A DNA stretch of 64,000 nucleotides from NCBI GenBank assembly GCA_946183365.1, contig CAMHAH010000005.1:109952-173951 (forward strand), in the 5' to 3' direction. Below, in pieces: positions 1-64,000 of this stretch. Both the position numbers and the translations under genes were made by a program. Below the pieces are notes generated by a model that was not told the origin of the DNA, did not search any database, and was given only the letters and a program-made list of their open reading frames with translations. Source of the DNA: an uncultured Clostridia bacterium (GTDB lineage Bacteria; Bacillota; Clostridia; Oscillospirales; Acutalibacteraceae). Position 1 is the first letter of the stretch. Each line of letters begins with the position of its first letter.

Positions 1-704
1 ATCTTATGCAGAACCTGCTCGGGCTTGTTAGCCATCTTGGGATCGTTCTTCATCTGCTCGACCATGATGTTCTTCTCATGCTCGATGACCTCAGCGGGAA
101 CGTCAGCCTCCTTGAGGTAAGGAGTGTTGAGAGCTGCTATCTGCATAGCGATATCCTTACCGTAAGCAACGAACTCAGCATTCTTGGTGTCGATATCGGT
201 ATCGAAGTTGACCAGAACACCGATCTTGCCGCCTGCGTGAACATAAGCTACACAAGCGCCGTCAACCTTCTCGAAGCGACGGATCTGGATATTCTCGCCG
301 ATAGTCAGGACCTTCTCCTGTAAGAGCTCGGCAACTGTCATATCGGAGCCTGCAGCCTTAGTAGCGAGGAGAGCCTCAACATCAGCGGGGGTCTCAGCCA
401 TAACGGTCTGAGCACAGGTGTTTACAAATGCCTGGAAATCAGCGTTCTTAGCTACGAAGTCTGTCTCAGCGTTGACCTCGATAACTACGCCGGCAGTGTT
501 ATCGTCATTGGTGATAGCCAGAGCGATACCCTCAGCCGCGATACGGTCAGCTTTCTTGGCCTGCTTAGCCAGACCCTGCTTTCTTAATACGTCAATAGCG
601 GCTTCCATATCGCCGTTAGCTTCGGTAAGAGCCTTTTTGCAGTCCATCATACCGCAGCCGGTCTTCTCGCGAAGCGCCTTTACATCCTGAGCTGTAAATG
701 CCAT
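1..704 (-). CDS. tsf: Translation elongation factor Ts (C-terminus runs off the left edge of the window)
   Basis: Reverse-strand translation MAFTAQDVKALREKTGCGMMDCKKALTEANGDMEAAIDVLRKQGL..., the classic EF-Ts N-terminus; lies directly downstream of rpsB. Confidence 0.95.
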   Translation of the reverse strand, partial: MAFTAQDVKALREKTGCGMMDCKKALTEANGDMEAAIDVLRKQGLAKQAKKADRIAAEGIALAITNDDNTAGVVIEVNAETDFVAKNADFQAFVNTCAQTVMAETPADVEALLATKAAGSDMTVAELLQEKVLTIGENIQIRRFEKVDGACVAYVHAGGKIGVLVNFDTDIDTKNAEFVAYGKDIAMQIAALNTPYLKEADVPAEVIEHEKNIMVEQMKNDPKMANKPEQVLHK

Positions 705-746
705 ATATACCATTCCTTTCGATTAATAATACTATTTATTAAAGGA

Positions 747-1484
747 TTACTCCTCTACGATATCCTCAGCCTCTTCGGGCTCTGCCGCAGCGGCGCCCAT
801 CTGACCTTCCTTACCCTCAATGATAGCATTAGCCATAGCGCCGGAGATAAGCTTAACGGCACGGATAGCGTCGTCGTTACCGGGGATAACATAGTCAACG
901 TCATCGGGATCGCAGTTTGTATCAACGATAGCTACGATCGGGATACCGAGTTTCTTAGCCTCTGATACGGCGATCTTCTCTTTTCTGGGGTCTACGATGA
1001 ACAGAGCGCCGGGCATCTCGGTCATGTCCTTGATACCGCCGAGGAACTTCTCAAGCTTCTCGATCTCGAGGTTGAGCTTGATAACTTCCTTCTTGGGCAG
1101 AAGATCGAATGTGCCGTCCTCTTCCATTGTACGGAGCTGCTTTAAGCGAGCGATCCTGCGGCGGATGGTTGTGAAGTTGGTCAGCATACCGCCGAGCCAT
1201 CTTGCGTTTACATAGTAAGCGCCGGCGCGGGTAGCCTCGTCCTTAACGCTCTCCATAGCCTGCTTCTTAGTGCCGACAAAAAGAACGCTCTTGCCTTCCA
1301 TAGAGATCTCTCTTACGAAATTGTACGCTTCCTCGAGCTTGACAACGGTCTTCTGCAGGTCGATGATGTAGATACCGTTACGCTCTGTGAAGATGTAGGG
1401 AGCCATCTTAGGGTTCCATCTTCTTGTCTGGTGGCCGAAGTGTACGCCTGCCTCCAGAAGCTGTTTCATAGAAACTACTGCCAT
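747..1484 (-). CDS. rpsB: 30S ribosomal protein S2
   Basis: [46 protein letters not shown]. Confidence 0.98.
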
Positions 1485-1511
1485 GATTTTCCTCCTTAGG
1501 TTAAAAACCTC

Positions 1512-1585
1512 CGTTGCGGTCGTGTATTTTGACAGGAAAATCAGCGGTCATAAGCCGCAGACACCCAACTGTCAAACCGTCAACG
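1512..1585 (-). promoter_or_regulatory. Candidate structured 5' leader of rpsB (three nested stems)
   Basis: Nested inverted repeats CGTTGCGG(1512-1519)/CCGTCAACG(1577-1585, one bulge), TTTGACAG(1528-1535)/CTGTCAAA(1569-1576), GCGG(1544-1547)/CCGC(1555-1558), just upstream of the rpsB start. Confidence 0.5.
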
Positions 1586-1690
1586 TGCGTAATGCCTAAA
1601 TATTTTATCACAAATAAAAAAAGAAATCAAGCATTTTTATAAGGAAAACACTTGATTTCTCAATATTTTTTTAATTAATTAGCAGGCTTA

Positions 1691-2542
1691 TCAGAAATCG
1701 AAGAATCTGACATAACCGTAAGAGCATACATAATCCTGAGCCTCGTGCCAAGCGCTTGTGCAGTAGTTGCTCGCGTAGAACACGCGGATAGAATGCTGTA
1801 CAGCGGAACCGCCCTGGTCAAAGATATAGTTAACAACTTCTTTAGCGGTAGATGACGGTGTGATAGATGTTGAACCGTAATAACCGTTCTGCTTGAAGAG
1901 CTGCTGCATACTGCTGTAGCTGCCGTTAACATAAGTGTCTCTGATACACTGAGCGACAAGAGCCATACCTGTATAGCCCATGCTGCCTGCCTCACCCATA
2001 AGCATACGCTCTACCTGATCTCTGTCACTTGCAGAGAGAGATACGCTGTAGCCTGAATAGTTGGGATCGGGATTGTCGATATCCATCAGATAACCTGCTG
2101 AATAAGACGCCGAAACAGTGTTCTCGGAATAGTCGTCATAATCCTCGTCGGATGTTGAACTGCTGTCGGCTGAGTAATCGACTGAAGCGGAAGAGTTATC
2201 AGCAGAAGCCGTAGCGACTGTCTCACTGCTTGACTGGGGCTGGGTGGTCTCAGACTCGGTAGCCTCTGTCTCACTCTTCTTTGAAGCCTCGACAATAGCG
2301 AGCTGTTCGCTTACGACCGCCTGAGCCTCTTTCTTTGCTTCGTCGATAGTGATGGCCCTCTTGGTAAGAAGCTCATCCTCCGCCGATACTATATTATTAT
2401 CTTGTGTTTTGGTTTCTGTTTTATTGGTATCACTTGCAGCTCCTACAACCGGTGCGAGAATCAGAGTGCCGGTCAAAAGCAAAGCGACGCAAAGACCGAT
2501 GATCGCTATCCGGCGTGAAAACCGAATCGTTTCTGTACTCAT
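1691..2542 (-). CDS. Secreted/membrane-anchored SleB-like cell wall hydrolase with long Ser/Thr/acidic linker
   Basis: N-terminal hydrophobic segment (RRIAIIGLCVALLLTGTLILAPVVGA), low-complexity linker, C-terminal ...RDQVERMLMGEAGSMGYTGMALVAQCIRDTYVNG... typical of Hydrolase_2/SleB; start reassigned to MSTETIRF after a GGAGG. Confidence 0.7.
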   Translation of the reverse strand: MSTETIRFSRRIAIIGLCVALLLTGTLILAPVVGAASDTNKTETKTQDNNIVSAEDELLTKRAITIDEAKKEAQAVVSEQLAIVEASKKSETEATESETTQPQSSSETVATASADNSSASVDYSADSSSTSDEDYDDYSENTVSASYSAGYLMDIDNPDPNYSGYSVSLSASDRDQVERMLMGEAGSMGYTGMALVAQCIRDTYVNGSYSSMQQLFKQNGYYGSTSITPSSTAKEVVNYIFDQGGSAVQHSIRVFYASNYCTSAWHEAQDYVCSYGYVRFFDF

Positions 2543-2783
2543 AATTCTGCCTCCTTTATAATAGTAGTCTATCGGTGATCCGATATGAAATGTCGCAGTA
2601 ATCCTAAGGACTTGCTTCATTTCGTGTCTTATTTAACCATAAAATAACAAGAATTGCAAGTTTGTTACTTTTTAATTATAATTCTTTTAAAGCACCATAA
2701 ACGGCTTTTAATTCTAATTCAGAATATTTCTTTATAAATTATGTACATATTCAACAATAATGAATAGTGCAATTTGCCTTGGT

Positions 2784-3089
2784 TCACAAAAATATTTGGT
2801 GACAAAACGTTACAAATTTATGACGGTTTTTTGCCTTCTTTGGCATTTTTTGCACAGAATTCTCGACTAAAATCGCGTCTTCGCCGATCAATCTGATTTT
2901 TTCCCACGAAATATAAAAATCGTCAGATTTACCAAACAGACCAAACAGCCTCGGTCTGCCGTAAACTATCAGAGCTACGACCTTAGCGCATTTTGTATCG
3001 ACCTCGAGATCGTCCACATAGCCTATCTTGCATCCGTTGTTGGCGTTGATGACTTCCTTTTTTCTGAGTTCCTGTAACCGGCAGGGCAT
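2784..3089 (-). CDS. YlmC/YmxH family (PRC-barrel) sporulation-associated protein
   Basis: MPCRLQELRKKEVINANNGCKIGYVDDLEVDTKCAKVVALIVYGRPRLFGLFG...; start moved inward from the ORF-track start. Confidence 0.8.
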   Translation of the reverse strand: MPCRLQELRKKEVINANNGCKIGYVDDLEVDTKCAKVVALIVYGRPRLFGLFGKSDDFYISWEKIRLIGEDAILVENSVQKMPKKAKNRHKFVTFCHQIFL

Positions 3090-3187
3090 ATCGATCACCT
3101 CCCCGTTACTATGGTATTCATTATAACAAAAAAATATACACCCACATGAAGTGGGTGTAAACAAAGTGTTAACAGTAAGATCGTCGA

Positions 3188-3835
3188 TCAATACCCGTGA
3201 GCCTGGGCGAGCATCATATCCTTTACCTTCATCAGTCGGGTCTGGGTCGAGCGCTCGTTCTCATCGAGTTTTCGCGTGATGTAGCGAATCTGCTCCTGTG
3301 TCTCGGGGATCATAACGTGCTCGAGAGCGTTTACGCGGCGGCGGGTCTTTTCGATCTCGTCCGCCATGAGCTGACAGCTCTTCTCTATCTCAGCGAGCCT
3401 GATAAGATCCGGCAGAATGTCCGAAAGGGACTTTACAGCGCCGTCAAGGTCAGAGGATGTGAACGCGAAGCCGTAGGAATAGATATCGTTCGGATCGGGA
3501 GTACGGGTATCGGTATCGAAAACAGGGATATCGACACTCATGACGTTGCGATATGAGGTGGTGACATATATCTCCTGCTTCGGAGCCAAGAGCGCAGCCT
3601 TTAAGGTCTCGTCGCTCATAGAAGCCTTTGCCAGTACGAAATTGGCGTTAGCCTGACGTATCTGCTCCTCTACCTTCATTCTGAGAGAACGGTTTTCTCT
3701 GACCATCTCAAGAAATCGGCGCATCAGCTCGTCGCGCTTATCCTTGAGCAGCTTATGCCCGCGTGTTGCTGTATTCATTTTTTTCTTGAGCCGGGTGAGC
3801 TCCATTCTGGTCGGATTGACCTGTTTTACAGCCAT
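3188..3835 (-). CDS. ntpD: V-type ATP synthase subunit D (operon 1)
   Basis: MAVKQVNPTRMELTRLKKKMNTATRGHKLLKDKRDELMRRF...RRVNALEHVMIPETQEQIRYI. Confidence 0.95.
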   Translation of the reverse strand: MAVKQVNPTRMELTRLKKKMNTATRGHKLLKDKRDELMRRFLEMVRENRSLRMKVEEQIRQANANFVLAKASMSDETLKAALLAPKQEIYVTTSYRNVMSVDIPVFDTDTRTPDPNDIYSYGFAFTSSDLDGAVKSLSDILPDLIRLAEIEKSCQLMADEIEKTRRRVNALEHVMIPETQEQIRYITRKLDENERSTQTRLMKVKDMMLAQAHGY

Positions 3836-3850
3836 TGTATCACCTTTTCA

Positions 3851-3938
3851 GTTAGGAGTTAGGAATTAGGAATTAGGAGTTGTGGGCGGACTCCGTCCGC
3901 ACCTGATTCCTATATAATCTAAAACGCGACAGCGTTTT
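3851..3938. repeat. Intergenic structured repeat, copy 1 (between subunits B and D)
   Basis: gttaggagttaggaattaggaattaggagttg followed by GCGGAC-tcc-GTCCGC hairpin and AAAACGC-gaca-GCGTTTT hairpin; related block at 7121-7170. Confidence 0.6.
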
Positions 3939-3948
3939 CCTTAACTAC

Positions 3949-5328
3949 TCACTTTTTATCATAATACATATCGAGATATTTATCGTCGATACGCTTGAGC
4001 TCTGAGCGCGGAAGGATACGCAGAAGCTCCCAGCCGAGATCGAGGGTCTCTTCTATAGAGCGGTTCGTTTCATAGCCCTGAGATACATACTCGGTCTCGA
4101 AGCGATCGGCAAACTTAGCGTACAGCTTATCTATGTCGGTAAGAGCGCTCTCGCCGAGGATGACCATGAGCTCCTTTGCGTCCTTACCTCTCGCGTAAGC
4201 GGAGAAGAGCTGGTTCATGGTGTTACTGTGATCAGAGCGGGTCTTGCCCTCGCCAATTCCCTTATCCTTAAGACGGGACAATGACGGCAGAACATCTATC
4301 GGAGGCGCGATATTCTTGCGATAAAGCTCACGGGAGAGGATTATCTGACCCTCGGTGATATAGCCTGTAAGGTCGGGGATCGGGTGAGTTTTATCATCCT
4401 CGGGCATGGTGAGGATCGGGATGAGGGTGATAGAGCCCTTCTTGCCCTTCTGTCTGCCGGCGCGCTCATAAAGAGTAGCAAGGTCGGTGTACATATAGCC
4501 GGGATATCCGCGTCTGCCGGGTACCTCTTTACGCGCGGCTGAGACCTCACGCAGGGCGTCGGCGTAGTTGGTAATATCTGTCATTATTACCAGAACGTGC
4601 ATATCTGCTTCAAAAGCGAGATACTCGGCTGCTGTCAGAGCCATACGGGGTGTGGAGATTCGCTCGATAGCCGGGTCGTTCGCGAGGTTCACGAACATAA
4701 CTGTACGGTCGATAGCGCCTGTCTCTTTAAAGCTCTCTATAAAGTAGTTGGACTCTTCAAACGTGATGCCCATAGCGGCGAACACAACGGCGAACTGCTC
4801 ATCTGTGCCGCGAACCTTAGCCTGACGGGCTATCTGAGCCGCAAGCTGAGCGTGAGGCAGACCGGAAGCGGAGAATATCGGGAGCTTCTGACCTCTTACG
4901 AGGGTATTTAGACCGTCGATAGCAGAAACACCTGTCTGGATGAACTCCTGGGGATAGTTCCTTGCGTATGGGTTCATGGGCAGACCGTTGATATCCATGC
5001 GCTTAACGGGCAGGATATCGGGACCGCCGTCGATGGGCTTGCCCATACCGTCGAATACTCGTGAGAGCATATCGGTGGATACGCCCAGCTCCATTGACTT
5101 ACCTAAAAAGCGAACCTTGGAGTTTGAGAGATTTATGCCGGCGGCTGAGTCGAAGAGCTGGACGAGAGCGTCCTCGCCGTTGATCTCAAGGACCTTGCAG
5201 CGTCTTACCTCGCCTGAGGAAAGCTCTATCTCGCCAAGGTCATTGTAGCTTACGTCGCTGACGCCTTTGACCAGCATCAAAGGACCCGCTACCTCTTGAA
5301 TAGTCCTGTATTCCTTAGGCATTATCAC
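3949..5328 (-). CDS. ntpB: V-type ATP synthase subunit B (operon 1)
   Basis: [37 protein letters not shown]...[20 protein letters not shown]. Confidence 0.97.
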
Positions 5329-7094
5329 TCATCTCCTTTCTTGATGATATTATTTATATCAACATCGAGATTATAAATGATATCGCTGTAAACGGTATCT
5401 ATCTCGTTTTCATCGACATATTTGAACCTGCCTATACGCTCTCGGATAGGCATATCGATGAGTGCGTTCAGCTGAGCTCCCTTATCGAGAGCCTCGGCGC
5501 TCTTATCGAAGAACGCCATGACGAGCTGCATCATATGATACTGCTTGTTGAGCGTGGTATAGGTATCGGTCTCATGGAAGGCGTTCTGATGTAAAAAGTC
5601 CTCACGGATAGAGCGCGCCGCCTCGAGCTTGATACGGTCGATGTCTGAGAGAGCGTCCATACCGACGAGCTTGACTATCTCTTCGAGCTCGCTCTCTTCC
5701 TGCAAGAGTGCCATAACGCGCGCGCGAAGATCCATCCAGTCGGCAGCTACGTTATCCTGATACCACTTAGCCATGGTATCAACATACAATGAGTATGATG
5801 TAAGCCAGTTTACAGCCGGGAAGTGACGTTTATAAGCAAGACCCGCGTCGAGACCCCAGAACACCTTTACGATACGAAGTGTAGCCTGAGATACAGGCTC
5901 TGAGATATCGCCGCCGGGAGGCGATACCGCGCCGATAACGGAGAGCGAACCCTCCTGATCCTCTGAACCGAGGGTGATTACTCGGCCGGCTCTCTCATAG
6001 AACTGAGCGAGACGGGAACCGAGATACGCGGGATATCCCTCTTCACCGGGCATTTCTTCAAGACGACCGGACATCTCTCTGAGAGCCTCAGCCCAACGGG
6101 AGGTCGAATCGGCCATAAGAGCTACGGAGTAACCCATATCGCGGAAATACTCGGCTATAGTGATACCTGTGTATATGGAAGCCTCACGAGCCGCGACGGG
6201 CATATCGGAGGTATTGGCGATAAGAACGGTACGCTCCATAAGACTGTGACCCGTCTTAGGGTCGAGCAGCTCGGGGAACTCGTTAAGAACGTCGGTCATC
6301 TCGTTGCCGCGCTCACCGCAGCCGATATATACTACGATATCAGCCTCAGCCCATTTAGCAAGCTGGTGCTGGACGACGGTCTTGCCTGAACCGAAAGGAC
6401 CGGGAACCGCAGCGACGCCGCCCTTAGCTATCGGGAAGAGCGTATCTATGACGCGCTGACCCGTGATAAGAGGCATATCGGGAGAGAGCTTGCGCTTATA
6501 GGGTCTGCCGATACGGACAGGCCACTTTTGCATCAGGGTGACTTCATGTCTCTCGCCTTTATCATCCTCTACAACGGCAACGGTATCGGTGACCTTATAG
6601 CCGCCGCTTGAGATCTCTTTGATAATACCGCTTACCTTAGCGGGTACCATTATCTTATGAAGGACGATTGCAGTCTCCTGAACGGTACCGATGACATCGC
6701 CGCCCTCTACCCTTTCGCCGACCTTGGCTGCAGCGTCGAACTGCCAAACCTTATCGCGCTTCAGTGCGGGTACGGAGATACCGCGGCTGAGATTGTTGCC
6801 GCTGACCTTCATGATATCGTCAAGAGGTCTCTGGATACCGTCATATATACTTTCGATAAGTCCCGGACCGAGCTCGACAGAGAGCTGGCTGCCTGTGGAA
6901 ACGACAGGCTCGCCGGGGCCGAGACCCGAGGTCTCTTCGTATACCTGTATAGAGGCGCGGTCGCCGTGCATCTCAATGACCTCGCCGATGAGGTTCATAT
7001 CGGAAACGTGTACAACGTCGAACATATTGCAGTCGCGCATACCCTCGGCGATGACCAGAGGACCGGCTACCTTCTTAATTACACCTGTACTCAT
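5325..7094 (-). CDS. ntpA: V-type ATP synthase subunit A (operon 1)
   Basis: P-loop [21 protein letters not shown]-like [28 protein letters not shown]. Confidence 0.97.
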
Positions 7095-7120
7095 AATGTA
7101 TCATTCCTTTTTAATAGTCA

Positions 7121-7170
7121 GAAGTTAGGAGTTAGAATTAGGAGTTGACGGCGGGCGCTGTCCGCACCCG
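7121..7170. repeat. Intergenic structured repeat, copy 2 (between subunits F and A)
   Basis: gaagttaggagttagaattaggagttgacg followed by GCGGGC-gct-GTCCGC hairpin; matches copy 1 with the stem retained via a G.U pair. Confidence 0.55.
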
Positions 7171-7228
7171 ATCCCAATGTGTGAACCGTTAAGCAACTAA
7201 CAGTATCTAATTCAAAACTCTTTACTTA

Positions 7229-7549
7229 TCATTCGTTGAATATATCGCTGCCGACGGCCTTTTCGACAGACTTTCTGACGGCTGACATACCCTCGCCCGT
7301 ATTGCCCGACACGCCCGGTATCAGTATTATGGCGGGAGAAGGCTCGCTGCGGTACTTCTCGATCTCTTTATCGAGCTCAGCAGCTGCCGCCTCGGTTATA
7401 TAAATAATGCTGTAGTTACGGCTCTGACAAAGCTTTTTGAACACCGCTGTGTTATCGGCTCCAAGCTCATAAAAATATGTATCAAGACCGAGTGCCGCGA
7501 AGCCGTAGATACTCTCTCTGTCGCCGAATACCGCTATTCTCTCAGACAT
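7229..7549 (-). CDS. ntpG: V-type ATP synthase subunit F (operon 1)
   Basis: MSERIAVFGDRESIYGFAALGLDTYF...IIYITEAAAAELDKEIEKYR. Confidence 0.9.
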   Translation of the reverse strand: MSERIAVFGDRESIYGFAALGLDTYFYELGADNTAVFKKLCQSRNYSIIYITEAAAAELDKEIEKYRSEPSPAIILIPGVSGNTGEGMSAVRKSVEKAVGSDIFNE

Positions 7550-8507
7550 ACATATCCCTCAGTCTTTCTTTTATCGTTTCTTCAGACAGTCCGTTGAGCT
7601 TTGCGGACAGTATCATTCTGACAGCCTTGATTTCATTTTGGCGCGCGATTATATAAGCGACTATCGGACCGATAGTAAAGGGCTCCCATTTCTGAGGCTT
7701 CATCACGGCGGTGAGATAATCGTCGCACCACTTCTCAAAGGCTGACATGGATGTATTTATAGCGTCAACCGCGGAGCGGTACTCTGTAAGACTGATATAT
7801 GACAGCACCGCGTCATAGCCCTCATAGGCGGCAGCCGAAAGCTTATCCTTATCAAGAGTATCGCACTCGGCTATCGCTCTGCGGATAAACTCGGGCTTTT
7901 TGCCTGTTTTGGCGCAGCGAACAGCCGTCTTGATATCAGCGCAGACGACAAACAGCTCGCAATACAGGCGGATGATCTCGTTATCGCTTTGCTTGCCGAG
8001 AGTGTAGACGCGATCCATGCACGCTTTATCTATGATGATATCGCAGAGCTGACCGTCAGAGGTCTGAAGCAGAGCTGTCATCGCCTCTTGAGCGACGTCC
8101 ATTAAAAACTCGGGGAGGTCTTTATAGGAGCGGTTCTTGACGCACTCATAGACCGTCTCGGGATCACACACCGCATTGTATATGAACAGACCGTCGGGCT
8201 TAATGTCGCGCGTGATACACTTGACAGCGACCTTGAGATTGTGAAAATCGTTGGGAACTCTGAGGAACTCGAGATCAGAGCGTTCTGAAACACACTCGTC
8301 TACAAAAGCCCAAAGCTTCTCTTCCTCAGCGGACAGAAGCTGTTCCGCCGATAGATCGGAGTTATCTCCCCAGCCCTTATCTCTGAGCAGCCGCATGACA
8401 GCTTCGGTATCCTTAGAGGATAACAGGGCGTCTATATCTGAGTCTGACAGAAGCTGTGTCTCTTTGAAGCGGATACGCGCTACAGCATATGTATAATCCT
8501 GCTGCAT
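7542..8507 (-). CDS. ntpC: V-type ATP synthase subunit C (operon 1)
   Basis: YAVARIRFKETQLLSDSDIDALLSSKDTEAVMRLLRDKGWG; position in operon. Confidence 0.92.
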   Translation of the reverse strand: MQQDYTYAVARIRFKETQLLSDSDIDALLSSKDTEAVMRLLRDKGWGDNSDLSAEQLLSAEEEKLWAFVDECVSERSDLEFLRVPNDFHNLKVAVKCITRDIKPDGLFIYNAVCDPETVYECVKNRSYKDLPEFLMDVAQEAMTALLQTSDGQLCDIIIDKACMDRVYTLGKQSDNEIIRLYCELFVVCADIKTAVRCAKTGKKPEFIRRAIAECDTLDKDKLSAAAYEGYDAVLSYISLTEYRSAVDAINTSMSAFEKWCDDYLTAVMKPQKWEPFTIGPIVAYIIARQNEIKAVRMILSAKLNGLSEETIKERLRDMYV

Positions 8508-8521
8508 AGTAACCCTCCTTA

Positions 8522-9112
8522 TCAGAACAGAAGCCTGCCGGCTCTGTCGGAGAGGTTCTCAGCCTCACCCGCGAAAATGGCGTCAAAGGAGCAGTTCTGT
8601 TCTATGCCGCCGTACTTCAAGATAAAACCCGCTTCGATATCGGCAGTCTCGTCGGACAAGGTCAGCTGACCCTTTGAGCTCTTATTCAGCCTGTCGATAT
8701 AGCCCTGAGGAAGTCTCTCAATATCCTTTTTACCGAAAACGATAACACCGTCCTCGGGTTGCGAGTACTTCTCAACCATCTTATCGATCAGGTCAAAATA
8801 CTCGTCCTCGGGAAGGTTCTTGGCGTTTAACAAGCCCTCTGAGAGCATCTCGGAGATTATTTTCTGCTTAGTATACAGCATGACCCGCTTCTCTTCGAGG
8901 TCGGCAGCGGAGTCGCCGCGCTTCTTGATATCGGCTACCTTTGAGGCAGTCTTATCCTTGCCGTCGGCTATGATCTGCTGAGCCTTAGCCTCAGCCTCAG
9001 AGATTATCTTATCTGCTTTTTGCTGAGCCGCCCCGATCACAGAGGCGCATATCTTATCAGTATCAGACTGTATCTGTTCAATTATCTTATCAATACCTGA
9101 CATAACACTCAC
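8522..9112 (-). CDS. ntpE: V-type ATP synthase subunit E (operon 1)
   Basis: GIDKIIEQIQSDTDKICASVIGAAQQKADKIISEAEAKAQQII coiled coil; operon position. Confidence 0.9.
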   Translation of the reverse strand: MSVMSGIDKIIEQIQSDTDKICASVIGAAQQKADKIISEAEAKAQQIIADGKDKTASKVADIKKRGDSAADLEEKRVMLYTKQKIISEMLSEGLLNAKNLPEDEYFDLIDKMVEKYSQPEDGVIVFGKKDIERLPQGYIDRLNKSSKGQLTLSDETADIEAGFILKYGGIEQNCSFDAIFAGEAENLSDRAGRLLF

Positions 9113-9115
9113 CGA

Positions 9116-11627
<2,512 letters not shown>

Positions 11628-11646
11628 AATGCTCCTCCTTACTGCT

Positions 11647-11958
11647 TTATACTAATGTTTCTGTGATAAGTTTATTGATTACGTTCTGCTTGAGCTTGAG
11701 TGTCTTCTCGCTAAGGGCTTCGGCGTTTTTCTTCGCCTCTTCTCCCCTTTCTCTGACGACGGCATCAGCGCGGGAGCGCGCCTCTTCGCAGGCTGATCTT
11801 TCAAACTCCTCAGCCTCAGCTTTTGCCGAACTGATGATCTCATCGGCGCGGCGCTTAGCGTCGGCTACAAGCTCAACCGCCTTTTGCTCAGCCTGAGATT
11901 GCATCTCGCTCGATTTTAGCTCAGCCTCTCTCACTCTATCTATTGTGGAAACAGCCAT
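11647..11958 (-). CDS. ntpF: V-type ATPase peripheral-stalk G/H-like coiled-coil subunit (operon 1, first gene)
   Basis: MAVSTIDRVREAELKSSEMQSQAEQKAVELVADAKRRADEIISSAKAEAEEFE; precedes subunit I as ntpF does in E. hirae. Confidence 0.8.
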   Translation of the reverse strand: MAVSTIDRVREAELKSSEMQSQAEQKAVELVADAKRRADEIISSAKAEAEEFERSACEEARSRADAVVRERGEEAKKNAEALSEKTLKLKQNVINKLITETLV

Positions 11959-11989
11959 AAATTCACCACCATATAGTGTATTCCTTAAT

Positions 11990-12018
11990 ATAATAACCTC
12001 AAAGCATTGGTAAGTCAA
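11990..12018 (-). promoter_or_regulatory. SigA-type promoter of V-ATPase operon 1
   Basis: Reverse strand TTGACT-17 nt-TATTAT, about 30 nt upstream of the first gene. Confidence 0.7.
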
Positions 12019-12171
12019 ATGTTTTTTGTATTATTCGGTACAAAAATACCGATTTGTAAAAAAACTATTCTACATTTTATTTCTAATTCAGAATTATTTA
12101 TACATCATAACCTTTTGAGTTCTCATTTTTAGCCCTATATCTGAGATTATTACAATAATAAGCATATCCGC

Positions 12172-12207
12172 TTTGACACTATATTCCCGGGATCTGTGCG
12201 ATAATAT
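12172..12207 (+). promoter_or_regulatory. Candidate long-spaced spoIIGA promoter with overlapping 0A-box-like TTTGACA
   Basis: TTTGACA 12172-12178; -10-like GATAAT/TAATAT at 12200-12207; spacing 21-23 nt instead of 17. Confidence 0.45.
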
Positions 12208-12245
12208 ACGCGTACAAGTCAATTGTTTTTCACAGGGGTCTTTGT

Positions 12246-13028
12246 TTGGTCGTATACATAGATATACTGATCGTGATAAACACGGTCATAAATTACGCCG
12301 TTCTAATGACAGCCGATAAGCTGCTCAAACGTAATATAAGGCTTTACAGGCTGATAATCGGGGCGTTTACGGGAGCTTTGTTCTCTCTTATCATCTTTAC
12401 AGATATCGATAATCAACCGCTGCTATGGCTTATAAGGCTTATATCCTCGGCGGTGATCGCCTTTGCTGCATTCGGTTATAAAAGCAGGAGAGAATATATA
12501 AAGGCTTTGATAATGACAGCTGCGGTCTCTCTCGTTTACTGCGGCGGGTTCATACTGTTCTATCAGCTGTTCAAGCCGCCGAATATGCTTATAATCAACG
12601 ATGTGCCGTACTTTGAGGTCGACCCTCTTTTGATGATAATACTTACCGCGGTGATCTATGTTATATTGCTTGTAATCAGTAAATTATTCTCTGAGAGAAT
12701 TAAATCAACCGTTGTACCGCTCAAGTTCTCGATCAGCAAGAAAGATTACTCATGTATAGGCAAGGTAGATACCGGGTGTAATCTGATTGAGCCTTTCTCA
12801 AATTCACCTGTCATAATCGTTGATAGAAGCATTATTACTATAAATGATAATGAACCGCGCAGGATAATCCCCTATACCTCTATCGGTGGCTCGTCGTATC
12901 TGAACGCCGTCAAGGCGGACAGCGTAACGATAGATAATAAATGTATAGACAAAAGTATTTATATAGCTCTGTCCGATATCAACAACGGACAATATGAAGC
13001 TATAATAAACTCTGATATATTAAGGTGA
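12246..13028 (+). CDS. spoIIGA: Sigma-E processing peptidase SpoIIGA (TTG start)
   Basis: [49 protein letters not shown]; multi-TM N-terminus; next to sigE. Confidence 0.9.
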
Positions 13029-13029
13029 T

Positions 13030-13734
13030 ATGATGCAACTGATAAGAAACATACTGTTTAAGCTAAGATTTATTTTTCTGTCAAACAGCGTATACTACAT
13101 AAACTCGGCGGGAGCTCTTCCTCCGCCGCTTACGGCTGATGAAGAAGCCATAATTATGAAAAGGATATCTGACGGCGATGAAAAAGCAAGAGAACCGCTG
13201 ATCGTACATAACTTAAGACTGGTAGTATATATAGCGAAGAAGTTCGAGAACAGCAACGTCAATATCGAGGACCTGATATCTATAGGCACAATCGGGCTGA
13301 TCAAAGCGGTAAATACCTTCTCGCCCGAGAGGAAGATCAAGCTCGCGACCTACGCTTCGAGGTGTATCGAGAACGAGATACTTATGTTCCTGCGTAAAAC
13401 CACCCAGAGCAAATACGAGATATCAATAGAGGAGCCTTTATCCACTGATTGGGACGGAAATGAGCTGCTGCTGAGCGATATACTCGGCTCAGACAGTGAT
13501 ACTGTCAGCGCGGATATAGAGCAGGAGGTCGAGATAGCCCAGCTGTTGGAGGCGGTCAACAGGCTTAATACCAGAGAAGCGATGATAATGGAGCTTAGGT
13601 TCGGTCTCAACGGCAATAAAGAGCATACTCAAAAGGAGGTTGCGGATCTATTAGGAATATCGCAGTCTTATATATCGAGACTTGAGAAAAAGATAATCGG
13701 CAAGCTGAAAACAGAGCTTGAGAAGGTGATATAA
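13030..13734 (+). CDS. sigE: RNA polymerase sporulation sigma factor SigE
   Basis: Hydrophobic pro-sequence then [68 protein letters not shown]. Confidence 0.97.
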
Positions 13735-13805
13735 AGAAAAGGCAGGAGAACTACTCTTCTGCCTATCTTTCTATATAAATATGTAAAGCAGGCTTAAAAA
13801 CCTGC

Positions 13806-14237
13806 TTACTGAGCGTTTGTATCATCCTGAGTGTTGTCAACTATCTGATCCTGAGCGTATTCAGCGGCGTTCTCGTCTGTATTGGCGTCGCTGTCGCTGT
13901 TTTCGAGACTGCCGACATTTCCGTCGCCGTCCTCTACCTCACCGTTCTCGATCATCTCGCTGACGTTCTCACCCATAGTGTCATCATCAGTGACGTCAGC
14001 CGCGGTCTCGGTCTCAGCAAGATTATCAGAGGCGTTGGTCGGGGTGATGGTCTCTCTATTATCGTCAAATAGTCCGTTGTTGTCACCCGAATACTTTGTT
14101 GCGTCATCGTTAAGATCTGAAACCACCTCAGACGCCTTGTCCTTAGCCTTGTTCATTGTGTTCTCCATGCCCTCGCAAGCGCAAAGGCAAGCCGCTGTCA
14201 TAAGAGCGGCGAAACCAAGCGCGATTATTCTTTTCAT
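13806..14237 (-). CDS. Hypothetical acidic lipoprotein
   Basis: MKRIIALGFAALMTAACLCACEG signal/lipobox-like; highly acidic Asp/Asn/Glu-rich remainder. Confidence 0.55.
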   Translation of the reverse strand: MKRIIALGFAALMTAACLCACEGMENTMNKAKDKASEVVSDLNDDATKYSGDNNGLFDDNRETITPTNASDNLAETETAADVTDDDTMGENVSEMIENGEVEDGDGNVGSLENSDSDANTDENAAEYAQDQIVDNTQDDTNAQ

Positions 14238-14326
14238 ATTTCGTTCTCCTTATTATACAAATAAAAATTACCGCCGCATACAGCGACGGTAATAGTATTA
14301 CCCGTAAAGATTGAATTATGAAAAAA

Positions 14327-15760
14327 TCAGAAATTAATAAGAGAAACGGTTTTTTCTCCGATTTTGTTTCCGTCCTTATCATAGATAGAAATGACCAAGG
14401 TGTCATCGTCGGTATAATTTGTCAAAACGGTCTTGCCGTCAGGTAATTCCTTACATACAAATTTTACCACTCCGTCGGCGGATACCCTGACGCCGTTACC
14501 CTCGGGGACGTTGTTCTTCCAGTGTCCGATATGCATTGAGCCGTCTCTAGCGCTTATTCCCACGCCCACGCCGTGACGGGCGTTCTCAAGCCAATCTCCG
14601 CTGTAGCATAAAGAGCCGTCCTTATAATAGTACGAGCCTTTGCCGGAGCGTTTGTCGTTTTCATAACAGCCCTCATACGCGGTCTTACCGAGGTCTGTAA
14701 GAGTTCTGCCATAGCCCGAACGATTGCCGTTATCATCGAGTTCACCGTAATACTTATACATAGCGCCGTCAGCCATCACGAGCTTATCGGGTTTGATGAT
14801 ATCATTCTCGGGTTCTTCAACGGTATCGGTCTCGATCGCAGGCTCCGCTATTGCGGTCTCGGGCTCATTGATATCGGGTTCTTCGGATTGTGCTTCTTCA
14901 ACAGGCTCTTTATTGACCTGAACCTGCGCTATGGCTCTCACAACAGCCTCGATGCTCTTATCGTCTATTTCTTCGTTTTCTTCAGCTTTCGGTTCTTCTG
15001 TTACTTTCTGAGCGGCAGGCTTGCCGAATTCTCTCGCTTGAGTGATATCGAGCGACGAGGACAGATTGCGCTTGACGTTGAAATCTTTGGCGTTAATCTT
15101 ATCGAGCAACGGAGAGTTACCGTAAATGAAAGTCTGTTCGGGAGCTTCGTTGATCTCTTTCTCTACCTGTGAAACAAAGCTGTTGTAAGAATTGAGCTGA
15201 TCTTCGGACAAATAAAGAACGATGCCTTCATTGGTAGAAGCTACGGCGGTATAATCGGTAAACTCGGCTCTCACGCGCTCAGCGACTTTCTCGTCAGCGA
15301 TCCCGGGAGCGTCTTTGAGCACCAAAGCTCTCGGCAGCTCCTTATCCTTATACAAAAGGCAAAGACCGTCTCTGAGCTTTCTCGGTTCTAAAGAAGCGCA
15401 TATCGCGCCGCTCTCGTCGGTATATTCAACTCTCAACAAGGTATGCAGCCTGCTGAATAACAATCTTTTGATAAGCTTGCTGTCTTTATAAAAGCAGATA
15501 TGATATCTGCCGCCGTCGGCTTCGGTCACATCCTGCAAAACCGTCCCGTCAGACATACTGACAGTCCACTTAAGAGGCTTGTCCTTCTCGATACAATAAT
15601 CATAGAGATGATACTCGCCTTCGCTGTTGTAGGTTATCTTATCACGTATCTTGTCAAAATCATTAAAATAGCTTTTTCTGACCGCTGAGAGAATATCACC
15701 CTCTAAATCTAAATCGTCAAGCTTTGAAATACAAAAATTATAAAAATACTTTATACCCAT
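14327..15760 (-). CDS. MORN-repeat protein with uncharacterised N-terminal region
   Basis: C-terminal YKYYGELDDNGNRSGYGRTL / YEGCYENDKRSGKGSYYYKDG / YSGDWLENARHGVGVG / HIGHWKNNVPEGNGVRV repeats. Confidence 0.75.
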   Translation of the reverse strand: MGIKYFYNFCISKLDDLDLEGDILSAVRKSYFNDFDKIRDKITYNSEGEYHLYDYCIEKDKPLKWTVSMSDGTVLQDVTEADGGRYHICFYKDSKLIKRLLFSRLHTLLRVEYTDESGAICASLEPRKLRDGLCLLYKDKELPRALVLKDAPGIADEKVAERVRAEFTDYTAVASTNEGIVLYLSEDQLNSYNSFVSQVEKEINEAPEQTFIYGNSPLLDKINAKDFNVKRNLSSSLDITQAREFGKPAAQKVTEEPKAEENEEIDDKSIEAVVRAIAQVQVNKEPVEEAQSEEPDINEPETAIAEPAIETDTVEEPENDIIKPDKLVMADGAMYKYYGELDDNGNRSGYGRTLTDLGKTAYEGCYENDKRSGKGSYYYKDGSLCYSGDWLENARHGVGVGISARDGSMHIGHWKNNVPEGNGVRVSADGVVKFVCKELPDGKTVLTNYTDDDTLVISIYDKDGNKIGEKTVSLINF

Positions 15761-15786
15761 AAATCATTCGCACCCTATACAGTTAA

Positions 15787-15810
15787 GGCAATACCGCGTA
15801 CGGTATTGCC
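15787..15810. terminator. Hairpin downstream of pfkA
   Basis: Perfect inverted repeat GGCAATACCG-CGTA-CGGTATTGCC. Confidence 0.6.
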
Positions 15811-15817
15811 CTAATGA

Positions 15818-16783
15818 TCAAATAGAAACTTCAAGAGCTATATCATAGAGCTCTCTGTCGAATTGACGCGGCATATCGAGAGCCTCGGTGATATCATAAT
15901 CGACGATCTCTCCGTGCTTATAGGCGACAACACGGTTGCCGATGCCCTGAGCGAGCAGATGAACGGCGGATACACCCATTGAAGTAGCCATCAGACGGTC
16001 CATCAGCGTCGGAGAACCTCCTCGCTGAACGTGACCGAGGATAGTTGCTCTGGTCTCTATACCGGTGCGGTGCTGGATGTAATGAGATATCTCCTGGACA
16101 CCGCCGACGCCCTCGGCTACGATTACTATAAAGTGTTTCTTGCCGGTATCCTTCTGCTCATAGATACGAGAGATGACGTCCCTCTCGAGGTCATGCTCGA
16201 TCTCGGGGACAAGGATAGCGGTTGCGCCTACCGCGATACCGGTCTGCAAAGCTATATCGCCGCAGCGGCGACCCATAACTTCAACAACAGAGCAGCGGTC
16301 GTGGCTGGCGGCTGTATCACGGATCTTATCGACCATCTCAACAGCGGTGTTCATCGCCGTATCAAAGCCGATGGTATAATCTGAACAAGCAATATCATTA
16401 TCGATGGTGCCGGGGATACCTACGCAGGGTATACCGAGGTTAGACAGAGCGCGAGCTCCTTTGAACGAGCCGTCGCCGCCGATAACTACCAGACCCTCGA
16501 TATCGAGAGAGCGGCAGAAATCAGCCGCCTGCTGCTGATACTCGGGCTGCATAAACCTCTTGCTGCGGGCCGTGTACAGGATCGTACCACCGCGGCTTAA
16601 AATATCTGATACAGAGCGGAGATTGAGCTCTTCTATATCGCCGTTTAAAAGACCGCTGTAGCCCTTATAAACGCCCACCATCTTGAAGCCGTAGTATATA
16701 CCGGCTCTTACGACCGCTCTTATAGCGGCGTTCATACCCGGAGCGTCGCCGCCGCTTGTTAATACTGCTAATGATTTAGCCAT
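15818..16783 (-). CDS. pfkA: 6-phosphofructokinase
   Basis: LAVLTSGGDAPGMNAAIRAVVR; IGGDGSFKGA; GIPGTIDNDI. Confidence 0.98.
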   Translation of the reverse strand: MAKSLAVLTSGGDAPGMNAAIRAVVRAGIYYGFKMVGVYKGYSGLLNGDIEELNLRSVSDILSRGGTILYTARSKRFMQPEYQQQAADFCRSLDIEGLVVIGGDGSFKGARALSNLGIPCVGIPGTIDNDIACSDYTIGFDTAMNTAVEMVDKIRDTAASHDRCSVVEVMGRRCGDIALQTGIAVGATAILVPEIEHDLERDVISRIYEQKDTGKKHFIVIVAEGVGGVQEISHYIQHRTGIETRATILGHVQRGGSPTLMDRLMATSMGVSAVHLLAQGIGNRVVAYKHGEIVDYDITEALDMPRQFDRELYDIALEVSI

Positions 16784-16896
16784 AATAATCCTCCTGTCAT
16801 ATGTAAGATAATAAACTATTACTTATCTATTATAATACAAACATATAGATATAATCAAGTTATTTATGCAAATTTCATCAAATATTTTAAGCGCCT

Positions 16897-19800
16897 TTAT
16901 TTCAGTATGACATTCCCCTTGCCGAGCTGATATTCAAGCTCGCCGAGCATAGTGGGATTAGGGGTCGTCCAAAGGCTTTGAGGCGCCATCAGCTGTGACT
17001 TTTTGTCGCTGAGATAAAAGATTACTTTTACGTTACCGGGGAATATCTCAAGTATGTTCTTTGCCTTCAGATATTCAGAGCTCTCGAGTGATCTGACCTT
17101 GAGATAGAGCTTCTCAGCCTTTTGCGGCTCAAAATTCACAGGTTGTTTGACCGGGGCAGAACTTATCGGAACGTTACTAAGCTCCTTTGCCGGTGGTAAA
17201 GCGGTTATCTTCTCTGCGATGATACGGGGCTCTTCGTCCTCTTTAAAGCTGAGAGTACCCTGTATATCTATTACGGAGCCGATATAAAGGGCTTCTCTGC
17301 ATTCGTCAAGTATATTCGGGAACACTATCATTTCACATGAGCCGAAGCGATCCTCGATATCGGCGAACGCCATCATCTTATTGTTCTTTGTTATCTGGGT
17401 TTTATTCTTGTTGACCGACGCAATCAGCCTTACCTTTGAGCGGTCAGAGTATCTGCCGCTCTCGGAATTGATTATATCGCTGATACGGTCGGCGTTAACG
17501 GTGTTTGAATACTCTGCGTACTCATCGAGAGGATGACCGCTTAAGTACATACCCGCAATTTCCTTTTCCATATTCAGCTTCTCGGTAATCGGGAACTCGT
17601 CAAGCTCGGGCACGGCTATCTCATCATCGGCAGAGCTGTCGCCCATATCAAAGAGAGATATTTGACCCGCTCCGCCGCCGCGCCGCCTGTCATATTCAAG
17701 GTCATCGAGAACAGTCTTTGAGACAGTAATCATCTGGCGGCGGTTATAGCCGAGATTATCGAGAGCTCCGCATTTTATGAGGCTTTCAAGAGATCTTGCG
17801 TTCAGTCCTTTGCCGTTGAGCCTTTTACAAAAATCATAGAAAGACTTATACGGCCGTATGGCTCGCTCGCGGATTATAGCATCTATAAAAGCTAAGCCGA
17901 GATTCTTTATCGCCGATAATCCAAATCTAATATGATCGCCGGAGACGGTATATTTGCTCTCGCTCTCATTGACACTCGGGGGCAGTACCGAGATCGACAT
18001 CCTGTGACACTCGCTGATATATTGAGCGGTCTTGTTCTGACTGTCAATTACCGACGAGAGCAGAGCCGCCATATACTCGCGTTTATGATGACATTTTAGA
18101 TAAGCGGTCTGATATGAGAGAACCGCGTAAGCCGCCGCGTGGCTTTTGTTGAAAGCATAGGAGGCGAAGCTCTCCATTTCGGCAAATATCGATAATGCGG
18201 TTTCCTCGTCTATACCGCGCCTTAGACAGCCTTCGACCTCGATCTCACCCTTATCATTCACAAGTCCGTTTACGAATATTTGCTTTTCACGCTCCATGAC
18301 GTCGTGCTTCTTCTTGCTCATGGCTCGGCGTACGATATCAGCCCTGCCGAGAGAATAGCCCGCTAAAGAGCGGAATATCTGCATGACCTGCTCCTGATAC
18401 ACTATACAGCCGTTGGTGACGTTGAGGATGGGTTCGAGCAGAGGGTGCTTGTATGTTATCAGCTTAGGGTTATGACGGTTGCGGATATATATCGGGATAG
18501 AGTCCATCGGACCTGGTCTATACAGAGAGATAACAGCTATAAGATCCTCAAAGCGTTCGGGTTTCAGCTGAGCGAGAACGTTCTTCATTCCTCCGCTCTC
18601 AAACTGGAATACACCGTCGGTGTTGCCGGTAGAGATCATATCATAAACAGTCTTGTCGGTGTAGCGGATATCATTTATTGAAAAATCGGGTTCCGTCCTG
18701 CGTATCATAACCTCGGCGTCGTGGATTACTGTAAGGTTGCGCAGACCGAGGAAATCCATCTTCAAAAGACCGAGCTCCTCAAGGGTGGTCATAGTGAACT
18801 GGGTAATTACAGCCTCATCGGATTTAGCGAGCGGTACATAATCGCTGACGGGTCGGTCGGTTATGACAACTCCTGCGGCGTGCATGGTGATATGTCTCGG
18901 GACGCCCTCGAGCTCTCTTGCGATATCTATTATCTGTTTGACGACAGGATCCTGATGGTAGCTTTGTCTGAGCTCTGCAGAGAGTGTAAGCGCCTTATCG
19001 ACGGTCATATCGATGCTGAATGGTATCATCTTGGCGATCTTATCGACCTGAGCGTAAGGAATATCGAGAACTCTGCCTACGTCTCTTACCGCGCCTCTCG
19101 CCTGCATCGTACCGAAAGCAACTATCTGAGCCACATGATCCTCGCCGTATTTACGGATAACATAATCTATGACCTCGCCGCGTCTGTCTTTGCAGAAATC
19201 TATATCGAAGTCAGGCATACTGACGCGCTCGGGGTTCAGGAAGCGTTCAAACAGGAGATTATATTTTATAGGATCTATACCTGTGATACCGATACAATAC
19301 GCGCATAAAGAGCCGGCGCCCGAGCCTCGTCCGGGGCCAACGGGGATATCCCGGCTTTTTGCGTACTGCACAAAGTCGTTGACTATCAGAAAATAGTCGA
19401 CAAAGCCCATGTTCTTTATAACGCTCAGCTCATACTCGAGCCTCTCGATCAAAGAACTGTCGGGAGAGTTACCGTAATGCAGATAAAGCCCATCGTAGCA
19501 TTTGCGTCTGAAATACTCATAGTGATCTTCGTCGTCAGGGGTCTTGAAATCGGGCAGCTTACGCTTGCCGAATTCTATCTCTACATTACAGCGCTGAGCT
19601 ATTTTTGTTGTATTTTCAAAAGCTTCATCGACGCCGCTGAACATAGAGCGCATCTCATCCTCGCTCTTTAAATAGAATTCCTCGGCTTCAAAGCTCATTT
19701 TCTTATCATTTACGGTGCTGTTGGTCTGCATACAAAGCAGGATATCATGCAAATTATGATCCTCTTTGCGGATATAGTGGCAGTCGTTGGTAGCTACGAG

Positions 19801-20397
19801 ACCCGCGCCTATCTCTCGTGCGAGTTTGATGAGCTGAGTATTAAGTCGCTGCTGCTCAGTTATACCGTGATTTTGGAGCTCAATATAGTAATTATCCTTA
19901 CCGAACAGGCTTTGATAATACAGAGCGCTTTCAACAGCGCCTTTATAATCATCTGACAAAAGTCTTTTCGGGACTTCACCGGACATACAGGCAGACAGAC
20001 AAATAAGCCCCTCATGGTATTTTTCGAGGAGCTCACGATCTATACGGGGCTTATTATAAAAGCCCTCGGTAAAGGCACGGGACACAAGCTTCATCAAGTT
20101 CTGATATCCGATATTGTTCTCGCACAATAAAACGAGATGATAATACTCTCGGTCAAGCTCAAATGTCTTTTCAAAGCGTGAACGAGGAGCTACATAGACC
20201 TCACAGCCTATGACCGGGTGAACCCCCTGCTTTTTACACTCACGGTAAAAGTCGATTACACCGTACATAACGCCATGGTCGGTTATGGCAAGGGAGCTTT
20301 GACCGAGTTCTTTCGCGCGACTGACAAGCTTGCCGATGCGGCAGGCGCCGTCAAGCAAGCTGTACTCGGTATGTACATGAAGGTGTGTGAACGACAT
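16897..20397 (-). CDS. dnaE: DNA polymerase III subunit alpha
   Basis: SFTHLHVHTEYSLLDGACRI; GPGRGSGAGSLCAYCIGITGIDP; PDFDIDFCKDRRGEVIDYV. Confidence 0.98.
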   Translation of the reverse strand: MSFTHLHVHTEYSLLDGACRIGKLVSRAKELGQSSLAITDHGVMYGVIDFYRECKKQGVHPVIGCEVYVAPRSRFEKTFELDREYYHLVLLCENNIGYQNLMKLVSRAFTEGFYNKPRIDRELLEKYHEGLICLSACMSGEVPKRLLSDDYKGAVESALYYQSLFGKDNYYIELQNHGITEQQRLNTQLIKLAREIGAGLVATNDCHYIRKEDHNLHDILLCMQTNSTVNDKKMSFEAEEFYLKSEDEMRSMFSGVDEAFENTTKIAQRCNVEIEFGKRKLPDFKTPDDEDHYEYFRRKCYDGLYLHYGNSPDSSLIERLEYELSVIKNMGFVDYFLIVNDFVQYAKSRDIPVGPGRGSGAGSLCAYCIGITGIDPIKYNLLFERFLNPERVSMPDFDIDFCKDRRGEVIDYVIRKYGEDHVAQIVAFGTMQARGAVRDVGRVLDIPYAQVDKIAKMIPFSIDMTVDKALTLSAELRQSYHQDPVVKQIIDIARELEGVPRHITMHAAGVVITDRPVSDYVPLAKSDEAVITQFTMTTLEELGLLKMDFLGLRNLTVIHDAEVMIRRTEPDFSINDIRYTDKTVYDMISTGNTDGVFQFESGGMKNVLAQLKPERFEDLIAVISLYRPGPMDSIPIYIRNRHNPKLITYKHPLLEPILNVTNGCIVYQEQVMQIFRSLAGYSLGRADIVRRAMSKKKHDVMEREKQIFVNGLVNDKGEIEVEGCLRRGIDEETALSIFAEMESFASYAFNKSHAAAYAVLSYQTAYLKCHHKREYMAALLSSVIDSQNKTAQYISECHRMSISVLPPSVNESESKYTVSGDHIRFGLSAIKNLGLAFIDAIIRERAIRPYKSFYDFCKRLNGKGLNARSLESLIKCGALDNLGYNRRQMITVSKTVLDDLEYDRRRGGGAGQISLFDMGDSSADDEIAVPELDEFPITEKLNMEKEIAGMYLSGHPLDEYAEYSNTVNADRISDIINSESGRYSDRSKVRLIASVNKNKTQITKNNKMMAFADIEDRFGSCEMIVFPNILDECREALYIGSVIDIQGTLSFKEDEEPRIIAEKITALPPAKELSNVPISSAPVKQPVNFEPQKAEKLYLKVRSLESSEYLKAKNILEIFPGNVKVIFYLSDKKSQLMAPQSLWTTPNPTMLGELEYQLGKGNVILK

Positions 20398-20414
20398 AAT
20401 TGTTTCCTCGTTTT

Positions 20415-21608
20415 TTATAATATCTCGGCTTTTACAGTACCGTCCTTAAACCTTATATCGACGGTATCTCCAGCCATTACATCATCAACGGACGTAGCGG
20501 GCTTGCCGTTGTTTGTGATAAACGAAAAGCCTCTGTTCAATACTGCGAGAGGATTGAGAGCCTCAAGCTTTGAGGTGAGCTCTTGAGCAAGCGATGCTTT
20601 TACGCTGAGGCGGCTGTCGACGGCAGCTTTGGCGTGATCGGCAAGGTTATTTACTGTTTGGAGCTGTTTATCATATATCTTTATCGGAGAGTAAGCTTCG
20701 CTGAGCTTTACATATCTCTCAAACTGACGGTCGAACATATCGAGGCGGTTATTTAGTGAAGTTCTGCACCTTTTATGCAGATTATCAACGGTATACAACA
20801 GATCAGCCATATTGGGTACGGCGAGTTCAGCCGCAGCTGACGGAGTTGGCGCGCGAAGGTCGCTGACAAAATCACAGATAGTAACGTCAGTCTCATGACC
20901 TACGGCGGATATAACGGGTATCTCGCAATCGTATATTGCGCGAGCGAGCCCCTCGTCGTTGAAAGCCCATAGATCCTCCATAGATCCGCCGCCGCGGCCA
21001 ATGATGATGACGTCAGCTCCCTTACTCTCGGAAAAGCGCCTTACAGCCTTTATAAGCTGTTCCGGAGCTCCTTCACCCTGGACGAGCACGGGAGCTAATA
21101 CAATATTTACAGCGGGATATCTCCTGCCTATGATATCGATTATATCTCTGACAGCAGCGCCTGTAGGAGAAGTGATGACGCCTACAGTCGAGGGTATAGC
21201 CGGGATCGGCTTTTTATGTTCATTAGCAAACAGACCCTCTGCAGAGAGCTTCTTCTTGAGCTGTTCGAGCCGCATAGCAAGCACGCCTACGCCGTCGGGC
21301 TGCATATCCTCTACCCTAAGCTGATACTGACCGCCCGGCTCATATACGGTGACCTGAGCGCGCATTATAACCTTCATGCCGTCCTCGGGTCTGAATTTGA
21401 GATTGCGGACGCTCCAAGCGAACATCACAGCGCGAATAACGCTCTTATTATCCTTCAAAGAGAAATACATATGACCGCTCTTTGAGTTTATATTTACGTT
21501 AGAAAGCTCGCCTTCGACAAAAACGACCTGCAAGGCAGGGTCGGAGGCGATGAGATTACTTACATGAGAATTGATTTGTGATACAGTATATACCTTAGGG
21601 GTTATCAT
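20415..21608 (-). CDS. xseA: Exodeoxyribonuclease VII large subunit
   Basis: YTVSQINSHVSNLIASDPALQVVFVEGELSNV; GRGGGSMEDLWAFNDE; SAVGHETDVTICDFVSDLRAPTPSAAAEL. Confidence 0.97.
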   Translation of the reverse strand: MITPKVYTVSQINSHVSNLIASDPALQVVFVEGELSNVNINSKSGHMYFSLKDNKSVIRAVMFAWSVRNLKFRPEDGMKVIMRAQVTVYEPGGQYQLRVEDMQPDGVGVLAMRLEQLKKKLSAEGLFANEHKKPIPAIPSTVGVITSPTGAAVRDIIDIIGRRYPAVNIVLAPVLVQGEGAPEQLIKAVRRFSESKGADVIIIGRGGGSMEDLWAFNDEGLARAIYDCEIPVISAVGHETDVTICDFVSDLRAPTPSAAAELAVPNMADLLYTVDNLHKRCRTSLNNRLDMFDRQFERYVKLSEAYSPIKIYDKQLQTVNNLADHAKAAVDSRLSVKASLAQELTSKLEALNPLAVLNRGFSFITNNGKPATSVDDVMAGDTVDIRFKDGTVKAEIL

Positions 21609-22536
21609 TATTTTTATCCTTTACAGAAGCGAGCACGGCAGTACCCGCGGCGTTATCAGACGAAAACTCAGGTTTCGCAAATACGCAATCGTGAGTATTC
21701 AGACGATCTCTGATAATGCTGTCGGACATCACACCGCCCGCGTAAACAAACGGGAGTTCGCCGTATTTTTCTCTTATTTTTCGGCTCATTCCCTCTATCG
21801 CCGCGCCGACAAATTCCATAGCGAAGCGGGCGACATACTCGGGGCTTTTGCCTTCTTTAAGATATTTTTCAGCGATATTCTGACCGCCGCTCAGACAGCA
21901 GTCAAGACCCTTTAACGTGGCTTTAGCTCCGACCTTTTCGGTGCAGCTAAGTGCGAGCTTCTCGAGCTCTCTTCCGCACGGGAACGACAAGCCAAGCATA
22001 ACGCCGATACGGTCGATGAGCTGACCCGCGTTGAGATCAAGAGTCTGAGCGATTATATCGGTAGTGACAAAGCCCTCGGTACCGTTTATCAAAAGGGCCT
22101 CGGTAGTACCGCCGCTGACATGAAAGGCAATGTGTTTTTTATGTAAAAGGTCAAGTCTGTCTGTGCTGTAGAGCGCCGCGGCTATATGACCCTGCTGGTG
22201 AGAGAAACGATAAACGGGTACTTTAAGAACAGAACCGAGGATATCGGCCGCCATAAGGCCTACGGTAAAGCATGGCATATATGAGCCCTCGGCTGTACGA
22301 GGAGCGTATGAAACGCCGATCGCCTTGATACTACCCGAATAATCAGCAAAGGTTCTGTTAAAAAGCTCAGGCAGCTGCTGTACATGATGGAATACAGCGT
22401 CGCTCTGTCTGAGCCCGAGCTCTCCGTCCTTGACAGGCAGCAGTCTGCGCTCGGATATTACCGAACCGCCCTCACTGTCATATAAACAGACAGAGGTAGT
22501 GTAGTTACTGGTATCGATACCGAGATACACGCTCAC
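21595..22536 (-). CDS. TsaD/Kae1-like (peptidase M22 family) protein
   Basis: YLGIDTSNYTTSVCLYDSEGG...IAFHVSGGTTEALLI...FVYAGGVMSDSIIRDRL; lies between nusB and xseA. Confidence 0.8.
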   Translation of the reverse strand: MSVYLGIDTSNYTTSVCLYDSEGGSVISERRLLPVKDGELGLRQSDAVFHHVQQLPELFNRTFADYSGSIKAIGVSYAPRTAEGSYMPCFTVGLMAADILGSVLKVPVYRFSHQQGHIAAALYSTDRLDLLHKKHIAFHVSGGTTEALLINGTEGFVTTDIIAQTLDLNAGQLIDRIGVMLGLSFPCGRELEKLALSCTEKVGAKATLKGLDCCLSGGQNIAEKYLKEGKSPEYVARFAMEFVGAAIEGMSRKIREKYGELPFVYAGGVMSDSIIRDRLNTHDCVFAKPEFSSDNAAGTAVLASVKDKNNDNP

Positions 22537-22964
22537 AGCTCCTTTGCTATAGCGCCTAAGACGCCGTTTATAAAGGAGGTATCATCCTGCACGGTGAATT
22601 TCTTCGAGAGCTCTACCGCCTCGTTAATAGCGACAGAAACGGGGATATCATCTAAATAAAGCATTTCATAAACGGCGAGCCTGAGGACAGCGAGAGATAC
22701 CTTTGAGATACGGCTGAGCTTCCATCCTGTTTTAAGGTGTGCTGATATCTTTTCATCTATCTCAATCTTATGCTCAACTACGCCCTTAGCGCGATCGATA
22801 GCCTCGTCGCTTAAGAATTCATCCCTCGCGTCGCCTGCGTTATCGGCGAGCTCGTCTATATCGGTATCCGAAAACAGCGACTCGAAGCACAGAAAGAACG
22901 CCTGTTCGCGGACCTTATACTTAGAAACCTTGTTTTTATCGGGAGCGTTATTTGTATCGCACAT
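22533..22964 (-). CDS. nusB: Transcription antitermination factor NusB
   Basis: KYKVREQAFFLCFESLFSD...ISKVSLAVLRLAVYEMLYLDDIPVSVAINEAVELSKKF; start set at MCDTNN. Confidence 0.93.
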   Translation of the reverse strand: MCDTNNAPDKNKVSKYKVREQAFFLCFESLFSDTDIDELADNAGDARDEFLSDEAIDRAKGVVEHKIEIDEKISAHLKTGWKLSRISKVSLAVLRLAVYEMLYLDDIPVSVAINEAVELSKKFTVQDDTSFINGVLGAIAKEL

Positions 22965-23255
22965 ATAAATACCCTCACTTATCCTAAACATAATTATACA
23001 AATGAATTATATCACAAATACAAGCTTTTGTAAACTGTTATATAGGGTCATAAACGATCCTTTTACAGTACAATAAATTGCATTTTTGTAACACAGATTA
23101 CGTTCTTGAATATAATAAATTATGATTAAAACAAATAATAGGAAGTTGGATAATTTTATGCCACACAAAAATTAACAGAATTACTAAAGTACAATCGGAA
23201 ATTTTATAAAAAAGGTCATAATTGCCGTTTTAAAGGCTTATCCATAAATTTAATG

Positions 23256-23284
23256 TTGAAATACAAAACAGAAAATGATAAAAT
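23256..23284 (+). promoter_or_regulatory. SigA-type promoter of pullulanase gene
   Basis: TTGAAA-17 nt-TAAAAT with TG near the -10, about 35 nt upstream of the ATG. Confidence 0.6.
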
Positions 23285-23318
23285 GTCTGTGTATGAATAA
23301 TCATTGTGAGGTTTAGAA

Positions 23319-25364
23319 ATGGGCACAACAGCGTTTTATTCAAACAAAGAAGAGATATATAGCACCTATGACGGTAACGATTTAGGTTACACTTATACTC
23401 CCGAGAGCACAACATTCAAGGTATGGGCGCCGTCAGCCGAGCAGGTACTGCTCAAGCTGTATTCGACCGGCTCATATATCGAGAACGGAGCTCAGGTGCT
23501 CGGAATAAAGCAAATGCTTTTTGACGCCGCGACAGGCGTATGGTCAGCCTCTATAGACGGAGACCTCAACAAAACATATTATACTTATGTCATAAAGACC
23601 GAGAAGGGTACTCACGAAACTCAGGACGTTTACTCGAAGGCTGTCGGCGTTAACTCGACCCGTTCAGAGGTAGTCGATCTCTCATCCACTGACCCCGAGG
23701 GCTGGGAGAATGACAAGCATATGCTTCTTGACAGACCCAATGACGCTGTCATCTGGGAGATACACGTAAGAGATTTCTCATCATCCGACACCTCGGGCAT
23801 CAGCAAGGAACACAGAGGCAAGTTTCTCGCCTTTACCGAGCAGGATACCCGTATCCCCTTTACCTCTTACCCCACCTGCGTTAATTATTTAAAACAGCTT
23901 GGCATCACACACGTACAGCTAAACCCCGTATTTGACTTCGGCTCCGTCAACGAGATAACCGGCGTTGAATACAACTGGGGCTACGATCCCGTCAACTACA
24001 ACGTGCCCGAGGGCTCTTACTCTACCGACCCCTACCACGGAGAGGTGCGCATAAAAGAATTCAAAGAGATGATAAAAGCTCTGCATGACGCGGGCATCGG
24101 CGTTATCATGGATGTAGTATACAATCATGTATTCTCTACCGCGGATTCACCCTTTGAAAAGACTGTTCCCGAGTATTACTTCAGAATGCAGAACGGCAAG
24201 TTCCTCAACTCATCAGGCTGCGGTAATGTCACAGCCAGCGATAAGACTATGTTCCGCAAATTCATGATCGACTCGCTAAGATACTGGGTCGAGGAATATC
24301 ATATAGACGGCTTCAGATTTGACCTTATGGCGTGTCATGATATCGAGACTATGAATATGATCCGCGCTGAGCTCGATAAGATCGACAAGCGTATCATGAT
24401 GTACGGCGAGCCTTGGACAGCCAACGACGGCGAGAACGGTATCTCAGGCGAGGACTGCAGCAACAAAACGAACGCTAAAAAGCTATCATCACGTATCGGT
24501 ATGTTCAACGACGATATGCGCCACGGTATCAAGGGCGGCTCTGACGATGACAGCAAGGGCTTCATACAGGGCTCAACTCACAGCGCTTATAATGTTATCG
24601 CGGGTATGATGGGCGCTTCATCTGTCACCTTCGGCAACTGGGCAAACGAACCCTCACAATGTATCACCTATGACTCCGCTCATGATAACCTCACTCTGTG
24701 GGATAAGATACTAAAATCCAACTGGTGCGACGACTTTGATACCACAGAGAACTCATATATCGCTCAGAACAAGCTCGCCGCGGTACTGATCCTCTCTTCA
24801 TTAGGTATACCGTTCATGCTCGCGGGCGAGGAATTCGCGAGGACTAAGCACGGCGATCATAACTCATATAAATCTCCGGATTCGATCAACTCTATCAACT
24901 GGACCAGGACCGTTCGCTACTCAAAGCTCGTCGATTACTACAAAGGTCTGATAAAGATACGCAAGGCGTTCTCTCCGCTGAGAGACAATACCACAAAGGC
25001 GGTAAACGACGGATACATTGTATATAACGGTCAGACGATCTCTCTGACTATCAAGAACGATACCGAGGACGAATGGAAGATGCTGAGCGTTATCATCAAC
25101 AACAGCGATAATCCTTGTGTTCCTCAGATAAAATCTCAGTATGAGCTGCCTGAGAGCTGGTATGTCATTGCGGACGGCGACAAAGCCTCAGACAAAGCGA
25201 TTTCGAAGTTTGATCCCGAAAAGAACATTACTCCGCACTCGGCGCTTATAATCGTAGACGCAAAGAGCTATGAAAAGATTAACGGCGTCGATGCTATCAA
25301 TGAAGCTGACGACGTCGTACCTGATATACAGATCAGCAAGGAATTGATGGATCTTCTCAAATAA
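23319..25364 (+). CDS. pulA: Type I pullulanase (GH13, no signal peptide)
   Basis: VEYNWGYDPVNYNVPEGSYSTDP signature; GFRFDLMACHD; MYGEPWTAND. Confidence 0.93.
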   Translation: MGTTAFYSNKEEIYSTYDGNDLGYTYTPESTTFKVWAPSAEQVLLKLYSTGSYIENGAQVLGIKQMLFDAATGVWSASIDGDLNKTYYTYVIKTEKGTHETQDVYSKAVGVNSTRSEVVDLSSTDPEGWENDKHMLLDRPNDAVIWEIHVRDFSSSDTSGISKEHRGKFLAFTEQDTRIPFTSYPTCVNYLKQLGITHVQLNPVFDFGSVNEITGVEYNWGYDPVNYNVPEGSYSTDPYHGEVRIKEFKEMIKALHDAGIGVIMDVVYNHVFSTADSPFEKTVPEYYFRMQNGKFLNSSGCGNVTASDKTMFRKFMIDSLRYWVEEYHIDGFRFDLMACHDIETMNMIRAELDKIDKRIMMYGEPWTANDGENGISGEDCSNKTNAKKLSSRIGMFNDDMRHGIKGGSDDDSKGFIQGSTHSAYNVIAGMMGASSVTFGNWANEPSQCITYDSAHDNLTLWDKILKSNWCDDFDTTENSYIAQNKLAAVLILSSLGIPFMLAGEEFARTKHGDHNSYKSPDSINSINWTRTVRYSKLVDYYKGLIKIRKAFSPLRDNTTKAVNDGYIVYNGQTISLTIKNDTEDEWKMLSVIINNSDNPCVPQIKSQYELPESWYVIADGDKASDKAISKFDPEKNITPHSALIIVDAKSYEKINGVDAINEADDVVPDIQISKELMDLLK

Positions 25365-25367
25365 GCA

Positions 25368-25393
25368 AAACGGACGGTGAAAGCCGTCCGTTT
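25368..25393. terminator. Bidirectional terminator between pulA and spoIIIAH
   Basis: AAACGGACGG-tgaaag-CCGTCCGTTT between convergent genes. Confidence 0.8.
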
Positions 25394-25396
25394 CTT

Positions 25397-25945
25397 TTAT
25401 GATATATCTACTATCACGATATTATTGAACTCGATATCCATTTGTGACAAAACCGCGTCTTTGATGATAACAGGCGAGTCATCCTTTAATTCGGACGACA
25501 GCACCGTTACCGTACAACCGCCATCCGAGGCGTAGCACAAGGCTCCGTGGAAACCCTTTGCCTCGAGTATATTCTCGACATTGCTCTGGGCAAGTATACG
25601 TTGTTCTATAGCGTCAGCAGCCTTGACAGCCTCAGACTTGGCTTCGTCCGAGGAATCGGACAGCTCAAGGATGTTCTTTGCCTCTGACAGAGCCTTATCT
25701 TGAGCCTGAGTGCGTTCTGTACGCGCCTTCGCAAGCTTACCCTCAGGGGTCAGATCGCCGTTTGAAGTGGTGAGCACCTCGTCTGCTGTAGCCTCGGCAT
25801 CCTTACTGACATAGGTCGCGGCTCCGAGCTCCTTTGAGGTCGGAGATATCAGCGGCGTTCCCGAAAACTGCCAGTTAAGATATACAGCCGCTCCGAGAGA
25901 AAGTATCAAAGCCGCTACGAGTATGTGTTGTTTTTTGATCTTCAT
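25397..25945 (-). CDS. spoIIIAH: Stage III sporulation protein AH
   Basis: MKIKKQHILVAALILSLGAAVYLNWQFS; operon position. Confidence 0.9.
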   Translation of the reverse strand: MKIKKQHILVAALILSLGAAVYLNWQFSGTPLISPTSKELGAATYVSKDAEATADEVLTTSNGDLTPEGKLAKARTERTQAQDKALSEAKNILELSDSSDEAKSEAVKAADAIEQRILAQSNVENILEAKGFHGALCYASDGGCTVTVLSSELKDDSPVIIKDAVLSQMDIEFNNIVIVDIS

Positions 25946-25960
25946 TGTGTTCCTCCGTTT

Positions 25961-26380
25961 TTATTTTGTGATACAAACCTTGTCTGAATTTATATTAAGA
26001 GATTTTGTCACCGCCTCAAGAACATGAGAAGCGACTATCGGATCATTTCCTCCCTCGCATACAATCACAACTCCCCTGACCTTCGGCTCTATGCTGAGGG
26101 TCTTTTTGTCGGAATAATCGTGATAGACATTCTCTCCGCTGTTATCCATTGTCAAAAAAATCTCCGCCTCCCCTACTCCGTCTATATGACTTATTATCTG
26201 CAGCAGTCGCTCCTCGGTCTTTTCGGCGTACTGCTGAGCCTGTTCATAGCTTTTGTCGGGCTTCATATCAAATATTGTTGACATGAAGATAAGGACTATA
26301 GCGGCGATACCGATGATAACGGCGATTTTGAGCGTTCGCTTATCACTGAGCAGAGCGCTCATTTTCCTGCCCTGTAACAT
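25961..26380 (-). CDS. spoIIIAG: Stage III sporulation protein AG
   Basis: TMDNSGENVYHDYSDKKTLSIEPKVRGVVIVCEGGNDPIVASHVLEAVTKSLNINSDKVCITK. Confidence 0.88.
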   Translation of the reverse strand: MLQGRKMSALLSDKRTLKIAVIIGIAAIVLIFMSTIFDMKPDKSYEQAQQYAEKTEERLLQIISHIDGVGEAEIFLTMDNSGENVYHDYSDKKTLSIEPKVRGVVIVCEGGNDPIVASHVLEAVTKSLNINSDKVCITK

Positions 26381-26840
26381 ATATCTCAGGCTCCTTTGAT
26401 AAATTCCTGTAAATTATGCTCTTGATATCGCTCCGACGTAGATAATCCTCTTCGTTAATATATATGACGACCCTTGAAGCATATATTCTGCCCTCGTCGG
26501 TTATTTTCAAAGTGAGCTTTATATCATCCGCGTTAATGCCCTCATTTTTCAGAAGCTCATTCAATGCTGAGGTAAGATTATCGGCAGTCATCTGGATAGC
26601 TGTATCATTGTAATCATCCTGAGAATACTCAGGGAGCTTATATTTTTCTAATTCAGAAATATCAAGACTGATCTCTTCGCTTTTGGCTATAATACTGCTG
26701 AGTATGGTAACTGTAAGGAACAGCCCTATAACAAAGCTCATTATCTTAGCTGTCCTCTTCTGAGGGATAAGGACCGAGAAAATACAGACGGCTATGCTGA
26801 CTAAGCAGACGGTTATACAAATGCCCGATAAGCCTTTCAT
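26343..26840 (-). CDS. spoIIIAF: Stage III sporulation protein AF
   Basis: MKGLSGICITVCLVSIAVCIFSVLIPQKRTAKIMSFVIGLFLTVTIL; start moved inward. Confidence 0.85.
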   Translation of the reverse strand: MKGLSGICITVCLVSIAVCIFSVLIPQKRTAKIMSFVIGLFLTVTILSSIIAKSEEISLDISELEKYKLPEYSQDDYNDTAIQMTADNLTSALNELLKNEGINADDIKLTLKITDEGRIYASRVVIYINEEDYLRRSDIKSIIYRNLSKEPEIYVTGQENERSAQ

Positions 26841-27961
26841 GATGAGCCTCCGATATGTATCATGACCGCTGTTGAAATAACAAAAGCTATAAGTACGCTG
26901 ATAATAACGGCTCTCAGCGCTGAGAGAAAGGATGATATCGAGGTAAAAATCTGATTGGCAGAGGTAACCGAGAAGGCTTCGGCAATCAACTTTGATACTC
27001 CTACTGTCAGCGACCACAACAATATCCTTGCCATAACCGGTAAGAACGATACGATTATCGAGATTATTACAAATACACCCATACCAGAGCGAAGCAGCGA
27101 CAGGCTGCTTTGTAAGGTTTGATAAGCTTCCGCTACGGATGAGCCGATAAGCGGTATGAATGATGACAATGCGAATTTTGAAGCGCGCGCAGTAAGGCTA
27201 TCCCCTGCCCCCGATAAGGCGGCGTTCATACCGACTACCGCCGCGAACATACTCACAGCGAAGGTCAAAATCCATTTGAACCATTTAGCAGCTATCTCTA
27301 TGATACCGCCGAGTTTTATCCTTCCGTTTATACCCGAGCATACAGCGAGTGACAGAAATATATTGAGCAGAGGAGCTAACACAGCGGATGAAATTTTTGA
27401 CAGAAAGCCGGCCGCGGTGACGACAGCGGTATAATATCCCGCAGAGGCTATCATATGACCCGAGAAAGCCATGATCCCCGCCATTACAGGCAGGTAGATA
27501 AGCATTATTGACGATGAGCCTTTGATGACCGCTACGGTATCAGAGGACAGCTCGGCTATGGGAGTAATGATAGTTGATACTGTCATCAGCGAAACAGCAA
27601 TATTCATGATATCCTTTGTATGCGTATACCTTAGCGAATATGTATAGGATTCGGCGATTGAAGCGATAAGCACGATACAAATAAGGATCATCATTGATGA
27701 CATAGGACCTTTGCTGTATCCGAGCAAGGTATCTGCGGCATAATTGAACAGTTTTGATATATCGGTGCCCTGTGAGACATCATTTATTCCGTTTATTCCG
27801 AGATCTTTCAATCCATTTGAGGTATCGGCGGGTATACTGTCCTCTAACTGCCTGAGTTCATTATCAAATATATCGATCTCGGCGGCATCAGTTTTTATAC
27901 CGAGGCTTATTACAGCGATGATGACGGATATCAATAGAAGTATACGCTTCATATCATTCAC
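26837..27961 (-). CDS. spoIIIAE: Stage III sporulation protein AE
   Basis: Multi-TM; SYSLRYTHTKDIMNIAVSLMTVSTIITPIAEL; operon position. Confidence 0.92.
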   Translation of the reverse strand: MNDMKRILLLISVIIAVISLGIKTDAAEIDIFDNELRQLEDSIPADTSNGLKDLGINGINDVSQGTDISKLFNYAADTLLGYSKGPMSSMMILICIVLIASIAESYTYSLRYTHTKDIMNIAVSLMTVSTIITPIAELSSDTVAVIKGSSSIMLIYLPVMAGIMAFSGHMIASAGYYTAVVTAAGFLSKISSAVLAPLLNIFLSLAVCSGINGRIKLGGIIEIAAKWFKWILTFAVSMFAAVVGMNAALSGAGDSLTARASKFALSSFIPLIGSSVAEAYQTLQSSLSLLRSGMGVFVIISIIVSFLPVMARILLWSLTVGVSKLIAEAFSVTSANQIFTSISSFLSALRAVIISVLIAFVISTAVMIHIGGSS

Positions 27962-28340
27962 CGAGCGCCTGTATCACGCCGATTATCTTATTAAACAGAG
28001 GCAGAGCGGTGATAAGGACCAATATCTTGCCGGCGAATGAAATATTGGTAGAAAGCGACATAAGCCCCGCTTCTGTCACGCAGTCACAGGTAAACTCGGT
28101 GACAAAGCAGATACCCATTACCTTAAAGAGCATCAGAAGATCGGCGTTATCTATTCCTCCCGCAGTCAATATAGAATTGACGCTGCTTAAGATATCGGGG
28201 ATATTGCGTATCAGGCTCAGTATAATTATAATCCCCGAGGCTATGGAAAGCAGCATAGCGCTGTGAGGGCTTTGAGAGCGGAGAAGAACGACAAGGACGG
28301 CTGTCACTATAGCCGCTCCGCAGACAGCTATGATACTCAT
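27954..28340 (-). CDS. spoIIIAD: Stage III sporulation protein AD
   Basis: MSIIAVCGAAIVTAVLVVLLRSQSPHSAMLLSIASGIIIIL; CVTEFTCDCVTEAGLMSLSTNISFAGKILVL. Confidence 0.92.
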   Translation of the reverse strand: MSIIAVCGAAIVTAVLVVLLRSQSPHSAMLLSIASGIIIILSLIRNIPDILSSVNSILTAGGIDNADLLMLFKVMGICFVTEFTCDCVTEAGLMSLSTNISFAGKILVLITALPLFNKIIGVIQALGE

Positions 28341-28531
28341 AAGCCGAATGTGCTCTTTACGGTAGAGAACAAATCGCTAATCTGCGAAATTATCATCATC
28401 AAGGCAACGACAAGTCCCGCTATCGTTGTAAGGAGCGCTTGTTCCTCTCTGCCGCTTCTTACGAGAAGCTGATTGAGTATAGCTACGATTATACCTATCG
28501 CGGCTATCTTGAATATCATATCTACATCCAT
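28337..28531 (-). CDS. spoIIIAC: Stage III sporulation protein AC
   Basis: MDVDMIFKIAAIGIIVAILNQLLVRSGREEQALLTTIAGLVVALMMI. Confidence 0.93.
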   Translation of the reverse strand: MDVDMIFKIAAIGIIVAILNQLLVRSGREEQALLTTIAGLVVALMMIISQISDLFSTVKSTFGL

Positions 28532-28544
28532 TATGTTACCGTCC

Positions 28545-29012
28545 TTATATAATAAGTATCGAGATAAACAGCCCGAGCGACAGCGGCATTATCCTGTACA
28601 GCTTTGACTTGGTATCTATATCGGACTGAGCCTGAGCTGCCTGTTGCTCAAGCAAAGCGGTGTTCATATCTAAATACCTCTGCTGAGAGCCTTTATCGGT
28701 AGAGCCCAAGCCGTTTATAATATTCTCTAACAGAATTATATCGTCTTTTTTGAGGCAGTCGGATATACTCTTTATAAACTCAGTCCATTGAGCATCGAAT
28801 GGTCTGTCCCTGACGAAAACAAAGCCCGAGAAGTTCTCTGAGAATAACTCATACAAATCACCCGATGAATAAGAGATAAGTATAGAAGCCCTCTTAAGCA
28901 TATCCGAAAGATTAATAAGTATCTCTCTTCGTTTTGTCAGTCTTTGAGATAGATTTAGCCCTATGACGGCGCCGCTTGTCACTATTCCTAAACACAGTAT
29001 CAGCTTAAGCGT
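28545..29012 (-). CDS. spoIIIAB: Stage III sporulation protein AB; start apparently ACG at 29010-29012
   Basis: (M)LKLILCLGIVTSGAVIGLNLSQRLTKRREILINLSDMLKRASILISY; no ATG/GTG/TTG between the in-frame stop and GTG 28982; GAGGGG located 5 nt before the ACG. Confidence 0.75.
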   Translation of the reverse strand, partial: TLKLILCLGIVTSGAVIGLNLSQRLTKRREILINLSDMLKRASILISYSSGDLYELFSENFSGFVFVRDRPFDAQWTEFIKSISDCLKKDDIILLENIINGLGSTDKGSQQRYLDMNTALLEQQAAQAQSDIDTKSKLYRIMPLSLGLFISILII

Positions 29013-29931
29013 AGCTACCCCTCATCTCATAGATCTTTTCTATCCTGCCCACGTTATCTCTGCCAGACATGAACACTATATATCTGAATGCCGAAGAAGC
29101 TATCATTTCAGCCGTTGCCGATCTGGACCTGAGATCGTCGATAGTTGAAGCGTGAACGGAAGCTATGAAAGCAACGCCGCATCGAAGAGAAGTCGTAAGT
29201 ATATCTATATCCGCTTTATCTCCCATTTCATCACAAATGATGATATCCGGAGCCATACTTCGTATCGCCGAGGTCGCCGCTTTAATCTTAGGATAACCGA
29301 CAAATAAATCGCACAGCCCCATATCAAAGCCCGACGCGCCTCTGCTGTACGCCGATAATTCAGCTCTTTCATCTATCACCGATACCCGGTATCTATATGA
29401 CAGCGTTCGAGCCATATCCCTTATTAGAGTGGTTTTACCGCTCGAAGGCTCACCGCAAATAAGCACACCGTATAAAGGATCGAGCTTGCTGAGAAGCTCA
29501 GATGAACAGCCTTTGATATCACGCGCTACACGAAAGTTTAGAGAGCTGACGTCTCTGATATTGATTATCTGTCCGTCATCTATGACAGCTCTGCCGCACA
29601 AACCAACCCTGATGCCGTTGCCGATAGTGATAAAGCCGCTGTTGATCTCGTTCTGGTAGGCGTAGACCGAATAATCACATAATCTCAGCAAAGTATTCTC
29701 GATATCCTTTGCGTTTAAAATAAGAACACCGTCAGCCAAAGGGGTATCGGTCAGACAGCCTTTATCGGTAATAAACAGCGGTTTTGAGCCGAAATATAAG
29801 CAAATGGGCCTGTCGGCTCTTACGGATATCTCGGTGACCTTGTCCGAGACCGAGCTCTTACACCTCTCAAGCGGATCTCTCATATTCTGTGGGAGCTTAT
29901 CTATTATTACATCCAGACTTTTATTATCCAT
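29005..29931 (-). CDS. spoIIIAA: Stage III sporulation protein AA (ATPase)
   Basis: GVLICGEPSSGKTTLIRDMARTLSYRYRVSVIDERAELSAYSRG. Confidence 0.95.
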   Translation of the reverse strand: MDNKSLDVIIDKLPQNMRDPLERCKSSVSDKVTEISVRADRPICLYFGSKPLFITDKGCLTDTPLADGVLILNAKDIENTLLRLCDYSVYAYQNEINSGFITIGNGIRVGLCGRAVIDDGQIINIRDVSSLNFRVARDIKGCSSELLSKLDPLYGVLICGEPSSGKTTLIRDMARTLSYRYRVSVIDERAELSAYSRGASGFDMGLCDLFVGYPKIKAATSAIRSMAPDIIICDEMGDKADIDILTTSLRCGVAFIASVHASTIDDLRSRSATAEMIASSAFRYIVFMSGRDNVGRIEKIYEMRGSYA

Positions 29932-29961
29932 ATTTCACCGTCCCGATTTAATGTATAGTAA

Positions 29962-29969
29962 AGTGTATG
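29962..29969 (-). promoter_or_regulatory. Candidate SigE -10 element upstream of spoIIIAA
   Basis: Reverse strand CATACACT, matching the sigma-E -10 consensus; -35 weak. Confidence 0.4.
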
Positions 29970-30004
29970 GAAGATCGGACAGGTTTAGAACTTGAATTAG
30001 AGAT

Positions 30005-30100
30005 CGCGCATCGCTATCGCCCATTCCCGTATGGCGGCAAACTGAACGGGCATACAAATCTTTATGCTTACTTAAACAAGCAGTTTCCTGTAAAGCAAAA
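30005..30100. repeat. Dispersed intergenic repeat, copy A
   Basis: gcggcaaactgaacgggcatacaaatcttt...agcagtttcctgtaaagcaaaa, closely matching 47300-47406. Confidence 0.6.
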
Positions 30101-30104
30101 AAAA

Positions 30105-30125
30105 CCCCGTCCGAAAGGACAGGGA
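30105..30125 (-). terminator. Terminator of ligA
   Basis: cccgtcc-gaaa-ggacaggg hairpin flanked by A-run (T-run on the minus strand). Confidence 0.7.
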
Positions 30126-30137
30126 TAAAAAGGATAA

Positions 30138-32695
<2,558 letters not shown>

Positions 32696-32704
32696 AATAA
32701 CACC

Positions 32705-33265
32705 TCACAGCAGATTTTCGTCATATACCGCGCGAACACCACCGATGAACTTGGCTCTTGTACGCGCTGAGGCTACAAACGCCTCGCCTATCTTCTTCTG
32801 GGGCAGTCTGAGGGGAACTGCGGTCTCTTTAAGGTGCATACCGATGAGCGTACCGCCGATATCAACGCCCGCGTCAGCCTTTATACGCTCAACAAGAACA
32901 GGATCGTTAAATCTCGCGTAGGCGGTGGTAGCGCTGCTGCCGCCCGCCTTAGGCTGAGGAACAGCGTTTACGATCGGGATATTGAGCTTATCCGCAAGCT
33001 CTCTCTCGATCACAAGAGCGCGGTTCAAATGCTCACAGCACTGAGCGGCGAGATAGATGCCCTTTTCCTTGAGCATATCAAAGAAACCGTCATAGATTGC
33101 AGAGGCGATATCCATACTCGAGTGAGTGCCGATCCTGTCGCCGCCTACCTCGCTGGTAGAGCAGCCGAGGACGACTACAGAGCCCTCGTGAAGTTTTGCG
33201 GCTTCGATAAGCTGGGTAAATACAGCGTTAGTGTCTTTAGTTATCTGTTCAAACATCATTATCAA
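32705..33265 (-). CDS. TIGR01440 / DUF436 (YwlG-like) family protein
   Basis: SVVVLGCSTSEVGGDRIGTHSSMDIASAIYDG...LAAQCCEHLNRALVIERELA. Confidence 0.85.
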   Translation of the reverse strand: MIMMFEQITKDTNAVFTQLIEAAKLHEGSVVVLGCSTSEVGGDRIGTHSSMDIASAIYDGFFDMLKEKGIYLAAQCCEHLNRALVIERELADKLNIPIVNAVPQPKAGGSSATTAYARFNDPVLVERIKADAGVDIGGTLIGMHLKETAVPLRLPQKKIGEAFVASARTRAKFIGGVRAVYDENLL

Positions 33266-33345
33266 GTCCCATTCATTATTATTGTTATTATTGTATCAAA
33301 TAATCAGCGCGATAATATTCTTATTAAGATTAATATAAAAGAAAA

Positions 33346-33369
33346 ACGGGCACCCGAACGGATGCCCGT
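33346..33369 (-). terminator. Terminator of ispH-S1 gene
   Basis: ACGGGCA-cccgaacgga-TGCCCGT with flanking A-run. Confidence 0.65.
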
Positions 33370-33380
33370 GTAAAAAGCTA

Positions 33381-35492
33381 TTATTCAGCGTCCTCAGCGG
33401 CTGCTTTTTCTACTGCAGGAGCTTCCTCAACAGCGGCGGGAGCTTCTTCAGCGGGAGTCTCGTCCTCGAGCTCGCGGATAACGGGCTCAGCGTCGGGCTC
33501 AACAACAGCAACGACCTCGTCCTCTTCAGCGGCGGGCTCTTCAGCTACAGGCTGAGCCTCGGGCAGCAGAGCGCGGATAGAAAGGCTTACGCGCTTCTTC
33601 TCAAAGTCGATGCCGGTGATCTTAGCCTCGACCTCGTCGCCTACGGAAAGCTCATCAGCGGGCTTCTCGATGCGCTTGTTGGAGATCTGAGAAATGTGGA
33701 TAAGACCGTCGATACCGGGGATGATGTTGGCGAAAGCGCCGAAAGCGGTCAGTCCAACGACCTTAGCTTTAACAACGGTACCGACAGGATAATTCTTCTC
33801 TAGGATGACCCAGGGATTGTCCTCTGTCTTCTTATAGCCGAGAGAGATCTTCTTTGTCTCGGTGTTGATATCCTTGATGTATACCTCTACGACGTCGCCT
33901 ACGTTGACTACCTCGCTGGGGTGCTTAATCCTGAGCCATGAAAGCTCAGAGATATGGATCATACCCGATACACCGCCGAGGTCTACGAAAGCGCCGTAGG
34001 ATGTGAGTGTGCGGACAACGCCTGTATAGGTCTTGCCGACCTCGCAGTTCTCCCAGAACTCAGCGCGCTTAGCGGCGTTCTCATCACGGAGAACACTCTT
34101 GATAGAGCCGATGATCTTTCTTCTTCTGCCGCGCTGTGAGAGCTCGATAAGGCGGAACTTGACCTCCTGACCCTTAAGATCCTCAAGGTTAGCGTCACGC
34201 TCTAATGTAGCCTGTGAAGCGGGGATGAATACACGGATGTCGTTAGTGACAGCGATAACGCCGCCTGAAACTACCTCAGTTACGGGTCCTGTGAGAACAG
34301 TCTTCTCATCATAAGCCTTCTGGAGCTCTTCAAAGCCCTTCTGAGCGTCTACTCTGCGCTTTGAGAGCATTATGGTACCCTCAACGTCGTTGGTCTTCAT
34401 TATAAGCAGTTCTACACGATCGCCGACCTTGACAACTTCATCGGCGCTCTGAATCGGAGTGGATGATAACTCGTCAAATGGGATAAAGCCAGTCTGCTTT
34501 CTGCCATCAACTTCAACATATACCTCATTAGGTGTAATGCTCGCGACAGTACCCATAACCCTTTCATTAGTGTTTAAACTCTTCAGAGATTCTTCTAACA
34601 TCTCCTCAAAGTTCTCAGTTTCGTTTACGCTGGATGTAGTGTTTTCACTCATTGTATCCAGTACCTCCTTTATAATCCTTTCCGGTGTAGAAGCGCCGGC
34701 TGTCACGCCAATCCTCAAAGCGTCGGCATACATAGCCCTGTCGAGCTCGGCGGCGGTCTCGATCATATAGGTGCGCTCGCAGTTGTTCTTACATATAGCG
34801 AATAGCTTATTTGTATTGGAACTCGAGCGGTCGCCTATTACGATCATACAGTCGCACATAGCTGACAAAGTATGCGCCTCGGCTTGTCGCTTTGACGTAG
34901 CATTACATATTGTATCAAAAATTTTAGCATTTGTATATAGTTTTTTCAAATTTTTTAAACATTTTTTCCATATTTTTTCATTAAATGTTGTCTGAGCTAC
35001 CACACAAATGCTTTTATTTTTCTCTGCCGGAATTATTTTGAAGAGTTTTTCAAGATCCTCTTCATCATGAAAGATATAATAGTCACTGACGCAGTTAGAA
35101 AGTATGCCCTGTACCTCGGGGTGGTTTTCATCACCAGCGACTAAAACGGTATAACCCTGACTGCTCATATCATAAACGATACGGTGTATCTTTGACACGA
35201 ACGGACAGGTAGCGTCTATATACTCAAGCCCCATTTCGTTGAGTTTGTCATAGACCGAACGCTGTACTCCGTGAGAACGGATGATAACAGGCTGACGTCC
35301 GTTTATATCATCGATATCGTCTACAGATACAACACCCTTGTCACTGAGCTCGGACACAAGCTCTTTGTTATGGATTATCGGTCCGAGGGTACAGCCGCCC
35401 TTATTCTGCTCAGCGACATCAAAAGCTATCTTGACGGCTCTGTTAACGCCGAAGCAGAAGCCCGCGGATTTAGCTACGATTATCTCAGCCAT
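33381..35492 (-). CDS. ispH: IspH (HMBPP reductase) fused to S1 RNA-binding domains
   Basis: N-term [34 protein letters not shown]-term repeated S1 domains ([62 protein letters not shown]); acidic tail. Confidence 0.95.
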
Positions 35493-36105
35493 TATTCTCA
35501 GCCTCTGCCAAATCGATCTCTCTGAGAGATTTGATGTTATCCATTATGACTTTTGTAGCGTTGCGTATCTCTCTCGAGCCGCCCTCTTCAGAGAAGCCCA
35601 TATCGGTAAGGCTTATTGGTTTGCCGTAACGGATGACGGTGTTCCAACCTATCTTGGTGATACAAACAGGGATGACCGGGGTCTGAGTGTTGAACACGAG
35701 CATACTTACGCCGTTCCTCGGTTTAAGGAAATCGCCTGTCTTTGAACGGGTGCCCTCAATAAAAATACCCATAAGATCGCCGTCTTTTATGACCTGCTCG
35801 AAATGTCTGATACTGCCCCTCGCGGCTGTCGAGCCTCTCTCGACGGGAAAAGAACCTAAACGGCTGATAAATCCGCCGACGAGCTTGTTATCAAACAGCT
35901 CGGCTTTAGCCATAAACTTTATCTGGCGCTCAATACCTATACCCAAGAGTATAGGATCGGACGCGGCTATATGATTAGAAGCGATAATATAAGCTCCCTC
36001 ATCGGGGATATTCTCTCTGCCTATATACTTAGGATGGCAGAAAAGGTAGAAAAACGGCTTTACTACTGCACGCCAGAAATAATAGAAATGGTTTTTCTTC
36101 TTCAT
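35485..36105 (-). CDS. plsC: 1-acyl-sn-glycerol-3-phosphate acyltransferase
   Basis: ASNHIAASDPILLGI; FPVERGS; FIEGTRSKTGDF. Confidence 0.92.
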   Translation of the reverse strand: MKKKNHFYYFWRAVVKPFFYLFCHPKYIGRENIPDEGAYIIASNHIAASDPILLGIGIERQIKFMAKAELFDNKLVGGFISRLGSFPVERGSTAARGSIRHFEQVIKDGDLMGIFIEGTRSKTGDFLKPRNGVSMLVFNTQTPVIPVCITKIGWNTVIRYGKPISLTDMGFSEEGGSREIRNATKVIMDNIKSLREIDLAEAENNG

Positions 36106-36770
36106 ATATATTCCCTCATTATAGATAAGAGTTTATTGACCGAGGTCTCGAGATCCTCGCCGGAGGTATCGACCATAACGGCGTCTTCCGCGGGCTTTAA
36201 AGGAGAAATATCACGGTGTGAATCGGCGTAATCGCGGGCTACGACGTCGTTTAAAACATCCTCGTATTTTACGTCCATCCCCTTTTCTATCAGCTCGTCA
36301 TAACGGCGGCGGGCACGGCACTCGGGTGAAGCCGAAAGAAATATTTTCAGCTTGGCGTCAGGCAGGACAACAGTACCGATATCTCTGCCGTCCATGATAA
36401 CATTGTTTGTATGTGACATATCGCGCTGAAGATTAAGCAGAAATGCTCTGACCTCGGGTATAGCGGATACAGCCGACGCCATCATCGATATCTCGGGAGT
36501 GCGGATAAGACCGCTGACATCCTCGTTATCGAGAAGAACGATCTGCTCTCCTTTATCATTGAATGACAGCTCAACCTTTATTTCGTCGAGCATAGTGATG
36601 ATCTGTGACTTATCCTCGGCGCTAAGACCGCGTCTTGACGCGGCGAGACCGATAGTTCTGTACAAAGCGCCGGTATCAACATAAATAAAACCGAGTTCTT
36701 TTGCGGCAAGGCGCGCTATAGTTGATTTACCTGCCCCTGCGGGACCGTCAATAGCAATTGCGACAGACAT
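36102..36770 (-). CDS. cmk: (d)CMP kinase
   Basis: VAIAIDGPAGAGKSTIARLAAKELGFIYVDTGALYRTI. Confidence 0.97.
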   Translation of the reverse strand: MSVAIAIDGPAGAGKSTIARLAAKELGFIYVDTGALYRTIGLAASRRGLSAEDKSQIITMLDEIKVELSFNDKGEQIVLLDNEDVSGLIRTPEISMMASAVSAIPEVRAFLLNLQRDMSHTNNVIMDGRDIGTVVLPDAKLKIFLSASPECRARRRYDELIEKGMDVKYEDVLNDVVARDYADSHRDISPLKPAEDAVMVDTSGEDLETSVNKLLSIMREYI

Positions 36771-36797
36771 ATTAATTCTCCTTATAATGTATAGTAC

Positions 36798-38036
36798 TCA
36801 GGCAAAAGCCGCGGAGCTGCCCGCGAGCCTGCCCGTAGAATAAGCGATCTGAAGATTGAAGCCGCCTGTATAAGCGTCGAGGTCCAGAACCTCGCCCGCA
36901 AAATATAATCCCTTTACAAGCTTGCTCTGCATGGTGCGTGGATCGATATCCTTAACGTCAACTCCGCCGTGGGTAACGATAGCCTCGTTGATGGGTCTGA
37001 ATGAATGTATATCGACCTTGAATGCTTTGATTACCTCTAACAGCTTCGCTCTCTCTTTAGCGGTAACGGCGTTACATTTGACAGAACCGTCGATATCGGC
37101 TCTGTTCAGTACGACGGGGATCAGCTTCTTAGGTAATAGCTTTACCATCGCGTTAGAGATATTTTTGTTGGCAAACTCCGAGAAATCACGCAGAATGCGT
37201 TTGTCGAGAGTTTCGTTAACAAGAGCGGGCTTCATATCAATAAAAGCGGTGTATCTGCCCGGCGACATATCGCGCATATGAGCGCTTGCCGACAGAACAA
37301 TGGGACCGGATATTCCGAAATGAGTGAAAAGCATTTCTCCGAAATCGGTATATATTTCCTTATTGGAATTATTATCGATTATCTTCAATCTGACATTTTT
37401 TAAAGATAAGCCCTGAAGCTCGGGGATATCGGTATCATCAGATTCGAGAGGTACAAGCGAAGGCATTATCGGTGTTACGGTATGACCGGCGGACTTTGCG
37501 AAAGAATAGCCGTCGCCGGTAGAGCCCGTAGCCTTGTAGGATAACCCGCCGCAGGTAACAATAACAGCGTCGGCGAACATCTCGCGGTCGTCGAGCCTTA
37601 CACCTTTTATATTATTATCCTCTATGATAAGTCCCTTTACATCTTTATGGCAGATATCCACGCCAAGGTCTGTCAGATAATCGAATAAGGTATCGACAAC
37701 ATCGGCAGCCTTATCTGAAACAGGGAAAACGCGGTTGCCGCGCTCTACCTTGGTTTTAAGACCTCTGTCCTCAAAAAAAGCGACGGTATCGTAGCATGAA
37801 AAGTTATTGATTGCGCTGTACATAAAGCGGGGATTTGAGGTGACCTGAGAGATAAAGGTATCGTTATCGCAGAAATTAGTTATATTGCATCTGCCCTTGC
37901 CGGTGATAGCGAGCTTGCGTCCTACCCGTTGATTTTTTTCAAGAAGCGCGACCTGAGCTCCGTTCTCTGCAGCGGCTCCGGCAGCCATCATGCCCGCGGG
38001 ACCCGCGCCTATGACTATGACCTTAACCCTTGACAT
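36798..38036 (-). CDS. NAD(P)/FAD-dependent oxidoreductase, HI0933/BaiN family
   Basis: VKVIVIGAGPAGMMAAGAAAENGAQVALLEKNQRVGRKLAITGKGRCNITN; start moved to MSRVKV. Confidence 0.9.
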   Translation of the reverse strand: MSRVKVIVIGAGPAGMMAAGAAAENGAQVALLEKNQRVGRKLAITGKGRCNITNFCDNDTFISQVTSNPRFMYSAINNFSCYDTVAFFEDRGLKTKVERGNRVFPVSDKAADVVDTLFDYLTDLGVDICHKDVKGLIIEDNNIKGVRLDDREMFADAVIVTCGGLSYKATGSTGDGYSFAKSAGHTVTPIMPSLVPLESDDTDIPELQGLSLKNVRLKIIDNNSNKEIYTDFGEMLFTHFGISGPIVLSASAHMRDMSPGRYTAFIDMKPALVNETLDKRILRDFSEFANKNISNAMVKLLPKKLIPVVLNRADIDGSVKCNAVTAKERAKLLEVIKAFKVDIHSFRPINEAIVTHGGVDVKDIDPRTMQSKLVKGLYFAGEVLDLDAYTGGFNLQIAYSTGRLAGSSAAFA

Positions 38037-38937
38037 CTTCGGTTTCCTCAGTTTTAGGTGAAGAATTGTCAAAGGCGTATACATTCTGTTCCTTCCATAC
38101 TTTTTCAAGCGCAGAGAAAGTATGGATTATATCCTCTTTGCGCTCGATGACGATAGCAACAAGAAGCGCGTTAATAAGACTGAGCGGCGCTACGAGAGTA
38201 TCTACGACAGAAGCGATATCCGAGCGCGCCAAAAGCACCTCATCAGCATTGGTGACAAGCGGTGAGATCATGCTGTCGGTTATCGCAACTACCTCTGCTC
38301 CGCGCTCATGGGCGAAGTTCATCGCGTCTACAGCCATCGCCGAGTATCTCGGGAAGCTGATACCGATCATAACATCCTTATCTGAAATGCGGAACAGCTT
38401 CTCATAGGTCGTTGTCTTTGAGGTGGAGTCGAGTATATGTACGTTGCCGAAGATCAGCTCAAGGTAATATGCAAAGAAGCTCGCGATATATGAAGCGGAT
38501 TTTACGCCGAAAACATAGATATTCTCAGCGTTTATGATAGCGTTTACAGTCTTTTTGAAGTCCTCGCGCGATACCTCTTCTATAGTGCGTTTTATCTTAT
38601 CTATGTCCTGATTGAGAACGCTCTCGACAACATCGGCAGAGCCTATACGTCCTGTAGTGACCTCGATACGCTGTATGGAATTCAGCTTATCGCGGATCAT
38701 CTCCTGCATAGCCTTTTGCAAATAAGGATAACCGTCGTAACCTATCTGAGTAGCAAAGCGGACTACGGTGCTCTCGGATACTCCGACGACCTCGCCGAGC
38801 TTAGCCGCGGTCATAAAGGCGGCAGTATCGTAATGCTCCTCGATAAAAGAAGCTATCTTCTTCTGTCCCTTTGAAAAATCCTTGCGGGACAGGTCTATTC
38901 TGACAAGTAAATTAGACAACATAATTATCACTCTCAA
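38023..38937 (-). CDS. MurR/RpiR family transcriptional regulator
   Basis: N-terminal HTH (AAKLGEVVGVSESTVVRFATQIGYDGYPYLQKAM) and SIS domain. Confidence 0.9.
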   Translation of the reverse strand: MRVIIMLSNLLVRIDLSRKDFSKGQKKIASFIEEHYDTAAFMTAAKLGEVVGVSESTVVRFATQIGYDGYPYLQKAMQEMIRDKLNSIQRIEVTTGRIGSADVVESVLNQDIDKIKRTIEEVSREDFKKTVNAIINAENIYVFGVKSASYIASFFAYYLELIFGNVHILDSTSKTTTYEKLFRISDKDVMIGISFPRYSAMAVDAMNFAHERGAEVVAITDSMISPLVTNADEVLLARSDIASVVDTLVAPLSLINALLVAIVIERKEDIIHTFSALEKVWKEQNVYAFDNSSPKTEETEDVKG

Positions 38938-39054
38938 CTCTCTAATTCACTTCATTTTAGCACAAAGACTTGCAAAATACAATAATTATTTATCAAAATT
39001 AAGAGATTTTTGAAATTTACTGAGAATAATATTGCAAAAATGATATTACTCTTC

Positions 39055-39675
39055 CTATTCCCTCTTTTTAGGGACAAGATCGTATACCTCGGCTACCTTA
39101 TCACGCATCCACAGCATAGGCGTTATCCTCAAAGAATAACCGTATCCGTTGTCACAAGCCCAGTCGAAAGGCTTAGCCTGAGGCAGTCCGTATACAGCGA
39201 GAAGAGTATTCATTACTCCGCCGTGCATTATCATAGCGGCGTCGGTCGTGCCGGTCTTTATAAGCCCGTCCACAATGCTCTCAAACATGACGCAGATACG
39301 GCGTGTGAAATCGGCGTTGCTCTCACCTCTCGGTGGCTTTACGGAGGTATCGCCAGCAAGCCATTTAGCAAAGGTCTCGTCACCCTTTAGCTCATCGGCG
39401 GACTTGTTCTCCCACTCTCCGAAGTTACATTCCATAAGCTGATCTATAACTAAAGGCTCTATGTTGGGATAAATGAGCCTTGCGGTCTGCGTGCAGCGCT
39501 TGAGCGGTGAAGAGAACACGACCTTTGCGTACGGATAGTCCATAGTAGCGTCGAGCTTGCGTATGTTGAGCTTGCCTTCATCAGAGAGCGGGATGTCGGT
39601 GGTACCGATATATCTGCCCTGCAGTGTGGGACTTATCGCTCCGTGACGTATAAAATGGATATAATAAGACTTCAT
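39055..39675 (-). CDS. Histidine phosphatase family protein
   Basis: HFIRHGAISPTLQGRYIGTTDIPLSDEGK; VFSSPLKRCTQTARLI. Confidence 0.9.
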   Translation of the reverse strand: MKSYYIHFIRHGAISPTLQGRYIGTTDIPLSDEGKLNIRKLDATMDYPYAKVVFSSPLKRCTQTARLIYPNIEPLVIDQLMECNFGEWENKSADELKGDETFAKWLAGDTSVKPPRGESNADFTRRICVMFESIVDGLIKTGTTDAAMIMHGGVMNTLLAVYGLPQAKPFDWACDNGYGYSLRITPMLWMRDKVAEVYDLVPKKRE

Positions 39676-39741
39676 GATTGCCTCCGATCACTTTACAAAG
39701 AGTATTATTTATATTATACTATCTGTATAGAGGTGATTGCT

Positions 39742-40407
39742 TTGAATAAGAATTTCTCCAGAATAATAACTTTTTTAAGAAAAGAGAAAAAAATAAGTCA
39801 GAAACAAGCCGCTCAGGAGCTCGGCATATCTCAGGCGCTTCTTTCTCATTATGAAAAGGGTATAAGAGAATGCGGACTTGATTTTGTAGTAAAAGCCGCG
39901 GATTATTACAATGTAAGCTGCGATTATCTTTTAGGCAGGACCGCTGTCAGAGAATATGATATATCCGACAGCGCTCCCGAGAGAGAATCCAACAGACAGA
40001 GAGCCGCTCAGATAATCAACCGCAGACTTATATCGAGTATGACGAACGTTATTTATGATTATTCGGCTGCATCTAAGAACCGAAGACTCGACCGCTCTGT
40101 ATCCAATTATATAATGATATGTCTTTATAATCTGTTCAGAAGATTGTATTCGGTCAACAGTGATAATCCGCAGGATATTTTTACCGTATCCGCCGAGACA
40201 TACGGAGGATATGCGAGCGCTTCGATGATAAAGATATTTACAGACATAGAAAACTTGACAGACAAAAGCTCAGGAAGCTCTATCAGCGCGCTGGAAAGCA
40301 TAGATATATCATTCGATAAGCTCGCCGATGAGTACCCCGAAACCGTTGGGGAAATCTTCAATGTTATTCAGCAGGCTGAGAATACTATATTGAAAATTAA
40401 AATGTAA
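39742..40407 (+). CDS. XRE-family helix-turn-helix regulator (TTG start)
   Basis: FSRIITFLRKEKKISQKQAAQELGISQALLSHYEKGIRECGLDFVVKAADYYNVSCDYLLGRT. Confidence 0.88.
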   Translation: MNKNFSRIITFLRKEKKISQKQAAQELGISQALLSHYEKGIRECGLDFVVKAADYYNVSCDYLLGRTAVREYDISDSAPERESNRQRAAQIINRRLISSMTNVIYDYSAASKNRRLDRSVSNYIMICLYNLFRRLYSVNSDNPQDIFTVSAETYGGYASASMIKIFTDIENLTDKSSGSSISALESIDISFDKLADEYPETVGEIFNVIQQAENTILKIKM

Positions 40408-40413
40408 AAACAA

Positions 40414-40436
40414 CAGGTGGGTGTCTTACCCACCTG
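40414..40436. terminator. Bidirectional terminator
   Basis: CAGGTGGGT-gtctt-ACCCACCTG between convergent genes. Confidence 0.8.
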
Positions 40437-40446
40437 CTTTTTATTA

Positions 40447-42057
40447 TTAGTTTGAAGTTTTCTGTTTGCCGCGTGAGACCTTGATAGTGATATCGGAGCC
40501 TGACTCTATCTTATCACCGGGCTTCAAGCCGATATACTCGATGACCTTGCCCTCAGCGAACTTATCGCTGTATTCGACTTCCTGTCTGACTATAAATCCG
40601 GCGCCTGTCAGTTCTTCGGCAGCGGCGGTATAGGATTTATCTATGACATCAGGCAGGACAGTAAACTGAGGGCCCTTGCTGATAACTACATATACCATGC
40701 TGTCATTGGTGGTAATAGGCTCGCCCGCGGCAGGCTCCTGAGCCATAACACAGCCCTTGGGCACTGTATCGCTGAAATCGCCGTCAGCAGATACCTTGAC
40801 CTTGCCGCCCGTAGCATTAACAACATCTTCATACTTCTTTCCGACATAGTCGGCAACCACGGGACCTGTCCAATCCTCGGTAGGAGGAGCTACGGTTACC
40901 GGTACGGTCGAACCGTTGGTGAACAGACCCATAAGAGGATTAGTGGGCAGCCAGAAAAGACCGATAGCTGAGAAAACAAGCAAAGCTATGATGGTAGCTA
41001 CCAAGCCTACAGCGGTAGGATTGACACCCGAGGTCTGCTTTTCTATCTCTTTCTTTATAGGGGTCATACTCGCAGTGCGGGATATTTCATCCTGGATAGC
41101 CTGTACAGTTGAAGATACAGAGAGCTGAGCTCTGAGCTCGTCAAAGTCGGATATACGCTGCTCGGGCTTCATCTGTAATCCGTTTGCGAGAGCCGTAACG
41201 ACATGAGGCGGCAGTCTCTTAACGGTATTGGTGCTGATAAGCAGGCGCTGATCCTTCTCTCTCTCCTTGGCGTTCGAGGGCAGATTGCCTGTAAGCGCAT
41301 AGAATAAGGTAGCGGTCAAGCCGTAGATATCGGTGGCGACGTTGAGCGTAACGTTGTTCTGATACTGCTCCGGTGCGGCACAGCCGTTATATAGCTGAGA
41401 TTTAAGAATAGTGCCGCGCTTGCGCTCGTTCTCGGTAGAGAAGCCGCCGAGCTTGAGCTTGCCCGCAGAGGTAACATATAAATTTGACGGAGAAACGGCG
41501 TAATGACCGATGCCGAGCTTATGTAAGTTCTCTACAAGAGTAATGATCGGCATGAACAGCGGACGGGCGGTATCCCACTCGAGGTGACCGCCGTTGTGGT
41601 CAACGTACTCGGTGAAAGAGATAAGCTCGTCGTTATCCTCGATAACATAAGCGGTATTATTAGCGGTGAACATATCTACCACATTGATCATAGCGCTTTT
41701 GTCGGTGAGAGAATCAAGCGTCTCGTAATAAGACATAAAATCATTGAGAGCCTTAGTGTAATTCTCTTTATCCTGAGGAGTGACAAAGAGCTTGGTCTCG
41801 TCGGCCTCTCTGTCAAACAAGCCGATAGGTAAAAACTCACGGATAGATAGCACCTTGCCGTTGGTTTTATCATAACCCAGATATCTTGTGCTCTCGCCGT
41901 TGGTTTCTAAATTCTTGGCTACGACATATTTATTGCGAAGTATAGTGCCGAAAGGCAGAAAAGGCGCAGACTGCTTTGTCGTATTATCAAAGCCGCAGAC
42001 CTTGCATACCGAATCAGATGAAGGTATCTCGTTTAAACAGCCCATACATAAAGGCAT
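40447..42057 (-). CDS. Zinc-ribbon / kinase-fold / TM / PASTA protein, probable pseudokinase
   Basis: CMGCLNEIPSSDSVCKVCG; kinase-like fold with degenerate motifs (SIREFLP, GHYAVSPSN, KLGGFS); TM; two PASTA domains at the C-terminus. Confidence 0.85.
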   Translation of the reverse strand: MPLCMGCLNEIPSSDSVCKVCGFDNTTKQSAPFLPFGTILRNKYVVAKNLETNGESTRYLGYDKTNGKVLSIREFLPIGLFDREADETKLFVTPQDKENYTKALNDFMSYYETLDSLTDKSAMINVVDMFTANNTAYVIEDNDELISFTEYVDHNGGHLEWDTARPLFMPIITLVENLHKLGIGHYAVSPSNLYVTSAGKLKLGGFSTENERKRGTILKSQLYNGCAAPEQYQNNVTLNVATDIYGLTATLFYALTGNLPSNAKEREKDQRLLISTNTVKRLPPHVVTALANGLQMKPEQRISDFDELRAQLSVSSTVQAIQDEISRTASMTPIKKEIEKQTSGVNPTAVGLVATIIALLVFSAIGLFWLPTNPLMGLFTNGSTVPVTVAPPTEDWTGPVVADYVGKKYEDVVNATGGKVKVSADGDFSDTVPKGCVMAQEPAAGEPITTNDSMVYVVISKGPQFTVLPDVIDKSYTAAAEELTGAGFIVRQEVEYSDKFAEGKVIEYIGLKPGDKIESGSDITIKVSRGKQKTSN

Positions 42058-42254
42058 ATTGTAATCCCCCTGTTGTTAAATTACGGATAATATAAGTATT
42101 TAAATCAATAATAAATCTGCAAAACATCATACTTACTCAATTTACCAATGTATTATAGCACAACTAAATCTCTATAATCAAGGCTGTAAAAGAAATATGA
42201 TATTACATTTTTGTAAATAAGGTCGCGAACTATAATTCTAAATATGAAAAAAAG

Positions 42255-42270
42255 ACCGCCTGAGCGGTCC
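42255..42270 (-). terminator. Terminator of sdpI-like gene
   Basis: GACCGC-ctga-GCGGTC with flanking A/T runs. Confidence 0.7.
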
Positions 42271-42299
42271 TTTTTATATGCTTATATATTGAAGATCGA

Positions 42300-42941
42300 T
42301 CAGTCGGGTTCGTGGGTATCGTTTTTAGCGGCAATATAGGAATAGACGGTATCGATAACTCCCGTAAGTATCAGCATCACGACAAAGACGAACAGGTTCG
42401 GATATACAAAAGCGAGGATAAATGAGGCGATACCGGCGATTATCATAGAAATGCCGCCGAAAAGCTGACACTTCTTCCACACATGATCATTCTTCATGCT
42501 CCATTTCGTCCTCAAACCAATAAATGAATTCTTACGTGTCATAGGCATGAGGTTCCCGACAAATATAAAGAACACTCCGAATGCCAAAAGCAGAAATCTG
42601 TTAAAGCCGAACGCGCTTATATCGGATATTCTGTTAGCCTGGATATAAAGCAGGAAATAGTCAAGAGCATTGAATAGCAAGACCATAGCTATACCGATAT
42701 TCAGCGCAATTCTATTATTGGGATTTGAAGAGCTGAACTTTGAGATTATCAGAAAGATCAGACCCATAACAAGAATTATAACAGGAAGTATCAGGATCTC
42801 ATATTTACTGCCGTAGCGATCGATCTTGAGATCGGGTCCGTAATGAGCGGGTATCTGAGCGGGTAGGAAGAACAGCGCGATAAGATTGACTATCAGAGGA
42901 AGAAATGTAAATAAACTGAGTATCGCTTTTTTAATCTTCAT
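42300..42941 (-). CDS. SdpI family / DUF1648 membrane protein
   Basis: LPAQIPAHYGPDLKIDRYGSK; NSFIGLRTKWSMKNDHVWKKCQLFGG; 6 predicted TMs. Confidence 0.85.
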   Translation of the reverse strand: MKIKKAILSLFTFLPLIVNLIALFFLPAQIPAHYGPDLKIDRYGSKYEILILPVIILVMGLIFLIISKFSSSNPNNRIALNIGIAMVLLFNALDYFLLYIQANRISDISAFGFNRFLLLAFGVFFIFVGNLMPMTRKNSFIGLRTKWSMKNDHVWKKCQLFGGISMIIAGIASFILAFVYPNLFVFVVMLILTGVIDTVYSYIAAKNDTHEPD

Positions 42942-43209
42942 TATCATTATCTCCTTTCAAAGAGTCCAGCCAAACTATCAGTTCACCGAGGACCGATAGG
43001 TTCAGTTCATAATATATATAATTCTTGTACTTTGTTTCATAGATCAGCTCGGCTTTTTTTAACTTAGACAGATGATAAGATAACGCCTGAGGAGAAATGC
43101 CGAGATATTCGGCGAGTTCGCCAGAGTTGATCTTACCCTCTCGCAGTTTCAAGATGATAGCTCTGCGGGTATCGTCAGCCAAAGCGGAAAGAATTTTGTT
43201 TATAGACAT
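42931..43209 (-). CDS. ArsR/SdpR-like autorepressor
   Basis: INKILSALADDTRRAIILKLREGKINSGELAEYLGISPQALSYHLSKLKKAELIYETKYKNYIYYELN. Confidence 0.9.
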   Translation of the reverse strand: MSINKILSALADDTRRAIILKLREGKINSGELAEYLGISPQALSYHLSKLKKAELIYETKYKNYIYYELNLSVLGELIVWLDSLKGDNDNED

Positions 43210-43369
43210 CGAGTACTCCTATCTATTTAAAAATATCTTTAATTAGATTATACACAAGAAGCAAAGAAAGTCAATAGGTATTTAAAAATATTTTTAAATA
43301 GTATATATGGAATACCGCCTTCGATCCTCTCCCCTCTTCTATTTCAATACAGAGCATAAGTGTAAACGG

Positions 43370-43543
43370 TTAACTTCATTTCGTCTTATGCACGCTGCTT
43401 CTGACTACTGTTTACCTATCTCCACGGGCTAAAAACAGTCCCCCGGACTGTTTTCTTAACGCCCTTTCAAATCCTGTCACATTCCTATCTCACCCAACAA
43501 AAAAAGACCGCTCATGCGGTCTCTTTTTGTTGGTCGAGGTGAC
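43370..43543. repeat. Tandem duplication, unit 1 (contains 13-nt tRNA-Pro 3' end remnant)
   Basis: 174 bp nearly identical to 43561-43734, offset 191 bp; ends with tggtcgaggtgac. Confidence 0.9.
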
Positions 43544-43560
43544 GACGTATGATATGGAGA

Positions 43561-43798
<238 letters not shown>

Positions 43799-43828
43799 AA
43801 AAAACAGCCCCGAATTAATCGGGGCCAA

Positions 43829-43902
43829 TGGCTGCGGAACTAGGATTCGAACCCAGACATACAGAGTCAGAGTCTGCTGTGCTACCCTTACACAATTCCG
43901 CA
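43829..43902 (-). tRNA. tRNA-Gln (anticodon CTG)
   Basis: TGCGGAATTGTGTAAGGGTAGCACAGCAGACTCTGACTCTGTATGTCTGGGTTCGAATCCTAGTTCCGCAGCCA. Confidence 0.93.
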
Positions 43903-43915
43903 TTGCACTTTTATT

Positions 43916-43943
43916 ATTATAACCAAAAAAATCAATATGTCAA
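43916..43943 (-). promoter_or_regulatory. Promoter of tRNA-Gln/tRNA-Pro
   Basis: Reverse strand TTGACA-16 nt-TATAAT just upstream of tRNA-Gln. Confidence 0.75.
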
Positions 43944-43980
43944 GTACAATATGAAATTTTTGATATTTTTATATCGAGCC

Positions 43981-44964
43981 TTATCTTGTTCTGTAATCCT
44001 CACCCGCGAAAATGAGACAGTCGCATGAGCCGAGAACGCGGGACACAAAGCGCTGTGAATATGTATTTACCAATTCGGTCAACGACAGATTGGTGCTGAT
44101 GATAACAGGCTTATCGGCAAGCAGCCTTGAATTGAAGAGATTATACAGACACGATACCGAAAACTGAGTAACAAACTCGGTACCCAGATCATCTATGATC
44201 AGCAGATCGCACTTTAACAGAGAATTAAAGGTATCGTCCTGGGTATCATACTGATGTGAAAAGTGCTCGCGCTCGAGCTTTGAGAATATCTCCGGTGCCG
44301 ATACATAGATGACCGACATACCCTTTTTGATGACCTCGTTCGCTATAGCGAGGCTCAAGTGTGTTTTGCCCAGTCCCGTAGCTCCGCGCATAAGCAGACT
44401 TCTCGAATGAACAGAGAAATTATCGGCGTAATCAACGCAGTAGTTATAGATATTCGACATCCTGTCGAGAGGGACTATGCCGTTACTGTCTTTGACAGAG
44501 CTGTAAAAATCGAGCTTGAAGCTCTCAAAGGTAGAGTTCTTGATGGGCAAAGAGTCGCTGAGCCTCTCGCAGGCGATATCTGCCATCAGCTTATTGAAGC
44601 AATCGCAGATGACGGTACGGTTATCAAGCTCTATGTAACCCGTATCCTGACAAACGGGGCACTTAAACTTAGGTTCTAAAACCGACTTGTCTATACCTTT
44701 TGCTGTCAGTATCGTATCCTGTTCGTTCTGCAGAATTAAGCTGCGCTCGCTGAGCTCTCTGATACCGTCGCGCTCAAAGCCGTCTTTGACGATAGCTTTG
44801 GCGATAGCCGCGCCGATCGAGAGAAGCTCGTTATTGATCTCTCGAAGTCTCGGTATCTCGGCGAATAATGTTTCTCTTTTATAATCGGCGTTCCTCAAAG
44901 CCTGCTGACGCCGCTCTGATAACCTGTCCTTAGCAATGTTGAAAACTTCTCTTGAATAAGCCAT
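43981..44964 (-). CDS. DnaC/IstB-like ATP-binding helicase loader
   Basis: LLMRGATGLGKTHLSLAIANEVIKKGMSVIYVSAPEIF...LLIIDDLGTE; N-terminal Cys cluster CPVCQDTGYIELDNRTVICDC. Confidence 0.9.
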   Translation of the reverse strand: MAYSREVFNIAKDRLSERRQQALRNADYKRETLFAEIPRLREINNELLSIGAAIAKAIVKDGFERDGIRELSERSLILQNEQDTILTAKGIDKSVLEPKFKCPVCQDTGYIELDNRTVICDCFNKLMADIACERLSDSLPIKNSTFESFKLDFYSSVKDSNGIVPLDRMSNIYNYCVDYADNFSVHSRSLLMRGATGLGKTHLSLAIANEVIKKGMSVIYVSAPEIFSKLEREHFSHQYDTQDDTFNSLLKCDLLIIDDLGTEFVTQFSVSCLYNLFNSRLLADKPVIISTNLSLTELVNTYSQRFVSRVLGSCDCLIFAGEDYRTR

Positions 44965-44967
44965 AAT

Positions 44968-45999
44968 CTATTTCTCTTGATCATCGAACAATGATTTGTT
45001 CTCGTATTTTTTTACATCAAATGAAGCGCCCTCTACAGAAAAAACCGAGCCTTTGGTGTGCTGAGTTTTCTTGGTTGAAGTTTTACGAGGTGAAACAGCC
45101 TCAGCTTCATTAAGAGCGTCGAGCGAGTTGATACCGCGTTCATGCCATTTCTGCAATATAGCGTTGATATACCTTATATTATATTCGCCCTTGGTATTCA
45201 CGCAGCGTTCATACGCTTCAGTTATCATCTCATCGTTAAAGCCCCATGTGTATAGCCAACGATAAGCGTGCTCGGTTTGAGATTTTGTGGGTTTGCCTAC
45301 ATTTCTGATGCCCATAAGTGAGGATACTGTCCCCCATGCGTCGTGCGATTTTTTTAGCCTGTCAGTCTCTTCATTAGCCTTGTCAAAAGTGTTGATGCCC
45401 TCATCGGACCATTTGATGCCCATTCTCTCGATAGAACGCATATTAGCGTCGCCGACTGTTGAAAGATAACCGACAAGAATAGCGATCACTTCACACGGTA
45501 AACCGAAAGTGGTATACAGCATAACTACGGTCGATACATCGCCCGGCGACAGAGGCTTGTTCAAATCGGCTTGGATATTCTGCATCAAGCCGCTGAGCAT
45601 TTTATCCTCCTGCAGGATTTTTGATACAAATACAGGATCGGGACGGTGAGCTCGGGAGATTATGGTACGAGGCTTCTTTTCTTCTTTTTTCCGCTCCGCG
45701 GATATACCTGATGAATTTGCATCAGGGATATCGGCAGTCTGCTGAGGGATCAATTCGGAATCGGAACGAACTATAAGTCCGCGCTCTATCCAGAAATACA
45801 CAGCGTTATCCGCTTCTTCTCCGGATATTTTCAGAGCTTCGGCAAGCTGAGTCGAGGATACTGCGCTGTCATTATGGCGCAGCAAATAAAGCAAAGCCTT
45901 GATTTGAGCTTCACTTGAGAGCTTTATATATTTGTCTACAACACAGTTCGGAACAGCAAAGATACCGCCCCAGGCGCCGAGGTTTATCCTATATGACAT
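44968..45999 (-). CDS. DnaD-domain primosome protein
   Basis: LSPGDVSTVVMLYTTFGLPCEVIAILVGYLSTVG; two DnaD-like C-terminal regions; paired with DnaC-like gene. Confidence 0.85.
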   Translation of the reverse strand: MSYRINLGAWGGIFAVPNCVVDKYIKLSSEAQIKALLYLLRHNDSAVSSTQLAEALKISGEEADNAVYFWIERGLIVRSDSELIPQQTADIPDANSSGISAERKKEEKKPRTIISRAHRPDPVFVSKILQEDKMLSGLMQNIQADLNKPLSPGDVSTVVMLYTTFGLPCEVIAILVGYLSTVGDANMRSIERMGIKWSDEGINTFDKANEETDRLKKSHDAWGTVSSLMGIRNVGKPTKSQTEHAYRWLYTWGFNDEMITEAYERCVNTKGEYNIRYINAILQKWHERGINSLDALNEAEAVSPRKTSTKKTQHTKGSVFSVEGASFDVKKYENKSLFDDQEK

Positions 46000-46093
46000 A
46001 ATACCATCCTTAAGCAGATTAAGATATAGTATAGCACAAAAAATCCGTGAATTCTACATATTACAGAAATAAAAAAAGTTTTTGTCAGCTTTC

Positions 46094-46122
46094 TTGACTT
46101 AACTGATAATTAGTATTATACT
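46094..46122 (+). promoter_or_regulatory. Promoter of tRNA-Gly
   Basis: TTGACT-17 nt-TATACT, 11 nt upstream of the tRNA. Confidence 0.75.
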
Positions 46123-46133
46123 ATCAGTGATAC

Positions 46134-46208
46134 GCGGATGTAGTTCAATGGTAGAGCGCAACCTTCCCAAGGTTGATGTTGCGGGTTCGAGCCCCGTTAT
46201 CCGCTCCA
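46134..46208 (+). tRNA. tRNA-Gly (anticodon CCC)
   Basis: GCGGATGTAGTTCAATGGTAGAGCGCAACCTTCCCAAGGTTGATGTTGCGGGTTCGAGCCCCGTTATCCGCTCCA. Confidence 0.95.
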
Positions 46209-46211
46209 ACG

Positions 46212-46229
46212 GGTCTGCTGAGGCAGACC
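46212..46229 (+). terminator. Terminator after tRNA-Gly
   Basis: GGTCTGC-tgag-GCAGACC followed by TTTTATT. Confidence 0.75.
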
Positions 46230-46257
46230 TTTTATTATATCTGAAAGGAATGAGAAA

Positions 46258-46506
46258 ATGAAATATACATATATACCACGCGGAGTTTGTTCGCGTATGA
46301 TAGAGCTCGAGATCGAGGATGACGTAATCAAGGAGTGTTCATTCATCGGCGGCTGCAACGGAAACCTGCAGGGTATCGGCAGACTTGTCGAGGGTATGGA
46401 GGTCGACGAGGCTATAGAAAAGCTCGAGGGCATAAACTGCAACGGCAGGGGAACATCTTGCCCCGATCAGCTCGCTAAAGCCCTGAGAGCTGCTCAGGAA
46501 GTGTAA
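46258..46506 (+). CDS. TSCPD-domain protein (TIGR03905-like)
   Basis: YTYIPRGVCSRMIELEIEDDVIKECSFIGGCNGNLQGIGRLVEGM...CNGRGTSCPDQLAKAL. Confidence 0.85.
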   Translation: MKYTYIPRGVCSRMIELEIEDDVIKECSFIGGCNGNLQGIGRLVEGMEVDEAIEKLEGINCNGRGTSCPDQLAKALRAAQEV

Positions 46507-47279
46507 TGAAGCTGATAAGGATACTCATTACCGTTATCGCGGTCGGATTTCTGATTTGGTTCATAGCTCCCGCTATGTATGGCATATTCAACATCGGAAA
46601 CATCGCGGGCATCATAATCTGTTGCTGTATCATTTTCAGATCAGGGTTTGCCGGTGCATACAGGCATATCAAAAAATTAATGACAAAACGCCTGCCTACT
46701 AAGATATTGCTCAGGACAGTCCAGACAGCCGCGTCGGCTTTTATCATTTACGCGGTAGTTGTATCCGCTTTCATGGTACACGCCATGCTTTCAAAACCTG
46801 TTGACGGCTCGACAGCCGTGGTGCTCGGAGCCGAGGTAAAGCCGTGGGGACCCAGCGTATTGCTCAGGCAACGAATAGACGCTGCCGAAAGCTACATGAA
46901 GGATAATCCCGAAACCCGCGCTGTAGTCACAGGCGGCAAGGGCAGTAATGAGGTAATGAGCGAGGGTCAGTGTATGTTTGACGAAATGACCGCTGACGGG
47001 ATAGTGCCGGAGAGGATATATATCGAGGATAAAGCCGAGAATACCGATCAGAACATCCGCTACTCAGTAAAGATCATAGAGGATAACAGTCTTGATAAGA
47101 ATATCGCAGTAGTTACAGACAGCTATCATCAGTTAAGAGCGCGAATAATAGCTAATAAGATCAATCCCGATATAAAGACAGGCGCGGTCAATACTCAAAA
47201 TAATAAGATAGGACTGACCGCGTATCCGACATACTTTGTAAGAGAATGGATAGCGATCCCTGTAGAAATCATAAAATAG
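46506..47279 (+). CDS. YdcF family (DUF218) membrane protein
   Basis: STAVVLGAEVKPWGPSVLLRQRIDAAESYMKDNPETRAVVTGGKGSNEVMSEGQCM...IEDKAENTDQNIRYS. Confidence 0.85.
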   Translation: MKLIRILITVIAVGFLIWFIAPAMYGIFNIGNIAGIIICCCIIFRSGFAGAYRHIKKLMTKRLPTKILLRTVQTAASAFIIYAVVVSAFMVHAMLSKPVDGSTAVVLGAEVKPWGPSVLLRQRIDAAESYMKDNPETRAVVTGGKGSNEVMSEGQCMFDEMTADGIVPERIYIEDKAENTDQNIRYSVKIIEDNSLDKNIAVVTDSYHQLRARIIANKINPDIKTGAVNTQNNKIGLTAYPTYFVREWIAIPVEIIK

Positions 47280-47299
47280 TATACAAGAAAGCGCACTTT

Positions 47300-47406
47300 G
47301 CGCGCATTTCGCATAGCCATCGCTCGTTGCTGCGCAGCAGCAAACTGAGCGGGCATACATATCTTTTTTACTTTACAGGAAACGAGCAGTTTCCTGTAAA
47401 GTAAAA
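47300..47406. repeat. Dispersed intergenic repeat, copy B, with long hairpin
   Basis: gcagcaaactgagcgggcatacatatctttt then ACTTTACAGGAAAC-gagca-GTTTCCTGTAAAGT (47370-47402); relative of 30005-30100. Confidence 0.6.
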
Positions 47407-47409
47407 TCA

Positions 47410-47430
47410 GCCTCCCCGAACAAGGGAGGC
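47410..47430 (-). terminator. Terminator of prfB
   Basis: GCCTCCC-cgaacaa-GGGAGGC. Confidence 0.7.
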
Positions 47431-47450
47431 TTTAGTATTAATGCAATGTA

Positions 47451-48569
47451 TCAGCTTTGCAGCTCACCGAGAGAAAGAGCCTTAAGATAAGCGTTGATAA
47501 AGCCGTCAAGGTCTCCGTCCATCACGGCGTTGATGTTACCTGTCTCAAAGGATGTTCTGTGATCCTTAACGAGAGTGTAGGGCATGAAAACGTATGAACG
47601 TATCTGAGAGCCCCATGTGATCTCCTTCTGGACGCCCTTAATATCCTCAATCTTCTCTAAATGCTCGCGCTCCTTGATCTCCATGAGCTTTGAGATAAGC
47701 ATCTTCATAGCTACGTCACGGTTCTGATACTGTGAGCGCTCGACCTGAGAGGCTACTACTATACCGGTAGGGATATGGGTCAAACGAACAGCTGATGAGG
47801 TCTTGTTGACCTTCTGACCGCCCGCTCCGGAAGCGCGGTAAACATCCATTTTAATCTCTTCGGGCGGGATCTCGACCTTGATATCGTCGTTGATCTCGGG
47901 CATGACCTCGAGAGAAGAGAAGCTTGTGTGTCTGCGGCCGGCCGAGTCAAACGGAGATACGCGTACAAGACGGTGTACTCCCGCCTCACTCTTAAGATAA
48001 CCGTAGGCGTTCTCACCCTCTATGAGAAGAACCGCGCTCTTTAAGCCTGCCTCGTCGCCGTCAAGATAATCGATCTCTTTGACATTGAAGCCGTGAGCAG
48101 TAGCCCATCTGGTATACATACGATATAGCATCTCAGCCCAATCCTGAGCCTCAGTGCCACCCGAGCCGGCATGGAAGGTCAGGATAGCGTTGTTCTTATC
48201 ATACTCACCCGTAAGCAGGGTCTCGAGCCTCTGACGGTCTATATCGGCTCTGATGCCGTCTATCTCAGTCTGAGCCTCTTCTATGAGAGACTCGTCCTCA
48301 GCCTCGTCGCCGAGCTCTATCAGAGCGAGAGCGTCTTCGTATCTCGATACGAGCTTCTCATATTTCTCAACCTTAGATTTTAAGTTCGCTGTGCGCTGGA
48401 GTATCTTCTGAGAATTATCCATATCATCCCAGAAGCCCGGCTCAGCGGCACGATTCTCGAGCTGCTGTATCTCGCTTTTCATCTGTTTCAATCCCAGAGC
48501 AGACGCGAGATCATCTATCTCAGGCTTCATCCCCTCAAGATTGAGCTTTAGTTCTTCAAATTGCAGCAT
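47451..48569 (-). CDS. prfB: Peptide chain release factor 2, continuous frame (no programmed frameshift)
   Basis: MLQFEELKLNLEGMKPEIDDL...FHAGSGGTEAQDWAEMLYRMYTRWA...YRASGAGGQKVNKTSSAVRLTHIPTG. Confidence 0.96.
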   Translation of the reverse strand: MLQFEELKLNLEGMKPEIDDLASALGLKQMKSEIQQLENRAAEPGFWDDMDNSQKILQRTANLKSKVEKYEKLVSRYEDALALIELGDEAEDESLIEEAQTEIDGIRADIDRQRLETLLTGEYDKNNAILTFHAGSGGTEAQDWAEMLYRMYTRWATAHGFNVKEIDYLDGDEAGLKSAVLLIEGENAYGYLKSEAGVHRLVRVSPFDSAGRRHTSFSSLEVMPEINDDIKVEIPPEEIKMDVYRASGAGGQKVNKTSSAVRLTHIPTGIVVASQVERSQYQNRDVAMKMLISKLMEIKEREHLEKIEDIKGVQKEITWGSQIRSYVFMPYTLVKDHRTSFETGNINAVMDGDLDGFINAYLKALSLGELQS

Positions 48570-48717
48570 TATTATCCTCCGCATTATCATACCGAATATC
48601 AGTATATTTCTATTGTTTCAATATAGGATTATAATACAAAATCAAAAATATGTAAAGAATAATATTACATAATAAGAACATCGGGCAAACAGATTTTTTT
48701 GTTAACAAAAAATTAAG

Positions 48718-48746
48718 TTGCATACTATAGATTTATTTGTTATAAT
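48718..48746 (+). promoter_or_regulatory. SigA-type promoter of the zinc-ribbon protein gene
   Basis: TTGCAT-17 nt-TATAAT. Confidence 0.7.
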
Positions 48747-48788
48747 ATGTAAATAATATATCAGTTTAAATATACGGAGTTTTAAACT

Positions 48789-49775
48789 ATGGATTATATA
48801 GGCAACAAATGTCCTGTATGCGATAAGTATTTTCACGCTGATGACGATATAGTGGTATGTCCCGAATGCGGTACCCCTCATCACAGAGAATGCTATGAGC
48901 AGCTCGGACATTGCGCTAATGAAGCGCTTCACTCCCGTGGATATGATTATAACCAAGAGAATGAAAACAAAACCCGGGATATAAAGATCTGTCCCAAATG
49001 CGGTAAACAGAATGAGGCTGACTGCTTCTTCTGCAAATACTGCGGCACCTCTCTGACTGAAAACACAGCTCAGAATTTCGACAACACTCAGCAGCAACAG
49101 CAATACGGCTCTCCGTTCTCAGCCGGTCAGGGCGGTACCCCGTTCAACGCGGCGTTTCTCGATCCGCTCGCGGGCGTGCCGGGAGATACAGATCTGGGCG
49201 ACGGAGTTACCGCAGGTGAAGCCGCTAAATACGTAAAGAATAATACTCCCTATTTCATCAGAGTATTCTCAAATATCAAGAACTTCAACAGAAGCAAGTT
49301 CAATTTTGCCGCGGCTCTGTTCACCGGCGGGTATATGCTTTATCGCAAGATGTATAAGCTCGGAGCGATATTCGCAGCCCTGCAATTAGCTCTTATGGTA
49401 CTGCAATTCTACCTTGAGTCGATATGCGGTATATTCAACGGATCGGTCTCTTTAGCTTCGACCGATATATTCAGCGGCTACAGCAATATATTATCCTCAG
49501 CTTCAGAGCAGGATATCAATCTGTTTTTTCTGATAGAAACTATAGATATCCTTCTTCTGATATTCAGGATCGTGATCGGTCTGTGCTTTAACAGAATGTA
49601 CTTCACCCACTGTAAAAAGCAGATCGTCAAGATAAAAAACGACGTCACGGACGGAGAGAACCCCGAGACCGTATTACAGACCAAAGGCGGCGTCAATACT
49701 CCTCTCGCGATCTCTCTGCTCATTACGGCGATGATCGTAACGTATCTCCCCCGCTTGTTAGGCGGCGTATTTTAA
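48789..49775 (+). CDS. Prokaryotic RING-like + zinc-ribbon + C-terminal membrane region (DUF2628-like)
   Basis: CPVCDKYFHADDDIVVCPECGTPHHRECYEQLGHC; CPKCGKQNEADCFFCKYCGTSL; hydrophobic C-terminal segments. Confidence 0.75.
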   Translation: MDYIGNKCPVCDKYFHADDDIVVCPECGTPHHRECYEQLGHCANEALHSRGYDYNQENENKTRDIKICPKCGKQNEADCFFCKYCGTSLTENTAQNFDNTQQQQQYGSPFSAGQGGTPFNAAFLDPLAGVPGDTDLGDGVTAGEAAKYVKNNTPYFIRVFSNIKNFNRSKFNFAAALFTGGYMLYRKMYKLGAIFAALQLALMVLQFYLESICGIFNGSVSLASTDIFSGYSNILSSASEQDINLFFLIETIDILLLIFRIVIGLCFNRMYFTHCKKQIVKIKNDVTDGENPETVLQTKGGVNTPLAISLLITAMIVTYLPRLLGGVF

Positions 49776-49857
49776 AGAAAAGTGCTCATTACCGAAGTCC
49801 GCTCGGAAATGAGGTAAAATAAAAACAATAAAGCGGACAGAAAGGTCAGAAACCGAG

Positions 49858-50730
49858 ATGAAAATCACAAAAGCAGTTATTCCCGCAGCGGGTCTGGGAA
49901 CAAGAGTTCTGCCTGCCACTAAGTCTATGCCCAAAGAAATGATCCCCATAGTTGATAAACCAGCAATCCAGTATATCGTAGAAGAGGCTGTAGCCTCGGG
50001 TATCACGGACATTCTTATCATCACTAACAGAGGTAAAGGAGTTATCGAGGATCACTTCGATATCTCTGTAAGCCTCGAGGAAACATTAAGAAGATCCGGT
50101 AAGACCGAGCAGTTGAATTCTATCAAGGATATCCACAATCTCGCCAATATACATTACATCAGACAGATAACAACAAAGGGCTTGGGACACGCCGTCTCAA
50201 GAGCTAAGACCTTTGTCGGCAACGAGCCGTTTGTCGTTATGTACGGCGACGACGTGATAATCGGCGATATTCCCGCAACTAAGGAGCTTATCGACGCGTA
50301 CGGTACCTTCGGCAAGGGTGTTTTGGGTATCAAGCCCGTATCCGAGGAGGATATCAAAAAATACAGCTCACTTAAGGTAGAAAACCTGCACGACAATGTC
50401 TTTAAGTGTACCGATATGATAGAGAAGCCTCAGAGAAAAGAGGATATCATGTCGCTGTATTCGATTCTCGGCAGATGTGTTCTTCCGCCTGAGATATTCG
50501 ATATCTTAGAGAATACCGAGCCCGGCGCGGGCGGCGAGATACAGCTCACCGACGCTATGGCTGAGCTTGCGAGGACAGAAGGCATGACGGCTGTTGAATT
50601 CACTTCAAAGCGTTATGATATGGGCAATAAGCTGGGTATATTACAAGCCAACATAGAGGTAGGCCTGAAGCATAAGGATACAGCCGACGGTCTTAAAGAA
50701 TATATCAAAGAACTTGCCAAGACCCTGTGA
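49858..50730 (+). CDS. galU: UTP--glucose-1-phosphate uridylyltransferase
   Basis: KITKAVIPAAGLGTRVLPATKSMPKEMIPIVDKPAIQYIVEEAVASGI. Confidence 0.97.
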   Translation: MKITKAVIPAAGLGTRVLPATKSMPKEMIPIVDKPAIQYIVEEAVASGITDILIITNRGKGVIEDHFDISVSLEETLRRSGKTEQLNSIKDIHNLANIHYIRQITTKGLGHAVSRAKTFVGNEPFVVMYGDDVIIGDIPATKELIDAYGTFGKGVLGIKPVSEEDIKKYSSLKVENLHDNVFKCTDMIEKPQRKEDIMSLYSILGRCVLPPEIFDILENTEPGAGGEIQLTDAMAELARTEGMTAVEFTSKRYDMGNKLGILQANIEVGLKHKDTADGLKEYIKELAKTL

Positions 50731-50906
50731 TTTAAATCTGCATAAAAAATCTCGACATCAAGAGCGGCATTTTGTCGCTCTTTTGTTATTGTTACAAAAA
50801 TATAATTTTTATAATTCCAATCTATAAATAAGCGGTTAATAAAAGTAGTATAATATGTACGATAAAACTGGAGTAATAGCGTTTTAAATATAACGGAGGA
50901 CAACGT

Positions 50907-51176
50907 ATGAAAGCGGTAATAACGGTACTCGGAAAAGACAGCGTAGGTATACTCAGCAAGGTCAGCACAGCGTGCGCCGAGGTCGGCGTCAATATCATAG
51001 AGGTGACCCAGAGCGTACTGCAGGATATGTTCGCTATGATAATGCTCGCTGAGATCGGCAGCGCGTCCGTTAATTTTGAAGAGCTGAGCAAAAAACTCGA
51101 CAAAGTCGGCGAAGAGAATAATCTCAAGATACATGTGATGCATGAGGACATCTTCAACAGTATGCATAAGATCTGA
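50907..51176 (+). CDS. ACT-domain protein (UPF0237)
   Basis: [50 protein letters not shown]. Confidence 0.93.
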
Positions 51177-51184
51177 GGTGCCGT

Positions 51185-52543
51185 ATGCTTGAAACAAAAG
51201 ATATATTAGAAACCATAAATATGATAGATAACGAGAACCTTGACGTGAGAACTATCACGATGGGTATCTCGCTTATCGACTGTATAGACAGCGATATAGA
51301 CAGAGCGTGTGACAAGATATACGACAAGATATGTATGTATGCCAAGGACTTGGTCAAGACCGGCGAGGATATCACAAGGGAATACGGTATCCCGATCATC
51401 AATAAACGCATATCGGTCACCCCTATCTCTATCATCGCGGGAGTATGTCAAACTCAGAAGATACTTAAATTCGCCAAGGCGCTTGACAGAGCCGCAGATA
51501 CGCTGGGCGTAAACTTCATCGGCGGTTATTCGGCGCTTGTTGAAAAAGGCTTCGCGGCAGGTGATTACGCTCTTATCGAGAGCATCCCCGAGGCTCTCTC
51601 TGTGACAGAAAAGGTATGCTCTTCTGTAAATATCGGCTCTACTAAAGCCGGTATCAATATGGACGCCGTCAAGATGATGGGCAAAACCGTTGTCGATACC
51701 GCAAAGCTCACTTCAGACAACAACTGCATAGGCGCCGCCAAGCTGGTGACATTCTGCAACGCGGTACAGGATAATCCGTTCATGGCGGGCGCTTTTCACG
51801 GAGTAGGCGAAGCGGACTGTGTAATAAACGTAGGCGTATCGGGACCCGGAGTGGTAAGAGCGGCTCTCGAGAAAGCAGACTGCAAGGATATTACCGAGGT
51901 AGCCGATCTCGTAAAGAAAACTGCCTTCAAGATAACAAGGATGGGTCAGCTGGTAGCTCAGCAGGCTTCCTCAAGATTATCGGTTCCATTCGGCATAGTC
52001 GACCTCTCCCTCGCCCCTACCCCCGCTGTCGGAGACTCGGTCGCCCATATCCTCGAGGAAATGGGACTTGAGATCTGCGGATGTCACGGTACTACCGCGG
52101 CTCTCGCTCTGCTGAACGACGCTGTCAAAAAAGGCGGCGTGATGGCTTCTTCACACGTCGGAGGTCTCTCGGGCGCTTTCATACCCGTATCTGAAGATCA
52201 GGGCATGATAAACGCCGTAAAGAAAGGCGCTCTTGATATAACCAAGCTCGAGGCCATGACCGCCGTTTGCTCGGTAGGCCTTGATATGCTTGTGATTCCG
52301 GGAGATGTAACGCCCGAAACGGTATCGGCTATCATAGCCGATGAAGCCGCTATCGGTATGGTAAATTCAAAGACCACCGCGGTCAGGGTCATTCCCGCTA
52401 TCGGTCACGAAGCCGGCGACGAGCTGAACTTCGGCGGATTGCTCGGAAAGGGTCCCGTAATGCCGCTGAGATACGGAAGCGCGGAAAAATTCATCAACTT
52501 AGGCGGAAGGCTCCCCGCTCCCATGCAATCACTTAAGAATTGA
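51185..52543 (+). CDS. PFL family protein (UPF0210)
   Basis: [44 protein letters not shown]...[36 protein letters not shown]. Confidence 0.93.
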
Positions 52544-52558
52544 TAAAGAGGTATAATC

Positions 52559-52867
52559 ATGCAGGATCTGCTAAAAAAGATAATAGAAATGGATGAACAG
52601 GCCCGTAAGATAGAGCAGCAGGCAAAATCCGAAAAGCTCGCGAGCGAGGCCGAGATAGACGAACTCAGAGAAAAGATCTATAACGATTACATCATAAGAG
52701 CAAAAGACCGCATCGAAAAGAATATAGCGGTCGATAAGGCTCACGCTGACGAAAAGCTCGCCGCCTTTGAAAAAGAGGCTGAAAAGCTGAAATCCGATAT
52801 GGACAATAAATACTCGGCTGAAAAAGAACGCTGGGTAAACGAGATAGTCAGCAGAGTACTGGCGTAA
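52559..52867 (+). CDS. Coiled-coil G/H-like peripheral stalk subunit of V-ATPase operon 2
   Basis: Short charged coiled coil at the head of the operon. Confidence 0.65.
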   Translation: MQDLLKKIIEMDEQARKIEQQAKSEKLASEAEIDELREKIYNDYIIRAKDRIEKNIAVDKAHADEKLAAFEKEAEKLKSDMDNKYSAEKERWVNEIVSRVLA

Positions 52868-52900
52868 TTCTATGTATACTTCTATGAAAGGGGTGAGTGT

Positions 52901-53926
52901 ATGGCTTTGATCAACTCTTCTTCGGCGATAACCGCCAAGGTCCGTTCACAATACGGCAAGCGGCTAAAGCTCAAGGACTATCAGGCTATGTCAAAGTGCG
53001 GATCTGTCGGCGAGGTCGTTCAATATCTGAAAACATACACTCATTTCCAGAGCTTTCTCGACAAGGTCAGCAACGACGTCCACAGAGGAAATCTTGAGAA
53101 TATACTGCGTGAAAGACAGTTTGAAAAATTCCTCGTTCTGTGTAAATACAATTCCGGAACTACGCCGGTAACAGGATATCTGCTGAGGAGAACAGAGATA
53201 GCGGAACTGATGAAGATTATCACTCTGCTCTCGATCAACAGACCTCAGGAATATATCTTCTCACTGCCGATCTACTTTATACAGCATACCGAGCTCGACC
53301 TCGCGGCTTTGTCTCAGGTCCACGATCACAGCGATCTTCTCGAGGCGCTGAAAAACACCGATTATTATAAAACAGTCAGGGAATTCCCGCCTAACGAAAT
53401 CGGTGATTATGATTTGGCTGCTATCGAGAACGCTCTTGAGAGCTACAGTCTGAAAATACTATACTCAGAGATTGATAAGATAAAGAACAAGAAGGACAAA
53501 GCCCAGCTAAAGGAGCTCTTCGATACTCTCAACGATTACAGCAATTATTCTCGTATAATTCGTTTAAAGAAGTATTACAAAATGAATAATGACGCTATCC
53601 GTTCTAATCTTTTAAGCTACGGTTCGCTTACAGGCAACAAGCTTGATAAGATACTCAGAAAAGAGGAGCTCAGCGATATAAAAGCTGAGCTGATGAATAC
53701 AAGCGTCGGGCGTAAAGCAGCTTTGATAGATGAAGACAGTCAGATGTCTATACAGGGCAAATATGAGAAATGCAGACACGAGCTGTACTTCTCATCCAAC
53801 CCGGATATTATCCTGCTTGCCTATTATATACTGTCAGAGACAGAATTATCTAACGTTATCGCTGTCATAGAGGGCGTACGCTACTCTATGCAGCCCGAAA
53901 ACATATTAGCTTTATTAGTCATATGA
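52901..53926 (+). CDS. atpC: V-type ATP synthase subunit C (operon 2)
   Basis: AITAKVRSQYGKRLKLKDYQAMSKCGSVGEVVQYLKTYTHF; operon position. Confidence 0.88.
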   Translation: MALINSSSAITAKVRSQYGKRLKLKDYQAMSKCGSVGEVVQYLKTYTHFQSFLDKVSNDVHRGNLENILRERQFEKFLVLCKYNSGTTPVTGYLLRRTEIAELMKIITLLSINRPQEYIFSLPIYFIQHTELDLAALSQVHDHSDLLEALKNTDYYKTVREFPPNEIGDYDLAAIENALESYSLKILYSEIDKIKNKKDKAQLKELFDTLNDYSNYSRIIRLKKYYKMNNDAIRSNLLSYGSLTGNKLDKILRKEELSDIKAELMNTSVGRKAALIDEDSQMSIQGKYEKCRHELYFSSNPDIILLAYYILSETELSNVIAVIEGVRYSMQPENILALLVI

Positions 53927-53940
53927 TATGAGGTGAAAAT

Positions 53941-55878
53941 ATGGCGTTGACTAAAATGAAGCTCGTGAACATCATCGGTATGATGAGTTATCTCGATGAC
54001 ACGGTATCGGTGCTGGGACGCACAGGCGTATTTCAGCCCGATGAAACAGCCGAGTTCTTCTCAGATAACGAAAGCATGATACCGATAAGTTCGTCAAACG
54101 AGTATTCTCCTATGCTCGATAAGCTAAAGGAGCTTATGATCGGAGCCGGTATCAGAGCTGAGATCGTCGACTCGGATGAATACGACGATGTGAGTTTAGA
54201 TCGGATAAGGAGCTTCATCAATGATACCGAGTCTCAATTAGGCGAGCTTATCACGGTAAGAGATAACTTAAACAGCGAGATTGTCGTATGTGACGAGAAC
54301 ATAGAAAAGGCTAAGCACTTTGTGGGACTTGACCTTGATATCAGCAAGATATCCGATTGTGAATACATCATCACTCGCTTCGGCAGGCTCCCTAAAGACA
54401 GCTATCTGAAATTACAGGCATACAGCGAGAACCCTTATGTAGAGTTCTTTCCATGTACTAAAGACGATGTATATTACTGGGGCGTCTATGTAACTCCGCT
54501 GAGCGAGGCTGACAACATAGACCGCATATTCTCAAGATTGTTCTTTGAAAAGGTAGAGATATCCGATATAAACAACAAGCCGGCGGATTACGTCGATCAG
54601 CAGACCAAGCTGAAGACTAAGCTGAGCGAAGACAAAGCTAAGGTAGACAAGGATATCGAAGCGTACACCAAAGAGCATAAAACAGAGATACTGAAGGTGT
54701 TCACTGCCTTATGCAAGCAGCACGCATATGTCTCAATAAAAAATCACGCCTGTAAATACAGAAGGAGCTTTGTTCTTGTAGGATGGATACCCGCTGATTA
54801 TGAGGGCCAGATAAAAGAAGCCCTCGATAAAATAGATACAGTAGAGGTAACCTTTACACGCGGCGAGGATGAAATGAAACATTCTCCGCCGGTAAAGCTC
54901 AAGAACCGCTTCTTCTTCAGACCGTTTGAGTATTATACCGAGATGTACGGTCTGCCGAATGCCCGCGAGATAGATCCCTCGTGGTTCTTAGCTCTCACCT
55001 ATACCCTATTGTTCGGTATAATGTTTGCCGATGTCGGTCAGGGCATTATGCTGCTTATTGCGGCGATATATATGTACAAGAAGATGAAGATGCCGCTCGG
55101 CGCTCTGCTGATCCCCTGCGCGATCAGCTCTACGATATTCGGCTTTATATTCGGTTCCGTGTTCGGCTTTGAAGAACTGCTCAATCCCGTATACAAGGCG
55201 CTGTTCGGATTGAACGAAAAGCCTGTCGACGTAATGGAAGGCAACACGACCATGATATTGATATTCGGCGCTGTCGGTATCGGCGTAGTCCTGCTGATAA
55301 TAGCGATGATACTCAACATCGTATCGTGCTTCAAGCGGCACGACGTCGGAGGAGCGCTCTTCGGAGTGAACGGCGTAGCGGGACTTGTGTTCTATGTCTC
55401 TCTCATAGTCGGACTGGTATGCAGCCTGGTGCTGAATATTCAGCTGATGACCACACCGTATATAATCTTTTTGATAGTTTTACCGCTGATACTGATATTC
55501 CTGAGAGAGCCGCTGTCTAAGCTCATCAGAGGCGAAAGAAAGATATTCGAGAGCGGTATCGGTTCATTTATCGTAGACAATCTCTTTGAGATGTTCGAGG
55601 TAATGCTCTCTTATGTCACCAATACCATGAGCTTTTTAAGAGTAGGCGCGTTCGTACTGGTTCACGCAGGTATGATGAAAGTCGTATTCGTACTGGCGGG
55701 TATGTTCGGTCCCGTTGGCTACACTATAACGATCATCTTAGGCAATATATTGGTAGCGGCGCTCGAGGCGCTGCTGGTAGGTATCCAGGTATTAAGGCTT
55801 GAATACTATGAGATGTTCAGCAGATTTTATATCGGCGACGGCAGAAAATATGAGCCCGTCACCGTCAAAGATATTTAA
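53941..55878 (+). CDS. atpI: V-type ATP synthase subunit I (operon 2)
   Basis: MKLVNIIGMMSYLDDTVSVLG; FGIMFADVGQGIMLL; TNTMSFLRVGAFVLVHAGM. Confidence 0.93.
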   Translation: MALTKMKLVNIIGMMSYLDDTVSVLGRTGVFQPDETAEFFSDNESMIPISSSNEYSPMLDKLKELMIGAGIRAEIVDSDEYDDVSLDRIRSFINDTESQLGELITVRDNLNSEIVVCDENIEKAKHFVGLDLDISKISDCEYIITRFGRLPKDSYLKLQAYSENPYVEFFPCTKDDVYYWGVYVTPLSEADNIDRIFSRLFFEKVEISDINNKPADYVDQQTKLKTKLSEDKAKVDKDIEAYTKEHKTEILKVFTALCKQHAYVSIKNHACKYRRSFVLVGWIPADYEGQIKEALDKIDTVEVTFTRGEDEMKHSPPVKLKNRFFFRPFEYYTEMYGLPNAREIDPSWFLALTYTLLFGIMFADVGQGIMLLIAAIYMYKKMKMPLGALLIPCAISSTIFGFIFGSVFGFEELLNPVYKALFGLNEKPVDVMEGNTTMILIFGAVGIGVVLLIIAMILNIVSCFKRHDVGGALFGVNGVAGLVFYVSLIVGLVCSLVLNIQLMTTPYIIFLIVLPLILIFLREPLSKLIRGERKIFESGIGSFIVDNLFEMFEVMLSYVTNTMSFLRVGAFVLVHAGMMKVVFVLAGMFGPVGYTITIILGNILVAALEALLVGIQVLRLEYYEMFSRFYIGDGRKYEPVTVKDI

Positions 55879-55890
55879 ATTTCGGAGGTT

Positions 55891-56322
55891 TTGATTATGT
55901 TACAATATTTATTTATGTTTATTCCCGCAGCTTTTCTCGTAATATCCGTACTGCTCTGTATGAGAGCGTATAATAAAGGCAAAAGTCCCAAGATAGCCGT
56001 TCTCACTCAGATATGCTCCTTCTGTGCTGTCGCGGCGTTTTGTCTTATCTGCCCTATCGTAGCGAACGCTGCCGACGCTTCGACTGCCGCTGAGGCGGCT
56101 TCGAGCTCCGCTAAGGGTCTGGGATATATCTCAGCGGGTCTGTCGACGGGTCTGTCATGTATCGGCGGCGGTATCGCTGTAGGCGGTTCCGCTCCCGCGG
56201 CTATAGGCGCTACATCCGAGGATCCTAAGAACTTCGGTAAGTCTATCATCTTCGTTGCTCTCGGCGAGGGCTGCGCTCTGTATGGTATGCTTATCTCCAT
56301 CATGATAATCACAAGCCTCTGA
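55891..56322 (+). CDS. atpK: V-type ATP synthase subunit K, single conserved hairpin with N-terminal membrane extension (operon 2)
   Basis: N-terminal hydrophobic segments ending PIVANA ADASTAAEAASS, then GLGYISAGLSTGLSCIGGGIAVGGSAPAAIGATSEDPKNFGKSIIFVALGEGCALYGMLISIMII. Confidence 0.92.
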   Translation: MIMLQYLFMFIPAAFLVISVLLCMRAYNKGKSPKIAVLTQICSFCAVAAFCLICPIVANAADASTAAEAASSSAKGLGYISAGLSTGLSCIGGGIAVGGSAPAAIGATSEDPKNFGKSIIFVALGEGCALYGMLISIMIITSL

Positions 56323-56326
56323 TACA

Positions 56327-56638
56327 ATGAGGATGTATCTGCTGAGCGATAACGTCGACACACTGATGGGTATGCGTATGTCCGGTATAGACGGCGTAGT
56401 ACTGCATCAGGAGCAGGAGGTAAGAGATAAGCTCAACTCACTGTTAAAAGAGGACGATATCGCTGTTATACTTATCACATCAACTCTGGTAAATCTTATC
56501 AGAGAAACCGTATATGACCTAAAGCTCAACCGCAAACAGCCCCTTATCATAGAGATACCCGACCGCCACGGAAACGGACGCACAAAGGACAGTATCACCA
56601 AGTATGTCAAGGACGCTATCGGCGTTGATATGAGCTGA
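56327..56638 (+). CDS. atpF: V-type ATP synthase subunit F (operon 2)
   Basis: MRMYLLSDNVDTLMGMRMSGIDGVVLHQEQEVRDKLNSLLKEDDIAVILITSTL. Confidence 0.88.
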   Translation: MRMYLLSDNVDTLMGMRMSGIDGVVLHQEQEVRDKLNSLLKEDDIAVILITSTLVNLIRETVYDLKLNRKQPLIIEIPDRHGNGRTKDSITKYVKDAIGVDMS

Positions 56639-56651
56639 GAGAAGGTAAAGC

Positions 56652-57242
56652 ATGAACGAAAAAACAAAGGAATCCAAATTTCTTGACGCTATAAATAAAT
56701 ATGCCGAGGGCCAGAAGGCTCGCATAACTCAGGAGATCGAGGATTATAAAAACAGTAAGATAGAGCAGGCTACAGAACAGGGCTTGAAGGACGCGTATGA
56801 CCTTATCAAGGGCGATATCGCTGCGCGCAAGGCGGCTATCGTAAACGATACCGCTAAAAAGGAGCTCGGTATTCGCAGAGAGCTGTATAAAAAGCGCCAG
56901 ACTATTCGTAACGAGGTATTTGCCGAAGCTGAGCAAAAGCTGCTTGATTTCACAAAATCAGAGAATTATAAGGAATATCTCAGAAAGCAGGCAGAGAAAG
57001 CCCTCGAGGTGTTAGGCGAAGATGGATGTACCGTTTATATCTCTCCCGCTGATGAGGACAAGAAGGATATCATCCTCGGTATCCTTAAATCTGCCGAGAT
57101 AAAGACTGATAATCATATCACTATCGGCGGATTAAGGGCGTACAGTCGTAAAATGGGCATTACAGCCGACTGCACTCTTGACACGGCTCTCGAAGATCAG
57201 AGCGAGTGGTTCAACGAAAAATCGGGACTTAAGGTGGTGTAA
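56652..57242 (+). CDS. atpE: V-type ATP synthase subunit E (operon 2)
   Basis: Coiled-coil N-term; LGIRRELYKKRQTIRNEVFAEAEQKLLDFTKSENYKEYL. Confidence 0.88.
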   Translation: MNEKTKESKFLDAINKYAEGQKARITQEIEDYKNSKIEQATEQGLKDAYDLIKGDIAARKAAIVNDTAKKELGIRRELYKKRQTIRNEVFAEAEQKLLDFTKSENYKEYLRKQAEKALEVLGEDGCTVYISPADEDKKDIILGILKSAEIKTDNHITIGGLRAYSRKMGITADCTLDTALEDQSEWFNEKSGLKVV

Positions 57243-57244
57243 CT

Positions 57245-58996
57245 ATGGCAGATGTGATTTACGGTATCAACGGTCCTGTTGTAACCGTTAAGGATACCAC
57301 TGAATTCTCTATGATGGAGATGGTATATGTCGGTCGTGAACGCCTTATCGGTGAGGTTATCGGCATAACCTCTGACTATACCACCATACAGTGCTACGAG
57401 GAGACCACCGGTCTTAAGCCCGGCGACCCTGTTGAGGGCACCCATACACAGATGAACCTTATGCTCGGTCCCGGAATACTCGACAATATCTTTGACGGAA
57501 TCGAAAGACCGTTGGCTGAGATAGAGAAAGAAGCGGGAGCCTTTATAAACCGAGGCTCGACGGTTTCTTCTCTCGACACAGAGAAGGAATGGGATGTTAC
57601 CGTTACCGCTAAGGTCGGTGACACCTTAAACGGAGGCGAGGTATACGCTACCCTGCCCGAAACACAGATAATCACACATAAGCTGATGGTACCGCCGCTT
57701 ATCAGCGGTGAAGTTACAGAGGTCAAGCCCGACGGCAAATATACGCTCAATGACGTTATAGTCAAGCTAAAAGATAAATTCGGCACTGTGCATGAGCTCA
57801 CGCTCTGTCAGCGCTGGCCTATAAGAACTCCGAGACCCGTCGCTCAAAGGCTCACGCCTACAGTACCGCTTATCACGGGTCAGAGAGTTATAGATACCCT
57901 CTTCCCTGTTTCAAAGGGCGGCACGGCTGCTATACCCGGCGGCTTCGGCACAGGAAAGACCATGACGCAGCATCAGCTCGCTAAGTGGTGCGACGCCGAT
58001 ATCATCGTATATGTCGGCTGCGGCGAACGCGGCAATGAGATGAGCCAGGTCCTGCAGGAGTTCTCAGAGCTTATCGACCCTAAGAGCGGCAGACCTATGA
58101 CCGACCGTACAACTCTTATAGCCAACACATCTAATATGCCCGTAGCGGCTCGCGAGGCTTCGATTTACACAGGTATCACACTTGCCGAGTATTACCGCGA
58201 TATGGGCTATGACGTAGCTATAATGGCAGACTCAACCTCTCGTTGGGCAGAAGCGCTCAGAGAGATCTCAGGCCGTCTTGAAGAAATGCCCGCAGAAGAA
58301 GGGTTCCCTGCTTATTTACCGTCGAGACTGTCGGAGTTCTATGAAAGAGCCGGCAGAGCTGATGTGCTCTCGGGCACACAGGGCTCGGTAACAATCATCG
58401 GCGCCGTATCTCCTCAGGGTTCGGACTTCTCAGAGCCTGTCACACAGAACACAAAACGCTTCACTCGGTGCTTCTGGGCGCTGGATAAGTCGCTCGCTTA
58501 CGCAAGGCATTATCCCGCTATCAACTGGAACGACAGCTACAGCGAATACTTCACCGAGCTTGACGCGTGGTATAACGAAAACTACGGCAGAGAGTTCGTT
58601 GAGTACCGCAGCGGTATATCCGCTCTGCTGCAGGAAGAGAACCGACTTATGGAGATAGTAAAGCTCATCGGCTCAGATGTACTGCCGGACGATCAGAAGC
58701 TCATCATCGAAATAGCAAAGATCGTCAGAGTAGGCTTCTTACAGCAGAACGCGTTCCACAAGGACGATACCTATGTACCGCTCGAGAAGCAGAAGCTGAT
58801 GATGAAGACCATCCTGCATCTGTATGAGAGATCAAAGTCGGTAGTCGCTGAAAATATCCCGATATCACGCATCAGAGATACGGGATTGTTTGAAAAGATA
58901 ACAAAGATAAAATACGATATCCCTAACGATCGTCTTGAGATGTTTGACGACTACATAAGTGATATCGATGAAAAGATAAACGGAATTCTGAGCTGA
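57245..58996 (+). CDS. atpA: V-type ATP synthase subunit A (operon 2)
   Basis: P-loop [46 protein letters not shown]. Confidence 0.97.
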
Positions 58997-59010
58997 GGGG
59001 GGCGCCGTAT

Positions 59011-60387
59011 ATGATAATTGAATATGTCGGAGTAAAAGAGATAAACGGCTCTCTCGTAGTAATGGACGGAGTAAAAGGCGTATCATATGAAGAGATCGTC
59101 GACATTCGCCTTGATAACGGCACAGTCCGTCAAGGGCGAGTTGTACAGATCGAGGGTGAACGCGTAGTTATCCAGGTATTTGAAGGTACAAGAGATATCA
59201 GCCTTGATAACACAAGCACAAGGCTGACGGGTCATCCTATGGAAATGCCTCTCTCACCTGAGATAGTAGGAAGGATACTTGACGGCGCGGGCAGACCGAT
59301 AGACGGGCTCGGGGATATCTATCCCGTCACAAAAAGGAATATCAACGGTACCGCTATAAACCCCGTATCGCGTATCTATCCGAGAAACTATATCAACACC
59401 GGTATATCGAGCATAGACACGCTCTCTACCCTTATCAGAGGTCAGAAGCTGCCTATCTTCTCTGGCTCGGGTATGAAGCACAATGAGCTCGCGGTTCAGA
59501 TAGTAAGACAGGCTCAGATACAGGGCGCCGATGAACATAATTTCGGTATCGTCTTTGCCGCAATGGGCGTTAAGAACGACGTTGCCGATTATTTCAGAAA
59601 GAGCTTTGAAGAAGCGGGCGTTATGCAAAGGGTCGTAATGTTTTTGAACCTCTCGAACGATCCTATCATAGAGCGTACACTCACTCCGCGATGCGCTCTA
59701 ACGACAGCTGAATACCTCGCCTTTGAGCTGAATATGCATATCCTTGTCATCATGACGGATATGACTTCATACGCCGAGGCTCTGCGTGAGTTCTCTTCAT
59801 CAAAGGGTGAGATACCCGGACGAAAGGGTTATCCCGGTTATCTGTACAGCGACCTTGCGTCGATGTATGAGAGAGCGGGTATGATAAAGGGCTCTGAGGG
59901 TTCTGTAACACAGATACCGATACTCACCATGCCAAACGACGATATCACTCACCCGGTACCCGACCTTACAGGCTACATCACAGAGGGCCAGATTGTTCTT
60001 GACCGAGGATTGCAGGCTCAGGGTATATACCCGCCCGTAAACGTCCTGCCGTCACTCTCGCGACTTATGAAGGACGGTATCGGCGAGGGATTTACAAGAG
60101 CAGATCACTCTGATCTTGCCAATCAGCTTTTCGCAAGCTACGCTAAGGTTATCGACGCGCGTTCTCTCGCTTCTGTAATCGGTGAAGAGGAATTATCAGA
60201 TACCGATAAGAAGTATATCGAATTTGGCAGGATGTTTGAAGGCTCATTCGTCAATCAGGGCTTTGAAGAGAACCGCAGTATAGATCAGAGCTTGGATCTC
60301 GGCTGGAAGCTTCTCTCTACCCTGCCCCGCTCTGAGCTCGACAGAATTGATGACGAACTGCTCGATAAATACTATCAGGGCGACTGA
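59011..60387 (+). CDS. atpB: V-type ATP synthase subunit B (operon 2)
   Basis: [56 protein letters not shown]. Confidence 0.97.
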
Positions 60388-60425
60388 ACATAATTTATAT
60401 ATCTAATTACAAGTGAGGTGATATC

Positions 60426-61046
60426 ATGGCGCAGCAGGCGGTGCCTACTAAAGGCAATCTTATGGCGGCTAAAAAATCGCTGGCTCTCGCAAGGGTCGGT
60501 TATGAGCTGCTCGACAAAAAACGAAATATCCTGATACGCGAGATGATGTCGCTTATCGACAGGGCTTCTGAGATACAGGGCACCATTGACGGAGCTTTCT
60601 CAGACGCGTACAAGGCGCTTGAAAAGGCTAATATAACTCTCGGCTTCTGCAACGAGCTGTCAAAGACTATCCCGTTCGATACAAGCGTTAGTATGGACTC
60701 TCGCTCTATTATGGGCGTTGAGATACCGATGCTCAGCATAGAGAAGCCCGAAGAGAATGAGCTCCATTACGGCTTGAGCGGTACTAACGCACGTTTTGAC
60801 GAGGCTGTCGCTCTGTTCATGCAGGCAAAGTACCTGACAGTGGAGCTCGCGGAGATAGAGAACAGCGTTTTCAGATTGGCTGTAGCGATAAAGCAGACCC
60901 AGAAGCGCGCGAACGCTCTGAAAAACATTATGATACCTAAGTTTGAGGCTGATGTCAAATTCATCACAGACGCCCTTGACGAAAAGGACAGAGAGGAATT
61001 CTCTCGTCTTAAGGTAATAAAGAAACAAAAAGCTAATAAAGCATAG
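60426..61046 (+). CDS. atpD: V-type ATP synthase subunit D (operon 2)
   Basis: VPTKGNLMAAKKSLALARVGYELLDKKRNILIREMMSLI...QKRANALKNIMIPKFEADVKFI. Confidence 0.95.
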   Translation: MAQQAVPTKGNLMAAKKSLALARVGYELLDKKRNILIREMMSLIDRASEIQGTIDGAFSDAYKALEKANITLGFCNELSKTIPFDTSVSMDSRSIMGVEIPMLSIEKPEENELHYGLSGTNARFDEAVALFMQAKYLTVELAEIENSVFRLAVAIKQTQKRANALKNIMIPKFEADVKFITDALDEKDREEFSRLKVIKKQKANKA

Positions 61047-61048
61047 AA

Positions 61049-61081
61049 AAAGACGGAACAGAAATTATCTGCTCCGTCTTT
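61049..61081. terminator. Bidirectional terminator between V-ATPase operon 2 and dockerin gene
   Basis: AAAGACGGAACAGA-aatta-TCTGCTCCGTCTTT. Confidence 0.8.
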
Positions 61082-61084
61082 CTG

Positions 61085-61978
61085 TTATCCTTCTATAGCT
61101 GAATAATCAATATATACTATACAGGGCTCTGAGATATTGCCGTTGCTGTCCATAGCGGTGATGATAAGATCATAGCCGAAGCGTACCGGTACATTCGGCA
61201 AGTCAAAAGTATTCTCATTCACATAACCGCTCGAATAATTATAATCAGTGTCGTCTACGCTTATACAGTACTTGTACGGCGCCGATCCGCCTATAGCGCT
61301 TACGGTGATCTTGCTTTGCTGATACAAAGAGTTAAAGTAATAATTATTGATAACAGGCTTATCGAGAGAGTAAGGCTCAGTGACCGTCATATAAATATCA
61401 TACGATGAACTGCTGTAAACCGTGACGTTCAGCTTATCAAAGCTTTGTACAGTTATATGATAATAACCGGGATCGTCAAACGTAAAGGTGAACTGATTAT
61501 TTGTTGATCTCTCATCAAACACGGTCTCGTGCGTATCAGCGTCGGTAATACATAAGCGGTAGCCTGTGATCTGTGTTCCGCTCACCGCCTCGGCGGTGAA
61601 GGTCACGGGAACTCCCGTCATAGCCTTATCGGGACTGTATGAAGCATAGAAATTGGTTATCCTGTTCTCTTCGGTAAATATACCGCCGCAATAATCGGGA
61701 ACGCCTATCAAAGTCGCCTTTCTCTGGATAAAGGTCGCGTCTATTATAGAGATATTACCGTCTCTGTCATAATCCGCGGCTTCTTTTTGGATATTATCAA
61801 AGTCGGCGATCTTAGTGTCGAACCTCTGTATATGGGTCGCGTCAACAATCGTCACATCTTCGTCGCCGTCAACGTCGCCATACATATGATGAGGATACCG
61901 GATAGCGGCGCTCGCCGTGATCAGCGTGAGCGACAGCACTATCGCTGAGATAATAAACAAACTGATAATTCTTTTCAT
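61085..61978 (-). CDS. Secreted protein with N-terminal type I dockerin-like repeat and Ig-like domains
   Basis: Signal peptide MKRIISLFIISAIVLSLTLITASAA then DVDGDEDVTIVDATHIQR... and DYDRDGNISIIDATFIQRKATL; PKD/Ig-like remainder; start moved inward. Confidence 0.85.
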   Translation of the reverse strand: MKRIISLFIISAIVLSLTLITASAAIRYPHHMYGDVDGDEDVTIVDATHIQRFDTKIADFDNIQKEAADYDRDGNISIIDATFIQRKATLIGVPDYCGGIFTEENRITNFYASYSPDKAMTGVPVTFTAEAVSGTQITGYRLCITDADTHETVFDERSTNNQFTFTFDDPGYYHITVQSFDKLNVTVYSSSSYDIYMTVTEPYSLDKPVINNYYFNSLYQQSKITVSAIGGSAPYKYCISVDDTDYNYSSGYVNENTFDLPNVPVRFGYDLIITAMDSNGNISEPCIVYIDYSAIEG

Positions 61979-62006
61979 TTTGATTTCCTCCTGAAAACAT
62001 TTATTG

Positions 62007-63191
62007 TTATTCACTGTTAAAATACATCTGTTCACCGTAGATGAATCCGTCATTTACGTGATAATATGTATCGTAGAACTCATAGTAGTACAGACCCGGT
62101 TCAGGCAAGATACCGTGATCTTTCGGAGTATAAGTAAGATAATAATTTCTGCCGATCAATGTAGCGTCTGCTATATGCTCATCGGAGAACAGATCGGGGT
62201 CGCCGAGGACATTTCCGTCGGCGTCAAGTATTTTACAATATACTTTTTTGCGTGTGGAATACGCAAAGCAGGTGTCCTTGTATTCTATCGGCTTAGGCGG
62301 ATCCGGGGTATATTCCGGCATCGGGGGTATTTCATAGGGCATATAATCTATACTAAAATATTTGGTACCGCCTGTCACACGACGCTTATGACAATCGGCA
62401 TAAAACTCATAGTAGTAATAGCCTGAGCACGGCAGTACATCATGCAGACCGGGGACATATGTCACGTAGACCTTATTGGTGCCGGGCATTTCTCGCATGA
62501 CGGCAAGGTGCTGCTCACTGAACGGATCGCTGTCACCGTAGACCGTTTCTCTGTCAAGGCTCATTAGCTTGCAATACATCTTGACGTTATTCGGATAATA
62601 AAGCTTATACTCGTAAAAATCACAGTAATAGGATTCGGGATTGTATTCAAGCCACGGATACGGAGGGGCAGTTGCGGGTTCTGTAGGAGCGAGGGTCTGA
62701 TCATCGGGTGCTGCCGTATCGGTATGAACTTCAGCCGGTTCGTAATTCGCGATAAGCTCAGCAGCAGTCGGAGGTTCGGTTACAGGTGACGTCGCGTCGG
62801 TGGAGTTGTTTATACTTTCGGAGGGTGTTTCAGTATTCTGTGATATCTCATTAGTTTCGCTATTATTCTCTGACGAAGTATATTTACTAAGGAACTTTAT
62901 GATATCTTCCTTAGAATATGAGCCACTGAACATCCCGCTTATCACATTTCCGAGAGTTATTTCATTTTCATCGGAAGTCTTGGATATCGGAACACGGTTA
63001 TTCATTACGACAAGAAGGGTAGCTCCGACAATAAGAGCGAGAGAAAGGCAAATGACAGCCGCCAAAACACGGGGCATTCTGTAGAAAGGAACAGGAGATT
63101 TTTTGAGAGAGGATGGAACACTCAGGGCTTTTTTAAGCGCTTCGTCACTGACTGAAATATTTTTGATGCTGTCACAGTTTAGCTCTTTCAT
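62007..63191 (-). CDS. Single-TM anti-sigma-like protein with duplicated extracellular domain
   Basis: Overlaps the ECF sigma gene by 4 nt; TM VLAAVICLSLALIVGATLLVV; two related ectodomain units. Confidence 0.65.
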   Translation of the reverse strand: MKELNCDSIKNISVSDEALKKALSVPSSLKKSPVPFYRMPRVLAAVICLSLALIVGATLLVVMNNRVPISKTSDENEITLGNVISGMFSGSYSKEDIIKFLSKYTSSENNSETNEISQNTETPSESINNSTDATSPVTEPPTAAELIANYEPAEVHTDTAAPDDQTLAPTEPATAPPYPWLEYNPESYYCDFYEYKLYYPNNVKMYCKLMSLDRETVYGDSDPFSEQHLAVMREMPGTNKVYVTYVPGLHDVLPCSGYYYYEFYADCHKRRVTGGTKYFSIDYMPYEIPPMPEYTPDPPKPIEYKDTCFAYSTRKKVYCKILDADGNVLGDPDLFSDEHIADATLIGRNYYLTYTPKDHGILPEPGLYYYEFYDTYYHVNDGFIYGEQMYFNSE

Positions 63192-63676
63192 TCGCCTACA
63201 CCTCCCCCGTAGATCATTTTCAGCTTTTCACGGCCGCGTCTGAGCATAGTCCTGACGGTATTATGGTTTTTGCCGAGTATCTTCGCAATCTGCTCAGACG
63301 TATAACGCTCACCGTAATAAAGATAAAGCACCTCACGATACTTGGGCTCGAGCTTCATCAGCGCCCATGATATATCAAGCTCATCAGAGCTCAGCGGAAG
63401 GGGTATATCATGTATCTCATCTAAAGACAGATGCCTTCGGTTAGCTCTGAAAAATTGATTGCATTCATTGATAGCGACCTTTAGCAGCCACGCCTTCAGA
63501 TGTTCTTCGGATTTAAAAACAGGGGCTTTTGTATACAGCTTTATGAAAGTGTTTTGCATACAGTCTTCAGCGTCGGCAAGGCTGCGTAATCTTACTATGC
63601 AGACGCTCTGGACCGTTTGGGCATACTTACGCACAGCCTCATCATATAAGAGCCCTGCGTAAAGTTTGTCAGCCAT
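63188..63676 (-). CDS. ECF-type RNA polymerase sigma factor
   Basis: SLADAEDCMQNTFIKLYTKAPVFKSEEHLKAWLLKVAINECNQFFR...LEPKYREVLYLYYGERYTSEQIAKILGKNHNTVRTMLRRGREKLK. Confidence 0.95.
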   Translation of the reverse strand: MADKLYAGLLYDEAVRKYAQTVQSVCIVRLRSLADAEDCMQNTFIKLYTKAPVFKSEEHLKAWLLKVAINECNQFFRANRRHLSLDEIHDIPLPLSSDELDISWALMKLEPKYREVLYLYYGERYTSEQIAKILGKNHNTVRTMLRRGREKLKMIYGGGVGE

Positions 63677-63966
63677 AATCAACCCCCTCTATTAATAATA
63701 TACATCAAAGCGCCTTTTTGTTTCACTGAAAGACAAAAAGTTCTCATAAATAACAAAAAGCCCCGTTAACTGACAACGAGACTTCAATCTGAATATTAAC
63801 CATTTAAACCTTCTTAAAGAGTAAGCAGTAATACTAATGGTTGTAGAAACGGTCAATGACCATCCACGCGTAGGGGCGTTGTAATCCCTATCTGCGGTTT
63901 GATATCCCGACATGCAACGGATGACCAGTGGTCATCACTACATCTGATGGCTCACATAATAGTAAA

Positions 63967-63992
63967 GCGAAGTTACCACAAGGTAGCTTCGC
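63967..63992. terminator. Hairpin at the right edge, terminator-like
   Basis: GCGAAGTTACC-acaa-GGTAGCTTCGC, 11-bp stem with one G.U. Confidence 0.45.
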
Positions 63993-64000
63993 CTGTAATT

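Follow-up and report, generated by a model that had tools for sequence, protein, structure and literature searches.

A recurrent ECF sigma, candidate anti-sigma and dockerin gene unit as a probable autoregulated sensor-effector cassette in an uncultured Acutalibacteraceae bacterium and its congeners

The window, the whole stretch of 64,000 nucleotides analysed here, forms the end of a 174-kb contig in a 2.84-Mb draft genome. On its minus strand, positions 61085-63676 carry a gene for an extracytoplasmic function (ECF) sigma factor, a gene for a single-pass membrane protein that is a candidate anti-sigma factor, and a gene for a secreted dockerin protein, in that order (Table 1). An ATGA overlap joins the first two genes, and a gap of 28 nt separates the second from the dockerin gene, which is preceded by an AGGAGG ribosome site. 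The sigma gene probably starts at ATG 63676, and a start at TTG 63682 is unlikely, because a GAGGGGG ribosome site that ends at 63683, 6 nt ahead of the ATG, is spaced to fit the ATG. A preliminary description had proposed a three-gene minus-strand unit with a 4-nt overlap, a short gap and a terminator; this layout is confirmed, with the sigma start moved from 63682 to 63676. Its view that the dockerin gene appears to share an operon with the sigma/anti-sigma pair is supported by gene order and by the recurrence of the unit. Convergent with the unit, window positions 56652-61046 on the plus strand hold genes that, judging by their sequence, resemble those of a V-type ATPase (subunits E, A, B and D-like).

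Table 1. Features of the sigma/anti-sigma/dockerin unit in the window
Feature	Position	Strand	Basis
ECF-type promoter 5' of sigma gene, TGAAAC-AAAAAGGCGCTTTGA-TGTATATTAT; -35 begins 49 nt before ATG	63695..63725	-	Other-species matrix, 24.3 bits
ECF sigma factor of 162 aa with regions 2 and 4	63188..63676	-	Pfam/NCBIfam matches
Single-pass membrane protein, candidate anti-sigma, 394 aa	62007..63191	-	ATGA overlap, one hydrophobic segment, conserved place after ECF sigmas
Short N-terminal tail in the cytoplasm (residues 1-44), presumed to bind sigma	63060..63191	-	Topology by hydropathy
Transmembrane segment, residues 45-63	63003..63059	-	Kyte-Doolittle maximum 2.77, sole region >1.6
P/T/S/E-rich extracellular linker, about residues 67-187	62631..62993	-	Sequence; six paralogues with similar linkers
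Ectodomain copy 1, Ig-like module family	62304..62630	-	Alignment; 101.6 bits, own-genome search
Ectodomain copy 2, Ig-like module family	62010..62288	-	Alignment; 98.5 bits, own-genome search
Secreted protein of 297 aa with signal peptide, dockerin and Ig/PKD-like region	61085..61978	-	Dockerin_1, 36.5 bits
Type I dockerin module, residues 33-86	61721..61882	-	Pfam PF00404
Rho-independent-like terminator 3' of dockerin gene	61047..61083	-	16-pair stem and T-run

The sigma factor is matched by the Pfam families Sigma70_r2 (47.8 bits) and Sigma70_r4_2 (52.3 bits) and by the NCBIfam model sigma70-ECF (TIGR02937; 83 bits, cut-off 42.9). Only Sigma70 regions 2 and 4 are present, which places the protein in the ECF class (size about 160-200 aa). 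SigI factors combine sigma2 with a SigI-C domain and lack sigma4 (PMC6056542). The earlier view that the partner is an ECF sigma and not SigI is borne out by the presence of region 4. The window sigma is 57-59% identical to the sigmas of three paralogous units in the same genome.

The second gene product has no Pfam family over cut-off along its 394 aa. The RsgI family is absent from it and from its six paralogues, and RsiV-type domains were not found in the anti-sigmas of the genome (Pfam in both cases). Sigma binding would fall to residues 1-44. The ectodomain is a module of roughly 90 aa repeated in tandem, its two copies sharing 41% identity; each of the six paralogues has one copy. An AlphaFold2 model based on 78 sequences and covering a slightly longer stretch than copy 2 is all-beta, with a mean pLDDT of 78.5. 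Its best fold matches are immunoglobulin (Ig) and filamin domains, none of them significant (best E 0.04), and the module is provisionally called Ig-like on the basis of this model. Profile searches give no convincing Pfam family or PDB sequence match. The ectodomain had been described as unfamiliar, and HMM/profile and fold searches, which return no Pfam, PDB, CBM or GH match, agree. The accompanying suggestion of polysaccharide sensing is unsupported, the ectodomain being without a CBM or GH match by profile or fold.

The third gene product is recognised as a type I dockerin protein by its Dockerin_1 match (cut-off 22.9 bits) and has a hydrophobic, signal-like N-terminus. Its architecture matches the third genes of the units L190, L195 and L213. 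Across the 57 third genes sampled, the products have the dockerin in common and are otherwise varied. Most often the dockerin is accompanied by a 'YYH' module (36/57), which is found in 85 of the 161 species of the genus; a 'GTMTDW' module occurs in 15 of the 57, and Ig-like tails in five, the window protein among them. PDB searches with YYH-type and GTMTDW-type modules give no match. A repeat of about 100 aa (YYxVGxMxxW...WYPxGxGNxFN), likewise without a Pfam or PDB match, is present in the dockerin proteins L008:3596-5986, L009:5076-6083 and L010:3806-5581; it resembles modules for carbohydrate binding or adhesion. In L217, L220 and L221 the third slot holds a lipoprotein-like gene without a dockerin.

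The genome offers candidate partners for such products. It has 63 dockerin matches, and cohesins, a question that the preliminary description had left to a genome search, are present as five PF00963 matches, four of them over cut-off. The dockerin proteins annotated, which are part of the genome's full set, include GH13+CBM26, CBM26-esterase, CBM26, Cthe_2159 and leucine-rich-repeat proteins. The surface complex is probably amylosome-like, because GH13+CBM26 and CBM26 proteins are among them. A cellulosome context was considered and rejected on the same grounds, and the earlier cellulosome framing is revised accordingly. In its GH13/CBM26 dockerin proteins and its cohesins the genome resembles the Ruminococcus bromii amylosome, a dockerin/cohesin system for which no regulatory ECF cassette has been described (PMC5814915). 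Judged by its dockerin proteins, the host is probably of R. bromii type. One dockerin match (G000 C10, around 58226) lies in an open frame reported as 8402 aa that adjoins a cohesin/dockerin gene and is possibly a giant scaffold or adhesin.

The window unit is one of seven sigma/anti-sigma/dockerin units in the genome: C5 (the window), C1a (131.6-135.3 kb on C1), C1b (175.1-177.5 kb on C1), C2, C11, and C14a and C14b, both on C14. They were found by anti-sigma, sigma and dockerin searches together with the flanking sequence; the paralogues matched by the window anti-sigma are weakly similar to it. Three subgroups can be told apart among the sigmas. C1a and C14a have ectodomains that are 61% identical and sigmas that are 31% identical, and C11 and C14a show the reverse (sigmas 60%, ectodomains 29%), so parts of the units have been shuffled. 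At three other ECF sigma/membrane-protein pairs examined in the genome (C6, C10 and C23), a co-directional dockerin gene is absent. In G000 C10 (L045:5377-8164), an ECF sigma/anti-sigma pair without an ectodomain converges on a dockerin-CBM26-esterase gene.

The three-gene family is widespread, reaching about a third of the genus: the ectodomain profile has matches in 52 of 161 species. A first reading had taken the ectodomain to be species-specific, as it was absent from all but the window's own genome in a sample of 398 family genomes, only five of them congeners; the search of the 161 congeneric species overturned it. Among 71 ectodomain ORFs at 60 loci, an ECF sigma gene lies directly upstream of 64, often with a 4-nt overlap, 50 are followed immediately by a gene for a dockerin or dockerin-module protein, and both neighbours flank 46; these fractions do not describe a random sample, because the loci were picked by best ectodomain score. 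Many of the ORFs without both neighbours sit where a contig ends or belong to arrays of sigma/anti-sigma pairs in tandem. Such arrays of two or three pairs with one terminal dockerin gene are seen in L172, L185, L200, L203 and L216, several of the pairs having their own promoter.

Most units share a promoter-like motif, TGAAAC(C), N15/16, yGTrTwtTA, directly 5' of a GGGGG-type ribosome site. An AAC-bearing -35 followed by an A- or T-tract is a known ECF-type element (PMC6056542 and work cited there). Fifty-five promoter sites from 45 of the 60 loci could be aligned at a fixed placement before the ribosome site, and the distance from the -35 to the sigma start codon is mostly 49-52 nt in units across the genus. 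TGAA[AC]C occurs within 90 bp upstream of 36/58 sigma genes against 11/273 other genes at the same loci (P=2e-23, an optimistic value because related units are not independent). The TGAAAC element, conserved genus-wide at a fixed distance, would suit an autoregulated promoter. The A- or T-tract after the -35 tracks the phylogeny of the sigmas (13 changes, 24.6 after shuffling, 0/500), a pattern that would arise if every sigma recognised its own promoter, as each probably does.

The extent of the regulon was approached with scans of the window's genome. A first matrix built from the genome's own sites is circular for ranking, and ranks were taken from a matrix of other-species sites. Over the 1.3 Mb scanned (about 46% of the genome, a scan that would miss targets with diverged sites), this matrix places C2 first (25.0 bits), the window unit second (24.3), C1b third (22.3) and C1a fifth (21.4), with C11 at 16.4 bits and C14b at 15.4; C14a, which has a poor promoter match only, is not among its matches. 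A strict IUPAC pattern found three matches in the genome and three for a reversed control, and is too strict to judge the regulon. A search for the sigma promoter at other dockerin or GH genes had been proposed; at the 58 dockerin genes examined it is absent, the highest of them scoring 13.2 bits, where six of the seven units reach 15.4-25.0. The regulon therefore looks confined to the operon itself, and a dockerin regulon is not supported. A strong unit-type site (22.1 bits) lies upstream of an Acyl_transf_3 gene on C1 (L247:6185-7672, G000), with no sigma genes between. Genes of this kind fill the third slot of the units L205 and L186, and the site is perhaps what is left of a unit since lost.

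A close functional parallel is the SigI/RsgI system of Acetivibrio (Clostridium) thermocellum. Both have many paralogous sigma/anti-sigma pairs per genome, a membrane anti-sigma with an extracellular module, a tie to a dockerin/cohesin complex and an autoregulated promoter, the last presumed here. Unlike SigI, the window sigma is a classic ECF factor with sigma4; unlike RsgI, the window anti-sigma has no RsgI domain, CBM or GH; and no dockerin-gene regulon is detected, the third gene of the operon itself encoding a dockerin protein. Membership of the SigI/RsgI family was considered and rejected, because region 4 stands in place of SigI-C and neither RsgI_N nor RsgI_M is present. The comparison with RsgI drawn in the preliminary description is apt as an analogy, since one congener has an RsgI_M anti-sigma in the same gene order. 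That congener (G074, contig C53, L081:3592-6541) encodes in one operon an ECF sigma, an anti-sigma that carries RsgI_M (65 bits), and a YYH-module protein of dockerin-like type; by its domain make-up the unit appears to be a hybrid between the RsgI-type and window-type systems.

Other Firmicutes pairs resemble the unit in different respects. With the SigW/SigV/SigM type it shares a sigma of regions 2 and 4 only, an overlapping anti-sigma gene, an AAC-containing -35 with a tract, and expected autoregulation; it differs in its short, presumably sigma-binding N-terminus, which belongs to no assigned family, its new Ig-like ectodomain family and its dockerin third gene. The sigV-rsiV-oatA operon of Bacillus subtilis encodes an ECF sigma, an anti-sigma and, as its third gene, a surface effector. 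The window unit follows the same order of sigma, anti-sigma and surface effector, and two congeners have an acyltransferase gene in the third slot. Unlike that operon, it lacks an RsiV domain, the lysozyme-binding ectodomain, and in the window its effector is a dockerin protein.

Taken together, the window locus is probably one of seven autoregulated sensor-effector cassettes that respond to a cue from the surface complex. Gene order, co-orientation, the promoter-like element, domain make-up and recurrence can be read from the DNA; we infer sigma/anti-sigma binding, release of sigma by a cue, autoregulation and the direction of the response. The membrane anti-sigma would keep the ECF sigma inactive, and the extracellular Ig-like module, held on a long flexible stalk, would read a cell-surface cue. 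With the cue present, sigma would be freed and would transcribe its own operon from the dedicated TGAAAC-type promoter. The output would be essentially one secreted protein, whose dockerin would plug into a cohesin-bearing, amylosome-like surface complex. The cue may be linked to this complex or its integrity, whether as the dockerin protein of the same unit, as the ligand of that protein or as attack by proteases, and a tie to the complex is the most likely because ectodomain and dockerin-protein types co-vary. Three readings of the cue (a polysaccharide, attack on the surface, or a signal fed back by the complex or by the cognate protein) are roughly equal in probability. The analysis leans to surface attack or feedback because of the covariation of ectodomain and third gene, a fusion of dockerin and ectodomain, and the propeptide-like domains of some third genes.

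Under feedback, a possible though tentative reading, the ectodomain would directly bind the cognate dockerin protein, and unassembled or missing protein would tune sigma. Third-gene type co-varies more with the ectodomain than with sigma (partial distance correlation 0.49 with sigma controlled, against 0.29 for sigma and third gene), which could be an effect of adjacency, because the part of the anti-sigma gene that encodes the ectodomain lies next to the third gene. C1a and C14a share propeptide-like third genes as well as their ectodomains, and not their sigmas. A secreted protein of 194 aa in G434 (L194:3441-4025) has both a dockerin and the kind of ectodomain seen in the anti-sigma encoded directly upstream, a fusion that argues for such contact; the units whose product has no dockerin argue against it. 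An extension of this idea, equally tentative, is that the units form a new family of single-operon signalling cassettes in Ruminococcus-type bacteria: each pair would monitor its own dockerin protein or its complex through the Ig-like module and tune how much of that one component is made, the seven units acting as parallel loops that edit the complex part by part and not as substrate-controlled regulons.

A response to attack on the cell surface is as possible and as tentative: on the SigV-RsiV-OatA pattern, the anti-sigma would sense lytic enzymes or proteases, with a protective surface protein (a protease inhibitor, a coat or an acyltransferase) as the product of the third gene. A propeptide-like domain is present in 19 of the 57 third genes; in PDB profile searches it bears a weak resemblance to the propeptides of Tk-subtilisin (best E 0.03). 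Another third gene has a Fervidolysin_NPro-like match (34 bits against a cut-off of 21). The third slot holds Acyl_transf_3 in L205 (G500, 76 bits) and the same kind of gene in L186 (G514). However, the propeptide similarity is mostly sub-threshold, the window third gene has no propeptide-like domain, and no RsiV-type domain was found in the anti-sigmas.

An RsgI-like sensor, in which the ectodomain binds starch or another polysaccharide, frees sigma and raises a substrate-specific dockerin protein, is a similarly tentative possibility. It would follow the SigI/RsgI logic of Acetivibrio (PMC6056542, PMC11557425), and the G074 operon, the starch-binding dockerin proteins of the genome and the all-beta ectodomain model are consistent with it. 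Against it, neither a CBM nor a GH is detected in the 78 ectodomains by searches of Pfam, PDB profiles and folds, the window protein has no RsgI domain, and the promoter is not common to the other dockerin or amylase genes examined. That sigma also drives scaffoldin, amylase or other dockerin genes, with the operon gene as one target of many, is improbable: the one site before the C1 acyltransferase gene fits it, but the low scores of the 58 dockerin genes and the early own-site matrix, in which dockerin genes were not enriched (P=0.25), do not.

The favoured reading, a family of autoregulated cassettes tied to the surface complex, describes a system that appears to be new. The unit had been singled out as a candidate for an undescribed system, and this is supported: the open literature searched, outside of which the published ECF reclassification lies, holds no description of an ECF/dockerin cassette. 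Some group of the published ECF classification could already include these sigmas. The new elements are the ectodomain family and the extracellular modules on the dockerin proteins.

According to a 2024 survey, RsgI receptors are used only by Acetivibrio-type cellulosome producers (PMC11557425), and in the literature searched no transmembrane regulator of Ruminococcus dockerin complexes was found. The window locus and its relatives, present in multiple copies and with a recognisable promoter, are a candidate for that regulator. They offer a testable answer to how such gut-type, starch-degrading bacteria adjust their surface enzyme complex, and the unit promoter is a ready reporter for finding the cue. 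If the cue proves to be the complex itself or protease attack, the principle would differ from substrate sensing.
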